Positions 1 through 51,550 of a stretch of 51,550 nt of DNA are shown piece by piece. Numbering within the stretch: position 1 is the first letter of the stretch; every line of letters starts with the position of its first letter. Source of the DNA: Patulibacter minatonensis DSM 18081. GTDB lineage: Bacteria; Actinomycetota; Thermoleophilia; Solirubrobacterales; Solirubrobacteraceae. Under the pieces are notes generated by a model, which did no database searches, was not told the DNA's origin, and was given only the letters and a program-made list of their open reading frames with translations. Where the stretch lies: NCBI RefSeq assembly GCF_000519325.1, contig NZ_KI912613.1:2091755-2143304 (forward strand), in the 5' to 3' direction. The position numbers were made by a program, and so were the translations under genes.

Positions 1-101
1 GATGGTCCTGGGTCTCGCGTGGCGCGACCGATCGACATCGCCTCGCCGGCGGCCGGGCGCCGATGGTCCTGGGTCTCGCGTGGCGCGACGAATCGACATC
101 G
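1..101. repeat. Two-copy tandem hairpin repeat, period 61 bp
   Basis: Copies at 1-40 and 62-101 are nearly identical (28 identical bases, then a two-base difference, then ATCGACATCG). Each can fold: GGT-ct-CGCG pairs with CGCGACC across TGG. It lies before the first gene and may continue upstream of the window. The same 61-bp period recurs at 12397-12506 with different sequence. Confidence 0.75.
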
Positions 102-230
102 GCGCGGCGCGCGTCTCCTCGCCGCCCCGCCGGGAGCGGCGCACGTCGTCGCCCGCCCGGCCCGGGACCGCTTACGCAGGGAGATCCGTCCGTTCTCCTC
201 GCGCCCCTTCCGTCCGTTTGCTACCGCCGG

Positions 231-236
231 TAGTCT
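231..236 (+). promoter_or_regulatory. Candidate -10 box for the secreted hydrolase (leaderless)
   Basis: TAGTCT fits the actinobacterial TANNNT -10 and ends 7 nt before the ATG at 244, the spacing expected when transcription starts at or next to the start codon. There is no ribosome binding site in that gap. No convincing -35 is visible. Confidence 0.5.
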
Positions 237-243
237 GTGTGGC

Positions 244-2190
244 ATGTCACGATCCCGTCCCGGTGTCGCTCCCCTCGCGGGGCTCCCCCGCCGCGCCTCG
301 CTGATCGGCCTCGCCGCCGTCGCCGCGCTCGCCGCCGCCCCCGCGGTCGCGTCGGCGGAGCAGGTCACGATCACCTCGTTCGACGGGATGAAGATCAACG
401 CGGACTTCCAGCCCGCCGAGGGACTGAAGGCGGGGCAGAGGGCGCCGACGATCGTCCTCACGCACGGGTTCGCGCTGACGCGGGAGAGCACCGAGGTCGG
501 CATCCCCGGCGCGCTCGGGCAGGTCGGCGCGCCCGCGTTCCGCAAGGACGGCTTCAACACGATCACGTACGACTCGCGGGGCTTCGGGCGCTCGGGCGGG
601 GAGATCCAGCTCGACTCGCCGGACTACGAGGGGCGGGACGCGTCGGCGGTCGTCGACTACGTCGCTACGCGGCCGGAAGCGCAGCTCGACAAGGCCGGCG
701 ACCCGCGCGTCGGCATGCACGGCGCGTCGTACGGCGGCGGCGTGCAGTGGGCCGCCGCGTCGCGCGATCCGCGGATCGACGCGCTGACGCCGGCGATCTC
801 GTGGACGTCGCTCGTCCAGGCGCTCGGCCGCGACGGGCGGCTGAAGCTCGGCTGGGGCCTCCCGCTCGTCGGCGGCGGCGAGCTCAGCGGCCTGGCGCTC
901 GGGGCGCTCGCGCCGCAGGGCCTCGAGACCGGCGCGTTCCCGCCGGAGCTCGTCGCGCTGGCGCTCCAGGGTGCGGTGTCCGGCAAGGCCGGCCCGGAGC
1001 TCACCGAGTACCTGCGCTCGCGCTCCACGGGCGACGGGATCGCGAAGGTCAAGGCCCCGGCGCTGATCCTGCAGGGCACGGCCGACACGCTCTTCGGGCT
1101 CGACCAGTCGATCGAGATGCGACGGCTCCTGCGCCAGGCCGGCACGCCGACGAAGGTCCTCTGGTTCTGCGGCGGCCACGGCGTCTGCCTCACCGGCAAC
1201 GGCGCCGAGGACGTCCTCCAGCAGCGCGTGCTCGCGTGGATGGACCGCTGGCTGAAGGGCGACACGAAGGCCGACGTCGGTCCGGCGTTCGAGTGGGTCG
1301 CCGACGACGGGAAGCTCCGCAGTGCCGCCGACCTGCCCCTGAAGCCCGCCGGTGAGATCACCGCCCAGGGCTCGGGGACGCTGACGATCACGCCGCTCGG
1401 CACCGCCTCGGGCCTGCTCGTCGCCGCGACGCGGGCGCTGAACGCCGTCGAGGTCCCCATCCCGGCGCAGACCGCGACGAAGGACGTCGTCGGCGTCCCG
1501 CAGCTCCACCTGACGTACTCCGGCACGTCGACCGACGCGAACTCGCACCTGTTCGCGCAGATCGTGGACGAGACCCGCGGCGTCGTCGTCGGCAACCAGG
1601 TCACCCCGATCCCCGTCGTCCTGGACGGCAAGGAGCACATGGTCGACCGGCCGCTCGAGGGCGTCGCGATGCGCGTGACCCCGGGCAGCCGCTACCGCCT
1701 GCAGGTCAGCGACGGCTCGAACGTCTACGGGCTGACGACCGGCGCCGGGTCGGTCGCGCTGAAGGACGTCCGGATCGCGCTGCCGGTCGGCGACGCCGCG
1801 GGCACGCCCGCCGACCCGACGTTCACGAACGGGGTCGCCGGCGTCGGCGCCGCGGCGACGCCGGCCAAGGCCAAGAAGGCGAAGCGGGCCGTCACGAAGC
1901 GGATCCGCCTGAAGACGCTCCGCGCAAGGGGGATCCTCCTGCGGGGCGACGTGCCGAAGGCGAAGCGCGTCCGGGTCTCGCTCGTCGTGTCGGCGGGGAC
2001 GGCGAAGCGCCTGAAGCTCGGGTCGCGGACGATCGCCACGGCGCGCACCACCGCGAAGCGCGCGTGGGCGGTGCGCCTGAAGCCGGGCACGAAGGTCGCA
2101 ACCGCCCTGCGCCGCCGGAGGACGGTCACCGCGACGGTCCGGGTCTCCGCCGGGACGAGCCGCGTGGCGCGGGTGGTCGTGCGGCGGTAG
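244..2190 (+). CDS. Secreted alpha/beta hydrolase, CocE/NonD (X-Pro dipeptidyl-peptidase-like) type
   Basis: A 648-residue protein with an Arg-containing N terminus, a hydrophobic core (about residues 18-36) and a signal-peptidase site near ASA-EQ at 38, so it is probably exported. The alpha/beta hydrolase fold follows: oxyanion region LTHGF at 72-76, nucleophile elbow GASYGG with Ser162, likely acid Asp281 (GTADT) and His312 (GGHG). After about residue 400 comes a beta-rich region like the jelly-roll domain of CocE/NonD esterases, then a basic Lys/Arg/Ala-rich tail (about 540-648) that may bind the cell wall. The open frame extends upstream to position 19, but the signal peptide and the -10 box at 231 support the ATG at 244. 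Substrate is unknown; esterase or peptidase activity is inferred from the family. Confidence 0.8.
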   Translation: MSRSRPGVAPLAGLPRRASLIGLAAVAALAAAPAVASAEQVTITSFDGMKINADFQPAEGLKAGQRAPTIVLTHGFALTRESTEVGIPGALGQVGAPAFRKDGFNTITYDSRGFGRSGGEIQLDSPDYEGRDASAVVDYVATRPEAQLDKAGDPRVGMHGASYGGGVQWAAASRDPRIDALTPAISWTSLVQALGRDGRLKLGWGLPLVGGGELSGLALGALAPQGLETGAFPPELVALALQGAVSGKAGPELTEYLRSRSTGDGIAKVKAPALILQGTADTLFGLDQSIEMRRLLRQAGTPTKVLWFCGGHGVCLTGNGAEDVLQQRVLAWMDRWLKGDTKADVGPAFEWVADDGKLRSAADLPLKPAGEITAQGSGTLTITPLGTASGLLVAATRALNAVEVPIPAQTATKDVVGVPQLHLTYSGTSTDANSHLFAQIVDETRGVVVGNQVTPIPVVLDGKEHMVDRPLEGVAMRVTPGSRYRLQVSDGSNVYGLTTGAGSVALKDVRIALPVGDAAGTPADPTFTNGVAGVGAAATPAKAKKAKRAVTKRIRLKTLRARGILLRGDVPKAKRVRVSLVVSAGTAKRLKLGSRTIATARTTAKRAWAVRLKPGTKVATALRRRRTVTATVRVSAGTSRVARVVVRR

Positions 2191-2279
2191 TCCGACGCGG
2201 TCGCACGCCGACCGCAGCGGCCCGGCCCCTCGCGGCAGAGCAGGTCGCGCCCGGGCCGGGACGACCGCGGCGCCGACGC

Positions 2280-3266
2280 TCAGCCGTTCGGCTGGAACAC
2301 GAGCTGCCCGGTCTCGTCGAACTCGTCGGGCAGGTTGAAGTCGACGTAGGCGAAGCCGTCCTTCACGGGCACGCCGAGGTCCTGCTCGCCGGGCAGGAGC
2401 TTCGTCGCCGAGCCCACCTGCGTGCCCGAGGGCACGCGGTAGGTCGTGCGGTCGGCGGGGTGGCCGCCGCCGTCCTCCCAGCGCGGCGCGACGAGCCTGG
2501 TCCCGCCGTTCGTCGTCACGAGGGCGCCGTAGCCGGCCTCGGACGCGCCGCCGAACGCCGTGCGGCTCAGGCGCTTCGACGGGCCACCGGCGCGCAGGGT
2601 GCGCAGCTCGTAGATCGCGCCGACGTCGTCCGCGCGGTCCGTGACGAACGCGACGCCCTTGCCCGCGGTCGGGATGGTCGAGGCGATCTCGGTGTTCTTC
2701 GCGCCGTTCCAGACGAGACGGCTCTTCGAGGACGTCAGCGAGCCGAGCCGGACCGTCGCGTGGACGACGCCGCGGGCGCGGGTCCGCTCGTCGCGGCTGA
2801 AGGAGAGCACGCCGTCGTGCAGGCCCGGAGCGGACTCGTATCCGCCCGGGAGCGAGGCCCGCAGCCGGTGCGCCTTCACGGAGCCGTCGGCCGGCAGGGC
2901 GAAGAGCTTCGTCGGCCCGGTCTTCGAGGTCCCGCCCGAGTTCAGGACGATGGTCAGGTCGCCGTTCGCGTCGTCGCCGATCGCGAGGTCGCCGGTGGTG
3001 CGGTCGACCGTCCGGAGCGCCTTCGCGGTGCCGGACGCGTCGCGCAGCCACAGGGTGATCTTCGTCGGCCGGCCGCCCTTGGGGCCGTAGTCGGCGTGCA
3101 GCCAGGCGACGTTCGTGCCGTCGCCGGCGATCGCGATGACGGCGCCGGGGTCGACGACGGTGGGCGCCGGGGCGGCCTGGGCGGCGGCGCCGGTGGAGAG
3201 GGCGAGGACGGACGCGGCCGCGAGGGACGACCCGATCACACGCGTTCGGGGGAGGTACTTGGTCAT
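2280..3266 (-). CDS. Secreted protein of unknown function, copy A of a duplicated pair
   Basis: 328 residues. The N terminus (MTKYLPRTRV, hydrophobic stretch to about residue 30, AQA-AP cleavage site) is a signal peptide. The mature part is rich in short beta-type segments with repeated Gly-Thr and Ser-Gly turns, such as IAGDGTNVAWLHADYGP and VATDG-like stretches, which suggests a TolB/WD40-like beta-propeller; that is inference. It is a clear paralogue of the gene at 4658-5659: the two share most of the length, including the LHADYGPxGG, SRDERTRARG and RTTYRxPSGTQVGSA segments and the C-terminal FxPNG. Both run on the minus strand and flank one unrelated gene. Start chosen at the ATG before the signal peptide. 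No enzyme motif seen. Confidence 0.75.
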   Translation of the reverse strand: MTKYLPRTRVIGSSLAAASVLALSTGAAAQAAPAPTVVDPGAVIAIAGDGTNVAWLHADYGPKGGRPTKITLWLRDASGTAKALRTVDRTTGDLAIGDDANGDLTIVLNSGGTSKTGPTKLFALPADGSVKAHRLRASLPGGYESAPGLHDGVLSFSRDERTRARGVVHATVRLGSLTSSKSRLVWNGAKNTEIASTIPTAGKGVAFVTDRADDVGAIYELRTLRAGGPSKRLSRTAFGGASEAGYGALVTTNGGTRLVAPRWEDGGGHPADRTTYRVPSGTQVGSATKLLPGEQDLGVPVKDGFAYVDFNLPDEFDETGQLVFQPNG

Positions 3267-3319
3267 GCCCAGTGAAACACGGGGTCTCCCGAGGAGGTGC
3301 GGTGCGTCGTCGGCCTCGG

Positions 3320-3334
3320 GCCGTTCTGCGGACG
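3320..3334 (-). promoter_or_regulatory. 15-bp motif conserved upstream of both paralogues (copy A)
   Basis: The 15 bases GCCGTTCTGCGGACG (plus-strand reading) lie 54 bp upstream of the copy A start and recur exactly at 5713-5727, 54 bp upstream of copy B. The region between motif and start is also partly alike. Either the promoter was duplicated with the gene or this is a kept regulatory site. Confidence 0.55.
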
Positions 3335-3403
3335 CCGCGACACCGGGACCCGGCGGGCCGCCGCCACCGGGGAACACGTCCGGCCCGCGCGTCCGGAGTC
3401 GCG

Positions 3404-4618
3404 TCAGGCGATCGGCCCGGCGCCGCCGCGGAACCGCTCCGACGGGGCCTCGAACCGCACCTCGAGGAGGAACCGCGGGGGCTGGTCCTTCCGCGTCAGC
3501 CGCGCGGGCATCGGGCCGGTCGGCAGGCCGCCGGGGACGTCGACCGGCACGTCCGACGGCGCGAGGACCGCGACGGGCCGTCCTGCGACGCGGACCTCGG
3601 CGCCCCCGTCGACGGGCCGCAGATCGACCTCGAGGTCGACGCGGTCCGCGGCCGCCCGGCCCGCCGACGCGAACGCGCCGGCCAGCGTCGGCTCGTCCTC
3701 GGGGGCGTACGGGACCGAGCGCCAGCGCGCGTCGAACACCTGCGCCGCGCGGTCCGCGTCGCGCAGGGCGGCGAGCGCCCCCACCCCCCGGCGGAGCTGC
3801 CCGCCGACGTGCGCCCACCGGTGCAGCGACGAGGACCGTGCGAGCTCGGCCGCCTTCGCGCGCAGGAAGTCCTCCTTCAGCTCGTCCTTGGCGAACGGGC
3901 CGGTGAGCTCGGGGATCGGGGACCGGACGAAGAGGGCCCCTGCCGTCGCGGGGATCTCGGTGCCGTCGGCGACGAACGCCCGGAAGCGCCGCGAGAACTC
4001 CTGCTGGTCGGCGCGGTCCTCGCCGCCGATCAGGGCGTCGAGGCGGTCGAGCTCCGCCACCGCCTCGTCGGTTCGACCGTGGGCGAGCAGCATCGTGGGC
4101 ACGAGCTCGCCGTCGGGATCGTCGTCGTCGTGGAGGGTCGACATCTCGGCCCTCCACGCGTCGAGACCCGCGTGCGCCCGCGTCCACGGCAGGACCACGT
4201 CCTGCGCGTGCGCCACGATCCGGGCGAGGACACCGTCGAGCTCGGTGGGGTCCCGGATCTCGAGCTCGATCTCGCCGTCGTCCTCCTCGGGGGTCGCCGA
4301 CGGGTCCGCCGGCGCGGCGCTCTCGAGGTTCCGCGGCGCGCCGAGGAGGGCGGCCAGGCGCTCCGCGGCCGGGAACGTGGCGCCGCCGTCGACGGTGACG
4401 GACGCCAGGAGGTCCGGGTCGTCGCCGAGATCCGTGTCGCCCTCCGCGAAGCGCACCACCGTGGTGGCGACCCAGCCGTCGTCGATGTCGCGGACCCACC
4501 GCTCCGGGAACGGCATCAGCCGGATCGGGGGCCGGTCCGCGCGCGTCCACCCGTCCGCGGTCATCGCCGCCTCGAGCTCGCGGTGGAACGCCTGCTCGAG
4601 GGGACCGGGACGGGACAT
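3404..4618 (-). CDS. Hypothetical protein, 404 residues
   Basis: A cytoplasmic-looking protein with no signal peptide or membrane segment, acidic in the middle (a DDDD-containing loop near residue 170). It has an N-terminal segment rich in Pro, Trp and Arg, a helical middle part (about 180-300) and a beta-rich C terminus with paired phrases such as VDLEVDLRPVDGG and EVRVAGRPVAVL. I do not recognise the family. It sits between the two secreted paralogues, 38 nt upstream of the copy B stop and 137 nt from the copy A start, same strand. Start is the ATG giving MSRPGPLEQAF. The regular, codon-biased reading frame supports that it is real. Confidence 0.65.
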   Translation of the reverse strand: MSRPGPLEQAFHRELEAAMTADGWTRADRPPIRLMPFPERWVRDIDDGWVATTVVRFAEGDTDLGDDPDLLASVTVDGGATFPAAERLAALLGAPRNLESAAPADPSATPEEDDGEIELEIRDPTELDGVLARIVAHAQDVVLPWTRAHAGLDAWRAEMSTLHDDDDPDGELVPTMLLAHGRTDEAVAELDRLDALIGGEDRADQQEFSRRFRAFVADGTEIPATAGALFVRSPIPELTGPFAKDELKEDFLRAKAAELARSSSLHRWAHVGGQLRRGVGALAALRDADRAAQVFDARWRSVPYAPEDEPTLAGAFASAGRAAADRVDLEVDLRPVDGGAEVRVAGRPVAVLAPSDVPVDVPGGLPTGPMPARLTRKDQPPRFLLEVRFEAPSERFRGGAGPIA

Positions 4619-4657
4619 GGCGCCGACTCTACGGCCGGCGCCCGGGACCCGCGAGGA

Positions 4658-5659
4658 TCAGCCGTTCGGGGCGAACACCAGGGGACCGAGGTCGCTGCCG
4701 TCCGGGTCGGCCTGATGGTCGACGTAGAGCGTCCCGCCCTGCACCGGGACGGCGACGTCCTGGTAGCCGCCGGCCGTGAGCTTCTTCGCGGACCCGACCT
4801 GCGTGCCGCTCGGGGCGCGGTAGGTCGTGCGGTCGTTCGGGTGGCCGCCGCCGTCGTCGCACCAACGGGTCGCGACGAGGCGCGAACCGCCGTCGGTCGT
4901 GACGAGAGGGCCGAAGCCCGCGGCGGACGCGCCGCCGAAGCCGGTCTTCGACAGGAGCTTCGAGGCCTTGCCGGCCCGCAGGACCCGGAGGCCGTAGCTG
5001 ACGCCCTCGCGGTCCGCGTAGGTCCGCCCGGTCACGAACCCGACGCCGTCCTGGGCGGTCGGGGCCGTCGAGTAGATCTCGGTGTCCGGCGCGCCGTCCC
5101 AGACGAGGCGGCTGTTCGAGGACGTCAGCGACCCGAGGCGGACGGTCGCGTGGACCTTGCCGCGCGCCCGGGTGCGCTCGTCTCGCGTGAAGGAGAGGAC
5201 GCCACGGCGGAGGCCCGGCGCGGACTCGGCGCCGCCGGGCGACGAGGCCCGGAGCTTCTTCGGCTTCGCGCTGCCGTCGAACGGCAGGGCGTAGAGCGTC
5301 GTCGGGCCCGAGCGCGAGGTCCCGCCGGAGTTCAGGACGACCGTCAGCCGGCCCTTCGCGTCGGTGCCGACCGCGAGGTCGCTCGTGGTCTTCGGCAGCG
5401 CCTGGTCGACGGCCTTGGCGACCCCGGCGCCGTCGCGGGTCCAGAGGGTGATCTTCGTCGGGCTGCCGCCGTTGGGGCCGTAGTCGGCGTGCAGCCACGC
5501 GGCGTTCGTGCCGTCGCCGGCGATCGCGACGGCGACGCCGGGATCGACGACGGTGGTGGCCGGCGCGGCCTGGGCGGCGGCACCGGTGGAGAGGGCGAGG
5601 GCGGAGACGGCCACGAGGGACGCCCCGATGACACGCGTACGGGGGATCTGCTTGGTCAT
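4658..5659 (-). CDS. Secreted protein of unknown function, copy B of a duplicated pair
   Basis: 333 residues, paralogue of 2280-3266. Signal peptide MTKQIPRTRV followed by a hydrophobic segment ending AQA-AP at about 32. The mature part has the same order of beta-type segments as copy A and ends FAPNG. Differences are spread over the length and there is no frameshift, so both copies look functional. The 15-bp motif GCCGTTCTGCGGACG lies 54 bp upstream in both. A beta-propeller fold is plausible from the repeated turns but unproven; no active site could be pointed to. Confidence 0.75.
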   Translation of the reverse strand: MTKQIPRTRVIGASLVAVSALALSTGAAAQAAPATTVVDPGVAVAIAGDGTNAAWLHADYGPNGGSPTKITLWTRDGAGVAKAVDQALPKTTSDLAVGTDAKGRLTVVLNSGGTSRSGPTTLYALPFDGSAKPKKLRASSPGGAESAPGLRRGVLSFTRDERTRARGKVHATVRLGSLTSSNSRLVWDGAPDTEIYSTAPTAQDGVGFVTGRTYADREGVSYGLRVLRAGKASKLLSKTGFGGASAAGFGPLVTTDGGSRLVATRWCDDGGGHPNDRTTYRAPSGTQVGSAKKLTAGGYQDVAVPVQGGTLYVDHQADPDGSDLGPLVFAPNG

Positions 5660-5712
5660 GTCCACCGAAACCCGGTGCCCACGACGACGTTGCGGTACGC
5701 CGTCGACGTTCA

Positions 5713-5727
5713 GCCGTTCTGCGGACG
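5713..5727 (-). promoter_or_regulatory. 15-bp motif conserved upstream of both paralogues (copy B)
   Basis: Exact match to 3320-3334, again 54 bp upstream of the start codon of the minus-strand paralogue. Because this stretch is shared promoter, the plus-strand Pro-rich frame that crosses it probably does not start here. Confidence 0.55.
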
Positions 5728-5729
5728 GC

Positions 5730-6469
5730 CGGGTCGGAGGGCGCGCGGGATCGCCGTCGCCTACGCGCGACGCCCGGGCCCCCGCGACGCCGGGCGACCC
5801 CACGACGCCGGGCGACGGCAGCACGCCGGCCGCCCCGGACGACGGCCGGGGCACGGCATCCGGCACGACGACCGCGGCTCCGGGCGACGGCACGGCGAGC
5901 ACGCCGGACGCGCCGTCGAGGCCGGACGCCGGCTCCACGACGCCCGATGCGCCCTCGGGTGGCTCGGCCGACGGCGGCTCCACGACGCCGACGCCCGGCA
6001 GCCCGGAGGAGCAGGCGCAGCAGATCGTCGAGGCGCTCGCGGACGCGCTGGGCACCGACCCGGCGAAGGTCACCGACGCGCTGACGCAGGGTAAGGACGT
6101 CGCGACGAAGACGTTCGCCTCGACGCTCGCCGACGAGCTGGACCGCACGCAGAAGCAGGTCGAGAAGGCGTTGACGGCCGTGAAGTTCGGCGACGACGCC
6201 CCGAGCACCGGCGACCCGAAGCCGGCTCCCGCCCCCGGCGGCGAGGGCAGCTCGTCGACGGCCCCCGGCGGCGACGTCCCGGCCCCGGGTGACGGCGGAC
6301 CGGCCGCGCCCGGCTGCGGCGACACCACCCCGGCCCCCGGCGCGGGCGACGGCGGGGACGTGCCGGCCCCGGGTCAGGTCGAGGCGCCCGCGACGGCGGG
6401 AACGCGCCGGCCCCGGGTCAGGGCGAGGCGCCCGGCACCGGCGAGACCACGCCGGCCCCGGCGGTCTGA
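5730..6469 (+). pseudogene. Pro/Gly/Thr-rich protein with a helical LG-type domain, 5' end unclear and frameshifted near 6390-6400
   Basis: On the plus strand a frame reads low-complexity Pro-Gly-Asp-Thr repeats (about 5750-6000), then a well-formed amphipathic helical segment (EEQAQQIVEALADALG ... FASTLADELDRTQKQVEKAL, about 6006-6190), then more Pro-Ala-Pro-Gly repeats. The helical part resembles the short helical repeats seen in many actinobacterial surface or calcium-responsive proteins; function unknown. Near 6362-6449 a repeat GCCGGCCCCGGGTCAGG occurs twice with period 44 instead of a multiple of three; the original frame is lost and the expected ending (PAPGQGEAPGTGETTPAPAV, stop at 6467) is in a different frame. 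No start codon with a signal peptide is visible. I call it a relic, or a gene with a one-base error in a GC-rich repeat. Confidence 0.5.
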
Positions 6470-6680
6470 GCACCGGCCCGTCCCGCTCCCGGTCGCGGTC
6501 GGCGCGACCCGGCGGTCGGCGTCGCCCGACCCGGCGACCGGTGAGGACGGAGCCGCCCGGTGGTGCACCACCGGGCGGGTCCGCGGTCGGACGACGACCG
6601 CACCGATGAGTCCGGGGCGCCGACGGGGTCCGGGAGGCAGTGCGGCGTCCGCCGCCCTCGACCGACCCGTCAGGCCCCCT

Positions 6681-6965
6681 GTGCTCATCGTCTCCGGAGA
6701 ACTCCAGCTGGCCCCCGGCCGCCGCGACGCGTTCGTCGCGGCGGCCGTCCCCGTGATGGAGGCCGCCCGTCGCGCGCCGGGGTGCCTCGAGTTCGTGCTC
6801 GCCGCGGACCCCGCCACGGCTGATCGCGTGGTGATCCTCGAGCGCTGGGCGTCGACCGAGGAGCTGCTCGCGTTCCGCGGCGACGGACCGTCCGACGGAT
6901 CGATGTCGGACGTCGTCTCGGGCGACGTCCACCGCTACGAGATCGCGACGATCGGCCCCGCCTGA
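6681..6965 (+). CDS. ABM-domain protein (antibiotic biosynthesis monooxygenase fold)
   Basis: 94 residues from a GTG at 6681 (VLIVSGELQLAPGRRDAF). It matches the small ABM/YgiN fold in order: beta strand, helix FVAAAVPVMEAARRAPGC, strand LEFVLAAD, strand RVVILERWAS, helix TEELLAF, final strand HRYEIATI. Proteins of this type are cofactor-free monooxygenases or stress-linked dimers. The frame is open far upstream, but that part is the Pro-rich relic and its shadow, so a start just before the domain is the sensible choice. A GTG start is required. A strong hairpin overlaps the stop codon. Confidence 0.7.
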   Translation: MLIVSGELQLAPGRRDAFVAAAVPVMEAARRAPGCLEFVLAADPATADRVVILERWASTEELLAFRGDGPSDGSMSDVVSGDVHRYEIATIGPA

Positions 6966-6985
6966 CCGGGGCCCACGCCCCGGTC
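6964..6985 (+). terminator. Perfect 9-bp hairpin at the ABM gene stop
   Basis: GACCGGGGC (6964-6972), loop CCAC, GCCCCGGTC (6977-6985). There is no T-tract, as is common in high-GC actinobacteria, so it may terminate or only protect the 3' end. Confidence 0.5.
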
Positions 6986-7041
6986 GGGGCCTCCCGGGTC
7001 CACGGACCGTCGGGACCTGAGCGCCGCGGGTGGTCGCGGAT

Positions 7042-7503
7042 GGTCGGATGTCGACCATCGGTGACCGCGGCACCCCTCGGGTCGGGGTGGTCCTGTGGAT
7101 GGTGGTCACCCGTGGTCGGATATCGACCGTCGGTGGCCGTGGCGCTCTTCGGGTGGGGGCGACTTGGGGGTGGTGGTCGCGGATGGTCGGATATCGACCA
7201 TCGGTGACCGCGGCACCCCTCGGGTCGGGGTGGTCCTGTGGATGGTGGTCACCCGTGGTCGGATGTCGACCGTCGGTGGCCGTGGCGCTCTTCGGGTGGG
7301 GGCGACTTGGGGTGGTGGTCGCGGATGGTCGGATGTCGACCATCGGTGACCGCGGCACCCCTCGGGTCGGGGTGGTCCTGTGGATGGTGGTCACCCGTGG
7401 TCGGATATCGACCATCGGTGACCGCGGCACCCCTCGGGTCGGGGTGGTCCTGTGGATGGTGGTCACCCGTAGTCGGATATCGGCCATCGGTGGCCGCGGC
7501 GCG
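7042..7503. repeat. Seven-unit tandem hairpin repeat array, 70-72 bp period, two alternating unit types
   Basis: Unit cores (GGTCGGATRTCGACC) start at 7042, 7114, 7185, 7257, 7327, 7399 and, slightly altered, 7471; spacings are 72, 71, 72, 70, 72, 72. The order is A-B-A-B-A-A-end. Type A continues into GGTGACCGCGGC and ends GGTCACCCGT; type B continues into GGCGCTCTTCGGG and ends GGTGGTCGCGGAT. The core folds as GATGGTCG-gatat-CGACCATC (for example 7182-7202), and type A has a second inverted pair GGTGACC/GGTCACC (7060-7066 with 7104-7110). Open frames cross it on both strands, but the 70 and 71 bp units break any single frame, so it is non-coding. It fills the gap between the ABM gene and 7592. 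Confidence 0.9.
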
Positions 7504-7591
7504 CCTTGCGCGGGGGCGTCCGGGCCGCGCCCGCTCCGGCCGCGCCCGCCCGGGCCGGGCGCCCGGCCCGCCGACCCGCGGCGCGGGGCGC

Positions 7592-8167
7592 TCAGGCCCC
7601 GTCGAGGAACGGCAGGCGGGTGTCCTCGGCCAGCAGGCGCAGCGCGAGCGCCGCGCCGGCCGCCCGTGCGAGCGCCGCCCCGGGCCCGCCGGTCGTCGCC
7701 GTGCGGTGGCGCAGCGCGTCCGACAGCTCCCGCGCCACGACCCCCGGCAGCCCGAGCATCGCCTCGTCCGGCTCGTACGCCCAGAGGGTCTCGAGCTCGT
7801 CGGCGTGGTGGGCGACGAGGTCGGTCCATCGTCGCGACCCGGGGACGAGCGCGGCGTGCGCGGCCCCGAGACGTCGGACGACGGCCTCGGCGGCGTCCTG
7901 GACCCGGGCGCGGGTGTCCTCGAGGCCGGTGAGGCCGGTCTCGGCGGCGATCCGGCGGTGGATCGCGTACATCTGCGCGGCGACCGCGAGCTCCGGCAGC
8001 TCCTCGACGGACTCGTGCACCGGGCGCCAGCGGGCGTCGGGTGAACGCTCGTCGGTGCGGCGGTCGGCGCCGATCAGCTCGAGCGCGGCGCGGGCGCCGT
8101 GGCGACCCTCGTGGGTCGAGAGGGGGGTGGGGGACACGGCGACGCGCCGGAGCTCTGCGACGACCAC
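7592..8167 (-). CDS. Hypothetical all-helical protein, 191 residues
   Basis: No signal peptide, no membrane segment. Predicted helices rich in Ala, Arg, Glu and Leu cover nearly all of the length (for example ELPELAVAAQMYAIHRRIAAE and WTDLVAHHADELETLWAYEP). Not recognised. The ATG at 8167 is the first good start; the region upstream holds no obvious ribosome binding site. It is isolated between two repeat regions, with its 3' end next to the 70-72 bp array. Confidence 0.5.
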   Translation of the reverse strand: MVVAELRRVAVSPTPLSTHEGRHGARAALELIGADRRTDERSPDARWRPVHESVEELPELAVAAQMYAIHRRIAAETGLTGLEDTRARVQDAAEAVVRRLGAAHAALVPGSRRWTDLVAHHADELETLWAYEPDEAMLGLPGVVARELSDALRHRTATTGGPGAALARAAGAALALRLLAEDTRLPFLDGA

Positions 8168-8328
8168 CGCTCAGCCGGCGGCCCGGACGGGTCGGGTCGC
8201 GGTCGGACGGGACGTGGGGGACGCGGTGCGGCTGCTGAGCATGGGAACGATCGGGAGACGATGAGACGGGGTCCTGCCCCTCTGTCGCGGGGCGCGGCGT
8301 CCTTCCCCCCCCTCCGGATGTGCGGGCT

Positions 8329-8490
8329 GCCGACCCCGGCCGCCGCGGACCCCGAGCGCTGCCGATCCCCGGCGCGGCCGACCCCGAGCGCGGCCGACCC
8401 CGAGCGCGACCGGCCCCCACCGCTGCCGGCCCCGGCCGCCGCGGACCCCCAGCGCTGCCGAACCCGAGCGCCGCGGCCGCCCACGCCAGG
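8329..8490. repeat. GC-rich low-complexity repeat (15-16 bp units inside a 96-bp duplication)
   Basis: Variants of CCGACCCCGAGCGCGG repeat through the stretch, and a 28-bp block starting GGCCGCCGCGGACCCC occurs at 8338 and again at 8434 with one mismatch. It sits in the 334-bp gene-free gap 8168-8501; apart from a run of eight C near 8306-8313 I see no gene or promoter there. Confidence 0.65.
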
Positions 8491-8501
8491 ACGACCCGGG
8501 G

Positions 8502-9581
8502 TCAGGTCCGGTCCCCGCCGGCGTGCCACGCCTCGACGAGCCCGGCGCACTGGAACGGCGACGCCCCGTGGATGCAGATCTCGTCGAGCCCGGCGTCGAG
8601 GTACTCGCGCAGCCGGCGGGCGACCTCCGCGGGGCTCCCGACCGCGGTGCTCGTCTCGATCCACTCGCGGGGCAGCGAGCGCGCGAGGTCGAGCATCTCG
8701 TGACGGTGCGCCTTCTGGTCGATCCCGGCGGTCCGCCGGCTCAGCTCCTCCATCACCGCCGGGTCCCACCCGTTGGCCTCGACGATGCGCCGCCCCACGC
8801 CGCCGAACCCGAGATGGCTGATGACCCGGGCGTGCACGACGGCCAGCTCCTCCTCCTCGGGGAGTCCCGGCGCGGCGATCACCGTCATGTACAGGCGGAG
8901 GCTGTCGGGGTCGCGGCCGATCTCCTCGCACGCAGCGCGCAGCCGGCCGACGATCGTGCGGGTGGCCTCGACGGTCAGCTCGGAGCCGAGCAGGACGCCG
9001 TCGAACGTCCGCGCGGCCATCGCGATGGCCTTCGGTCCCGGGACCCACGAGACGAGCACGAGCTCGGGCCGCGGCGCGGTCAGCGGGTCGGCCAGCCGGG
9101 CGCCGGTCATCACGCCGAGCGCCCCGTCGTGCTCGACGGTCTCGCCGTCCCACAGGCGCTTGACGACCGAGCAGTACTCCTCGAAGCCCTTCGAGTCGTA
9201 GTGCGGGAGCCCCTGGTGGCGCAGCAGCGCCGGGAGGCCGCGGGCGATCCCGAGCCGGAAGCGCGCCCCGAACGACTCCTGCAGGGTCGCGCCCATCGTC
9301 GCGGACATGATCGGTGCCCGGGCGCCGGCGTTGACCGACGCGGTGGCGATCGTGACGCGGGAGGTCCGCGCGGCGATCGCCCCGAGCAGCACCCCGGCGT
9401 CCTTCAGGTCGTAGCGCTCGGACAGCCACACGGTGCGGAACCCGAGCCGCTCGGCCTCCGCGGCCTCGTCCAGCGCGCGGGAAGGGTCCTTGACGCGGCC
9501 CGGCAGCAGGTAGATGCCGAGCTCGGGGATCAGCGGGAGGTCCGCCGAGGTGGCGGTCGCGCCGGCGTCCGCGGAGCTCAT
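8502..9581 (-). CDS. LLM-class (luciferase-like) flavin oxidoreductase, probably F420-dependent
   Basis: 359 residues with the TIM-barrel pattern of bacterial luciferase-like monooxygenases: LGIYLLPGRVKDP at the N terminus, AERLGFRTVWLSERYD, the barrel strand VTIATASVNAGARAP, RFRLGIARG, and the C-terminal VGSPAEVARRLREYLDAGLDEICIHGASPF. The layout is that of the F420-dependent subfamily found in actinobacteria (I think of the MSMEG_2249-like group). Its ATG overlaps the stop of the upstream phosphotransferase gene by 4 nt (ATGA), so the two are translationally coupled. Redox of a small organic compound is likely; the substrate cannot be read from sequence. Confidence 0.85.
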   Translation of the reverse strand: MSSADAGATATSADLPLIPELGIYLLPGRVKDPSRALDEAAEAERLGFRTVWLSERYDLKDAGVLLGAIAARTSRVTIATASVNAGARAPIMSATMGATLQESFGARFRLGIARGLPALLRHQGLPHYDSKGFEEYCSVVKRLWDGETVEHDGALGVMTGARLADPLTAPRPELVLVSWVPGPKAIAMAARTFDGVLLGSELTVEATRTIVGRLRAACEEIGRDPDSLRLYMTVIAAPGLPEEEELAVVHARVISHLGFGGVGRRIVEANGWDPAVMEELSRRTAGIDQKAHRHEMLDLARSLPREWIETSTAVGSPAEVARRLREYLDAGLDEICIHGASPFQCAGLVEAWHAGGDRT

Positions 9582-10702
9582 GCGCCCACCGCCCCGATGC
9601 TGTCCCAGTCGCCGACGGCGGTGAGGTTGCGCTCCAGGAGGGTCGCGAGGAAGTCGTGGACCCCGGGGGCGAGCTCCTGCTCCCCGCCCGCGGACACGAA
9701 CGCCACGGCGGCGGCGGTCTGGATCGCGCCGCTGAGGAGCTGGACGCGGTAGTCGGCCTCGACCGCCTCGAGGGGGTGGTCGCCGCCGTGCTCGCCGACG
9801 AGCTCGGCGTAGGCGGCCAGCAGCTCCCGCTCGTGCGCCCGCCGGTCGTCGACGGTCACCGATCCGGACAGGTAGTACGCGAGGTCGAAGACCGGGTTGC
9901 GCAGCCCGACGTTCTGCCAGTCGAGGATCAGCGCGCCGGCCGGCTCCTCGTCGCGGGTGAAGAGGACGTTGTCCGCCTTGACGTCGCCGTGGGTGAGCGC
10001 GAGCCGGTCCAAGGGGTGGGCGAAGAACCGCTCGGTCGCGGCCGGGAGGCGCTCGAGCAGCGCGATCGACGCGGCCGGGAGCCGATCGGCGAACCACCGT
10101 GCCGCGAGGCCGGCGCCCAGGCCCGTCGGCCCGCACCAGATCGCGGCCGAGTCGGACAGGCGGGTCAGCCAGGACGGCGCGGTCGCGGGGTCGAGGTCGG
10201 CGAACGCGGCGTGCAGGCCGGCGATCTCGCGGACGACCGCGTGGCTCTGGTCCAGGTCGCAGCCGCCGAGCTGGTCGCCCGGGTCGGTGGTCGCGCTCAG
10301 GTCGTCCATGACGAGGTTGATCCAGTCGATGTCGCCCTCGGCGAGGTGCGCGCGCGGGATCCGGCAGGCGCCGCGCGCGCCGACCTCGCGGTACGAGTGC
10401 AGTTCGTGCAGGTACAGCAGCGCGGCGATCGCGAACCCGTGCGCCCCCGGCTCCGTGGAGTGGAACTTGCAGATCAGGCTGTCGGGTGCCCCGGCGACCG
10501 GCTCCGCGTACGTGATCCGGACCCGGGCGGTGTCGCTGACCTTGCCGTCGCCGAACGGCTCGAGGTCGACGGCGGCGACCGGGGCGTCGAGCTCGGAGCC
10601 CCGGAGCACGGACGCGATCCAGGGTGCGGTGATCTGGTCGGTGCGGTCGAGACGTTCGGGGGCGGCGGCGTGGGCCTCCGCGGTGCGACGGGTGGAGCTC
10701 AT
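9578..10702 (-). CDS. Phosphotransferase family protein (APH/ecdysteroid-kinase-like)
   Basis: 374 residues. The kinase catalytic loop LTHGDVKADNVLF (HGDxxxxN) is followed by the metal-binding LILDWQNVG, the signature pair of aminoglycoside-phosphotransferase-like kinases. N-terminal lobe strands include LICKFHSTEPG. Start chosen at MSSTRRTAEAHAA (ATG at 10702), not the further upstream start in the same frame, which would run into the divergent promoter region. First gene of a two-gene operon with the LLM oxidoreductase. Such kinases next to LLM enzymes often belong to catabolic or detoxifying clusters; the substrate is not known. Confidence 0.8.
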   Translation of the reverse strand: MSSTRRTAEAHAAAPERLDRTDQITAPWIASVLRGSELDAPVAAVDLEPFGDGKVSDTARVRITYAEPVAGAPDSLICKFHSTEPGAHGFAIAALLYLHELHSYREVGARGACRIPRAHLAEGDIDWINLVMDDLSATTDPGDQLGGCDLDQSHAVVREIAGLHAAFADLDPATAPSWLTRLSDSAAIWCGPTGLGAGLAARWFADRLPAASIALLERLPAATERFFAHPLDRLALTHGDVKADNVLFTRDEEPAGALILDWQNVGLRNPVFDLAYYLSGSVTVDDRRAHERELLAAYAELVGEHGGDHPLEAVEADYRVQLLSGAIQTAAAVAFVSAGGEQELAPGVHDFLATLLERNLTAVGDWDSIGAVGA

Positions 10703-10767
10703 CGTCCCTCCGTGGGTCGGTGACGGGATGCGGCCAGCCTCGCCGCCGCCGGTGCGGGACGCCATGT

Positions 10768-10819
10768 CCGGACCACGCAGACCTGCCGCTCCCGGATTGC
10801 GCACTTCCGGGTGGTCCGG
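10768..10819. promoter_or_regulatory. Inverted repeats in a divergent promoter, candidate PucR-type operator
   Basis: CCGGACCAC (10768-10776) pairs with GTGGTCCGG (10811-10819), and inside it CCCGGA (10791-10796) pairs with TCCGGG (10806-10811). They lie between the divergent phosphotransferase and regulator genes, where an operator for the regulator would be expected. Confidence 0.4.
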
Positions 10820-10856
10820 GGCCGGATCCCGCCCGATGACCGGTCGCCGGGCGAGC

Positions 10857-10862
10857 TAGTGT
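10857..10862 (+). promoter_or_regulatory. Candidate -10 box of the PucR-type gene (leaderless)
   Basis: TAGTGT ends 6 nt before the ATG at 10869; no Shine-Dalgarno sequence fits in between. Confidence 0.5.
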
Positions 10863-10868
10863 CGCTCG

Positions 10869-12362
10869 ATGCGCACGGACGTCGGGACGCCTGGCCGGTC
10901 GGAGGTCGCCGAGGAGCACATCCGGCGCCTCGCCGGCGAGCTCCTGCCGGACGCCGAGCGGATCGCCCTCGAGGTCGTGGCGCCCGTCCTCGTGGAGGTC
11001 CCGGAGGTCGCACCGGCCGGGCCGTCGGTGGCCGAGCGCAGCACCCATCAGAACATCGCGGCGATGCTGGCGACGCTCGCCGGCGGCCTGGACCCGACGG
11101 CGTTCGCCCCGCCGCCGGCGACGCTCGACCTCGTCCTCCGGATCGTCGACCACGGGGGCGACCTCGACGCGGTGCTGCGGGGCTACCGGGTCGGGCACCG
11201 GCGCTTCTGGGAGCTGTGGGCCGAGCACGCGGGCCGCGGCGTCGAGGACCGCGACGAGCTGCAGGCGGTGCTCGGTGCGTCCTCGTCGACCGTCTTCGCG
11301 CTGTTCGACTCGGTGCTGGCGGGCGTGGTCGCGTTCCATCGCGCGGAACTGGAGCGCCGCGCCGCCGCGGAGCCGCGCCACGGCTCCCGGGCGGCGGCCG
11401 TCGAGGCGGTCCTGGCCGGGGGGCCGGTCGACCTCGACAGCACGAGCACCGTGCTCGGGTACGACCTCCGTGGCCATCACGTGGCGGTGGTCGTGGCGCC
11501 GGTGGACGTCGGCGACGGTGGCGGTGGGATCGGCGACGGTCTCGATGCCGACCGCGGTGTCGGCATCGACCGCGGCGCCGGTGTCGGCCGCGCCGCCGGT
11601 GTCGGCCGTAGTGGCGGCATCGACCGCGGCGCCGGTGTCGGCGGCGGCGCCGGTCGCGCGGCCGAGGATCTCGCCGCGCGGCTCGGCCGGCCGCGCACGC
11701 TGATGCACCCGGTGGGTGACGGGACGGTCCTGGCGTGGTTCGGGTGGTCGGGCACGCCGGACGAGGAGGTGCTGGCGGGGGCTGCGAGGCTCGGGGCGGC
11801 GGACGGCAGGGTCGCCGCAGGCGGCGGCCCGAGGCCGGGCGGCGGGTCGGCCGCGGGCGGCGGCGGGACGCGCGGCGACGGGGTGTCGGGCGGCGGGTCG
11901 GCCGGAGGCGGTGTGACGTCCGCGCCCGCGGATGTCGTGATCGCGCTCGGCGAGCCGGGGCAGGGGCTCGACGGGCTGCGGCGGAGCCACGAGCAGGCCC
12001 TCGAGGCGCTGCGGGTCCGGCGGATGCGGGCGGATCCGCGTCCCGGCGTCGTCCGGCACCGCGACGTCGCGCTGGCGGCGATCCTGTGCGCCGACCCCGA
12101 GCGGGCACGGACGTTCGCGACGGCGTGCCTCGGCGCGCTGGCCGCCGACGACGGGAACACCGCCCGGCTGCGCGACACGCTGCGCACCTTCTACGCCTGC
12201 GGGCAGAACAAGGCCCGGACCGCCGAGCTCCTCTTCGTGCACCAGCGGACGGTCTCCTACCGCATGGCCCGCGCCGCGAGCCTCCTGGTCCGCGACGTCG
12301 AAGGCGACGCCGCCGACCTGCAGGCCGCGCTGCTCGTGCTGGAGACGCTCGGGGCGGGGTGA
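10869..12362 (+). CDS. PucR-family transcriptional regulator with two Gly-rich insertions
   Basis: 497 residues. The N-terminal helical region (about 10-165) looks like the RsbRD-N-type domain common in actinobacterial PucR regulators. The C-terminal HTH_30 domain is clear: LRTFYACGQNKARTAELLFVHQRTVSYRMARA (about 435-467), then a helix ending the protein. The middle GGDEF-like domain is interrupted by a Gly-rich insertion (about residues 215-262) made of imperfect GIDRGAGVG repeats and by a second Gly/Ala stretch (about 315-355). The nucleotide sequence there is a tandem repeat (11550-11650), so length variation is likely. Divergent from the LLM/phosphotransferase pair, which it probably controls. 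Confidence 0.8.
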   Translation: MRTDVGTPGRSEVAEEHIRRLAGELLPDAERIALEVVAPVLVEVPEVAPAGPSVAERSTHQNIAAMLATLAGGLDPTAFAPPPATLDLVLRIVDHGGDLDAVLRGYRVGHRRFWELWAEHAGRGVEDRDELQAVLGASSSTVFALFDSVLAGVVAFHRAELERRAAAEPRHGSRAAAVEAVLAGGPVDLDSTSTVLGYDLRGHHVAVVVAPVDVGDGGGGIGDGLDADRGVGIDRGAGVGRAAGVGRSGGIDRGAGVGGGAGRAAEDLAARLGRPRTLMHPVGDGTVLAWFGWSGTPDEEVLAGAARLGAADGRVAAGGGPRPGGGSAAGGGGTRGDGVSGGGSAGGGVTSAPADVVIALGEPGQGLDGLRRSHEQALEALRVRRMRADPRPGVVRHRDVALAAILCADPERARTFATACLGALAADDGNTARLRDTLRTFYACGQNKARTAELLFVHQRTVSYRMARAASLLVRDVEGDAADLQAALLVLETLGAG

Positions 12363-12396
12363 GGGTCCCGGCGCAGGTCGGTGGTGACGGCGGGCG

Positions 12397-12506
12397 GGGA
12401 CGTGGTCGACCTTCGGGCCCTGGGAGCGTCCGAACCGCGACCGCGCCGCGACGGCCCGGGACGTGGTCGACCTTCGGCCCCTGGGAGCGTCCGAACCGCG
12501 ACCACG
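12397..12506. repeat. Two-copy tandem hairpin repeat, period 61 bp, at the 3' ends of two converging genes
   Basis: Copies begin at 12397 and 12458 (GGGACGTGGTCGACCTTCGG) and run about 49 bp each with one or two differences. Each folds with an outer stem GGTCG/CGACC and an inner stem TTCGG/CCGAA separated by three-base internal loops. It lies between the stops of the PucR gene and the nitrate reductase gene and may serve as a two-way terminator. Confidence 0.8.
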
Positions 12507-12514
12507 TCGCCCGC

Positions 12515-15500
12515 CTACCCCGCCGTCACCGTCGCCGCCTCGCTCGCCAGGAGCGCCTCGACCTGGGTCGCGCAGCCGCCGCAGCCGCCCGAGGCGCCGG
12601 TCGCGCCCTTGACGTCGGCGACGGTGCAGCAGCCGCCGGCGATCGCCCCGCGGATGGTGCCCGCCGTGACCTGGTTGCACGAGCAGACGAGCTTCGCGTC
12701 CGGGACGGCGCGGGGCTCGCCGGGGCCGCCGACGAGGGAGTCGAGCACCTCGTCCGGCACGAGCTCGCCGCCGACGCCGACCGGGCCGCCCGCGGTCAGC
12801 TCCGTGAGCTCGGGGGCGAGGGACAGGTCGCCGAGGAGGACCGCGCCGGCCAGCCGGCCCTCGCGGAGCGCGAGCCGGCGATAGTTCCCGCGGCGGGTGT
12901 CGACGGAGATCACCTCGTCGACGTCGTCGTCGTCCGTGTCCTCCCACGGGCTGCCGCACGCGAAGAGGTCGATGCCGACGACCTTCAGCGTCGTCGCGAG
13001 CGGGCTGCCCTGGTAGCCCGCCGGGACGCCGGCGATCGTCGCGCCGGCCGTGCGGGCCTGGGCGGCGATCGGGGGCCACAGGCCATAGACGACGCCCCGG
13101 TGCTGGGCGCACTCGCCGATCGCCCAGACGTTCGGCGCGCTGGTGCGCAGCTCGTCGTCGACGACGATCGCGTGGTCGCAGGTGATCCCCGAGCGCTTCG
13201 CGACGCGGAGCTCCGGGCGGATCCCGGTGGCGACGACGACGAGGTCGGACGCGAGCTCGTCCCCGTCGGCGAAGCGCACGCCGGTGACCTTCCTGCCGCC
13301 GACGATCCGGTCGGTCTGCTGCTCGAACATGAGCTGGATCCCGAGCTCGCGGATCCGACGCTCCAGCAGGCGCGCGGCGCCGCGGTCGAGCTGGCGCTCC
13401 ATCAGGCGGTTGCCGCGGTGGACGATCGTGACCGACGCGCCGTGCTCGGCCAGGCCGGCCGCGGCCTCGAGGCCCAGCAGGCCACCGCCGATGACGGTCG
13501 CCATCGCGCCGCGCTGCACCATCCGGTTCAGCCGGCCGGCGTCGGCGCGGGTGCGGAACGCGACGACGCCCGGGAGGTCGAGTCCGAGGATCGGCGGGGT
13601 CGCGGGCTGCGAGCCGGTGCAGATGACCGCACGGTCGTACGGGATCCGCTCGCCGCTCTCGAGGACGACCTCACGGGCGTCGGTGTCGAGCCGGTGGACC
13701 CAGGTGGCCAGGCGCAGGTCGATGTCGTGCGCCGAGTACCACTCCTGCGGGCGCAGGCTGACGTCCTCGCGCGGGTCGGGCGTGATCAGGTGCGACACCC
13801 GCACCCGGTCGTACGGCGCGTCGGCCTCGCCGCAGAGGATCGTGACGTCCCAGTGCGCCGAGGGCCGGTGCGCGAACGCCGCCTCGACGACGGCGATCGA
13901 CGCCATCCCGCCGCCGACGATCACGAGGCGCTCGCGGCGGGGACCGGGGCGGTCGCCGTGCCGGACGTGGTCCGCGTCGTCGCCGGAATCGCCGTCGCCG
14001 CCGGAGCCGCGCCCGCCGCGCTCGGACCGGTCGCGGCCGTCGTCACCGGCGCCCCAGTCACTCGTCGCCCGTGGCGGCACCGCGGCGACGAGCGCCTCGA
14101 CGCGGACCGCCATCGCCTTCAGCTCCGGCTGGCGCGAGACCGGGTCCGTCGCGTCGTGGGCCAGCGCGTTCAGCTGGCCGTCACCGGCCGGGGCGTGCAG
14201 CGCGCCCCAGTGGAAGGGGGCGAAGGCCACGCCGGGACGGATGCCACCGCCGCGCAGCGCCCCGTCGGTCGCGCGACGCCCGCGGTCCCGGTCCTCGGCC
14301 TGCGCCGGACCGCCGTCGCCGGGCGCATCGCCGGCGTTGCCGCCCAGCACCTTCGCCTGCACGATGGCCTCCCCGCGCCGCGACACCAGTCGCACCCGCT
14401 CGCCGTCCGCGACGCCGGCGCGGCGCGCGTCCTCGGGGTGCAGCTCGACGAACGGCCGCGGGTCGGCGGCCAGGAGCTCCGGCGACTTGCCGGTGCGGGT
14501 CATCGTGTGCCACTGCCCGCCGACGCGGCCGGTGGTGAGGAGCAGCGGGTGGTCGTCGTCGGTGGTCTCGGCGACGCCGCCATCGTCGAGCCGCCCGAGG
14601 CGAGCGCGGCCGGACGGGGTCGGGAAGACGTTGCCCGGGTAGAGCCGCGGGCTGTGGTGGTCGCGGTCGACATCCGCCCGCTCCGCGTCCTCCGCCGTGA
14701 ACGGCCACCGGACGCTCCCGTCCCGGCCCAGGCGACCGTGCGTGATGCCGGTCTGGTCGCACACGCGGCCGGCGGTCAGGCCGACGAACTCGGCGTGCAC
14801 GGCGGCGGCGTCGGGCCAGGCGAAGTGCTCGGCCCAGCCCATCGCGGCGCCGAGCTTCGCGAGGATCCGCCAGTCCGGCAGCGCGAGGCCGGGCGGGTCG
14901 ACCGCCTTGCGCATGAGGGTCACGCGGCGCTCGGAGCTCGTGGTCGTGCCGGCCTTCTCCGGCCACTGCGCGGCGGGGAGGACGAGGTCGGCGACGGCCG
15001 TGGTCTCGGTCGGGTGGTACGCGTCCTGGACGACGACGAGCTCCGCACGGCGCAGCGCCTCGTGGACCTTCGCGCTGTGCGGGAGCGAGACGGCGGGGTT
15101 CGTCGCCATGATCCAGACGGCCTTGACGGTGCCGTCGTGGAGGGCGTCGATCAGGTCGGTAGCGACGAGGCCGGGACGATCGCTGACGCCGGCGGCCGTC
15201 TGCGGCAGGCGCCAGTAGGTGTTCAGGGTCTCGCGGTCCTCGGCGACGGTCGCGTTGCGGTAGCCGGGCAGGAAGGTCGACAGCCCGCCGACCTCGCGGC
15301 CGCCCATCGCGTTGGGCTGGCCGGTCAGGGACAACGGGCCGGCGCCGGGGCGACCGACGTGGCCGGTCGCCAGGCAGAGCGCGTGCAGCGCGCGGTTCTT
15401 GTCGGTGCCGACGACCGACTGGTTGGCACCCATCGTCCAGCAGGTCATCGCCGCACCGGCGGTCGCGAACTGGCGGGCGGCGTCCTCGATCAGCTCCTGC

Positions 15501-16333
15501 GGCACGCCGGAGACCTCGGCGGCGCGCTCGGGCGGCCACGCGTCGGCCTGCACGCGGAGCTCGTCCCAGCCCTCGGTGTGGTCGGCGAGGAAGCGGTCGT
15601 CCGTCAGGCCGTCGCGCTCGATCACGTGCAGCATCCCGAGCAGCAGCGGGATGTCGCCGCCCGGCCTGACGGGCAGGTGGAGGTCGGCCTGCTGCGCCGT
15701 CGGGGTGCTGCGCGGGTCGACGACGATCACCTGGCAGGGCGGTCGGTCGGTCCGCTCCTGGGCGCGCTTGATCCGCTGCCACACGATCGGGTGGCACGTC
15801 GCCGCGTTCGAGCCGAGCAGCAGGATGCAGTCGGCCTCGTCGAGGTCGTCGTAGCTCGGGAGCGGGCCGTCGGACCCGAACGTGGCCTTGTAGCCGGCGA
15901 CCGCCGAGCTCATGCAGAGGCGCGAGTTCGAGTCGACCGTGTTCGTGCCGATGAAGCCCTTGGCGAGCTTGTTGACGACGTAGTAGTCCTCCGTCATCAG
16001 CTGGCCGGAGACGTAGAACGCCACCGCCTCGGGGCCGTGCTCGTCGACGATGGCCCGCAGGCGATCGCCCGCCCAGCCGAGGGCCTCGTCCCAGCCGAGG
16101 TCCTGCCACGGGCCGTCGGGGTGCTCGCGGCGGCGGGGCGTCGTCGCGCGGTCGCGGGAGTGGAGCGCGCCGGGGAGCGCCAGCGGCTTCGCGCACGTGC
16201 GACCGCGGTTGACCGGGTGGTCCTCGTCGCCCTCGACGCGCACCAGCCGTCCGCGCTGGACGGTGGCCTTCAGGCCACAGCCGACCCCGCAGTACGGGCA
16301 GGCGGTCCGGACCGTGCGCTCCGTGGGCGTCAC
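12515..16333 (-). CDS. nasC: Fused assimilatory nitrate reductase: molybdopterin catalytic subunit plus FAD/[2Fe-2S] electron-transfer subunit
   Basis: 1272 residues from a GTG that overlaps the nirD stop (GTGA). Residues 1-770 are a bis-MGD nitrate reductase of NasC/NarB type: [4Fe-4S] ligands C12, C15, C19 and C47 (CPYCGVGC, GRTCAKP), then MTEDYYVVNKL, GSNAATCHPIVW, GTDKNRALH and the C-terminal molydopterin-binding barrel. A hydrophilic Gly/Asp/Arg linker (about 770-800) leads to an FAD/NAD-binding pyridine nucleotide-disulfide reductase module like NasB or the NirB N terminus (VIVGGGMASIAVVEAAF near 800, VIGGGLLGLEAAAGLAEHG in the NAD fold), and the C terminus carries a BFD-type [2Fe-2S] domain (CSCNQV near 1214, later GGCGGCA). 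One chain could therefore take electrons from NAD(P)H and reduce nitrate. Last gene of the nitrate operon. Confidence 0.9.
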   Translation of the reverse strand: MTPTERTVRTACPYCGVGCGLKATVQRGRLVRVEGDEDHPVNRGRTCAKPLALPGALHSRDRATTPRRREHPDGPWQDLGWDEALGWAGDRLRAIVDEHGPEAVAFYVSGQLMTEDYYVVNKLAKGFIGTNTVDSNSRLCMSSAVAGYKATFGSDGPLPSYDDLDEADCILLLGSNAATCHPIVWQRIKRAQERTDRPPCQVIVVDPRSTPTAQQADLHLPVRPGGDIPLLLGMLHVIERDGLTDDRFLADHTEGWDELRVQADAWPPERAAEVSGVPQELIEDAARQFATAGAAMTCWTMGANQSVVGTDKNRALHALCLATGHVGRPGAGPLSLTGQPNAMGGREVGGLSTFLPGYRNATVAEDRETLNTYWRLPQTAAGVSDRPGLVATDLIDALHDGTVKAVWIMATNPAVSLPHSAKVHEALRRAELVVVQDAYHPTETTAVADLVLPAAQWPEKAGTTTSSERRVTLMRKAVDPPGLALPDWRILAKLGAAMGWAEHFAWPDAAAVHAEFVGLTAGRVCDQTGITHGRLGRDGSVRWPFTAEDAERADVDRDHHSPRLYPGNVFPTPSGRARLGRLDDGGVAETTDDDHPLLLTTGRVGGQWHTMTRTGKSPELLAADPRPFVELHPEDARRAGVADGERVRLVSRRGEAIVQAKVLGGNAGDAPGDGGPAQAEDRDRGRRATDGALRGGGIRPGVAFAPFHWGALHAPAGDGQLNALAHDATDPVSRQPELKAMAVRVEALVAAVPPRATSDWGAGDDGRDRSERGGRGSGGDGDSGDDADHVRHGDRPGPRRERLVIVGGGMASIAVVEAAFAHRPSAHWDVTILCGEADAPYDRVRVSHLITPDPREDVSLRPQEWYSAHDIDLRLATWVHRLDTDAREVVLESGERIPYDRAVICTGSQPATPPILGLDLPGVVAFRTRADAGRLNRMVQRGAMATVIGGGLLGLEAAAGLAEHGASVTIVHRGNRLMERQLDRGAARLLERRIRELGIQLMFEQQTDRIVGGRKVTGVRFADGDELASDLVVVATGIRPELRVAKRSGITCDHAIVVDDELRTSAPNVWAIGECAQHRGVVYGLWPPIAAQARTAGATIAGVPAGYQGSPLATTLKVVGIDLFACGSPWEDTDDDDVDEVISVDTRRGNYRRLALREGRLAGAVLLGDLSLAPELTELTAGGPVGVGGELVPDEVLDSLVGGPGEPRAVPDAKLVCSCNQVTAGTIRGAIAGGCCTVADVKGATGASGGCGGCATQVEALLASEAATVTAG

Positions 16334-16995
16334 GCGGCCGCCGACGACGCGGACCGCGACACGGACGCGTCGCCCGGGGACGCGGCCCCCTCCGCCGCGG
16401 CCGCCGGGGAGGCCTCCGACCGCGGCGTCGCGACGTCGGCCGTCGGAGCGGTCCGTGCCGCCACCGTCGCGGGCCGCGAAGCGACGAACGGGTTGGCGTC
16501 GCCTTTGGGGGAGGCGGCGATCTGCTCGCCGATCGCGCCGGCGGTCACGCGCGGTGCGGGCGCCGCGGCCTCGCCCGCACCCTCCGCGACCCGGACCCAC
16601 AGGCGGTCGTTCTCGACCAGGACGTCGTGGATCGGCACGACGGTGTCGTCGCCCTGGACCTCGCCGGTGGTGAGGTCCAGGCGCCAGTTGTGGAGCGGGC
16701 ACGTGACGCACCCGTCGGCGACGAGGCCGTCGGACAGCGGGCCGCCCTTGTGCGGGCACGCGGCGTCGGTGGCCGAGAAGCCGGTCGGCAGGCGGAAGAC
16801 GGCGACGCGGCGGCCGCCGACCGTGGCGTCGCGTCCCTCGAGCATCGGGATGTCGTGGACGGAGCCGACGTCGGTGAACCCGGCGGCGGCGAGCGTCGCG
16901 GCGTCGGCGATCCCGACCATCGTCGACCGGTGGGCGGTAGCGCCGCCGGCCTCGGCGACGGCGGAGCGGGCGGTGGTGGTCGTGAGGTCAGACAT
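16330..16995 (-). CDS. nirD: Nitrite reductase [NAD(P)H] small subunit with a C-terminal extension
   Basis: 221 residues; NirD proteins are usually about 110. The Rieske-like domain (about 25-140) has the ligand set CPHKGGPL and CPLHNW, and the strands IPMLEGRDATVGGRRVAVFRL and DRLWVRV. The last 80 or so residues are an Ala/Pro/Ser-rich tail without a recognisable fold. The start overlaps nirB by 8 nt and the stop overlaps the GTG of the nitrate reductase. Works with NirB to reduce nitrite to ammonium in the cytoplasm. Confidence 0.9.
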   Translation of the reverse strand: MSDLTTTTARSAVAEAGGATAHRSTMVGIADAATLAAAGFTDVGSVHDIPMLEGRDATVGGRRVAVFRLPTGFSATDAACPHKGGPLSDGLVADGCVTCPLHNWRLDLTTGEVQGDDTVVPIHDVLVENDRLWVRVAEGAGEAAAPAPRVTAGAIGEQIAASPKGDANPFVASRPATVAARTAPTADVATPRSEASPAAAAEGAASPGDASVSRSASSAAA

Positions 16996-19639
16996 CGGTG
17001 CGCTCCTGGCGGGTCGGGGTCGACGGGCGGACCCCGTCGATGGCGGTGCGGCCGCGGCCGCCCTCCGTGCGGTGCACGACGAGCGGGCGCTCCGACGCCG
17101 CGCCGCCGTTCATCTCGGCGCCCGCGGGCGGCCCGATCGGCGTCGCCTCGGTGTCCAGCGACTCGAACTGTTTCGGGACGGCCGGCGCACGGCGCTCGCG
17201 CCACGGGTCGGGGTCCGACGCCGCCTTCGCGATCTTGAAGCGCTCGTACAGACCCTCCGGCTCACCGAGCTCGGCGTCCAGCACCGCGGTCTGGATCGTC
17301 TCGAGCCCGACGCGCTCGACGAACGGCATCGTGCGCTCGAGGTACTCCGCGTGCTCGCGGTAGTACTGGAGGAAGATGCACGCGGTCCGGAGGGTCTCGT
17401 CCTTGCCCTCGATCGTCGCGAGCAGCTCGCCCTTCTTGATCGTGCCGGCGCCACCGCCACCGATGTAGATCTCCCAGCCGCCCTCGATGGCGACGATGCC
17501 GATGTCCTTGATCAGCGACTCGGCGCAGTTGCGCGGGCAGCCGGAGACCGCGAGCTTCACCTTGTGCGGGGTGTAGAGCCCCTCGATCATCTTCTCGAGC
17601 TCGATCCCGGCGTTCATCGAGTCGCCCAGGCCAAACCGGCAGAAGCCCGTACCGACGCACGTCTTGACCGTGCGGACGGACTTCGCGTACGCGTGGCCGG
17701 AGGGCATGTCGAGCGCCTCCCAGACCGCGGGGAGGTCCTCCTTCTTGATCCCGAGGAGGTCGATCCGCTGGCCGCCGGTGACCTTGACGAGCGGCACCTC
17801 GAACTGCTCGGCGACGTCGGCGATGCGGCGCAGCTCCGACGGCGTCGTGACGCCGCCGCGCATCCGCGGGACGACGGAGAACGTGCCGTCGTTCTGGATG
17901 TTGCCGTGGACGCGATCGTTGATGAAGCGGGCGTGGCGCTCCTCGCGGTGCTGGTTCTGGTTGACCTCGGAGACGAGGTAGGCCAGGCCCGGCTTGCAGG
18001 ACCCGCAGTCGCGACCGGCACCGCACGCGGCGGAGAGCTCGGAGACCGACTCGCAGCCCTGCTCGCGGGCGACGGCGGCCAGGTCGTCGCGCGTCTGCTT
18101 GCGGCAGGGGCAGAGGTAGGTGGCCTCGTCGACCTTGCCGCCGCGGACGACCTTGAGGATCTCCGACACGACGGGCTTGCACGAGCCACAGCCGGCGCCG
18201 GCGCGGGTGGTCGACACGACCTCCTGCGTCGAGCCCAGGTCGTTCTCGACGATCGCCTTGACGATGTCGCCCTTGCAGACGCCGTTGCAGTTGCAGACCT
18301 GCGCGGTGTCGGGCAGGTCGGCGGGGGAGGCCTGCGACGCCTCGGCCAGCAGCGTCAGCGGGTCCTCGACCTGCAGGCCGGTCTTCACGCCGTCGAGCAG
18401 CAGCTCGTGCCCGCGGATGTCGCCCATCAGGATCGCGCCGTGGAGCTTGCCGTCCTTGACGACGAGCTTGCGGTAGATCCCGGCACCCGGGTCGCTCGTG
18501 GCGACGGAGGTCGGGTGGACCGCCATCCCCGCGTCCGGATCCGGGACCTTGCCGCCGGGCGAGGGCGCGCCGATCGGGTCGCCGATCGACACGAGGTCGA
18601 CGCCCATGACCTTGAGCTTCGCCGAGAGGATCGAGCCGGTGTAGGCGCCGCCGGACGCGTGCTCCCCGACCTCGCCGTCCTCGATCTCCATCGAGTACCC
18701 GGCCGCCTCGAGCCGCAGGATCGTCTGCGCGGCGACCTCCGCCTGCTCCCAGATCGGGGCGACGATGCCGTAGACCATGCCGCGGTGCTGGGCGCACTCG
18801 CCGACCGCCAGGACGCGCGGATGCGACGTCATCAGGCGGTCGTCGACGACGATGCCGCGCTCGCAGGTCAGGCCGGCCTCCGACGCCAGCGTCATGCGGG
18901 CGCGGATGCCGATCGAGACGACGACGAGTCCGGCGTCGAGCTCGGAGCCGTCGGCGAACCGGAGCCCCGTGACGCGGCCGTTGCCGAGCAGCTCCTGCGT
19001 CTGCTTCTCGAGCATCACCGTGACGCCCAGGCCGGCGAGCGCGGGCTCGAGGAGCCCGGCGGCCGGGTCGTCGAGCTGGCGCTCCATCAGGCGGTCCATC
19101 AGGTGGACGACGGTGGCCTTCGCGCCCTGCGACGCGACGCCGTAGGCGGCCTCCAGGCCGAGCAGGCCGCCGCCGATGACCGCGACCTCCGTGCCGCTGG
19201 CGGCGGCGTCCCGGATCGCCTGACAGTCCTCGGGACCGCGGAAGGGGATGACCCCCTCCTTGTCGATGCCCGGCAGCGGCGGCATCAGCGGCTCGGAGCC
19301 CGTGCAGAGCACCGCGCGACCGAACGTGATCTCGGCACCCGAGGCGAGGCGCGCGAGTCCGGCGTCCGGGTCGAGCGTCAGGACGGTGTCGCCCACGACG
19401 ACGTCGACGCGGTGGTCGTCGTACCACTCCTGCGGCCGCAGCTGCAGGGCCTCGGGGTCCTTGCCGTCCACGAGCAGGTGCGACAGCGACACGCGGTCGA
19501 ACGGCAGGCGCGGCTCCTCGCAGACCATCGCGATGGAGAGCTCGGCGCTGCGCTCGCGGACGCCCTCGCAGACGGCCTGACCGGCGATGCCGCCGCCGAT
19601 CACCAGGACGTCTGCGTGGGTGGTGGGAGTGGTGGTCAT
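16988..19639 (-). CDS. nirB: Nitrite reductase [NAD(P)H] large subunit
   Basis: 883 residues with the full NirB layout: FAD fold (VIGGGIAGQAVCEGV near 12-28), NAD fold (VIGGGLLGLEAAYG), first BFD-type [2Fe-2S] domain (CNCNGVCKGD ... CGSCKP), a second BFD-like domain (CPCRKQTRDDL ... CGSCKPGL), then the nitrite/sulfite reductase ferredoxin-like half and the siroheme/[4Fe-4S] domain with CVGTGFC and CPRNC. The residues after the last metal site end in a Pro/Thr-rich tail. It reduces nitrite to ammonium using NAD(P)H. Second gene of the operon, 40 nt after narK; nirD overlaps its 3' end. Confidence 0.95.
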   Translation of the reverse strand: MTTTPTTHADVLVIGGGIAGQAVCEGVRERSAELSIAMVCEEPRLPFDRVSLSHLLVDGKDPEALQLRPQEWYDDHRVDVVVGDTVLTLDPDAGLARLASGAEITFGRAVLCTGSEPLMPPLPGIDKEGVIPFRGPEDCQAIRDAAASGTEVAVIGGGLLGLEAAYGVASQGAKATVVHLMDRLMERQLDDPAAGLLEPALAGLGVTVMLEKQTQELLGNGRVTGLRFADGSELDAGLVVVSIGIRARMTLASEAGLTCERGIVVDDRLMTSHPRVLAVGECAQHRGMVYGIVAPIWEQAEVAAQTILRLEAAGYSMEIEDGEVGEHASGGAYTGSILSAKLKVMGVDLVSIGDPIGAPSPGGKVPDPDAGMAVHPTSVATSDPGAGIYRKLVVKDGKLHGAILMGDIRGHELLLDGVKTGLQVEDPLTLLAEASQASPADLPDTAQVCNCNGVCKGDIVKAIVENDLGSTQEVVSTTRAGAGCGSCKPVVSEILKVVRGGKVDEATYLCPCRKQTRDDLAAVAREQGCESVSELSAACGAGRDCGSCKPGLAYLVSEVNQNQHREERHARFINDRVHGNIQNDGTFSVVPRMRGGVTTPSELRRIADVAEQFEVPLVKVTGGQRIDLLGIKKEDLPAVWEALDMPSGHAYAKSVRTVKTCVGTGFCRFGLGDSMNAGIELEKMIEGLYTPHKVKLAVSGCPRNCAESLIKDIGIVAIEGGWEIYIGGGGAGTIKKGELLATIEGKDETLRTACIFLQYYREHAEYLERTMPFVERVGLETIQTAVLDAELGEPEGLYERFKIAKAASDPDPWRERRAPAVPKQFESLDTEATPIGPPAGAEMNGGAASERPLVVHRTEGGRGRTAIDGVRPSTPTRQERTDV

Positions 19640-19679
19640 GGGTTCCTGGAGGTCGAGAGGGAGGGGAGGGACCGCGGCC

Positions 19680-21224
19680 TCAGACCGCGGCGTCCGCCAC
19701 GCTCGGGACGGGACCGGTCGACGTCGAGCGGCGCATGTAGAAGGCCCAGGTCATGAGGGCCATCACGACGTAGGCGCCGAGGAAGACCCAGAGCGCGCCG
19801 ATCGACCAGTCGGCGTGCGCGGCGGCGACCTGGACCTTCTCGGCCGGGGTGTCGGCGGCCTTCACGGCGGCGGTGACGCCGAGGCTGGCCTGGCGGAACG
19901 CGAGCTGGATGAAGAAGCCGCCCAGGGCGCCGATCGCACCGGCGATGCCGATGACGGCCGCGGCCTGGCGCTTGAAGTCGAGCTTCGTGGCGGCGTCCTC
20001 GCCCTGGCGGCGACCGAGCGCCGAGAAGATCGCGGGGATCATCCGGTAGGTCGAGCCGTTGCCGGCGCCGGCGAGGGCGAAGATCACGCAGTAGGCGCCG
20101 AAGAAGAGGCCGAAGGACCGCTCGTTGACGCCGACGATCGCCAGCAGGGTGAACAGGCCCATCCCGAGGAAGCAGCCGAGGGTGACGCGGGCACCGCCGA
20201 CGCGGTCCGCGAGCCACCCGCCGAGGGGTCGGGCGATCGAGCCGATCAGCGCACCGACGAAGCCGAGCCCGGCGAGGTACGTCGCGATGAACGTGTGGTT
20301 GGCCAGGAACTCCGGGAACGTGTTCTTGATGACCAGCGGCAGCGCGAACGAGTAGCCGATGAACGAGCCGAAGGTGCCGATGTAGAGGACCGACATGATC
20401 CAGGCGTGCGGCTGCTTGGCGGCCTTCACGTACGAGGCCTTGTCGGCCTTCGCCTGCGACAGCGAGTCCATGTAGAGGTACGCGCCGACCGCCGCGACGA
20501 TGATGAACGGGATCCAGATCAGGCCCGCGTAGGCCAGGTGGACCTCGTGCGGCATGACCTTCACGGCCGCCGCGGGGACGCCGATGATGATCACGAGCGG
20601 CACCACGAGCTGGGCGACCGCGACGCCGAGGTTGCCGCCGGCGGCGTTCAGCCCGAGCGCCGCGCCCTTCTGCCGCTCGGGGTAGAAGTACGAGATGTTG
20701 GCCATCGAGGAGGAGAAGTTGCCTCCGCCGAAGCCGGCCGTCGCGGCGCAGAGCATCAGGACCCAGAGCTGCGTGTCGTGGGACTGGTCGGCGAGCCACC
20801 CGCTCGGGACGACGATCGCCAGGAGCAGCGCCGGGATGAACAGCAGCGAGGCGCTGATCATCGTCCAGACCCGTCCTCCGAACCGTGGGACCGCGAACGT
20901 GTAGGGGATCCGCAGGAACGAGCCGACGAGGTTCGGCAGCGCGGTGAGCCAGAAGAGCTCGGAGAGGCTCAGCGCGATCCCGACGTTCGCGAGGTTGATC
21001 GCGATGACGCCCCAGATGACCCAGAGCGAGAACCCGATGTGCTCGGCGAAGATCGAGAACGCGAGGTTCTTCTTGGCGATCTTCTTCCCGTGGTCCTCCC
21101 AGAACCGCTCGTCGTCGGGGTTCCAGTCGTCGATCCAGCGGCCGTCCCGGCGGACCGGTGCCGGGGTCGCGGCGGGCTGGAGCGGAGGGCGCGAGGTGCG
21201 GGGTGGCTCGGTGGTGACGCTCAT
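19680..21224 (-). CDS. narK: Nitrate/nitrite transporter, MFS NarK family
   Basis: 514 residues with about 12 hydrophobic segments. The two nitrate signature regions are present: GFGGGNFSSSMANISYFYP and AGAGNGSTYRMIP. An N-terminal cytosolic part with WIDDWNPDDERFWEDHGKKIA is typical for the family in actinobacteria. First gene of narK-nirB-nirD-nitrate reductase, so nitrate import and its two reductions are encoded together. The upstream region holds a GlnR-like half-site series (21292-21319), which suggests nitrogen control. Confidence 0.95.
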   Translation of the reverse strand: MSVTTEPPRTSRPPLQPAATPAPVRRDGRWIDDWNPDDERFWEDHGKKIAKKNLAFSIFAEHIGFSLWVIWGVIAINLANVGIALSLSELFWLTALPNLVGSFLRIPYTFAVPRFGGRVWTMISASLLFIPALLLAIVVPSGWLADQSHDTQLWVLMLCAATAGFGGGNFSSSMANISYFYPERQKGAALGLNAAGGNLGVAVAQLVVPLVIIIGVPAAAVKVMPHEVHLAYAGLIWIPFIIVAAVGAYLYMDSLSQAKADKASYVKAAKQPHAWIMSVLYIGTFGSFIGYSFALPLVIKNTFPEFLANHTFIATYLAGLGFVGALIGSIARPLGGWLADRVGGARVTLGCFLGMGLFTLLAIVGVNERSFGLFFGAYCVIFALAGAGNGSTYRMIPAIFSALGRRQGEDAATKLDFKRQAAAVIGIAGAIGALGGFFIQLAFRQASLGVTAAVKAADTPAEKVQVAAAHADWSIGALWVFLGAYVVMALMTWAFYMRRSTSTGPVPSVADAAV

Positions 21225-21291
21225 GACCAGGGTTCTATGGACGCCCCGTGTCGCGACCGTGCCCGTCCGATGACGGAAGGCGCACCGTGGT

Positions 21292-21319
21292 GTTGCTGGT
21301 GTGTTTCAGGGTCCGTGAC
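21292..21319 (-). promoter_or_regulatory. Candidate GlnR-type box upstream of narK
   Basis: Read on the minus strand: GTCAC (21319-21315), 7 nt, GAAAC (21307-21303), 6 nt, GCAAC (21296-21292). Actinobacterial GlnR boxes alternate GTNAC-like and GAAAC-like half-sites with about 6-nt spacing. It lies 68-95 bp upstream of the narK start, suitable for an activator. The palindrome GTGAC-cggc-GTCAC (21315-21328) overlaps the end. One spacer is 7 nt, so this is a candidate only. Confidence 0.4.
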
Positions 21320-21422
21320 CGGCGTCACGGTGCGTGCCCCGGGGGCGCTCCCGATCGGCCGTCCGCCGGGCCGCGTCCCCGCACCGGGGCCCACCGGGGC
21401 CGGAGGATCCGTCGCTCCTCCG

Positions 21423-21428
21423 TAAGGT
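21423..21428 (+). promoter_or_regulatory. Candidate -10 box of prfC (leaderless)
   Basis: TAAGGT, 7 nt before the ATG at 21436, is a typical leaderless actinobacterial -10. Confidence 0.55.
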
Positions 21429-21435
21429 TCCTGCG

Positions 21436-23094
21436 ATGGCCGACACCTCCACCTCGGCCGACGCCACGACGACGCGCGCCGCCGAGCCGCCGGCCGCAGC
21501 GTCGGCCGCCCTCCTGCGCGAGGCCGCCCGCCGGCGGACGTTCGCGATCATCTCCCACCCGGACGCCGGCAAGACCACGCTGACGGAGAAGCTGCTGCTC
21601 TACGGCGGCGCGGTCCACGAGGCCGGGGCGGTCAAGGCCCGGGCCGGGGGACGCAACGCGACCTCGGACTGGATGCAGATCGAGCGCGAGCGAGGCATCT
21701 CCGTCAGCTCGACGGTGCTGCGGTTCGTGGTGGGCGACACGGTCGTCAACCTGCTGGACACCCCGGGCCACCAGGACTTCTCCGAGGACACGCTGCGGGT
21801 CCTCGCGGCGGCGGACTGCGCGGTCATGGTCATCGACGCCGCCAAGGGCATCGAGCAGCAGACCCGCAGGCTCTTCCAGGTCGCCCGGGCCCGGCGGATC
21901 CCGATCATCACGTTCGTCAACAAGTGCGACCGCCCCGGCGTGAGTCCCCTGCAGCTGGTGGACCACATCGAGAAGGAGCTGGGGCTGCGGCCCACGCCGG
22001 TGACGTGGCCGGTGGGCGAGGGCGAGGCCTTCTGCGGCGTCATCGACCGGCGGGACGACACCTTCCACCGCTTCACGCGCACCGCGCGCGGCGCGTCGGT
22101 CGTCGACGACGAGGTCGTGCCCATCGGCGACGTCGACCTCGACGACCCCGTCTGGGCGGCCGCCCGCGAGGAGGTCGACCTCCTCGACGCCGTGGAGGCC
22201 GACCACGATCCGGAGGCCTTCGCGGCTGGCACCTCGACGCCCCTCTTCTTCGGCTCGGCGGTGTGGAACTTCGGGGTCGACGCCCTGCTGCAGGCGCTGC
22301 AGGCCGTCGCGCCCGCGCCGACGCCGTGGCCGACGACGGAGGACGTCCTCCGTCCGCTCGAGGCGCCGTTCGCCGGGTTCGTCTGCAAGGTGCAGGCCAA
22401 CACGGACCCGCGGCACCGCGACCGGATCGCGTACGTGCGCATCTGCTCGGGCCGCTTCGAGCGCGGCCTGAAGGTGCAGAACAGCCGCAACGGCCGGCCG
22501 TTCACGATGCACCACGCGCACGCCGTCTTCGCCCGCGAGCGCCTGGACCTCCCGGAGGCGTGGCCGGGCGACGTGATCGGCGTCGTCGGGGCGCTGGACC
22601 TCCGCGTCGGGGACACCCTGCACGCCGGATCGGGGTCCGTGGCGTTCCCGCCCATCCCGACGATCCCGCCGGAGCGCTTCTCCGCGGCGCACAACATCGA
22701 CGCGCGGCGTCACAAGCAGTTCCGCAGCGGGCTCCAGCAGCTCGACGAGGAGGGCGTCGTCCGCCTGCTGCAGCGCGGCGGCGTCCAGGACCCCCGGCCC
22801 ATCCTCGGCGGGGTCGGGGCCCTGCAGTTCGAGGTCGCGTCGCAGCGGATGAAGGACGAGTTCGGCTGCGAGATCCGGCTGGAGACCCAGCCCTGGTCGG
22901 TCGCGCGGCTGATCGACCTGGAGGACGCCCCGACGGTCGAGGGCGACGGGGCCGGTGTCGCGCTCTTCGGTGCCGACGGCGCGGTGTTCGCCGCCTTCCC
23001 CGACGGCTTCCAGCTCCGGCGCTTCGTCTCCCGCCACCCCGACGTCGAGCTGCGCGAGCTCGTGAACACGGCGTCGGGCGTTCGCGCCGGCTGA
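21436..23094 (+). CDS. prfC: Peptide chain release factor 3
   Basis: 552 residues. A translational GTPase: G1 SHPDAGKTTLTEKLL, G2 region RGISVSSTV, G3 DTPGHQDFSEDT, G4 NKCD, followed by the RF3-specific domain II and the C-terminal region (GALQFEVASQRMKDEFG). The GAVKARAGG and TSDWMQIERERGISV stretch separates RF3 from EF-G. It recycles RF1/RF2 from the ribosome after termination. N terminus has about 28 extra residues rich in Ala/Thr before the G domain. The leaderless -10 supports the start. Confidence 0.95.
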   Translation: MADTSTSADATTTRAAEPPAAASAALLREAARRRTFAIISHPDAGKTTLTEKLLLYGGAVHEAGAVKARAGGRNATSDWMQIERERGISVSSTVLRFVVGDTVVNLLDTPGHQDFSEDTLRVLAAADCAVMVIDAAKGIEQQTRRLFQVARARRIPIITFVNKCDRPGVSPLQLVDHIEKELGLRPTPVTWPVGEGEAFCGVIDRRDDTFHRFTRTARGASVVDDEVVPIGDVDLDDPVWAAAREEVDLLDAVEADHDPEAFAAGTSTPLFFGSAVWNFGVDALLQALQAVAPAPTPWPTTEDVLRPLEAPFAGFVCKVQANTDPRHRDRIAYVRICSGRFERGLKVQNSRNGRPFTMHHAHAVFARERLDLPEAWPGDVIGVVGALDLRVGDTLHAGSGSVAFPPIPTIPPERFSAAHNIDARRHKQFRSGLQQLDEEGVVRLLQRGGVQDPRPILGGVGALQFEVASQRMKDEFGCEIRLETQPWSVARLIDLEDAPTVEGDGAGVALFGADGAVFAAFPDGFQLRRFVSRHPDVELRELVNTASGVRAG

Positions 23095-23106
23095 CCGCGC
23101 CGGGGC

Positions 23107-23529
23107 CTACCCCTGCTGCTCGCCGGCCACGTCGAGCACCCAGACGATCCCGAAGCGGTCGGCGAGCTTGCCGTAGAGCGGGCCCCACGGTGCCGGGCCG
23201 AGGTCCTGCTCGACGGTCGCGCCGTCGAGCAGCCCGGTCCAGAGCGTCCGCAGCTCGTCCTCGTCGGTCGCCCGGACCGACAGGTAGTACGGGTTGACGC
23301 CCGGCTCGAAGTCGAGGCCGGTCTGCACGTCGTACGCCATGACGTGGAAGCCGCTCTCGGCGCGCACCTCGCCCCAGATGACCTTCTCGGCGTCGGCCGG
23401 GTCCTGCGCCGCGCCGAGCATGCCGTAGGTGACGCTCGTGAGCTCGCCGCCGAAGACCGAGCGGTAGAACTCGAGCAGCTCCAGGGCGTCGCCGTCGCGG
23501 TTGATGTGGGTGGTGGTCGTGATCGACAT
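23107..23529 (-). CDS. VOC-superfamily (PhnB/glyoxalase-like) protein
   Basis: 140 residues: two beta-alpha-beta-beta-beta halves, with ALELLEFYRSVFGGELTSVTYG in the first and FEPGVNPYYLSVRATDEDELRTLWTGLLDGA in the second, ending DRFGIVWVLDV, as in PhnB-like proteins. It ends 12 nt from the convergent prfC stop and is divergent from a WYL regulator 62 bp away, a common pairing. Metal-dependent chemistry on a small molecule is possible, but the ligand set is not clear. Confidence 0.8.
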   Translation of the reverse strand: MSITTTTHINRDGDALELLEFYRSVFGGELTSVTYGMLGAAQDPADAEKVIWGEVRAESGFHVMAYDVQTGLDFEPGVNPYYLSVRATDEDELRTLWTGLLDGATVEQDLGPAPWGPLYGKLADRFGIVWVLDVAGEQQG

Positions 23530-23591
23530 GCCTCCAGTCTGGCGCCGGTACAGGTCAGGTTCTGGCCTCTTCTTCGGGCATCATCGGGGAC

Positions 23592-24725
23592 GTGCCGACG
23601 ACGACGTCCCGCCTGCTGTCGCTGCTCTCGCTGCTGCAGACCCGCCGCGACTGGCCGGGTGCCGTCCTCGCCGACCGGATGGAGGTCAGCCCCCGGACGG
23701 TCCGGCGTGACGTCGACCGGCTCCGCGAGATGGGGTACCGGATCGCCGCGACGAAGGGACCGGACGGCGGCTACCGGCTCGAGGCCGGGTCCGAGCTTCC
23801 GCCGCTCCTCTTCGACGACGAGCAGGCGATCGCGATCGCCGTCGCGCTGCAGCTGGCGACCGCCGCCGGTGCGGGCGTCGAGGAGACCGCGTTGCGAGCC
23901 CTCGGGACGGTGCGGCAGGTGATGCCGGACCGCCTGCGCCGCCGCATCGACGCCCTGGAGATCACGGCGGTGAGCGCTCCCGACGCCCACCCGGCACCCG
24001 CGGTCGATCCTGCTGTCCTGTCCCGGATCGGTTCGGCCGTCCACGCCCGCGAGGTCCTGCGGTTCGACTACGACGCTCCGGGGGACGGGACGACCGCGGT
24101 CCCGCCGGGCGCCGTGCGCCGCGCCGAGCCGCACCACCTCGTGACGTGGGGTGGCCGCTGGTACCTCGTGGCCTGGGACCTCGATCGCGAGGCGTGGCGC
24201 ACCTTCCGCGTCGACCGCACGCGTCCTCGTGAGCATCCCGGTCCGCGTTTCGCCCGCCGCGAGGTGCCAGGGGGCGACGTCTCGACGTTCGTGGCCGGCC
24301 GCTTCCGGGGCGCGACGGACGGCACCGCCGACTGGCCCTGCCGAGGCGAGGTCGTCCTGGGCCTGCCGGCCGACGAGGTGCGGACCTACGCCCGGGAGGG
24401 CGTCGTCGAGGCCCTGGGCCCGGACCGTTGTCGCCTCACGCTCGGGGCCTGGTCGTGGGAAGGGCTTGCCGCCACGATCGGACGCTACGACGCTGAGATC
24501 GAGGTCATCGGCCCACCGGCGCTCGCGGAGGCCTTCGCGGTGCTGGGGGAGCGGTACGCGCGGGCGGGCCGCGGTGCGGGGCGGCGCGTTGGGCCACGCC
24601 AGGAGCCGGACCGCCGCGACCGGCCGTCGAGCACCCTCACGCGGGCTCGTGCGCGAGTCGCCGCTACCGGATCGATCGTCGACCCACAGGACATCCTGGA
24701 CGCTCGCGACGCCGACCGCCGATGA
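23592..24725 (+). CDS. WYL-domain (YafY-type) transcriptional regulator with a foreign C-terminal tail
   Basis: 377 residues from a GTG. N-terminal DeoR-like HTH (RLLSLLSLLQTRRDWPGAVLADRMEVSPRTVRRDVDRL, about 5-45), then the WYL domain (VLRFDYDAP, HHLVTWGGRWYLVAWDLDREAWRTFRVDR, about 155-220) and the WCX region (VLGLPADEV ... AFAVLGERYARAG, to about 327). WYL regulators normally stop here. The remaining 50 residues (RRVGPRQEPDRRDRPSS ... ARVAATGSIVDPQDILDARDADRR) look like the end of a VapB-type antitoxin and overlap by ATGA the start of a broken PIN toxin gene. The likeliest history is a deletion that joined the regulator to the antitoxin 3' end. Probably controls the divergent VOC gene. Confidence 0.75.
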   Translation: MPTTTSRLLSLLSLLQTRRDWPGAVLADRMEVSPRTVRRDVDRLREMGYRIAATKGPDGGYRLEAGSELPPLLFDDEQAIAIAVALQLATAAGAGVEETALRALGTVRQVMPDRLRRRIDALEITAVSAPDAHPAPAVDPAVLSRIGSAVHAREVLRFDYDAPGDGTTAVPPGAVRRAEPHHLVTWGGRWYLVAWDLDREAWRTFRVDRTRPREHPGPRFARREVPGGDVSTFVAGRFRGATDGTADWPCRGEVVLGLPADEVRTYAREGVVEALGPDRCRLTLGAWSWEGLAATIGRYDAEIEVIGPPALAEAFAVLGERYARAGRGAGRRVGPRQEPDRRDRPSSTLTRARARVAATGSIVDPQDILDARDADRR

Positions 24726-24944
24726 CCACGGTCGTCGTCTGTGACGCCTCGGTGCCTCGACGTCGAGCTCTGGCCGCACGAGGCCGTCGCACGGGCAGCG
24801 TGGGGCCACCGGCACGACCTGTCGATCTACGACGCCTCCTACGTCGGTCTCGCGGACGTCCTCGGTATCTCCCTCGTGACCCTCGACGCCCGGATCGGCC
24901 GCGCTCCCGGCGTCCTGTGCACCATCGAGACACCGCCGGCCTGA
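24722..24944 (+). pseudogene. VapC-type PIN-domain toxin remnant with an internal deletion
   Basis: The first codons (ATG at 24722) read MTTVVVCDASV, the usual start of a PIN ribonuclease with its first acidic residue. The frame then breaks. From about 24755 a second frame reads DVELWPHEAVARAAWGHRHD followed by LSIYDASYVGLADVLG and ISLVTLDARIGRAPGV, the normal C-terminal third of VapC, ending at the stop 24942-24944. About half of the middle of a 130-residue toxin is missing. The start overlaps the stop of the upstream frame by ATGA, the usual VapB-VapC coupling. Not functional as it stands. Confidence 0.75.
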
Positions 24945-25224
24945 TACCCCGTGAAGGACCGACCGTCCGGGATGGATCGGCTATCGGGACGAGCCTCCAA
25001 GGAAGCCCGCCGGTGATCCGAGACTCCTGACCTGCCCGGCGGCGCAGGCCTCGACACGCAGCCGCGCATCACCGATGTCGGGAAGGATCTCGCCGGGATC
25101 GTCACCGGGGCCAAGGCCGCGCGATCACCGACCGGACGGTACGCCTGGCCCGTGCCGCGGACGGACCTGCACCCATTGCGGGCGGGGCCGCCCCGAGGCC
25201 GGCGACCTCATACCTGCGTGACGC
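24945..25224. other. Gene-free stretch after the toxin remnant
   Basis: 280 bp with only short broken frames on both strands. One plus-strand stretch (about 25050-25115) reads like coding sequence (DTQPRITDVGKDLAGIV) but has no start and is cut by frame changes. It may be more debris of the same rearrangement. No promoter or terminator stands out. Confidence 0.4.
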
Positions 25225-25626
25225 TCAGAGGGCTGCGGCCCCTGCTTGTGCGACCTGTTCGTCCTGGTCGACGAGGCCGCCGCTCACGCCGATCGCCCCG
25301 ATGATCTCGTTCCCCTGGGTCAGCGGGATACCGCCGGGGAATGCGATGATGCTGCCGGGATCGCTGGTCTCGATGCCGTAGAGCGGCTGGCCGGGCTGGA
25401 CCATCGGCTGCAGGTCGGCGGTCGGCATGTTGAACGCGCGGGCGGTGTAGGCCTTGGCCTGACTGATCGCGATCGACCCGATCCACGCACCGTCCTGGCG
25501 GTGGAAGGCGGTCAGGTTCCCGCCGGCATCGACGATGGCGATGTTCATCGGCACGCCGATCCTCTCGGCCTCGGCGCTGGCGGCCTCGATCAGTCGGTGG
25601 GCGTTCTTCAGGGTGATGGTGCTCAT
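25225..25626 (-). CDS. GlcG/HbpS-like (DUF336) small protein
   Basis: 133 residues: ITLKNAHRLIEAASAEAERIG, VDAGGNLTAFHRQDGAW, SQAKAYTARAFNM, then GGIPLTQGNEIIGAIGVSGG, the four conserved blocks of the GlcG/HbpS family. Members bind small ligands or heme and are often tied to oxidative stress or glycol metabolism. A GGAG 6-7 nt before the ATG supports the start. It lies 70 nt after the sigma factor gene on the same strand and is probably co-transcribed. Confidence 0.8.
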   Translation of the reverse strand: MSTITLKNAHRLIEAASAEAERIGVPMNIAIVDAGGNLTAFHRQDGAWIGSIAISQAKAYTARAFNMPTADLQPMVQPGQPLYGIETSDPGSIIAFPGGIPLTQGNEIIGAIGVSGGLVDQDEQVAQAGAAAL

Positions 25627-25696
25627 AGGTGCTCCGCTCGTTTGGACGTCTCGTGGTTCCCCGGGACGGCGCAGCTCATGCGCCGGATCGTCGCGA

Positions 25697-26566
25697 TCAC
25701 GCCGTCACCGGGCCGCGGCTGTACTCGCGCATCCGAGTGAGGGCGGTCTTCAAGAGGCGAGATATCTGCATCTGCGAGACCCCGAGCCGCTCGCCGATCT
25801 CTCGCTGCAGCAGCCCGTCTCGGAACGCCCATCGCACGACCTGCCGGTCGCGCTCGCTGATGCCTCGCATCGCCCGGGCGATCACGTCGAGGTCGTCGAC
25901 CCGTGCGAAGCCGGGATCGACGGCGCCGCGCGCCGCGAGCGGCTCGGTTCCCTCCGTCGCCGGATGGTCCAGGGACAGCGCCTGGTAGCTGCGTCCCGCA
26001 GCCTGCGCGTCCTCGACCTCGTCGGGGGTGACGTCCAGCATCTGCGCGAGCTCCTCGACGCTGGCCTCCTGCCCGGTCTGCTGACGCGTCTGCGCGCGGG
26101 CGAGCTGGAGGCGCGCGTCGAGCTCCTGCACGCCGCGGGGGACGTGCACGGCCCACGTGCGGTCGCGGAAATGTCGGCGGATCTCGCCCTGGATCGTCGG
26201 GACCGCGTAGCTGACGAACCGGCCGCCGCGTCCGGCGTCGAAGCGCTCGATCGCGTTGGTCAACCCGACCAGCCCGGCCTGCGTCAGATCCTCGGGGTCC
26301 TGGCCACGCCCTGCGTAGCGCCGGGCGACGGAGCGCACCAGGGGCATGCAGCGTTCCACCAGCCGCTCTCGTGCCTGCAGGTCGTTGTCGGTCCGGTATC
26401 GGCGCAACAAGTCGTTGTCGATCCGCTCACGGCGGGACAGCGGTGTCGCGCGGTGCCGGACGACGCCGGGGAGAGGGGGCCCCCAACAGGACGAGCCGGA
26501 GGCCGCCGCCGGGACATCGGCGGCCTCGACGGCGGCGCCGACCAGACGCTCGCCGCCGATGGTCAT
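25697..26566 (-). CDS. RNA polymerase sigma factor, SigB/SigF/SigG family
   Basis: 289 residues. Region 2 (about 50-125) includes RYAGRGQDPEDLTQAGLVGL and RGGRFVSYAVPTIQGEIRRHFRD; region 3 includes VHVPRGVQELDARLQLA; region 4 (about 220-280) ends with LLQREIGERLGVSQMQISRLL. This is the stress/sporulation group of sigma factors. The first 45 residues are poorly conserved. Its ATG overlaps the stop of the upstream ABM gene (ATGA). No anti-sigma or anti-anti-sigma gene is adjacent, which is unusual for this group. Confidence 0.9.
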   Translation of the reverse strand: MTIGGERLVGAAVEAADVPAAASGSSCWGPPLPGVVRHRATPLSRRERIDNDLLRRYRTDNDLQARERLVERCMPLVRSVARRYAGRGQDPEDLTQAGLVGLTNAIERFDAGRGGRFVSYAVPTIQGEIRRHFRDRTWAVHVPRGVQELDARLQLARAQTRQQTGQEASVEELAQMLDVTPDEVEDAQAAGRSYQALSLDHPATEGTEPLAARGAVDPGFARVDDLDVIARAMRGISERDRQVVRWAFRDGLLQREIGERLGVSQMQISRLLKTALTRMREYSRGPVTA

Positions 26567-26868
26567 ACGGCCTTGCCGGCCACGAGCGTCGTGGGTACCG
26601 GGGACGGCGCTTCGGCCAAGAGGTCGCCGCCGGTGCCGAGGATCAGCTCGGCGGCGGCGCCGTTCAGGTGCGCGTTGCGGGCGTCCTCGTCGTCGAAGAG
26701 GTCGACGAGGTAGAAGACGGTGGGGTCCTGCTCGGCTCGCAGCGTCAGCCACGGTCGGGTGCCGGCCTCCGCCTCGACGTGCTCCAAGGCACGGACGAGG
26801 ATGTCGTTGAACTGCTCGGCGGTGTCGGGCTTGGTCTTGAACTGGATGACGAGTCCGGGACGGGCCAT
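26563..26868 (-). CDS. ABM-domain (YgiN-like) monooxygenase
   Basis: 101 residues: LVIQFKTKPDTAEQFNDILVRALEHVEAEAG, then PWLTLRAEQDPTVFYLVDLFDDEDARNAHLNG, the ABM fold. A GAAGGAG sits 6-7 nt before the ATG (minus strand), fixing the start at 26868. First gene of an operon with the sigma factor (4-nt overlap) and the GlcG-like gene. Only 29 bp separate its start from the divergent GlxA-type gene, so the two promoters must overlap the coding starts or lie further out. Confidence 0.8.
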   Translation of the reverse strand: MARPGLVIQFKTKPDTAEQFNDILVRALEHVEAEAGTRPWLTLRAEQDPTVFYLVDLFDDEDARNAHLNGAAAELILGTGGDLLAEAPSPVPTTLVAGKAV

Positions 26869-26897
26869 GGTGTGCTCCTTCGGTTGGAGGACTGACG

Positions 26898-27887
26898 ATG
26901 CAGACCCTGCCCCCACCCAACGCGACGCGTCTCGTATCGTTTGCGCCAATGCACGTCGGCGTCGTCGCGATCCCCGGGACCTTCGACTCGGCATTCACGA
27001 GCGTGCTCGACATCCTGCGGGTCGCCGAGACGCTGCGCCGGTCGGTCGACCCCGACATCCCGCCGGTCCGGACGACCGTCGTCGGGCTGCGCCCGTCCGT
27101 GCGGACCGCCGGTGGGCTCATCGTCGAGGCCGACCGCGCCATCGACGACGGCCTGAGCGACTACGACGTCCTCGTCGTCCCCGCGCTCGGCGCGCTCTCG
27201 GCGTCCGCCGTGGAGGACGCGCTGGCTCTGCCGGAGGTCCGCGAGCTCCGCACCGCGCTGCACGACAGCCCCGACGCCGGACTGCCACGCCTGGCGGGCG
27301 CATGCACCGGGACGTTCCTGCTCGCCGAATCCGGTCGCCTCGATGGGGCAGCAGCGGCCACGAGCTGGTGGCTCAACGAGACGTTCCAGCGTCGCTATCC
27401 GCTGGTCGACCTGGACACCACGCGCATGGTCGTCCGCAGCGGCAACGTCCTCACTGCGGGAGCCGCGTTCGCGCACCTCGATCTGGCGATCAGCCTCGTC
27501 TCCGAGGTGTCCGAGCGACTCGCCGAGACCGTGGCCCACCGCCTCCTCATCGACGAGCGCCCGACCCGTTCGACCGAGGCGCTCCACGGGCACCTCGCCG
27601 CCACCGATGCGCTCGTCACACGACTCGAGGACGAGGTCCGGCGCCGCATCAGCGAGGACCTCTCCGTGTCCGACCTCGCCGACGCGCTCGGCGTCACCCG
27701 ACGCACGCTGGAGCGTCACGTGCGCCAACGAACCGGAGCGACACCCAACCAGTTGATCCGCCGCCTCCGTGCAGAGCGCGCCAACCACCTGCGCCGCACG
27801 ACCGACCTGACGATGGACCAGATCGCCCCGCGCGTCGGCTACGCCAACGCCACCACTCTCGGCCGACTCCTCACCAGCATCACCTGA
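26898..27887 (+). CDS. GlxA-family transcriptional regulator (DJ-1/PfpI domain plus AraC HTH)
   Basis: 329 residues. N-terminal DJ-1-like domain (about 18-190) with VGVVAIPGTFDSAF, DVLVVPALGALSA and the nucleophile-elbow-like GACTGTFLLAESG, where the Cys is kept. C-terminal AraC double HTH (about 245-325): VSDLADALGVTRRTLERHVRQRTGATPNQ and MDQIAPRVGYANATTLGRLL. GGAGG at 26886-26890, 7 nt before the ATG, decides the start at 26898 over the ATG at 26949. Divergent from the ABM-sigma operon and upstream of the dehydrogenase gene; probably regulates one or both. Confidence 0.88.
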   Translation: MQTLPPPNATRLVSFAPMHVGVVAIPGTFDSAFTSVLDILRVAETLRRSVDPDIPPVRTTVVGLRPSVRTAGGLIVEADRAIDDGLSDYDVLVVPALGALSASAVEDALALPEVRELRTALHDSPDAGLPRLAGACTGTFLLAESGRLDGAAAATSWWLNETFQRRYPLVDLDTTRMVVRSGNVLTAGAAFAHLDLAISLVSEVSERLAETVAHRLLIDERPTRSTEALHGHLAATDALVTRLEDEVRRRISEDLSVSDLADALGVTRRTLERHVRQRTGATPNQLIRRLRAERANHLRRTTDLTMDQIAPRVGYANATTLGRLLTSIT

Positions 27888-27979
27888 ACCGGAGCGCCCC
27901 CGACGCGGGAACGAGGGTCGCGCACACCGTGGGCGCCCGCTCCGTGGTGCTCGATTCGACGCATCCGCTTCGTCGGGCC

Positions 27980-27985
27980 GGGTAT
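27980..27985 (+). promoter_or_regulatory. SigB/SigF-like -10 element before the zinc dehydrogenase gene
   Basis: GGGTAT matches the -10 of stress sigma factors of the SigB/SigF group and lies 28 nt before the ATG. The -35 is weak. A factor of this group is encoded 1.4 kb away. Confidence 0.4.
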
Positions 27986-28013
27986 ACGCGGGCCCCGATC
28001 AAGAGGAGTCCCC

Positions 28014-29153
28014 ATGAAGGCATTGGTCTACAACGGCCCGCACGACGTCTCGATCAACGAGGTCGAAGACGCGAAGATCGAGCGTCCCAACGACGTCGTC
28101 ATCAAGCTCACGACCACCAACATCTGCGGGTCGGACCTGCACATGTACGAGGGCCGCACGGACCTCGAGCCCGGCAAGGTCCTCGGCCACGAGAACATGG
28201 GCGAGATCGTCGAGAAGGGCGACGGCGTCGAGACGCTCGAGATCGGCCAGCGCGTCGTGCTGCCGTTCAACATCGGCTGCGGGTTCTGCAAGAACTGCGA
28301 GGCCGGGAAGACCGGCTACTGCCTCACCGCCAACCCCGGCACCGCCGGCGCCGCGTTCGGCTTCGCCGGCATGGGCCCCTACAACGGCGGCCAGGCCGAG
28401 TACCTGCGCGTGCCGTTCGCGGACTTCAACTGCCTGCGGCTGCCCGAGGGCGCGGAGGAGAAGGAGCTCGACTACGTGATGCTGTCGGACATCTTCCCCA
28501 CCGGCTGGCACGCGACCGAACTCGCGGGCCTGCAGCCCGGTGAGTCGATCGTCGTCTACGGCGGCGGCCCCGTCGGCCTGATGGCCGTGCACTCCGCCGT
28601 CATCAAGGGCGCCTCGAAGGTCATGCTCGTCGACTTCCACGACGACCGCCTCGCGCTCGGCGAGCAGCTCGGTGCGATCCCGATCGACCCGCGCAAGGGC
28701 GACGTCGTCGAGCAGATCCTCGAGGAGACCCGCGGCGAGGGCGCCGACCGCGGCGCCGAGTGCGTCGGCTACCAGTGCCACGACCACCACGGCACCGAGA
28801 TCCCGAACCTGACGATGAATCAGCTCGTCGCGGCCGTCCGCCCGACCGGCGGCATCGGCGTCGTCGGACTGTTCCTGCCCGAGGATCCGGGCGCGAAGGA
28901 CGACATGGCCAAGAAGGGCCAGATCGCGTTCGACTACGGCAACCTCTGGTTCAAGGGCCAGCACATCGCCAACGGGCAGGCGAACGTCAAACACTACAAC
29001 CGCCGACTGCGCGACCTGATCACGGAGGGCAAGGCCAAGCCGTCGCAGATCGTCTCCCACGAGCTGACCCTCGACGAGGCCCCTGACGCCTACAAGGCGT
29101 TCGACGAGCGGCAGGACGGCTGGACGAAGGTCGTCCTGCACCCCGCCGGCTGA
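28014..29153 (+). CDS. Zinc-dependent alcohol dehydrogenase, formaldehyde-dehydrogenase-like
   Basis: 379 residues. MDR superfamily: catalytic zinc ligands C38 (CGSDLHMYEGR), H59-E60 (GHENMGEI); structural zinc cysteines C88, C91, C94, C102 (CGFCKNC then GYC); NAD fold YGGGPVGLMAVHSA. The extra segments (YNGGQAEYLRVPFADFNCLRLPEG and GAECVGYQCHDHH) are as in glutathione-independent formaldehyde dehydrogenases (FdhA type). AAGAGGAG lies about 6 nt before the ATG. First gene of a group with the DJ-1 protein and FAD oxidase; aldehyde detoxification is the likely job. Confidence 0.9.
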   Translation: MKALVYNGPHDVSINEVEDAKIERPNDVVIKLTTTNICGSDLHMYEGRTDLEPGKVLGHENMGEIVEKGDGVETLEIGQRVVLPFNIGCGFCKNCEAGKTGYCLTANPGTAGAAFGFAGMGPYNGGQAEYLRVPFADFNCLRLPEGAEEKELDYVMLSDIFPTGWHATELAGLQPGESIVVYGGGPVGLMAVHSAVIKGASKVMLVDFHDDRLALGEQLGAIPIDPRKGDVVEQILEETRGEGADRGAECVGYQCHDHHGTEIPNLTMNQLVAAVRPTGGIGVVGLFLPEDPGAKDDMAKKGQIAFDYGNLWFKGQHIANGQANVKHYNRRLRDLITEGKAKPSQIVSHELTLDEAPDAYKAFDERQDGWTKVVLHPAG

Positions 29154-29184
29154 CCCCACCTCCGACGAGAGCGAGAGAAAGCTG

Positions 29185-29763
29185 ATGAGCAACGAGTTGC
29201 AGGGCAAGACGATCGCGATCATCGCCGCCGACGGCGTCGAGCAGGTCGAGCTGGAGAAGCCGCGCGACGCCGTGCAGGCCGCCGGTGCGAGCACCGAGCT
29301 GCTGTCGATCGACACCGGTGAGATCCAGGCGATGAACGGCGACATCAACAAGGGCGACACCTTCCCGGTCGACAAGAAGATCACCGACGCCAACGTGGAG
29401 GACTACGCCGGGCTGATCCTGCCCGGCGGCGTCGTCAACCCCGACAACCTCCGTGCGGACGAGGACGTCATCGCGTTCCTCCAGTCGTTCTTCAAGACCG
29501 GCAAGCCGGTCGGGGTGATCTGCCACGGCCCGTGGACGTTGGTGGAGGCCGACCTCGTGAGGGGCCGGACCCTCACGTCCTTCCCGAGCATCCGGACCGA
29601 CATCGAGAACGCCGGCGGCACGTGGGTCGACGAGGAGGTCGTGACCGACCAAGGACTCGTCTCCAGCCGCAACCCCGACGACCTGCCGGCATTCTGCGCC
29701 AAGATCGTCGAGGAGTTCGCCGAAGGCAGGCACGACGTGGCCGCAGCCGGCGCGACCGCCTGA
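29185..29763 (+). CDS. DJ-1/PfpI family protein (type 1 glutamine amidotransferase-like)
   Basis: 192 residues with IAIIAADGVEQVEL (Glu19 region), YAGLILPGGVVNPDNLR and the nucleophile elbow GVICHGPWTLVEA (Cys113, His114). This is the PfpI/YhbO type, proposed to act on glyoxal-type damage or as a protease. GAGAGAAAG before the ATG may serve as ribosome binding site. Downstream of the dehydrogenase by 31 nt, upstream of the FAD oxidase by 4 nt. Confidence 0.88.
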   Translation: MSNELQGKTIAIIAADGVEQVELEKPRDAVQAAGASTELLSIDTGEIQAMNGDINKGDTFPVDKKITDANVEDYAGLILPGGVVNPDNLRADEDVIAFLQSFFKTGKPVGVICHGPWTLVEADLVRGRTLTSFPSIRTDIENAGGTWVDEEVVTDQGLVSSRNPDDLPAFCAKIVEEFAEGRHDVAAAGATA

Positions 29764-29767
29764 CCCC

Positions 29768-30889
29768 ATGAGTTCCGTTCCTGCCTCCGCGGACGTCGGC
29801 GTGATCGGCGCGGGCATCGTGGGTCTCGCGACGGCGCGGGCGCTGCGGCAGCGGGGCGCGACGGTGACGGTCTACGAACGAGGCGTTCCCGGCGCGGGCC
29901 AGTCGGGAGGGGAGTCCCGCGTCTTCCGCCACGCACACGACGATCCGCGGCTCGTGGCCGCCGCGCGCGACAGCCGGACGATCTGGGACACCTGGGCCGA
30001 CGAGCTGGGGATCGAGACGGTCTCGCCCGACGGTGCGCTGACCATCGGCCCAGACGTCGACGCGAAGCTCGCGCTGCTGCGTGACGTCGACGGGATCGGA
30101 GCCCGCGAGGTCGACGCGGACGAGCTCGCGCAGCTCCTGCCGCTGCTCGGACCGTTCGACGGCCCGGCGTTCCTGGACCCGCGCGGGGGCAGCATCCGGA
30201 CGACCGCGACGATCGAGGCGCTCGCCGCCGAGCTCGCGACGACCCTCGTGCACGACGAGGTGTTGCAGGTGCGGCAGGTCAGTGGCGGCCGGGCCGAGGT
30301 CCGCACGGGCGGGAGAACGGTCGTGCACGACCACGTGGTCGTCTGCGCCGGTCGGGGGACACCGGCGATCGCACGCAGCGTCGGCATCGAGCTCCCCGTC
30401 AAACAGTCCACGCACGTCCGATACACCTTCGAGCCGGCAGGCCGGCCGCCGTCCCGGGCCGCCTGCCTGCAGGACGGCAGCGGGGTCTTCGGCGAGACCG
30501 GCATCTACGCGGCCCCCGGCCCCGACCACGCGACCTACGCGGTCGGCCTGAGCGACACCGCAGGCGTACGAGACGACGGGACCATCATCGACGGCGATGC
30601 GCTCGCGGACCTCGCGGCCCGCGCCGCCAGGTACGTCGCTCGGGCGCTTCCGGGACTCCGGGCGGATCCGGTCGGGGTGCGCCACTGCTGGGTCACCGAG
30701 CTCCCGTGGAGCTCGGACGGTGTCGCTGCGTGGTCGCAACCGGGCCTGACCCTGGTGGCCGGCCACAACCTCTTCAAGCTCGCCCCGTGGCTTGGCGGAC
30801 TGCTCGCCGCAAACGCGCTAGGCGACGGGCTCGACGAGCGGCTGCAACCCGAGTCGCGCCTCGGCGCGGCACCAGAGGGCCAGGGGTGA
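29768..30889 (+). CDS. FAD-dependent oxidase of the DAO family (sarcosine/N-methyl-amino acid oxidase-like)
   Basis: 373 residues. Dinucleotide motif VIGAGIVGLATARAL (12-26), GGESRVFRHAHDD as in MTOX/sarcosine oxidase-type enzymes, RGGSIRTTATIEALAAELA, and the C-terminal PGLTLVAGHNLFKLAPWLGGLLA. Oxidases of this type can release formaldehyde from N-methyl compounds, which would fit the neighbouring formaldehyde-dehydrogenase-like gene. Only 4 nt separate it from the DJ-1 gene. The exact substrate is not visible. Confidence 0.85.
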   Translation: MSSVPASADVGVIGAGIVGLATARALRQRGATVTVYERGVPGAGQSGGESRVFRHAHDDPRLVAAARDSRTIWDTWADELGIETVSPDGALTIGPDVDAKLALLRDVDGIGAREVDADELAQLLPLLGPFDGPAFLDPRGGSIRTTATIEALAAELATTLVHDEVLQVRQVSGGRAEVRTGGRTVVHDHVVVCAGRGTPAIARSVGIELPVKQSTHVRYTFEPAGRPPSRAACLQDGSGVFGETGIYAAPGPDHATYAVGLSDTAGVRDDGTIIDGDALADLAARAARYVARALPGLRADPVGVRHCWVTELPWSSDGVAAWSQPGLTLVAGHNLFKLAPWLGGLLAANALGDGLDERLQPESRLGAAPEGQG

Positions 30890-31058
30890 GTGTCGCCCAC
30901 GAGGCCTGTGCCCACGACCTGACGGCGGCGCCCCGGCGATCTCGCGGGCGCCGCATGGGAAAGGAAGCCGCCTTCGGGGTGTGACGCCGGCGCGCTGCCG
31001 AGCGGCAAGCCGCCGAGATCCGTCGAGTGCGCCATCGAAGCGGGGGTAACCACCGCGA

Positions 31059-32237
31059 ATGCTGATCCGTTCGCGTATGACGATGCTCGCCGCAACGACC
31101 GCGGTGGTGGTCGGGGGCGGGACGGCGGCGGCGAGCGCGTCGGCGCAGGCCCCGCCCGGAGCACCCGCCCCGGTCGTCGACGTGTCCGCGCTCCCGGCGC
31201 CGGGAGCGATCACGAATCCCGCGTCGGTGAGCGAGTCGCTGATGAACGACCTGCTACGCCGCGGCGACCTCGGCGACCTGCAGGACCTCACGCGCCTCGG
31301 CCGGGTCGAGGGCCGCGGCACCGGATCGCCCGGCCTGCGAGCCCCGACGCGCGAGTACGAGCTGCCCGCGACCGCCGGTGTCGTCCCCGTCCTGCCCGAG
31401 AGCATCGCCTACGACGAACGCAGCAAGACGTACTTCGTCGCGTCCTCCGGTGACGGAGCGGTCTACCGCGGCACGCTCGACGGCGACCGCGCCGACGTCT
31501 TCCTGCCCGGGCTGCAGCTCGACCGGCCGCTCGCGTTCGGCATCGAGACCGACGATCGCGGCCACCTCTACGTCCTGTCCCCGGTCCCCGGCCAGGTGCA
31601 GGTGTACGACATCGCCAGCAAGCGACGGATCGCGACGTTCGAGACGGGCGCGGGCGGGCTGCTCAACGACCTCGTCGTCACGCCCGGCGACGACGTCTAC
31701 GTCACGGACTCGCTCCGCCCGACGCTCTTTCGCATCACCCGTGAGCAGGTCGACGCCGGCCGCGGCACCGTGGAGGCGCTGCCCCTCGGCCCCGCGGTGC
31801 AGTACACCGCGACCGCCCAGATCAACGGCGTCTTCAACGGCGGCGGGATCGTGGCGACCGCGGAGAACGAGCTGATCGTCTCCCAGATCAACCGCGACAA
31901 GCTGTTTCGTGTCCGTACCCGCCCGGACTCCGACCAGGTAGACGTCCGCCCGATCCGCATCACGGGCAAGCGGTTCGGCACCCCCGACGGCATGGAGCTC
32001 GACGGCAACCGCCTCTACGCTCTGGACAACCTCGGGCAGCGACTGATGACGCTCCGCCTGAACACGAAGCGGACCGGCGCGAAGGTCCTGCTTCGTACGG
32101 CCGACCGCACCTTCCGCACCCCGACCGGCATCGCCAGCACCGGCGGCCGGCTGCTCGTCAGCAACTCGCAGCTCTTCCGCATCCCGATGCTCCCGCCCTA
32201 CACCGTCTCCAATATCCGCATCCCCAGCAACGACTGA
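31059..32237 (+). CDS. Secreted SMP-30/gluconolactonase-like beta-propeller
   Basis: 392 residues. Signal peptide (MLIRSRMTMLAATTAVVVGG, Ala-rich core, cleavage near ASA-QA at about 30). The mature protein has repeated propeller blades: LPESIAYDERSKTYFVASSGDG, LAFGIETDDRGHLYVLS, LNDLVVTPGDDVYVTDS, GTPDGMELDGNRLYALDN, TGIASTGGRLLVSNS. Probably extracellular sugar-lactone or related hydrolase, or a binding propeller; metal ligands not assigned. A second ATG at 31077 is also possible. The 169 bp before it show no clear promoter. Confidence 0.75.
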   Translation: MLIRSRMTMLAATTAVVVGGGTAAASASAQAPPGAPAPVVDVSALPAPGAITNPASVSESLMNDLLRRGDLGDLQDLTRLGRVEGRGTGSPGLRAPTREYELPATAGVVPVLPESIAYDERSKTYFVASSGDGAVYRGTLDGDRADVFLPGLQLDRPLAFGIETDDRGHLYVLSPVPGQVQVYDIASKRRIATFETGAGGLLNDLVVTPGDDVYVTDSLRPTLFRITREQVDAGRGTVEALPLGPAVQYTATAQINGVFNGGGIVATAENELIVSQINRDKLFRVRTRPDSDQVDVRPIRITGKRFGTPDGMELDGNRLYALDNLGQRLMTLRLNTKRTGAKVLLRTADRTFRTPTGIASTGGRLLVSNSQLFRIPMLPPYTVSNIRIPSND

Positions 32238-32540
32238 CCGGCCCACACCTCGCGGCTCGGTGACGGCGTCGCGATGCGCGGCCCCGGCTCCGGGGCGCCC
32301 ACGAAGGGAACGCCGACCGAGAACCGCGACCGCGATGCGGATCCTTCGGTGCGAACGCACGCTCGCCGTCCCGATAGACCCGTCCGCATTGATTCCCGGG
32401 ACGGGGGCGTCTGCTGGGGCACCTCGACCGCCGAAAGTCGCCGGCCCCCTTCCCGGTTCCGGCTCGGACTCCATCGTCGATCCGGTGCGCCGAGAACGCG
32501 AGGCCCTGCGGAGCGACCCGCCCGTCGGCTGGTCCGCCGG
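32238..32540. terminator. Gene-free 303 bp with a hairpin after the propeller gene
   Basis: GCCCCG-gctc-CGGGGC (32281-32296) is a strong stem 44 nt after the stop, without a T-tract. The rest of the gap between these convergent genes contains only antisense open frames and no motif I can name. Confidence 0.4.
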
Positions 32541-33569
32541 TCAGCCGACCAGTCCGTCCAGCGTCGCCTGCGCTCGCCCGTCCGCGATCGCCGCTCGGCA
32601 CGCTGAGACCCCGCGCAGCACGGTCGGGACGACCCCGCAGGCGTGGAGCCGAAGGCCCGCCGACAGCGTCACGGTCGACGACACGATGCGGTCGGCGGTG
32701 CCGTCGAGCACGGCCCGGGTCAGGGCCGCCGCGGTGTCGGCGCCCGGCGCCGGCTTGAGGGTGTCGCCGACCGACTCCGGGAGCTCCATCTTCTCGCCGT
32801 TCAGGTGCGCCGACGGGCGGCCGGGGCGCATGACGTCGGAGCCCTCGGGGCCCCGGACGGCGTAGGAGCGCTCGGCGCCCAGGAGGTCGAGCGCGCCGCA
32901 CAGGCGGGCCGCGTACTGGGAGTGGGCGTAGCCGACGACGAAGCGGTCGGCGCCGAACCAGTCGACGAGCTTCTCGGCCGAGTGCAGCGGGCTGCGCAGG
33001 CCGACCTCGTCGCGGACGGCCGCCATCGCGGCCCAGCCGTCGAGGAGGTCGGCGACCTGGACGACCGTGACGCCGGTCCGCTCGAGCATCGCCTCGCTCT
33101 CGGCGGCGGTTGGGCGACCGGGCCCGCCGAGGGAGCCGAGGACGTCGGCGGGCGTCACGCCGTACTTCGGCCCGAGCGTGGTGCCGCAGTGGATGACGAC
33201 GCCGGCGCCCGCGGCGGCGGCGACGATCCCGACGGCGACCGACAGCGACGGCGCGTCGACGCAGCCGTCGTAGCCGCCCGCGCACGCGACCAGCGTCCGG
33301 TCGGTCCGGGCGGTCAGGCGGGTGGCGCTGTCGCGCATCGCCTGCGCCATGCCCGCGAGCTCCTCCGGGTTCTCGCCCTTGATCCGCATCGCGGTCAGGA
33401 ATGCGGCGGCCTGCACCTCCGTCGCCTCGCCGGAGAGGATCATCCGCGTGGCGTCGTGGGCCTCTTCGCGCGTCAGGGCGCGCCGGCCGCGCTCGCCCGT
33501 GCCGACGGCCTTGATGTACGCGCGGAAGCCGGTGTAGGTCGACCGCCGGGGGATGGTCCTCACGGCCAC
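32541..33569 (-). CDS. TrpD2-like protein (anthranilate phosphoribosyltransferase superfamily), not a standard TrpD
   Basis: 342 residues. N-terminal helical domain with LTREEAHDATRMILSGEATEVQAAAFLTAMRIKGE and EELAGMAQAM is typical for the glycosyltransferase family 3 / TrpD fold. The PRPP site differs from TrpD: in place of GTGGD it has CAGGYDG, and in place of KHGNR it has CGTTLGPKYG. This is the TrpD2/YbiB-type branch, whose members bind nucleic acid instead of anthranilate in the studied case. It is the third gene after glutamine synthetase and a GlnR-like regulator, 4 nt after the latter, and no other trp gene is near. Confidence 0.75.
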   Translation of the reverse strand: MAVRTIPRRSTYTGFRAYIKAVGTGERGRRALTREEAHDATRMILSGEATEVQAAAFLTAMRIKGENPEELAGMAQAMRDSATRLTARTDRTLVACAGGYDGCVDAPSLSVAVGIVAAAAGAGVVIHCGTTLGPKYGVTPADVLGSLGGPGRPTAAESEAMLERTGVTVVQVADLLDGWAAMAAVRDEVGLRSPLHSAEKLVDWFGADRFVVGYAHSQYAARLCGALDLLGAERSYAVRGPEGSDVMRPGRPSAHLNGEKMELPESVGDTLKPAPGADTAAALTRAVLDGTADRIVSSTVTLSAGLRLHACGVVPTVLRGVSACRAAIADGRAQATLDGLVG

Positions 33570-33573
33570 GTGG

Positions 33574-34245
33574 TCACTCCAGGATCTCGAATCGGTACCC
33601 GACGGACCGGATGGTCTTCAGGCGCTGCGCGTGCTCCGCGCCGAGCTTCGCCCGCACCCGGCGGACGTGGACGTCGACCGTCCGCGCACCGCCGTAGTAG
33701 TCGTACCCCCAGACGCTGGTCAGGAGCGCCTCGCGCGAGAACACGCGGTTGGGGTGCGTGGCGAGGAACCGCAGCAGCTCGTACTCGGTGTAGGTGAAGT
33801 CGACGGGCTCGCCGTGGATCGACACCTGGTAGGTGGCGAGGTCGATCTCGAGCGTCCCGGCGCGGACGACGTCGTCCGGGCTGATGCCGTTGACCTGCTT
33901 GCGCGCCCGGGCGATGCGGGTGCGGAACTCGGCGGCGTGGAACGGCGTGACGAGCAGCTCGTCGACGCCGATCAGCGTGTCGGCCTCCTCGAGCTGCTCG
34001 GGCCCGAGGGACAGCACGATCGGCACGTCCTGCAGGTCCGGCGCGGCGCGCAGGCTGCGGACCGAGGCGACGCTGCCGAGGACGATCGCGATGTCCGGCG
34101 TGCCGCGGCCACCGGAGGCGCCCTGGTCGACGTCGATCGAGCCGTTGGCGTGCGCGCGCAGGGGACGGAAGCCGAGCTCGGCGACGGCGCGGGCCGTCTC
34201 CGAGACCGACGTCTCGTCCTCTCCGATGATCCAGGCGTCGCTCAC
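33574..34245 (-). CDS. glnR: GlnR-like OmpR-family regulator with an atypical receiver
   Basis: 223 residues from a GTG overlapping the glutamine synthetase stop (GTGA). The C-terminal winged helix (about 125-220) is very close to actinobacterial GlnR: FTYTEYELLRFLATHP, SVWGYDYYGGARTVDVH, RVRAKLG, SVGYRF. The receiver (1-115) lacks the phospho-acceptor: strand beta-3 reads PDIAIVLGSV where Asp is expected, and beta-5 reads LLVTPF without the usual Lys. No histidine kinase is adjacent. By family knowledge GlnR is an orphan regulator of nitrogen genes; the operon with glutamine synthetase supports that. Confidence 0.8.
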   Translation of the reverse strand: MSDAWIIGEDETSVSETARAVAELGFRPLRAHANGSIDVDQGASGGRGTPDIAIVLGSVASVRSLRAAPDLQDVPIVLSLGPEQLEEADTLIGVDELLVTPFHAAEFRTRIARARKQVNGISPDDVVRAGTLEIDLATYQVSIHGEPVDFTYTEYELLRFLATHPNRVFSREALLTSVWGYDYYGGARTVDVHVRRVRAKLGAEHAQRLKTIRSVGYRFEILE

Positions 34246-35540
34246 AGGCGCCGGAGCAGGGTCGCGCGTTCGTACTCGGTGACCGTCGCGCGCTCGGCGT
34301 CGAGCTCGCCGAGCTTGTTGCGGATCACCGCGTCGACCAGGCGGTCGCCGAGGAGGTCGCGGACGAGCTCGGAGCCCGACAGCGTCTCGACGGCCTCGTT
34401 CAGCGTCGCGGGCAGGGCGGGGGAGCTCGAGGGCTCCTCGTCCGCCGGCGGCGCCTGGTACGCGGCCTCGACGCCCTTCAGCCCGGCGCCGATGAGGCAG
34501 GCGAGGGCCAGGTACGGGTTGCAGCCGGGGTCGGGCTGGCGCAGCTCGACGCGGGCGGCGTCGGAGAGCTCGGGCCGGTTGGTCGGCACGCGCACGAGCG
34601 CCGAGCGGCCGTGATGCGTCCAGGTCGTGGCCTCCGGCGCCTCGAAGCCGGGGGCCAACCGCTTGAACGAGTTCGACCACTGGTTCGTCAGCGCCGTGTA
34701 CTCGCGGGCGTGCGCCAGGACGCCGGCCAGGAACGCGGAGCCGAGCGGCGATAGCGTGCGCTCGGGGTCCGGGTCGAAGAACGCGTTCTCGCCGTCCTCG
34801 AAGACCGACAGGTGCAGGTGCAGGCCGGACCCGAACGCGCCGGTGAGCGGCTTGGGCATGAACGTCGCGACGAGCCCGTGGGCGGCGGCGACCTCCTTGA
34901 CCGCCGCGCGCAGCGTGACGATCGCGTCGGCCGTCTCGAGCGCGTCGGTGTGCACGAGGTCGATCTCGTGCTGGGACGGCGCGGCCTCGTGGTGCGACGC
35001 CTTGACGGGGATCCCCATCGACTCGAGGTGCTCGATCGCGCGGCGACGGACCGGGGTTCCCGCGTCCTGCGCCTGGAAGTCGAAGTACGTGCCGTCGTCG
35101 GTCGCCCGGCCCTCCTGGTCGAAGAGGAAGAACTCGACCTCGGCGCCGACCTGCACCTGGTACCCGAGCTCCGCGGCCTGGGCCAGGACGCGCTCCAGCG
35201 CGTGCCGGGAGTCGCCGGGCGACGCGGTGCCCTCGGGCGTCTGGATGTTGCAGAACATCCGGGCGACCCGCTCGTCGCCGGTCCACGGGAGGATCCGGAA
35301 CGTCGTCGGGTCGGGGACGGCGATGACGTCCCGCTCGCGGCCGCGGAAGTTGCCCTCCAGCGCGGAGCCGTCGATCCCGACGCCCCGCTCGAGCGCCGCG
35401 CCGAGCTCGGAGACCGGGATCGCCACGGCCTTCAACAGCCCGAGGACGTCCACGAACCACAGGCGCACGAACCGCACGTCCCGGCGCTCGGCGGTGCGAA
35501 GGGCGAAGTCCGCCTCGGGTGTCCCGTCGATGTTGAGCAA
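34242..35540 (-). CDS. glnA: Glutamine synthetase (type I family, probably not adenylylated)
   Basis: 432 residues, usual for GSI-alpha-like enzymes. Seen motifs: VGIDGSALEG (Asp-Gly-Ser), GAEVEFFLF, the metal-binding SHHEAAPSQHEIDL, GSGLHLHLS, NSFKRL and RVELRQPDPGCNPYLALA. The region where GSI-beta enzymes carry the adenylylated Tyr (NLYDL) reads instead EEPSSSPALPATLNEA with no Tyr, so adenylylation is unlikely. The annotated start is a TTG; the first conserved block begins about 20 residues in, so it cannot be far off. First gene of glnA-glnR-trpD2. Confidence 0.9.
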   Translation of the reverse strand: MLNIDGTPEADFALRTAERRDVRFVRLWFVDVLGLLKAVAIPVSELGAALERGVGIDGSALEGNFRGRERDVIAVPDPTTFRILPWTGDERVARMFCNIQTPEGTASPGDSRHALERVLAQAAELGYQVQVGAEVEFFLFDQEGRATDDGTYFDFQAQDAGTPVRRRAIEHLESMGIPVKASHHEAAPSQHEIDLVHTDALETADAIVTLRAAVKEVAAAHGLVATFMPKPLTGAFGSGLHLHLSVFEDGENAFFDPDPERTLSPLGSAFLAGVLAHAREYTALTNQWSNSFKRLAPGFEAPEATTWTHHGRSALVRVPTNRPELSDAARVELRQPDPGCNPYLALACLIGAGLKGVEAAYQAPPADEEPSSSPALPATLNEAVETLSGSELVRDLLGDRLVDAVIRNKLGELDAERATVTEYERATLLRRL

Positions 35541-35770
35541 CCCGGAGGACGATGACGCCGCGCGGGAGCCGGTCGTTTCGACAGGAGTCCAGCGTCCGGA
35601 GGTGGTCTTGTCCGACGGGTGTTGGACGCGTGGAGGGGTGCGGTTGGCCCGCTGTCCAAGAGGGGCCCCGAACCGCGCGCATGGGTGGTTCGGCCACCGC
35701 GGCGTGCGTCAACGCCGTCCACGTGTGGAACGTGTGACCTGCGACCTCGACGAGGTCGGGAGCACGCGTG

Positions 35771-35776
35771 TAGGTT
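35771..35776 (+). promoter_or_regulatory. Candidate -10 box of the secreted five-gene array
   Basis: TGTAGGTT contains TAGGTT with an extended -10 TG, ending 8 nt before the ATG at 35785. The rest of the 244-bp divergent gap (35541-35784) holds an inverted pair TTGGAC/GTCCAA (35622-35627, 35654-35659) of unknown role. Confidence 0.5.
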
Positions 35777-35784
35777 GCTCGCCC

Positions 35785-36339
35785 ATGCGTCGTGCGTCCC
35801 GTCCATCGGTCCTCCTGCTGGTCGTGCTCGCCGGCCTCCTCGGCGCGCCCGCGATGGCGTCGGCGAGCGACGTGGGCCTCCGCGCGCTGGTGGTCGAGGA
35901 GACCGCGGCGGAGAAGCGGTCGGACGCCGCGGCGGAGAGGATCCCCGAGCCGAAGAAGGGCTCCAACCGGTCGCTGGCCACCTACCTGGACCGCTACGCC
36001 CGGCACTTCGCGAGCGTCGAGCGGACCGTCGACGGGTTCCGTCGCCGCTACGCCGCCGAGGCGCCGGAGACCCCGGCCGTGCTCGCCGCCCGCGAGCAGG
36101 TCCTCCTGGGACTCCGCGACATCTCCAACGGCGCGCACGGCTTCGCGGTCGCCGCCCGCCGCGCCGCCGCCCGGTACCGGAAGGTCCGCACCGACGCCGG
36201 GGCCGACTCCGTCGCCCGCCGCTTCGACCGCGACCTGAAGACGCCGACGAAGACGCTGAAGCGCGGCAACCAGCGGGACGCCAAGGGCCGCAAGGCGATC
36301 CTGGAGAACTCGCCGGTGCCGGCGACGCCGGCGGGCTGA
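35785..36339 (+). CDS. Secreted helical protein of an undescribed tandem family, member 1
   Basis: 184 residues. Signal peptide MRRASRPSVLLLVVLAGLLG ending MASA-SD. The mature N terminus SDVGLRALV is shared by all five members. The rest is basic and helical: a first Lys/Glu-rich part, then RYARHFASVERTVDGFRRRY, then EQVLLGLRDISNGAHGFA, an Arg/Ala-rich helix, and a Pro-Ala tail. No Cys. Not recognised; probably a secreted four-helix or coiled-coil domain. Members 1-3 are closest to each other. Confidence 0.75.
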   Translation: MRRASRPSVLLLVVLAGLLGAPAMASASDVGLRALVVEETAAEKRSDAAAERIPEPKKGSNRSLATYLDRYARHFASVERTVDGFRRRYAAEAPETPAVLAAREQVLLGLRDISNGAHGFAVAARRAAARYRKVRTDAGADSVARRFDRDLKTPTKTLKRGNQRDAKGRKAILENSPVPATPAG

Positions 36340-36439
36340 GCTCGCGCGGGAGGCCGCGCACGCGGTCGCTGCACCAGACACCGGTCCGATACGGCGCGGA
36401 AACCCACTCGTGGCGGATTCGCGTATAGCGTCAGCGGCC

Positions 36440-36991
36440 ATGAGCCGCGTGTCTCGCTCGTCCACCCTCGTCCTGCTCGCGATGGTCGGCGCCGCCGCCC
36501 TCGGGCCACCCGCGGCGTCGGCGAGCGACGCGAACCTGCGGACGCTGGTCGCGAAGCAGGCGGCATCGGACAAGAAGGCGGACAAGGTGAAGATCACGGA
36601 GCCCAACTCCCGATCGCCCCAGGCCTTCAACCGCTTCTACCGGCGGTACGCGAACCTCGCCGAGAAGAGCGAGAAGACGGTCGACCGCTTCCGCACGGCG
36701 TTCGCCCACGAGGTGGCCGAGACCGCCGAGGCCGAGCGCGGGCGGATCCTGGTGCTCCGCGGCCTCCGCGACGAGTCGAACGCCCTGGGCGACATCGGTC
36801 ACGCGTTCCGGCGGGCCGCGAGCCGCATGCTCAAGTACCGGTACAGCCAACGAGGGCTCCGGTCCGCGCAGCGCAGGCTCGCGCGCGAGGTCACGAAGGC
36901 GAGCAAGATCGGCACGCGCGGCGACGAGCGCGTGAAGAGCGGGGCGAAGGCCATCAAGGCCGCCCCGGCCCCGACCTCGCCGGCAGCCTGA
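36440..36991 (+). CDS. Secreted helical protein of an undescribed tandem family, member 2
   Basis: 183 residues. MSRVSRSSTLVLLAMVGAAA signal, cleavage ASA-SD, then DANLRTLVAKQAA, a Lys-rich linker, RFYRRYANLAEKSEKTVDRF, VLRGLRDESNALGDIGHAFRRA and the tail PAPTSPAA. ATG chosen before the signal peptide; TATAGCGT about 10 nt upstream may be a -10. Its TGA overlaps the next ATG by one base (TGATG). Confidence 0.75.
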   Translation: MSRVSRSSTLVLLAMVGAAALGPPAASASDANLRTLVAKQAASDKKADKVKITEPNSRSPQAFNRFYRRYANLAEKSEKTVDRFRTAFAHEVAETAEAERGRILVLRGLRDESNALGDIGHAFRRAASRMLKYRYSQRGLRSAQRRLAREVTKASKIGTRGDERVKSGAKAIKAAPAPTSPAA

Positions 36992-37542
36992 TGCGCCGCG
37001 TGTCCCGCTCGTCCGTCCTCGTCCTGCTGGCCGTCACGGGCGCCGCGCTCGGGCCGCCCGCCGCGTCCGCCAGCGACGTCGGCCTGCGCACGCTGGTGAC
37101 GCAGGAGGCCAAGGCGGAGAAGGAAATCAAGGCCGCCGGGAAGGCGTTGAAGGACCCGAGGTCGGGGTCGGCGAAGGCGCTCGCGCGCTACTTCCGCCGG
37201 GCCGCGAACCACTTCGACGACTGCAAGGACACCTACGACCGATACCGGAGCGCCTTCGCACGCGAGGGGTCGGAGACGCCGGAGGTCGAGCGGGGCCGGC
37301 ACCTCGTCCAGTTGGGTCTCCGCGACGAGTCGGCCGCCTCCGCGGACGCGGCCCGCCTCCTGCGCCGCACCGGCAGCCAGGTCCGTCGCGCGTCGACCGA
37401 CGCGGGCATCGATCGCACCGTGAGCCGGTTCGAGAAGCGGTTCTCGTCGATCGACGCACGCGGGACGCGCGGCGAGAAGCGGGTGAAGCAGGGCGCCAGG
37501 ATCATCCGCAACGCGCCGGCACCGACCCCACCGGCGGCCTGA
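36991..37542 (+). CDS. Secreted helical protein of an undescribed tandem family, member 3
   Basis: 183 residues. Signal MRRVSRSSVLVLLAVTGAAL, ASA-SD cleavage, DVGLRTLVTQEAK, RYFRRAANHFDDCKDTYDRY, GRHLVQLGLRDESAASADAA, and the tail PAPTPPAA. Has one Cys (in DDCKD). Starts on the last base of the member 2 stop, so the two are translationally coupled. Confidence 0.75.
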   Translation: MRRVSRSSVLVLLAVTGAALGPPAASASDVGLRTLVTQEAKAEKEIKAAGKALKDPRSGSAKALARYFRRAANHFDDCKDTYDRYRSAFAREGSETPEVERGRHLVQLGLRDESAASADAARLLRRTGSQVRRASTDAGIDRTVSRFEKRFSSIDARGTRGEKRVKQGARIIRNAPAPTPPAA

Positions 37543-37545
37543 GCG

Positions 37546-38088
37546 ATGCGGATCGCGTCGCGGATCGTGGTCCTTGCGCTCGTCCTCGTGACGGGTGCGA
37601 TCGGCGGGCCGTCCGTCGCCTCGGCGAGCGACGCCGGCCTCCGGACACTCGTCCACGACCAGCTCTCCGACCAGCGCGGCTACGAGCGCGAGCTGGAGCG
37701 GGCGGTCGACGGGGTCGGGAAGGCCAAGACCCTGGAGGAGTCCAAAGCGGACGTCGAGCGGTGGCTGCGCTCGACGATCGAGATCGCCGGGCGCTACGGG
37801 AAGAACGTGGACGCGTACCACCGTCGCGCGGCGGCGGAGTCCGGGTCGTCGGCGGGCGGGACGGAGGTCCGCGCGCTGTTCCTGCAGGGGCTGGCGCACG
37901 AGTCGCGGTACCTCGCCACGCTGCGCACCGCGTTCCGGAAGGGCGTGAAGGACATCCGGCGCGTGCGGACCGTCGCGCAGCTCTCGACCTTCCAGCGGGA
38001 GCTCGGCGCGGGGTACGGCGGGAAGGACGGGACGCGGGCCAAGAGCGAGCTGGGGCGGGCGCGGAAACTGATCCGGGCGACCGGGTGA
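37546..38088 (+). CDS. Secreted helical protein of an undescribed tandem family, member 4
   Basis: 180 residues; more divergent. Signal MRIASRIVVLALVLVTGAIG, ASA-SD, DAGLRTLVHDQLSDQ, then VERWLRSTIEIAGRYGKNVDAY, LFLQGLAHESRYLATLRTAFRK, no Pro-Ala tail. Begins 3 nt after member 3. Confidence 0.75.
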   Translation: MRIASRIVVLALVLVTGAIGGPSVASASDAGLRTLVHDQLSDQRGYERELERAVDGVGKAKTLEESKADVERWLRSTIEIAGRYGKNVDAYHRRAAAESGSSAGGTEVRALFLQGLAHESRYLATLRTAFRKGVKDIRRVRTVAQLSTFQRELGAGYGGKDGTRAKSELGRARKLIRATG

Positions 38089-38110
38089 CACCCTGCGCGG
38101 ACCCGCCGGG

Positions 38111-38116
38111 TACCGT
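38111..38116 (+). promoter_or_regulatory. Candidate -10 box for member 5 (leaderless)
   Basis: TACCGT ends 6 nt before the ATG at 38123. Member 5 could thus be made apart from the upstream operon. Confidence 0.45.
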
Positions 38117-38122
38117 CGGGTC

Positions 38123-38659
38123 ATGCGCCGCCGATCACGGGTCCCCGCGTTCGTCCTCGTCGTGCTGCTCGGCGCGCTCGGCCCGGTGGCCGGCGCCTCC
38201 GCGAGCGACAACGGCCTGCGCGCCCTCGTGGGTGAGGCCGCGGCCGCGAAGACGCGCGTCGAGCGCGACGTCGCGAAGGCCGGCCTGCCGCAGTCGGGCT
38301 CGAAGGCCGCCTACGTCCGGGCGCTGAAGCGGTCGGCGCGGATCTACGCCGGCGTCCGTCGCACCGCGGACGGCCTGCTCCGGGACTTCGGGGCGGAGGC
38401 CGCCGACACTCCGCAGGCCGACGCGGGGCGCACGCTGATGGTGGGCGGGCTCGACGACGTCGCGCACGCCGCGGACCGTTACGCGGCCGCCACCCGCCGC
38501 GCCACCGCGCGCGTCCGCCGCGCCCGCTCCATCGCTGCCCTGGAGCGCGCCGCCCGCGCGTACGACCGCGACGGCCGCGCGTGCCGGAAGATCGCCGACC
38601 GCGGGTTCGACCAGGCCGGTCGCGGGGCGAGCACGATCCAGAGCGCGCCGGTGGGCTGA
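38123..38659 (+). CDS. Secreted helical protein of an undescribed tandem family, member 5
   Basis: 178 residues. Signal MRRRSRVPAFVLVVLLGALG, cleavage ASA-SD, DNGLRALVGEAAAAK, then AYVRALKRSARIYAGVRRTADG, ETPQ-like spacing (AADTPQADAGRTLMVGGLDD), an Arg/Ala-rich helix and SAPVG at the end. Most divergent member, with its own likely promoter. Followed 130 bp later by modA. Confidence 0.75.
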   Translation: MRRRSRVPAFVLVVLLGALGPVAGASASDNGLRALVGEAAAAKTRVERDVAKAGLPQSGSKAAYVRALKRSARIYAGVRRTADGLLRDFGAEAADTPQADAGRTLMVGGLDDVAHAADRYAAATRRATARVRRARSIAALERAARAYDRDGRACRKIADRGFDQAGRGASTIQSAPVG

Positions 38660-38767
38660 GCGGGGCCGTCGCACGCATGAATGCGATACGGGCCCGCAAC
38701 GACGTCGACAGGCCGGCGCTTCCGTCGATGGTGGACCTCGCGGCTGACGCGTCGCCGCCCACCGTTC

Positions 38768-38776
38768 TGCCTATGC
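38768..38776 (+). promoter_or_regulatory. Shared motif TGCCTATGC before modABC
   Basis: Nine bases identical to 44846-44854 before the HTH-TOBE gene, 13 nt before the modA ATG at 38790 (15 nt in the other case). Either an unusual -10 (TATGC) or a site for the molybdate regulator. The palindrome CGCAT-ga-ATGCG lies about 80 bp upstream. Confidence 0.4.
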
Positions 38777-38789
38777 GATGCTTGGGCAC

Positions 38790-39614
38790 ATGAGCGTCCC
38801 GCATCGCCGTCGCCCACCAGTCGCACGTCGACCGGGTCCCGTTCGGGCCGCGGCGCTGATCGCCCTGGTCGGCGTTCCGACGGCGGTCGCGGGGTGCGGA
38901 TCCGACGACGGGCCGTCCGGCGGCCGGCCGACGATCGTCGTGCAGGCCGCGGCGTCGCTCACCGGCGCGCTCACGTCGTGCACGAAGGACTACGCGGCCG
39001 CGAAGGTCCGACTGTCGTTCGCCGGGTCCGACGAGCTCGCCGCCCAGATCCGGAAGGGCGCCGGCGGCGACCTCTTCGCGGCCGCCAACGCCACCCTGCC
39101 GCAGGCGCTCGCCGCCGAGGGGAAGGTCGAGCGTCCGCAGGCGTTCGCCGGCAACGAGCTCGTGCTGGCCGTGCCGGCGAAGGACGCGAAGGTCGCGACC
39201 CTCGACGACGTGGCCCGGGACGACGGCGTCCGGCTCGCGGTCGGTGCGCCGACCGTCCCGGTCGGCAGCTACACGCAGAAGGCGCTCGGGCGGCTCCCCG
39301 CGCAGGAGCGGTCTGCGATCCTCGCGCGGGTGCGCACCGAGGAGCCCGACGTCAAGAGCGTCCTCGCGAAGCTCCAGCAGGGGGTCGTGGACGCCGCGTT
39401 CGTCTACCGCACCGACGTCCAGGCGACCAAGGGCGCCGTGAAGGCCGTCGCGTTGCCCGCGGCGATCCGGCCGAAGGTGGCCTACGAGGCCGCGGTCGTC
39501 AGGGGCTCGGACCAGGCCTCCGCTGCGTCCGCCCTCCTGCAGGACCTGCGTGGCGGCGGCTGCCAGCGGGCGCTCCGCACCGCCGGCTTCCTCGCCCCGG
39601 GAGCAGGTGGCTGA
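38790..39614 (+). CDS. modA: Molybdate ABC transporter substrate-binding lipoprotein
   Basis: 274 residues. Lipoprotein signal with lipobox AVAGC; periplasmic-binding fold with the ligand serine in AAASLTGAL, FAGSDELAAQI (second serine), GDLFAAANA, and the late FVYRTDV, all as in ModA. Start at 38790 is favoured because its context (ATGAGC after TGCCTATGC) matches the regulator gene; an ATG at 38778 adds four residues. Followed at once by modB and modC. Confidence 0.9.
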   Translation: MSVPHRRRPPVARRPGPVRAAALIALVGVPTAVAGCGSDDGPSGGRPTIVVQAAASLTGALTSCTKDYAAAKVRLSFAGSDELAAQIRKGAGGDLFAAANATLPQALAAEGKVERPQAFAGNELVLAVPAKDAKVATLDDVARDDGVRLAVGAPTVPVGSYTQKALGRLPAQERSAILARVRTEEPDVKSVLAKLQQGVVDAAFVYRTDVQATKGAVKAVALPAAIRPKVAYEAAVVRGSDQASAASALLQDLRGGGCQRALRTAGFLAPGAGG

Positions 39615-39617
39615 CCC

Positions 39618-40421
39618 GTGCGGCGGCGACCGACGCCGTTCGGGCTCGCCGCGTCCGCCGCCCTCGTCCTGGTCGTCCTCGGCCTCGCGCTGCCCCTGGT
39701 CGCGATCCTCACCGACACGGCACCAGGGCGACTCTGGGACAGCCTCCGCACCGACGCGTCGCTGACCGCGCTCGGCCTCAGCTTCGCCGGCTCCGGGATC
39801 GCGGTGCTGATCGTCGTGGTCGTCGGCACGCCGGCCGCGTACCTGCTCGCCACCACCAGGTTCCGCGGCCGTACGGCGCTCAGCGCGCTGCTGGAGCTGC
39901 CCCTCGTCCTGCCGCCCGCGGTCGCGGGGATCGGGCTCCTCGCAGCCTTCGGCCCGCAGGGGATCGCCGGCGGGGCGCTCGAGGACGTCGGAGCCGAGCT
40001 GCCGCTGACCTTCGCCGCCGTCGTCGTCGCGCTGGTCTTCGTCGCCGGCCCGTTCCATCTGCGTCAGGCCCAGAGCGCGTTCCAGGCCGTCGACCCGGCG
40101 GTGCTCGACGCGGCGCGCCTCGCCGGTGCGGGGGAGACCGCCGTGTTCCTGCGGGTCGCGGTCCCGATGGCCGCGACGGGCCTCGCGGCCGGTGCGACCC
40201 TGACCTTCGCCCGCGCCATCGGCGAGTTCGGCGCCACGCTGATGTTCGCCGGCTCCCTCGCCGGCGTGACCCGGACCGCGTCGCTCGAGGTCTACACCCG
40301 CTTCTCGACGGATTTCCCGGGCGCGATCGCGCTCTCGGCCGTCCTCGTCGTGGTGTCCGCGGTGCTGCTCCTCGTCGCTCGCGTGCTCGCTTCGCGGGGA
40401 GAGCAGGTCGCCGGTGCTTGA
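39618..40421 (+). CDS. modB: Molybdate ABC transporter permease
   Basis: 267 residues from a GTG 3 nt after modA. Five to six membrane segments, LELPLVLPPAVAGIGLL typical for ModB, and the EAA loop AARLAGAGETAVFLRVAVPMA that contacts the ATPase, then ARAIGEFGATLMFAGSL. Overlaps modC by 8 nt. Confidence 0.92.
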   Translation: MRRRPTPFGLAASAALVLVVLGLALPLVAILTDTAPGRLWDSLRTDASLTALGLSFAGSGIAVLIVVVVGTPAAYLLATTRFRGRTALSALLELPLVLPPAVAGIGLLAAFGPQGIAGGALEDVGAELPLTFAAVVVALVFVAGPFHLRQAQSAFQAVDPAVLDAARLAGAGETAVFLRVAVPMAATGLAAGATLTFARAIGEFGATLMFAGSLAGVTRTASLEVYTRFSTDFPGAIALSAVLVVVSAVLLLVARVLASRGEQVAGA

Positions 40422-41085
40422 GGTCGACATCCGGATCCGACGCGGTGAGCGCCTGTTCACGGCGACGCTCACCGTGGGCCCGGGCGAGACCGTCGCCGTG
40501 GTGGGACCGTCCGGGGCCGGGAAGTCGACGGTGGTCCGGTCGATCCTCGGGCTCGTCCTCCCGGAGAGCGGGTCGATCTCCTGCGGCGAGGCCGTGTGGT
40601 TCCGGTCGGCGGACCGGACGGACCTGCGGCCCCGCGATCGCCGGGTCGGCGCCGTGGTCCAGGAGCTCGCGCTGTTCCCGCACCTGAGCGCGTGGCGGAA
40701 CGTCGCCTTCGCCTCGCGGGGCCTCACCCGCGCCGAGCGGCGTCCCGACGCCGTGGCGTGGCTTCGCCGGCTCGGGATCGACGACCGGGCAGACGTCCGT
40801 CCCGACGCGCTCTCGGGCGGCCAGCGTCAGCGCGTCGCCCTGGCGCGCGCGCTCGCCGGGCCGAGCACCGCCCTGGTCCTCGACGAGCCGTTCTCGGCGC
40901 TCGACGACACGACGCACGACGTCGCCGCGGCCTGCGTGCGCGACGTGATCGCCGAGCGGAGGATCCCGGCGATCGTGGTCACGCACGACCCCGACGACGC
41001 AGCACGCCTGGGGGCCCGGACGGCGACGATGACCGACGACGTCCTGCACGTCGACGGGCCCTCCGCGCCTTCCGCGGGCGACTGA
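40414..41085 (+). CDS. modC: Molybdate ABC transporter ATP-binding protein, short form
   Basis: 223 residues from a GTG. Walker A GPSGAGKST (31-39), Q-loop VVQELALFPH (81-90), signature LSGGQRQR (133-140), Walker B ALVLDEPF (153-160), switch His in VVTHDPDD. It lacks the C-terminal TOBE domain found in E. coli-type ModC (about 350 residues), so molybdate sensing is not in this subunit; the separate HTH-TOBE protein may do it. Confidence 0.9.
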   Translation: MLEVDIRIRRGERLFTATLTVGPGETVAVVGPSGAGKSTVVRSILGLVLPESGSISCGEAVWFRSADRTDLRPRDRRVGAVVQELALFPHLSAWRNVAFASRGLTRAERRPDAVAWLRRLGIDDRADVRPDALSGGQRQRVALARALAGPSTALVLDEPFSALDDTTHDVAAACVRDVIAERRIPAIVVTHDPDDAARLGARTATMTDDVLHVDGPSAPSAGD

Positions 41086-41146
41086 TCGCCGGTGGATGGC
41101 CCGTGCGGCAGCCGGGCGCGGGCGGACCTCCGGGGGTGCGTGCGCC

Positions 41147-41578
41147 CTACGCGGCCGCGTCGAGGAACGACCGCACGTCGCCACGGGCCTCGAGCTCGAC
41201 GGTGTCGCCGTCCTCGAGCGTCAGGACGATCGGCCACCAGCTCTTGCCGGTCTCGCCGGTGATCGACGAGAAGCGGGCGAGCGGGACGGTGCCGAGGTGG
41301 TCGCCGACCCGGCTCAGCATCGGGTCGGCCCGCCAGACGTGCAGCGTCTCCGCGGCGATCCCGAGCACCACGGCGGCGTCGAGCGGCACGTCGGTGGCCT
41401 CCTCGGTCGCCTTCGCCGACGCGCGCGCCGCAGGCCGCGCGATGAGGTAGTTGCCGAGCGGTCCGAGCCAGCGGGCCGGGCTGACGACGGTCGACACGCG
41501 GGCGTAGACGGCGGCCCGCAGCGGCTCCCCGGCGTCGTCCTGCAGCTCGGTGGTCAGGTCCTTGTCCTCGACGTGCAC
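41147..41578 (-). CDS. Hypothetical protein, possibly bacterial PH-like
   Basis: 143 residues from a GTG with AGGAG 9 nt upstream. The second half (LHVWRADPMLSRVGDHLGTV, RFSSITGETGKSWWPIVLTLEDGDTVELEARG) has the strand pattern of a bPH-type domain; the first half is helical with an Ala-rich segment. No membrane segment or signal. Convergent with modC, downstream of the propeller lipoprotein by 95 bp. Confidence 0.6.
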   Translation of the reverse strand: MHVEDKDLTTELQDDAGEPLRAAVYARVSTVVSPARWLGPLGNYLIARPAARASAKATEEATDVPLDAAVVLGIAAETLHVWRADPMLSRVGDHLGTVPLARFSSITGETGKSWWPIVLTLEDGDTVELEARGDVRSFLDAAA

Positions 41579-41630
41579 GACGGCTCCTGGGGTGGGGGAG
41601 CGGCCCCGGTCGGACCGCGCCAGGCAACTA

Positions 41631-41666
41631 CCCGCCACGTACGGCGTACAAGCCGGACGTGGCGGG
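41631..41666 (-). terminator. Perfect 10-bp inverted repeat after the propeller lipoprotein gene
   Basis: CCCGCCACGT (41631-41640) and ACGTGGCGGG (41657-41666), 8 bp past the stop at 41674. No T-tract. Likely terminator or 3' end protector. Confidence 0.55.
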
Positions 41667-41673
41667 CTGCCGA

Positions 41674-42708
41674 TCACGGATCGAGCAGGTGCAGCGTCCC
41701 GTCCGACCTCGACGCCACCACCAGGCGGCCGCTGTCCGTGTCGACGCCGATCGAGAACGGGTTCCGGATGGTCTTCTCGCGCTTCGTGATCCGCGGCTTC
41801 GCGCCCCGCAGGTCCACGGCGACCGCCGTGCCCCGCTCGCTGAGCGCCGTCCAGACCACACCGCGTCCCGGGTCCGACGCGAGGCCGACGGGCGTGCCGC
41901 CCAGTGCGATCCGCCCGCGGAAGCGCAGGCGGGGCTCGGTGTCGTAGACGATCAGCGCCTGGCCGCGGGTGTCGGCGATCGCCAGGCGGCCCGACGGTCC
42001 GGTGACGACGTGCGACGGGCCGAGGCCCGCGCTCTGGGCGCCGGTCCCGCGCGGGCGGTCGGAGGCGCTGAACAGCTCGACCGTGTAGGCCCTGACGGCG
42101 ATCAGCGCGACCTGGTCGCCGACTGCGGCGATGCCGCCCGGCTGCGCGTCTGCGGGGACCTGGCCCACGAGCTTCCCGCCCCGGACGACCGAGATCGTCG
42201 AGCCGAACTCGTCGGCCGTGAAGATCCGGTCGCCGACGGCGGCGGCGTCGTGGGGGTGGTTGCCGACCTTCGTGGTGCTCAGCTCCCGGCCGGTCGCCGG
42301 GTCGACCGTGACCAGGGTGTCGGCGGTCTCGACCGGGACGAGGAACGGTCCGCCCGGCTTCGCGAGCCCGACGTGGCGGACCTGGCCAGGCAGCGGGACG
42401 CGGTGCAGCACGCGGCCGGTGCGGTCGTCGAGGAGCACCAGCGCGTCGGGCGACTGGACGGCCACGGCGGCCACGTGGGTGTCCGGGTCGACCGCGATGC
42501 CCTCGGGCTTGGCGCCCACGCGGACGGTCCGGCCGGGCAGCTCCCCGGTCACGGGCGGTCCGGTGACCGGCTCGGCGGCCTGCGGCGGATCGAGCTGCGG
42601 GCGGGGACCCGGGGCGGTCACGGTCGTCGTGTCCGAGCTCCCGCAGCCGGCGAGGACGGCCCCCGCGAGGACGGCGGCGAGGGCGTGGGGGAGGCGCGCG
42701 GACATCAC
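41674..42708 (-). CDS. Lipoprotein with a YncE-like seven-bladed beta-propeller
   Basis: 344 residues. Lipobox VLAGC with Cys22. Propeller repeats: PEGIAVDPDTHVAAVAVQSPD, TGRVLHRVPLPGQVRHVGL, DTLVTVDPATGRELST, HDAAAVGDRIFTAD, GPSHVVTGPSGRLAIADTRG, TPVGLASDPGRGVVWTA, NPFSIGVDTDSGRLVVASRSDG. Surface-anchored, likely a binding scaffold; ligand unknown. Two adjacent ATG codons are possible starts. Confidence 0.8.
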   Translation of the reverse strand: MMSARLPHALAAVLAGAVLAGCGSSDTTTVTAPGPRPQLDPPQAAEPVTGPPVTGELPGRTVRVGAKPEGIAVDPDTHVAAVAVQSPDALVLLDDRTGRVLHRVPLPGQVRHVGLAKPGGPFLVPVETADTLVTVDPATGRELSTTKVGNHPHDAAAVGDRIFTADEFGSTISVVRGGKLVGQVPADAQPGGIAAVGDQVALIAVRAYTVELFSASDRPRGTGAQSAGLGPSHVVTGPSGRLAIADTRGQALIVYDTEPRLRFRGRIALGGTPVGLASDPGRGVVWTALSERGTAVAVDLRGAKPRITKREKTIRNPFSIGVDTDSGRLVVASRSDGTLHLLDP

Positions 42709-42813
42709 GAGGTCCTACGGCGGCGCACTCGCGGCGGACGCCGCATCGGGTCGCGGGGCGGGAGGCCGAGGGCAGGCTGGGGGTGCCGGCGGGGCGGTTG
42801 GTGGTGGGTGTTC

Positions 42814-42989
42814 GTCGGATCGTGGACCGCAGAGGTACAGGACCCGACGTGGAGCCGGGGGCGGCGGGGCGTGCGTCGTTGCGCGTCGGGTTGCGTACCG
42901 CTGAGGTACGGAACCCGACGCGGAGTCGCGGCGGCGCGGCGGGGGCGGGTCCTTGTCGGGTTGTGTACCGCTGGCGTACCGAAGTCGAC
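42814..42989. repeat. Three tandem 35-nt hairpins, period 70-71 bp
   Basis: Copies start at 42814, 42885 and 42955. The best is GTCGGGTT-gc-GTACC-gctga-GGTAC-gg-AACCCGAC (42885-42919), a two-stem hairpin. The flanks between are Gly/Arg-codon-like GC-rich filler. It occupies most of the 332-bp gap 42709-43040, in the upstream region of the propeller lipoprotein and at the 3' end of the XRE-cupin gene. Confidence 0.85.
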
Positions 42990-43040
42990 GAGGACCGCGG
43001 CCTGCCGCGCCGCCCGGCCTGCCGCGCCGCACCGCCGCCC

Positions 43041-43808
43041 TCAAGCGTGCACGTGCACCCGCTCGCCGTCCGGGCCGAACAGGCCCAGCAGCTCGACCGG
43101 CTCGTCGACGACGCCGAGCCAGTGCGGGATCCGGGTGCTGAACTCGGCCGCCTCGCCCGGGCCGAGGACGAACTCCTCGTCGCCGAGCACCAGGCGCAGG
43201 CGGCCGGAGAGGACGTAGAGCCAGTCGTGGCCCTCGTGCTCGCGTGGCATCGGGGTCCGGCGGTCGCTCGGCAGTCGGATCTTGAACGCATGGTGCCCGG
43301 GCCCGTCCGGATGCCGGTTCAGCGGCCAGAACGTCATGCCGTCGCGGGTGCGCGGCGCCGCCTGGACCCGCGGGTCGGGCGTCGGCGGGACCTCGAGCAG
43401 CGCGTCGACGGTCACCCCGAGCGCCCGCGCGAGGACCGGCAGGTGGTCGAGGGTCAGGCGGCGGGCGCCGGACTCCAGGCGGCTCCAGCTCGACGGGTCC
43501 ATGCCCGCCGACCCCGCCGCCGCCGCGAGGGTCAGGCCCCGCTCGGTGCGCAGCGCGCGGATCCGCCCGCGGACCCGCGTCTGGACGTCCTCGCCGCTCC
43601 CGTCCGCCCCTCGGTCCGCCCCGCCGCCCGATGCCCCGCCGCCGGCCGCCCGGCCGCCCGACGCCCCGCCGCCGGAGGCCGTGCCGTCGGTTCCCCGACC
43701 GTCACCGGTGCCGCCCGCACCGCGATCCGCCCCGCCGCCCGCCTCGGGGCCGCCGGCCGCGCGCCCGTCCGCCGCATCGCCCGTCCCGATCCCGCTGTTT
43801 GCCGACAT
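43041..43808 (-). CDS. XRE-family regulator with C-terminal cupin and Gly-rich N-terminal extension
   Basis: 255 residues from the ATG at 43808. HTH_3 domain (about 80-135): RIRALRTERGLTLAAAAGSAGMDPSSWSRLESG; cupin (about 170-250): EHEGHDWLYVLSGRLRLVLGDEEFVLGPGEAAEF and a closing strand VELLGLFG. The first 75 residues are GGGASGG-type repeats, unusual for the family; translation could instead start inside, just before the HTH. Divergent, 47 bp, from a thioredoxin-reductase-like gene it likely controls. Confidence 0.75.
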   Translation of the reverse strand: MSANSGIGTGDAADGRAAGGPEAGGGADRGAGGTGDGRGTDGTASGGGASGGRAAGGGASGGGADRGADGSGEDVQTRVRGRIRALRTERGLTLAAAAGSAGMDPSSWSRLESGARRLTLDHLPVLARALGVTVDALLEVPPTPDPRVQAAPRTRDGMTFWPLNRHPDGPGHHAFKIRLPSDRRTPMPREHEGHDWLYVLSGRLRLVLGDEEFVLGPGEAAEFSTRIPHWLGVVDEPVELLGLFGPDGERVHVHA

Positions 43809-43819
43809 GGCACGACAGC

Positions 43820-43834
43820 TTGCCACCGTGGCGA
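43820..43834. promoter_or_regulatory. Palindrome between divergent XRE-cupin and oxidoreductase genes
   Basis: GCCAC-c-GTGGC (43822-43832) with TT before and A after giving partial extension. It lies in the 47-bp divergent gap and is a good operator candidate. Confidence 0.45.
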
Positions 43835-43855
43835 ACGGGCCGCAAGATCGGCGGC

Positions 43856-44803
43856 ATGGAACGGACCGACCCCTGGGAGTGCGTGATCGTCGGCGGCGGG
43901 GCCGCCGGGCTGAGCGCGGCGATGACGCTCGGCCGCGCGCGGCGCCGGACGCTCGTCGTCGACGCCGGCGAGCAGTCGAACCGGGCCGCCCACGGCATCG
44001 GCGGGCTGCTCGGGCACGACGGACGCCCGCCCGCGGAGCTCTACGCCCTCGGGCGCGAGGAGCTGCGCCGCTACCCGACGGTGACCGTGCGCGACGCCTC
44101 GGTGCGCACCGCGGAACGGTCGGACGACGGCTTCGTCCTGACCCTCGAGGGCGACGAGCAGGTCGCGGCCCGGCGCCTCGTCCTCGCCACCGGCATGCGC
44201 TACGCCGTGCCGGAGCTCCCGGGGGTCGACGCGTTCTGGGGCGGCGCGGTGTTCCACTGCCCGTACTGCCACGGATGGGACGTCCGGGACGGGCGCCTCG
44301 CCGTCCACGGGGCGGACCACGCGGTGCACCGGGCACTGCTGCTGCGGTGTTGGAGCCCCGACGTCGTCGTCCTGACCGACGGGGGCGCGCTGTCCGACGA
44401 CGACCGCGAGACCCTGCGGGTCGCGGGCGTCGCGGTCGACGACCGCCGCGTGGCCGGGCTGCGCGGGACGGACGGAACGCTGGAGGCCGCGCGCTTCGCG
44501 GACGGCGACGAGCGCCCGCTGGACGGGATCCTCGTGCTCGCGCCGCTGCACCAGCGCCACGACCTCGCGACGGGGCTCGGCGCGGCCCTGGGCGAGCGCG
44601 GTGCCGTCGACGTCGACATGGTCGGACAGACCACCGTCCTCGGGCTCTACGCGGCCGGGGACGCCGGGGCGATGATGCCGAACGTCGCCGGTGCGATCGC
44701 CGACGGGGTCCGGGCCGGGGCCGCGGTCAACGACGCCCTGATCGCCCTCGAGCACGGCGTCCCGCCGATGATGCCGCGCCGGGGAGTCCCGGCCCGCGAC
44801 TGA
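43856..44803 (+). CDS. Thioredoxin-reductase-like NAD(P)/FAD oxidoreductase
   Basis: 315 residues. FAD motif VIVGGGAAGLSAAMTLGR (10-27), redox pair CPYCHGWD (CxxC), C-terminal VLGLYAAGDAGAMMPNVAGAIADGVRAGAAV. The NAD-binding fold is reduced (DGRLAVHGADHAVHRALLL lacks a clear GxGxxG), as in some short TrxR-like proteins with cupin regulators. Likely a cytoplasmic flavoprotein in thiol redox; partner unknown. Confidence 0.85.
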   Translation: MERTDPWECVIVGGGAAGLSAAMTLGRARRRTLVVDAGEQSNRAAHGIGGLLGHDGRPPAELYALGREELRRYPTVTVRDASVRTAERSDDGFVLTLEGDEQVAARRLVLATGMRYAVPELPGVDAFWGGAVFHCPYCHGWDVRDGRLAVHGADHAVHRALLLRCWSPDVVVLTDGGALSDDDRETLRVAGVAVDDRRVAGLRGTDGTLEAARFADGDERPLDGILVLAPLHQRHDLATGLGAALGERGAVDVDMVGQTTVLGLYAAGDAGAMMPNVAGAIADGVRAGAAVNDALIALEHGVPPMMPRRGVPARD

Positions 44804-44845
44804 GGGACAGGTCCGATCGTCCAGCCTGGTCGCACGCGGACGGGA

Positions 44846-44854
44846 TGCCTATGC
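44846..44854 (+). promoter_or_regulatory. Shared motif TGCCTATGC before the HTH-TOBE gene
   Basis: Identical to 38768-38776 upstream of modABC, here 15 nt before the ATG at 44870. Possible autoregulation by the HTH-TOBE protein, or a shared promoter element. Confidence 0.4.
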
Positions 44855-44869
44855 AACCCTGGGGCCTGC

Positions 44870-45265
44870 ATGAGCGACGATCTCTCCCTGGGCGACGCCG
44901 CCAAGGCGCTCGGAGTCAGCGCCGACACCCTCCGCCGCTGGGACGCCTCCGGCCGCCTGACGACCACGCGCGACGAGCGCAACCGCCGCCGCGTGGCGCG
45001 GTCGGAGGTCACCCGGCTGAGCCGCTCACCGGAGCGCCACCGCACCGGCGACGGGCTCTCGGCCCGCAACCGGTTCCCGGGGACGGTGCGGTCCGTCGAG
45101 GTCGACGGCGTGATGGCGGTCGTCGAGATCGAGGCCGGGCCGCACCGGATCACGTCGGTGATCACCCGCGACGCCGTCGAGGAGCTCGGCCTTGCGCCCG
45201 GGATGCCGGCCACCGCCACGGTGAAGTCGACGTCCGTCATGGTCGAGCGGGGGGCCGGACGGTGA
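44870..45265 (+). CDS. HTH-TOBE molybdate-responsive regulator
   Basis: 131 residues. N-terminal MerR/excisionase-type HTH (LSLGDAAKALGVSADTLRRWDASGRL, 5-30, then the wing to about 52), C-terminal single TOBE/Mop domain (about 65-128: SARNRFPGTVRSVEVDGVMAV and SVITRDAVEELGLAPG). Such proteins bind molybdate and are actinobacterial counterparts of ModE. Its stop overlaps the next gene's GTG (GTGA). Confidence 0.88.
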   Translation: MSDDLSLGDAAKALGVSADTLRRWDASGRLTTTRDERNRRRVARSEVTRLSRSPERHRTGDGLSARNRFPGTVRSVEVDGVMAVVEIEAGPHRITSVITRDAVEELGLAPGMPATATVKSTSVMVERGAGR

Positions 45266-46047
45266 GCGCCCGTCGCGTCGCCGTGGTCGCGCTGGCCGCC
45301 GGCTCGGTCGCGCTGACGGCCTGCGGCTCCGACGAGCAGGCCACGCGGCCGCCGCTGGTCGTCGACGGCCACCCCACGATCGTGCTGCAGGCGTCGAAGG
45401 CGCTGAGCGCGCCGCTCGCGAGCTGCACGAAGGACTACGCGCCCGCCGAGGTCCGGCTCCAGACCGGGGACGACACGCAGATCACGGCCCGCCTGAAGAA
45501 GCGCACGGGCGACCTGGTGGCGACGGACGGGACGACCCTGCTCGACGAGCTGGCCGGCGACGGCGTCGTCGAGCAGCCCGAGGCGTTCGCCCGCGACGAG
45601 CTCGTGCTGGCCGTGCCGGGCAGCGACGCGAAGGTCCGGACGCTGGAGGACCTCACCCGCGGCGAGAGCGGCGCGCTGATCGCGATCGGCGCGGCGTCGA
45701 CGGCTCTGGGCGCGTCGACCAACGCGATGCTCGAGCGTCTCGAGCCCGTGGAGCGCGAGGCCGTGCTCGCCCGGGTGCGCACGACCGAGCCCGACGGTCC
45801 CGCGCTCGTCGCGCGCCTGCGGAACGGGACGCTCGACGCCGCGTTCGTCCACGCCAGCGACGTGCAGTCGTCGGCCGGCGACGTCCGGGCGATCCCGCTC
45901 CCCGCCGCCCTGGAGCCGGGACTCACCTACGACGCGGCGGTCGTGAAGAACTCGCCGCACGCGGCCGACGCGGCCGCGCTGCTCGACGACCTGCAGCGGG
46001 GCACGTGCGCCGGCGCCCTGCGGGCCGCGGGCTACATGGCGCCCTGA
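45262..46047 (+). CDS. Second ModA-like binding lipoprotein, altered ligand site
   Basis: 261 residues from a GTG. Lipobox ALTAC; aligned with ModA at 38790 over the full length (SCTKDYAxAEVRL, VEQPEAFAxDELVLAVPGSDAKV, EREAVLARVRTTEPD, DAAFVHASDVQ). The residues that contact molybdate in ModA differ: FAGSDELAAQI is QTGDDTQITAR here, and FVYRTD is FVHASD. No modB or modC follows. It may bind another ligand, act as a sensor with the regulator, or be a decaying copy. Confidence 0.75.
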   Translation: MSARRVAVVALAAGSVALTACGSDEQATRPPLVVDGHPTIVLQASKALSAPLASCTKDYAPAEVRLQTGDDTQITARLKKRTGDLVATDGTTLLDELAGDGVVEQPEAFARDELVLAVPGSDAKVRTLEDLTRGESGALIAIGAASTALGASTNAMLERLEPVEREAVLARVRTTEPDGPALVARLRNGTLDAAFVHASDVQSSAGDVRAIPLPAALEPGLTYDAAVVKNSPHAADAAALLDDLQRGTCAGALRAAGYMAP

Positions 46048-46062
46048 GGACCGCCGCGCCGG

Positions 46063-46875
46063 TCAGCGCTTGACGTGGATCTCGGTCCGCATCTTGTGGC
46101 TGCCGACCGAGCCGCTGATCACGACGCGCAGGCGACGGCCGCCCTTCAGGCCCTCGCGGATCCGCTTCAGCGCGCTCGTCGTCGTCCCGAGGAAGACGTC
46201 CTTCGTCTCGCCGGCCTGCACGCCCTCGACGACCTTCGAGAGGCTGATCCTCCCCTTGGGCGCGTAGACCGTCCCGCGCACCCGCATGGTGCCCTTGTAG
46301 GCGGTCACGACCCGGACCTTCACGCCGCCGGTCTTCAGCGGGCGCTGCGGATCGGCGACCTTGAGCGTCCCGCCCGCGCCGGCCGCGCCGCCGCTGCCCT
46401 GGGTCGAGAGCGTCACCGAGACCTGGCCGTTGCCGCCGTTGGGGTCGTCGGAGCCGTAGCCGTAGACCTTCGCGGGGGTGATGAACGTGCCGGACTTCTT
46501 CGCCTTCACGTCGACCTGCACGGTCATGGTCTGGAACGCGGCGAACGCCCCGAGCTTGCACGCGACGAACTGGAACGAGACCGAGCACTGCGGCCCGTCG
46601 TACGTCTTCGTGCCGAGGATCTGCAGCCCGTCGGGGATCGTCGTCTGCAGGTCGGTGCTCTCCGTGCCGTCGGGCCCGTTGTTCTTGACCGTGAACTTCA
46701 GGCGCGCCGTCTCGTTCACCTTGATCGGCGATGGCTCGGCGTGCCCGGAGATGCTCATGTCCGACTTGCAGGCCTGCGCGCCGCAACGGCCGTCGGCGAG
46801 CGCGACGCCGGCTCCGGCGGCGCCGAGGGCCCCGGCCGCGACGACGACGGCCAGGCTGCGAGAGGTGCGAGGCAT
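46063..46875 (-). CDS. Secreted protein with a DUF11-type beta-sandwich
   Basis: 270 residues. Signal MPRTSRSLAVVVAAGALGAA, cleavage near ALA-DG. Then an Ig/DUF11-like domain (DMSISGHAEPSPIKVNETARLKFTVKNNGPD, about 40-160) with several Cys (ADGRCGAQACK, QCSVSF, VACK), a Gly/Ala linker and a second beta-rich part with VRVVTAYKGTMRVRGTV and a Lys/Arg-rich end. Convergent with the ModA-like gene (15 nt). Probably surface-associated. Confidence 0.75.
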   Translation of the reverse strand: MPRTSRSLAVVVAAGALGAAGAGVALADGRCGAQACKSDMSISGHAEPSPIKVNETARLKFTVKNNGPDGTESTDLQTTIPDGLQILGTKTYDGPQCSVSFQFVACKLGAFAAFQTMTVQVDVKAKKSGTFITPAKVYGYGSDDPNGGNGQVSVTLSTQGSGGAAGAGGTLKVADPQRPLKTGGVKVRVVTAYKGTMRVRGTVYAPKGRISLSKVVEGVQAGETKDVFLGTTTSALKRIREGLKGGRRLRVVISGSVGSHKMRTEIHVKR

Positions 46876-47007
46876 CCGGGGATCCTAGATCGGGCGGAGC
46901 GGTGGTGGGGGAGGTACGCCCGCCCGTCGGGGCCCGGACGCGCCGCTCGAACGGACGTCCGTCCCTCCGCGCCGATGAGTTTCGGCGACCCCGACCGTCC
47001 ACGGGCC

Positions 47008-47562
47008 ATGAGCACCGAGACGCCCCGTGCCCATCACCAGCCCCGGGTGGAGATCCGGTCCGCGCAGCCGTACGCCGCCATCACCGGGCGCGCGTCGACC
47101 GAGGCGGAGTTCCGGGCGGTCGTCGACCGGGGCATGCCGGCCGTCTTCCGGTGGGCGGAGGCCCGCGGTCTGACGCCGACCGGCGCACCGTTCCTGCGGT
47201 ACCTCGTCGTCGACGAGACCACCGTCCCGGAGGACGGGCCACCACCGGCCGAGTTCGAGTGCGGCGTCCCGCTCGCCGAGGTCCCGGACGGCGACGACGA
47301 GGTCCACGGCGGGGTGCTCCCGGAGGGCCGCTGGATCGTCACCCTCCACCGCGGTGGGTACAGCGGGCTGGGGCGCGCCCACGGGGTCGTGCACGAGTGG
47401 GCCGCGGAGGAGGGCACCGTCGTGGAGCGCCGCCCGGCGGAGGGCGGCACGGCGTTCGGCGGCAACGTCGAGCACTTCCGGATCGGCCCGTTCGACGAGC
47501 CGGACCCGTGGAAGTGGGAGACCGACGTCGCGTACCTGCTGCGTCCCGACGCCCCGGACTGA
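47008..47562 (+). CDS. GyrI-like / SOUL-type effector-binding domain protein
   Basis: 184 residues: two repeats of the GyrI-like fold, EIRSAQPYAAITGRASTEAEFRAVVDRGMP and RWIVTLHRGGYSGLGRAHGVVHEWAAEEG, with FECGVPLAEVP between and DVAYLLRP at the end. Stand-alone members bind or hydrolyse small toxic compounds. An ATG at 46975 would add 11 residues; 47008 is preferred since the domain starts soon after. Confidence 0.75.
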   Translation: MSTETPRAHHQPRVEIRSAQPYAAITGRASTEAEFRAVVDRGMPAVFRWAEARGLTPTGAPFLRYLVVDETTVPEDGPPPAEFECGVPLAEVPDGDDEVHGGVLPEGRWIVTLHRGGYSGLGRAHGVVHEWAAEEGTVVERRPAEGGTAFGGNVEHFRIGPFDEPDPWKWETDVAYLLRPDAPD

Positions 47563-47687
47563 CCGGCCGGCCGGACCGCGTCGGGCCAGGGCCCTTCGTG
47601 CCGGGCACCCGGCCGCGTGCGGCGGTGGCCCGCGCCGGACGAGGGTGGTGATGCCCAGTGGGGGTCGGCCCCGGGTGTGACCCTCCG

Positions 47688-47693
47688 TACACT
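47688..47693 (+). promoter_or_regulatory. Candidate -10 box of moaA (leaderless)
   Basis: TACACT ends 6 nt before the ATG at 47700. This supports 47700 over the upstream ATG at 47658. Confidence 0.55.
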
Positions 47694-47699
47694 CCGTCG

Positions 47700-48737
47700 A
47701 TGTCCCCGGAGCGCACCGGAACCTCGCAGGCGGCGTTCGCCCCGCGTCCGTCCGTCCCGCCCCTCGCCGACGGGTTCGGTCGGGTGGTGACGGATCTGCG
47801 GGTGTCGGTGACGGACGTGTGCAACCTGCGGTGCACGTACTGCCTGCCGGAGTCGGGGATCTCGTGGCTGCCGAAGGACGAGCGCCTGGACGACGACGAG
47901 ACGGTCCGCCTGGTCGAGGTGCTGGCGGGTCTCGGTGTCCGCACGGTGCGGGTGACGGGCGGCGAGCCGCTGGCGCGGGCGCACCTGCCGGCGCTGGTCG
48001 AGCGGTTGGACGCGGTCGAGGGGATCGAGGAGATCTCGATGACCACCAACGGCGTGCTGCTCGCGCGGCACGCCGACGCGCTGGTGGCGGCCGGGGTGTC
48101 GCGGTTCAACGTGTCGATCGACTCCGTCGATCAGCGGCGGTTCGCCGAGCTGACGCGCCGCGATCGGCTGCCGGCGGTGCTGGAGGGGATCGCGGCGCTG
48201 GACCGTCACGACGTGCTGGTGAAGCTGAATGCGGTGGCGTTGAAGGGGATCACGGAGCACGAGTGCGTCGACCTCGTCGCGTTCGCCCGTGAGCGGGGGC
48301 TGCAGCTGCGGTTCATCGAGGTGATGCCGCTGGACGCCGACGGTGCGTGGACGGAGGACCACGTCCTGACGGGCGAGGAGGTCCGGGCGCTGATCCACGA
48401 GCGGTGGCCCGTCGACGCGTTGGACCGGGAGCCGTCGTCGACGGCGCGGGTGTTCCGGTTCCGGGACGGTGGCGGTGAGGTCGGGTTCGTGTCGTCGGTG
48501 ACGCAGTCGTTCTGCGGCGATTGCGACCGGCTGCGGTTGACGGCGGACGGGCAGCTCAGGACCTGTCTGTTCTCGCACGACGAGACGGATCTGCGCGGCG
48601 CGCTGCGGTCGGGTGCGTCGGACGACGAGCTGGTCGGGATGATCCGTCGTGCGGTGGCGGGGAAGCAGTGGGGCCACGAGATGCACAAGCCCGGGTTCCG
48701 GCCGCCGGAGCGCCCGATGAGCGCCATCGGCGGCTGA
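47700..48737 (+). CDS. moaA: GTP 3',8-cyclase, molybdopterin cofactor step 1
   Basis: 345 residues. Radical SAM cluster CNLRCTYC (C41, C45, C48), GGEPLAR, the second [4Fe-4S] site CGDCDRLRLTADGQLRTC and the conserved C-terminal Gly-Gly (MSAIGG), needed for MoaA activity. Converts GTP to the cyclic intermediate with MoaC. First of three cofactor genes in a row. Confidence 0.95.
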   Translation: MSPERTGTSQAAFAPRPSVPPLADGFGRVVTDLRVSVTDVCNLRCTYCLPESGISWLPKDERLDDDETVRLVEVLAGLGVRTVRVTGGEPLARAHLPALVERLDAVEGIEEISMTTNGVLLARHADALVAAGVSRFNVSIDSVDQRRFAELTRRDRLPAVLEGIAALDRHDVLVKLNAVALKGITEHECVDLVAFARERGLQLRFIEVMPLDADGAWTEDHVLTGEEVRALIHERWPVDALDREPSSTARVFRFRDGGGEVGFVSSVTQSFCGDCDRLRLTADGQLRTCLFSHDETDLRGALRSGASDDELVGMIRRAVAGKQWGHEMHKPGFRPPERPMSAIGG

Positions 48738-48754
48738 GCCCGACCCCCGGTCCG

Positions 48755-48760
48755 TAGGCT
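48755..48760 (+). promoter_or_regulatory. Candidate -10 box of moeA
   Basis: TAGGCT, 45 nt before the ATG at 48806. It would give a short leader, unlike the leaderless genes nearby. Confidence 0.35.
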
Positions 48761-48805
48761 CCGGCGGACCCTCGCGACCGCGACCGACCTCGGACCGACG
48801 CCCTC

Positions 48806-50107
48806 ATGCCGACGCAGCACCTCACGCCCCTCGACGACGCGATCGCGGTCGCCCGCCGGCTCGGCGAGGGGCTCGACCTGCCCGCCGAGCGGGTCCCGCT
48901 CCCGTCGGCCGTCGGCCGCGTGACCACGGCCGATGTCCTCGCCGTCCACGCGCTCCCGGGGTTCCCGAGCTCCGCGATGGACGGCTTCGCCGTGCGCCGT
49001 GCCGACCTGGCCGCGGCGGGAGAGGACGATCCGGTCGCCCTGCGGATCGCCGCCGAGTCCCGCGCCGGCGTCCCGGCCGAGGGGCCCCTGCCGGCCGGGG
49101 AGGTCGTCCGCATCGCCACGGGCGCGGTGATCCCCGACGGCGCCGACGCGATCGTGCCGTACGAGGAGGTCTCGGAGGCCGGCGGCGCCGCGCGTTTCGC
49201 CGCCGTCCCGGAGCCCGGCGCGTTCGTGCGTCCCGCGGGCAAGGACATCGACGCCGGCGGGCTGCTCGTCGCGGCCGGCACGTGGATCGCGCCGCACCAC
49301 CTCGCCCCGCTCTCCGGCGCCGGCCACACCCACGTCGCGGTCCGCCGTCGCCCGCGCGTGTCGGTGCTCCTGACCGGCGACGAGGTGGTCCACGGCGCCG
49401 GCCCCGACGCCGTGCTGCCCCCGGGCGCCGTCCACGACGTCAACGGCGTCGTCCTCCCCGCGCTGGTGACTGCCTGGGACTGCGAGGTCGCCGAGATCGT
49501 CCCGCTCCCCGACGACCTCGACCGGACCGTCGCGGCGATCGCGGCGGCGACGGGCGACCTCGTCGTCGTCTGCGGCGGGATGTCGATGGGCCCGCACGAC
49601 CACGTCCGCCCGGCGCTCCGCGAGCTCGGGGCGCGGCAGGACGTCTTCCGCGTCGCCCTGCAGCCCGGCAAGCCGACCTGGCTCGGGGCGCTGCCGGCAG
49701 GCGATCACCGTCCCGCCGACGTGCCGGTGATCGGCCTGCCCGGGAACCCGGCGTCGGTCTTCGTCGTCGCGACGCTGCTCGTCCGCGCGACCCTCGACGC
49801 CGCGCTCGGCCGTCCCCCGTCCGAGCCCCTCCGCGGCCGGCTGACCGCCCCGGCCCCCGCGCTCCCCGGACGGACCGCCGCCCGCCGCGCGTGCGTGGAG
49901 GTCTATCCGGAGGGCACGCTCGCGGTCACCGTCCTTCAGGGCCAGGCCTCGCACCTCCTCGGCTCGCTCGGCCGCGCGAACGCCCTGGCGATCGTCCCCG
50001 CCGGCGAGGAGCAGCCCGCCGGGGCGGTCGTCGACGTCGTACCGCTCGAGGCCGCCGACGGCTGGGCGCACGCCCTGGGCTCCGTGCACGACCATCCCCG
50101 GGCATGA
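48806..50107 (+). CDS. moeA: Molybdopterin molybdotransferase
   Basis: 433 residues. MDGFAV near 58, IATGAVIPDGADAIVPYEEV, then the MPT-binding domain with VLLTGDEVV, VCGGMSMGPHDHV and IGLPGNPASVFV, and the C-terminal barrel. Inserts molybdenum into adenylated molybdopterin. Stop overlaps the next ATG (ATGA). Confidence 0.95.
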   Translation: MPTQHLTPLDDAIAVARRLGEGLDLPAERVPLPSAVGRVTTADVLAVHALPGFPSSAMDGFAVRRADLAAAGEDDPVALRIAAESRAGVPAEGPLPAGEVVRIATGAVIPDGADAIVPYEEVSEAGGAARFAAVPEPGAFVRPAGKDIDAGGLLVAAGTWIAPHHLAPLSGAGHTHVAVRRRPRVSVLLTGDEVVHGAGPDAVLPPGAVHDVNGVVLPALVTAWDCEVAEIVPLPDDLDRTVAAIAAATGDLVVVCGGMSMGPHDHVRPALRELGARQDVFRVALQPGKPTWLGALPAGDHRPADVPVIGLPGNPASVFVVATLLVRATLDAALGRPPSEPLRGRLTAPAPALPGRTAARRACVEVYPEGTLAVTVLQGQASHLLGSLGRANALAIVPAGEEQPAGAVVDVVPLEAADGWAHALGSVHDHPRA

Positions 50108-51550
50108 CCGACCGCACGCCCGCAGGGACGCCCTCGCCCGGCACCACGATGCGCGTCGACGTCCGGGTCTTCGCCGGGCTCCGCGAGTACGCCGGGACGT
50201 CCCGCACCACCGTCGAGGTGCCCGGCGGCTCGACGGCCCGGGACGCCGTCGAGGCCCTCTGGTCGGCGCTCGGCCGGCCCGACCCCGGGCGGGCGATGGT
50301 CCTCGCCGTCAACCGCGACTACGTCGCCGACGACGCGGTGCTCCACGACGGCGACGAGCTCGCCCTGATCCCGCCGGTCAGCGGCGGGGCGGAGCTCCCG
50401 CCCGGCGTCGTTCGCGCCGGCGTGACCGCCGAGCCGATCGACCAGTCGGAGCTCTACGAGCTCGTCGCGCGGCCCGAGGCGGGCGCGATCGTCACGTTCT
50501 CCGGCACGCCCCGCGACGTGCCGCAGCTCGACTACGAGGCCCACGAGGAGATGGCGTCCGAGCGGATCGCCGCGATCCTGGGCGAGGTCGTCGCGAAGCA
50601 CGGGGCGACCGCGGCGGCCGCCCTGCACCGGGTCGGCGAGGTGCCGTGGCCGCAGGCCGCCGTGGTCGTCGCCGTGTCGTCCCCGCACCGCGGCGAGGCG
50701 TTCCTCGCCGCCCGCGAGGGCCTGGACCGCATCAAGGCCGAGGCCCCGATCTGGAAGCAGGAGGTCGACGGCGAGGAGCGCACCCGGGTGGCGGGGACGC
50801 TGCCGGCCGTCGCGGAGGCGGGCGACGCGGCGTCCTCGGGTGCGGACCCGCACGCCGCGGCCGCGCCCGGTGCGTCTCCGGTCGGTGCGAGCGGCGCCCC
50901 CGCGGCGGCCCTCGCGGGCGCGAGCGGTGAGCCCGGCGAGCGGCACCCCGGCGGCGACCTGCCGCACCTGCGGCCCGACGGCGCGGCCACGATGGTCGAC
51001 GTCGGCGGCAAGGCGGTCACGGAGCGCCGGGCGGTCGCCGCGGCGCTGCTGTCGACGACGCCCGACACCGCCGCGCGGATCGCGGCGGGCGACCTGCCCA
51101 AGGGCGACGTCCTCGGCGTCGCCCGGATCGCCGGGATCACCGCCGCCAAGCGCGTGCCCGACCTCGTGCCGCTCGCCCACCCGCTCGCGCTGACGAAGGT
51201 CGACGTCTCCGCGGAGGTCGTCCCGGAGCTCGGGCAGGTCCGCATCCACGCCGAGGCCCGGACCGTCGGCCAGACGGGCGTGGAGATCGAGGCGATGACC
51301 GCCGCGCTCGTCGCCGCGATCAACGTCTACGACATGGTCAAGGGCGTCGAGCGCGGCATCGCGGTCGGCCCCGTCGCCCTGATCGCGAAGAGCGGCGGGC
51401 GCACCGGCGACTTCGCGGGCCCCGCGCCGTGGGACCCAGGCTTCCGCCCCGACGCGCCGGGGACCGTGGACGGCGCGTCGTCGCCCGCCGACCCGTCGTC
51501 CGGCACCCCGCCGACCGTCGCGCCCCCGGGGCCGACCGCCGCGGTGCCGG
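50104..51550 (+). CDS. MoaD-MoaE-MoaC fusion protein, 3' end beyond the window
   Basis: One open frame of at least 482 residues with no stop to the end of the window. Residues 16-95 are MoaD, the sulfur carrier, ending in IPPVSGG (Gly94-Gly95). Residues about 100-230 are MoaE, with YEAHEEMA and the catalytic lysines in RIKAEAPIWKQE (K211, K218). A Pro/Ala linker (about 235-295) leads to MoaC (about 296-440): MVDVGGKAVTERRAV, KGDVLGVARIAG, LAHPLALTKVDV, EAMTAALVAAINVYDMVKG and AKSGGRTGDF. A Pro-rich tail then suggests a further domain. In the usual case the MoaD C-terminal glycine must be free for thiocarboxylation, so this chain would need cleavage after G95, as reported for mycobacterial MoaX. 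Coupled to moeA by ATGA. Confidence 0.9.
   Translation, partial: MTDRTPAGTPSPGTTMRVDVRVFAGLREYAGTSRTTVEVPGGSTARDAVEALWSALGRPDPGRAMVLAVNRDYVADDAVLHDGDELALIPPVSGGAELPPGVVRAGVTAEPIDQSELYELVARPEAGAIVTFSGTPRDVPQLDYEAHEEMASERIAAILGEVVAKHGATAAAALHRVGEVPWPQAAVVVAVSSPHRGEAFLAAREGLDRIKAEAPIWKQEVDGEERTRVAGTLPAVAEAGDAASSGADPHAAAAPGASPVGASGAPAAALAGASGEPGERHPGGDLPHLRPDGAATMVDVGGKAVTERRAVAAALLSTTPDTAARIAAGDLPKGDVLGVARIAGITAAKRVPDLVPLAHPLALTKVDVSAEVVPELGQVRIHAEARTVGQTGVEIEAMTAALVAAINVYDMVKGVERGIAVGPVALIAKSGGRTGDFAGPAPWDPGFRPDAPGTVDGASSPADPSSGTPPTVAPPGPTAAVP

What the first reader, a model, noticed from the sequence alone, without database searches (positions are those of the whole stretch)
35785..38659. Five tandem paralogous secreted proteins of an unrecognised family
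All five have a signal peptide cleaved at ASA-SD, a mature start SDxGLRxLV, and a shared helical plan (VDxFRxxFA, ETPxxxxGRxLVxxGLRDES, Arg/Ala helix, Pro-Ala tail in members 1-3). They are 178-184 residues each, packed with a 1-nt overlap and a 3-nt gap, with divergence increasing along the row. The basic, Cys-poor helices suggest binding to nucleic acid, cell wall or a polymer. Recent local duplication with divergence points to selection for variety. I know of no described family like this.
Basis: partly seen in the sequence, partly recalled or inferred. Interest (0 to 1): 0.85.

Follow-up and report, generated by a model that had tools for sequence, protein, structure and literature searches.

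The report
Five tandem exported basic helical-bundle proteins
A bacterium of the genus Patulibacter carries a row of five related genes for small, strongly positively charged exported proteins, each predicted to fold into four helices; they belong to a family centred on one bacterial order that no protein-family library describes, probably with a non-enzymatic job in the cell envelope.

Summary
Five consecutive + strand genes (35785-38659) encode homologous 178-184 aa proteins with a signal peptide ending ASA|SD. No match reaches a cut-off in Pfam or NCBIfam, and nothing significant appears in PHROGs or PADLOC. The array lies in a complete genome of (or next to) Patulibacter that holds two further members elsewhere (seven in all). 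The family runs through Solirubrobacteraceae, usually 1-3 copies per genome, and is rare elsewhere in the phylum. AlphaFold2 gives a confident four-helix bundle for member 1 (pLDDT 94.7) and for the most divergent, member 4 (92.5). Ala at -3 and -1 of the cleavage site is invariant in 40/40 sequences. Every mature protein is basic (mean +0.10 charge/residue; about 0 for other exported proteins of these lineages). Conserved positions are helix packing, a helix cap and basic sites, with no catalytic or metal cluster.

Best reading: exported, non-enzymatic, polyanion-binding envelope proteins that evolve quickly. Function is inferred, not shown. The nearest characterised analogue, YkyA/PdcF, resembles it in fold only.

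The parts
35785..36339 (+). member 1, 184 aa; signal peptide residues 1-27, mature start SDVGLRALV, Pro-Ala tail
   Evidence: four-helix model pLDDT 94.7, pTM 0.87
36440..36991 (+). member 2, 183 aa; mature start SDANLRTLV, Pro-Ala tail; first gene of the putative 2-3-4 operon
36991..37542 (+). member 3, 183 aa; overlaps member 2 by 1 nt (TGATG)
37546..38088 (+). member 4, 180 aa; most divergent member (32-35% identity to the others), 3 nt after member 3
   Evidence: four-helix model pLDDT 92.5, pTM 0.85
38123..38659 (+). member 5, 178 aa; orthologue of the gene directly before modA in two other genomes (L073, L074)
35771..35776 (+). TAGGTT, promoter-like TAnnnT element 8 nt before the start of member 1
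   Evidence: 8 of 8 family genes at the head of a putative unit in these loci; 27 of 146 other gene starts; 0.24% of random positions
36426..36431 (+). TAGCGT, promoter-like TAnnnT element 8 nt before the start of member 2
38111..38116 (+). TACCGT, promoter-like TAnnnT element 6 nt before the start of member 5
38790..41085 (+). modABC molybdate transporter genes; neighbours whose adjacency to a family member is shared with two other genomes; not thought to be part of the family's function

Best explanation
The array encodes five paralogues of an undescribed family of small exported proteins centred on Solirubrobacterales. Supported by sequence or prediction: each has an N-terminal signal sequence with an invariant A-x-A cleavage site and no lipobox, so the mature protein of about 155 residues is released outside the membrane; the mature protein folds as a four-helix bundle; it is strongly and consistently basic; no polar cluster that could serve catalysis or metal binding is conserved. 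Inferred: the protein is non-enzymatic and stays at the cell envelope by electrostatic binding to anionic wall polymers, with Pro-rich tails in several Patulibacter members reaching into the wall, and acts there as a structural or docking component. Copies are gained, moved and lost over time under purifying rather than diversifying selection. Members 1 and 5 appear to be transcribed alone and members 2-3-4 as one operon, with leaderless-type starts (inferred from sequence).
For: Ala at -3 and -1 in 40/40 and Asp at +2 in 39/40 members, no conserved Cys. Confident four-helix models for two members that share only about a quarter to a third identity. Net positive charge in all 40 members (+5 to +26, pI 9.3-12.0), mean +0.104 per residue against +0.003 for 49 other predicted exported proteins from the same loci (Mann-Whitney p 5e-13). 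Conserved columns are packing, cap and basic positions only. Pro-rich tails in the 110 kb copy and in P. medicamentivorans and G006 members. No neighbour is shared across genera, which fits a stand-alone role.
Against: No localisation, ligand or phenotype data exist. Basic exported proteins can have other ligands (DNA, anionic lipids, other proteins). The charge test treats related proteins as independent and uses a crude export rule that recognised only 12 of 17 called family members as exported. Large copy-number differences do not single out a wall function.
Confidence: 0.4

Rival explanations
1. A YkyA/PdcF-like docking co-factor: the exported four-helix bundle binds linkers of secreted wall-modifying enzymes and holds or activates them at the envelope; several paralogues would serve several enzymes.
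For: 2ap3 (S. aureus protein of unknown function; by recall a YkyA-family structure) is the highest-ranked natural bacterial structure for both models: Z 11.2, rmsd 2.6 over 146 residues and Z 12.3, rmsd 3.0 over 150. PdcF of the YkyA family is described as a predicted four-helix lipoprotein that acts with the secreted deacetylase PdaN (PMC12700454).
Against: De novo four-helix bundles score as well, and Z under about 13 is uninformative for helical bundles. PF10368 does not match any member. No lipobox, so no membrane tether. No enzyme gene is shared among the neighbourhoods.
Confidence: 0.18
2. A secreted nucleic-acid-binding or antimicrobial basic protein that acts outside the cell, on extracellular DNA or on competitors.
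For: Arg/Lys-rich, Cys-poor helices with pI of about 10-12.
Against: No match to DNA-binding, bacteriocin or defence models; no immunity-like or export neighbour recurs; a compact bundle is predicted with high confidence, not a disordered or pore-like peptide.
Confidence: 0.15
3. An accessory of molybdate uptake, for example an exported scavenger that feeds ModABC.
For: A family gene lies directly upstream of modA in three genomes, in the same orientation; the window also holds nitrate-assimilation and molybdenum-cofactor genes by reading of the ORFs.
Against: The modABC loci of P. americanus and P. medicamentivorans, and the other modA loci fetched, have no member nearby; all other family members lie elsewhere; no conserved anion site; ModA has no shared TAnnnT start element.
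Confidence: 0.06
4. One reading: recent local duplicates diversified by selection, such as variable surface proteins.
For: Five copies in a row here and two in a related genome, with variable copy number; a second tandem pair in another genus (G112); fast evolution (45-49% identity between member 5 orthologues where ModA keeps 76%).
Against: The five as one clade are rejected (p-AU 0.004); orthologues across species; dN/dS 0.22 in the only unsaturated orthologue pair.
Confidence: 0.05

Closest known systems
YkyA / PdcF family (Pfam PF10368; 2ap3 recalled as a solved example)
   Same: Exported four-helix bundle of similar size; Z 11.2-12.3 over 146-150 residues against 2ap3
   Different: No PF10368 match, no lipobox or lipid anchor, no deacetylase partner found; fold score is within the range of unrelated helical bundles
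Generic up-and-down four-helix bundles (de novo designs, vinculin tail, apolipoprotein E N-terminal domain, PcaY_PP sensor domain)
   Same: Same general helical arrangement, Z about 8.6-12.8
   Different: No sequence relation and no shared functional residues; a common architecture

Membership tests
YkyA/PdcF (PF10368) | match to the PF10368 profile above its cut-off | tested here: not met
   no match in the five members at E <= 10 or in 20 members at E <= 0.1; genome search gives only a 10.9-bit match elsewhere, cut-off 28.8
YkyA/PdcF (PF10368) | lipoprotein signal with lipobox Cys | tested here: not met
   the residue after the cleavage site is Ser or Asp in 40 of 40 members
YkyA/PdcF (PF10368) | four-helix bundle fold | tested here: inconclusive
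   2ap3 Z 11.2 and 12.3, tied with designed bundles; that 2ap3 belongs to this family is recalled, not tested
YkyA/PdcF (PF10368) | partner secreted polysaccharide deacetylase | tested here: inconclusive
   no neighbour shared across genera; co-folding not available
Cytochrome b562-like haem bundles (PF07361, one sub-threshold hit) | conserved haem ligands | tested here: not met
   no conserved His, Met or Cys column; best E 0.036 in one of 20 members
Solirubrobacterales exported basic bundle family (defined here) | signal peptide ending AxA|[SD]D, hydrophobic +5, Ser/Thr cap and K/R at the start of helix 3, net positive mature protein | tested here: met
   all five window members, within the 40-member alignment

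The most novel reading that the evidence does not exclude
A Solirubrobacterales-specific set of exported four-helix bundles that work as interchangeable docking partners for secreted wall-modifying enzymes: a soluble, charge-retained counterpart of the YkyA/PdcF lipoproteins that arose independently, with the Patulibacter array supplying several partners.
Probability: 0.1. Interest if true: 0.6.

Novelty: new variant of a known kind. Interest (0 to 1): 0.36.

Why it matters
It defines an unmodelled exported protein family centred on one actinobacterial order, with a confident predicted fold, a clear set of conserved features and one genome that holds seven copies. That gives an entry point to the little-studied cell envelope of Patulibacter and its relatives. 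It also corrects the idea that the array is a recent, diversifying expansion.

Tried and rejected
Known family: Pfam, NCBIfam, PHROGs, PADLOC and PDB sequences gave nothing convincing. The profile search of PDB sequences gave weak PsaF hits (E 0.0003 to 0.04, N-terminal part only); I took these as chance matches to a short helical stretch and did not follow them. Fold match to a characterised protein: none stands above the general run of helical bundles. Mobile-element or defence origin: no plasmid or phage match for member 1, no PADLOC hit. RNA element: no Rfam match in 30-46 kb. The sigma-70 and terminator scan found nothing. Recent duplication with positive selection: rejected. A first extraction of minus-strand loci read the wrong strand and was redone. 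dS between distant pairs is unreliable at 95-97% GC3, and the YN00 method mostly failed. Literature searches on Patulibacter and Solirubrobacter secreted proteins found nothing on this family.

Full report
What is there. The window lies in a single-contig 5.52 Mb genome. Same-genus relatives reached through the neighbouring modA gene are named Patulibacter (the match of named genomes to the unnamed handles rests on identical contig numbers, coordinates and E-values). Their mature parts are homologous far beyond chance (z 16-40 among 1, 2, 3 and 5; 5.9-11.3 with 4), with pairwise identity of 32-50%. Only the 2-3 and 3-4 junctions are tight. Members 1, 2 and 5 each have a TAnnnT hexamer ending 6-8 nt before the start codon, as do both other copies in this genome and the three orthologous genes in L073 and L074 (8 of 8). 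The same element precedes 27 of 146 gene starts in these loci and 0.24% of random positions; it is absent before members 3 and 4, which sit inside the putative 2-3-4 operon, and before the P. americanus member. I read this as three transcription units with leaderless-type starts; that is inference.

The family. No model of Pfam, NCBIfam, PHROGs or PADLOC gives a significant match. Profile searches find seven members in this genome: the five, one at 110 kb with a long Pro-rich tail, and one at 223 kb. They find matches in 37 of 146 genomes of the taxonomic family at E <= 0.01, 48 of 232 of the order at E <= 1e-4 and 7 of 396 sampled across the phylum, four of them in this class. These counts include some weak partial hits and may miss divergent members. 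Copy number is usually 1-3. P. americanus has one and P. medicamentivorans two, none near modA.

Anatomy. Across 40 members the Ala at -3 and -1 of the cleavage site are invariant and Asp at +2 is present in 39, which is what signal peptidase I substrates need; there is no lipobox Cys. AlphaFold2, run on an alignment of eight sequences, gives four helices for member 1 (pLDDT 94.7, pTM 0.87) and the same plan, with the last helix split, for member 4 (92.5, 0.85). The remaining conserved columns are hydrophobic or small packing positions, a Ser/Thr helix cap and basic positions. All 40 are basic, clearly more so than 49 other predicted exported proteins from the same loci; that test treats related proteins as independent and its signal-peptide rule is crude.

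History. Member 5 groups with the genes directly before modA in two other genomes (support 99/91), and the 110 kb copy groups with the first gene of the tandem pair in one of them (100/99). Holding the five window members as one clade is rejected (p-AU 0.004); members 1-3 as a clade is neither shown nor rejected (p 0.51). So several lineages are older than the split of these species, and copies have moved or been lost since. Orthologues of member 5 keep only 45-49% identity where ModA keeps 76% and ModB 85%: the family evolves fast. In the one unsaturated pair dN/dS is about 0.22 (modA 0.32, modC 0.30, modB 0.05, same two genomes; NG86), so there is no sign of positive selection averaged over sites.

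Context. On the left lie glnA, a protein with an OmpR-type regulator C-terminal domain and a glycosyltransferase-family-3 protein; on the right modABC. Adjacency to modABC is shared by three genomes only. Around other members, neighbours are conserved within a genus but, apart from broad superfamilies such as ABC ATPases, methyl- or acetyltransferase-like and dehydrogenase-like proteins, no gene recurs across genera. There is therefore no partner gene to point to a pathway.

Mechanism. A non-enzymatic envelope protein held by charge is the simplest reading of export, a compact bundle, universal basicity and no conserved active site. The YkyA/PdcF precedent (PMC12700454) shows that an exported four-helix bundle can serve as a co-factor of a secreted deacetylase, and 2ap3, which I recall as a member of that family, is a top natural fold match. 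But the score is within the range of unrelated bundles, the Pfam model does not match and the lipid anchor is absent, so membership is not claimed and the functional analogy is kept as a rival.

Verdict. A real, undescribed family with a well-predicted fold and a local cluster of old paralogues in one genome; function unproven; of moderate interest.

Noticed in passing
G112 contig C90:9219-9677 and 9736-10203 (+): A second tandem pair of family members in a different genus, 58 nt apart between profile edges, so tandem copies arose more than once or persist elsewhere.
   Followed up: partly
window 33574-34245 (-): A regulator next to glnA with an OmpR-type C-terminal DNA-binding domain but no receiver-domain hit in Pfam at 1e-5, reminiscent of GlnR-type regulators.
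   Followed up: no
window 45283-46047 (+): A second, shorter ModA-like solute-binding protein (PF13531) without its own transporter genes adjacent; conserved in position in L073 and L074.
   Followed up: no
window 46063-46875 (-): An exported, strongly basic DUF11 protein that is also among the most basic exported proteins in the baseline and is conserved in L073 and L074.
   Followed up: no
gene starts in the Patulibacter loci (window, L028, L029, L030, L073, L074, L075): TAnnnT ends 3-11 nt before 27 of 146 called gene starts against 0.24% of random positions, suggesting that leaderless transcription is common in this genus.
   Followed up: partly
window 31077-32237 (+): A 386 aa predicted exported protein with no Pfam match at 1e-5.
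   Followed up: no
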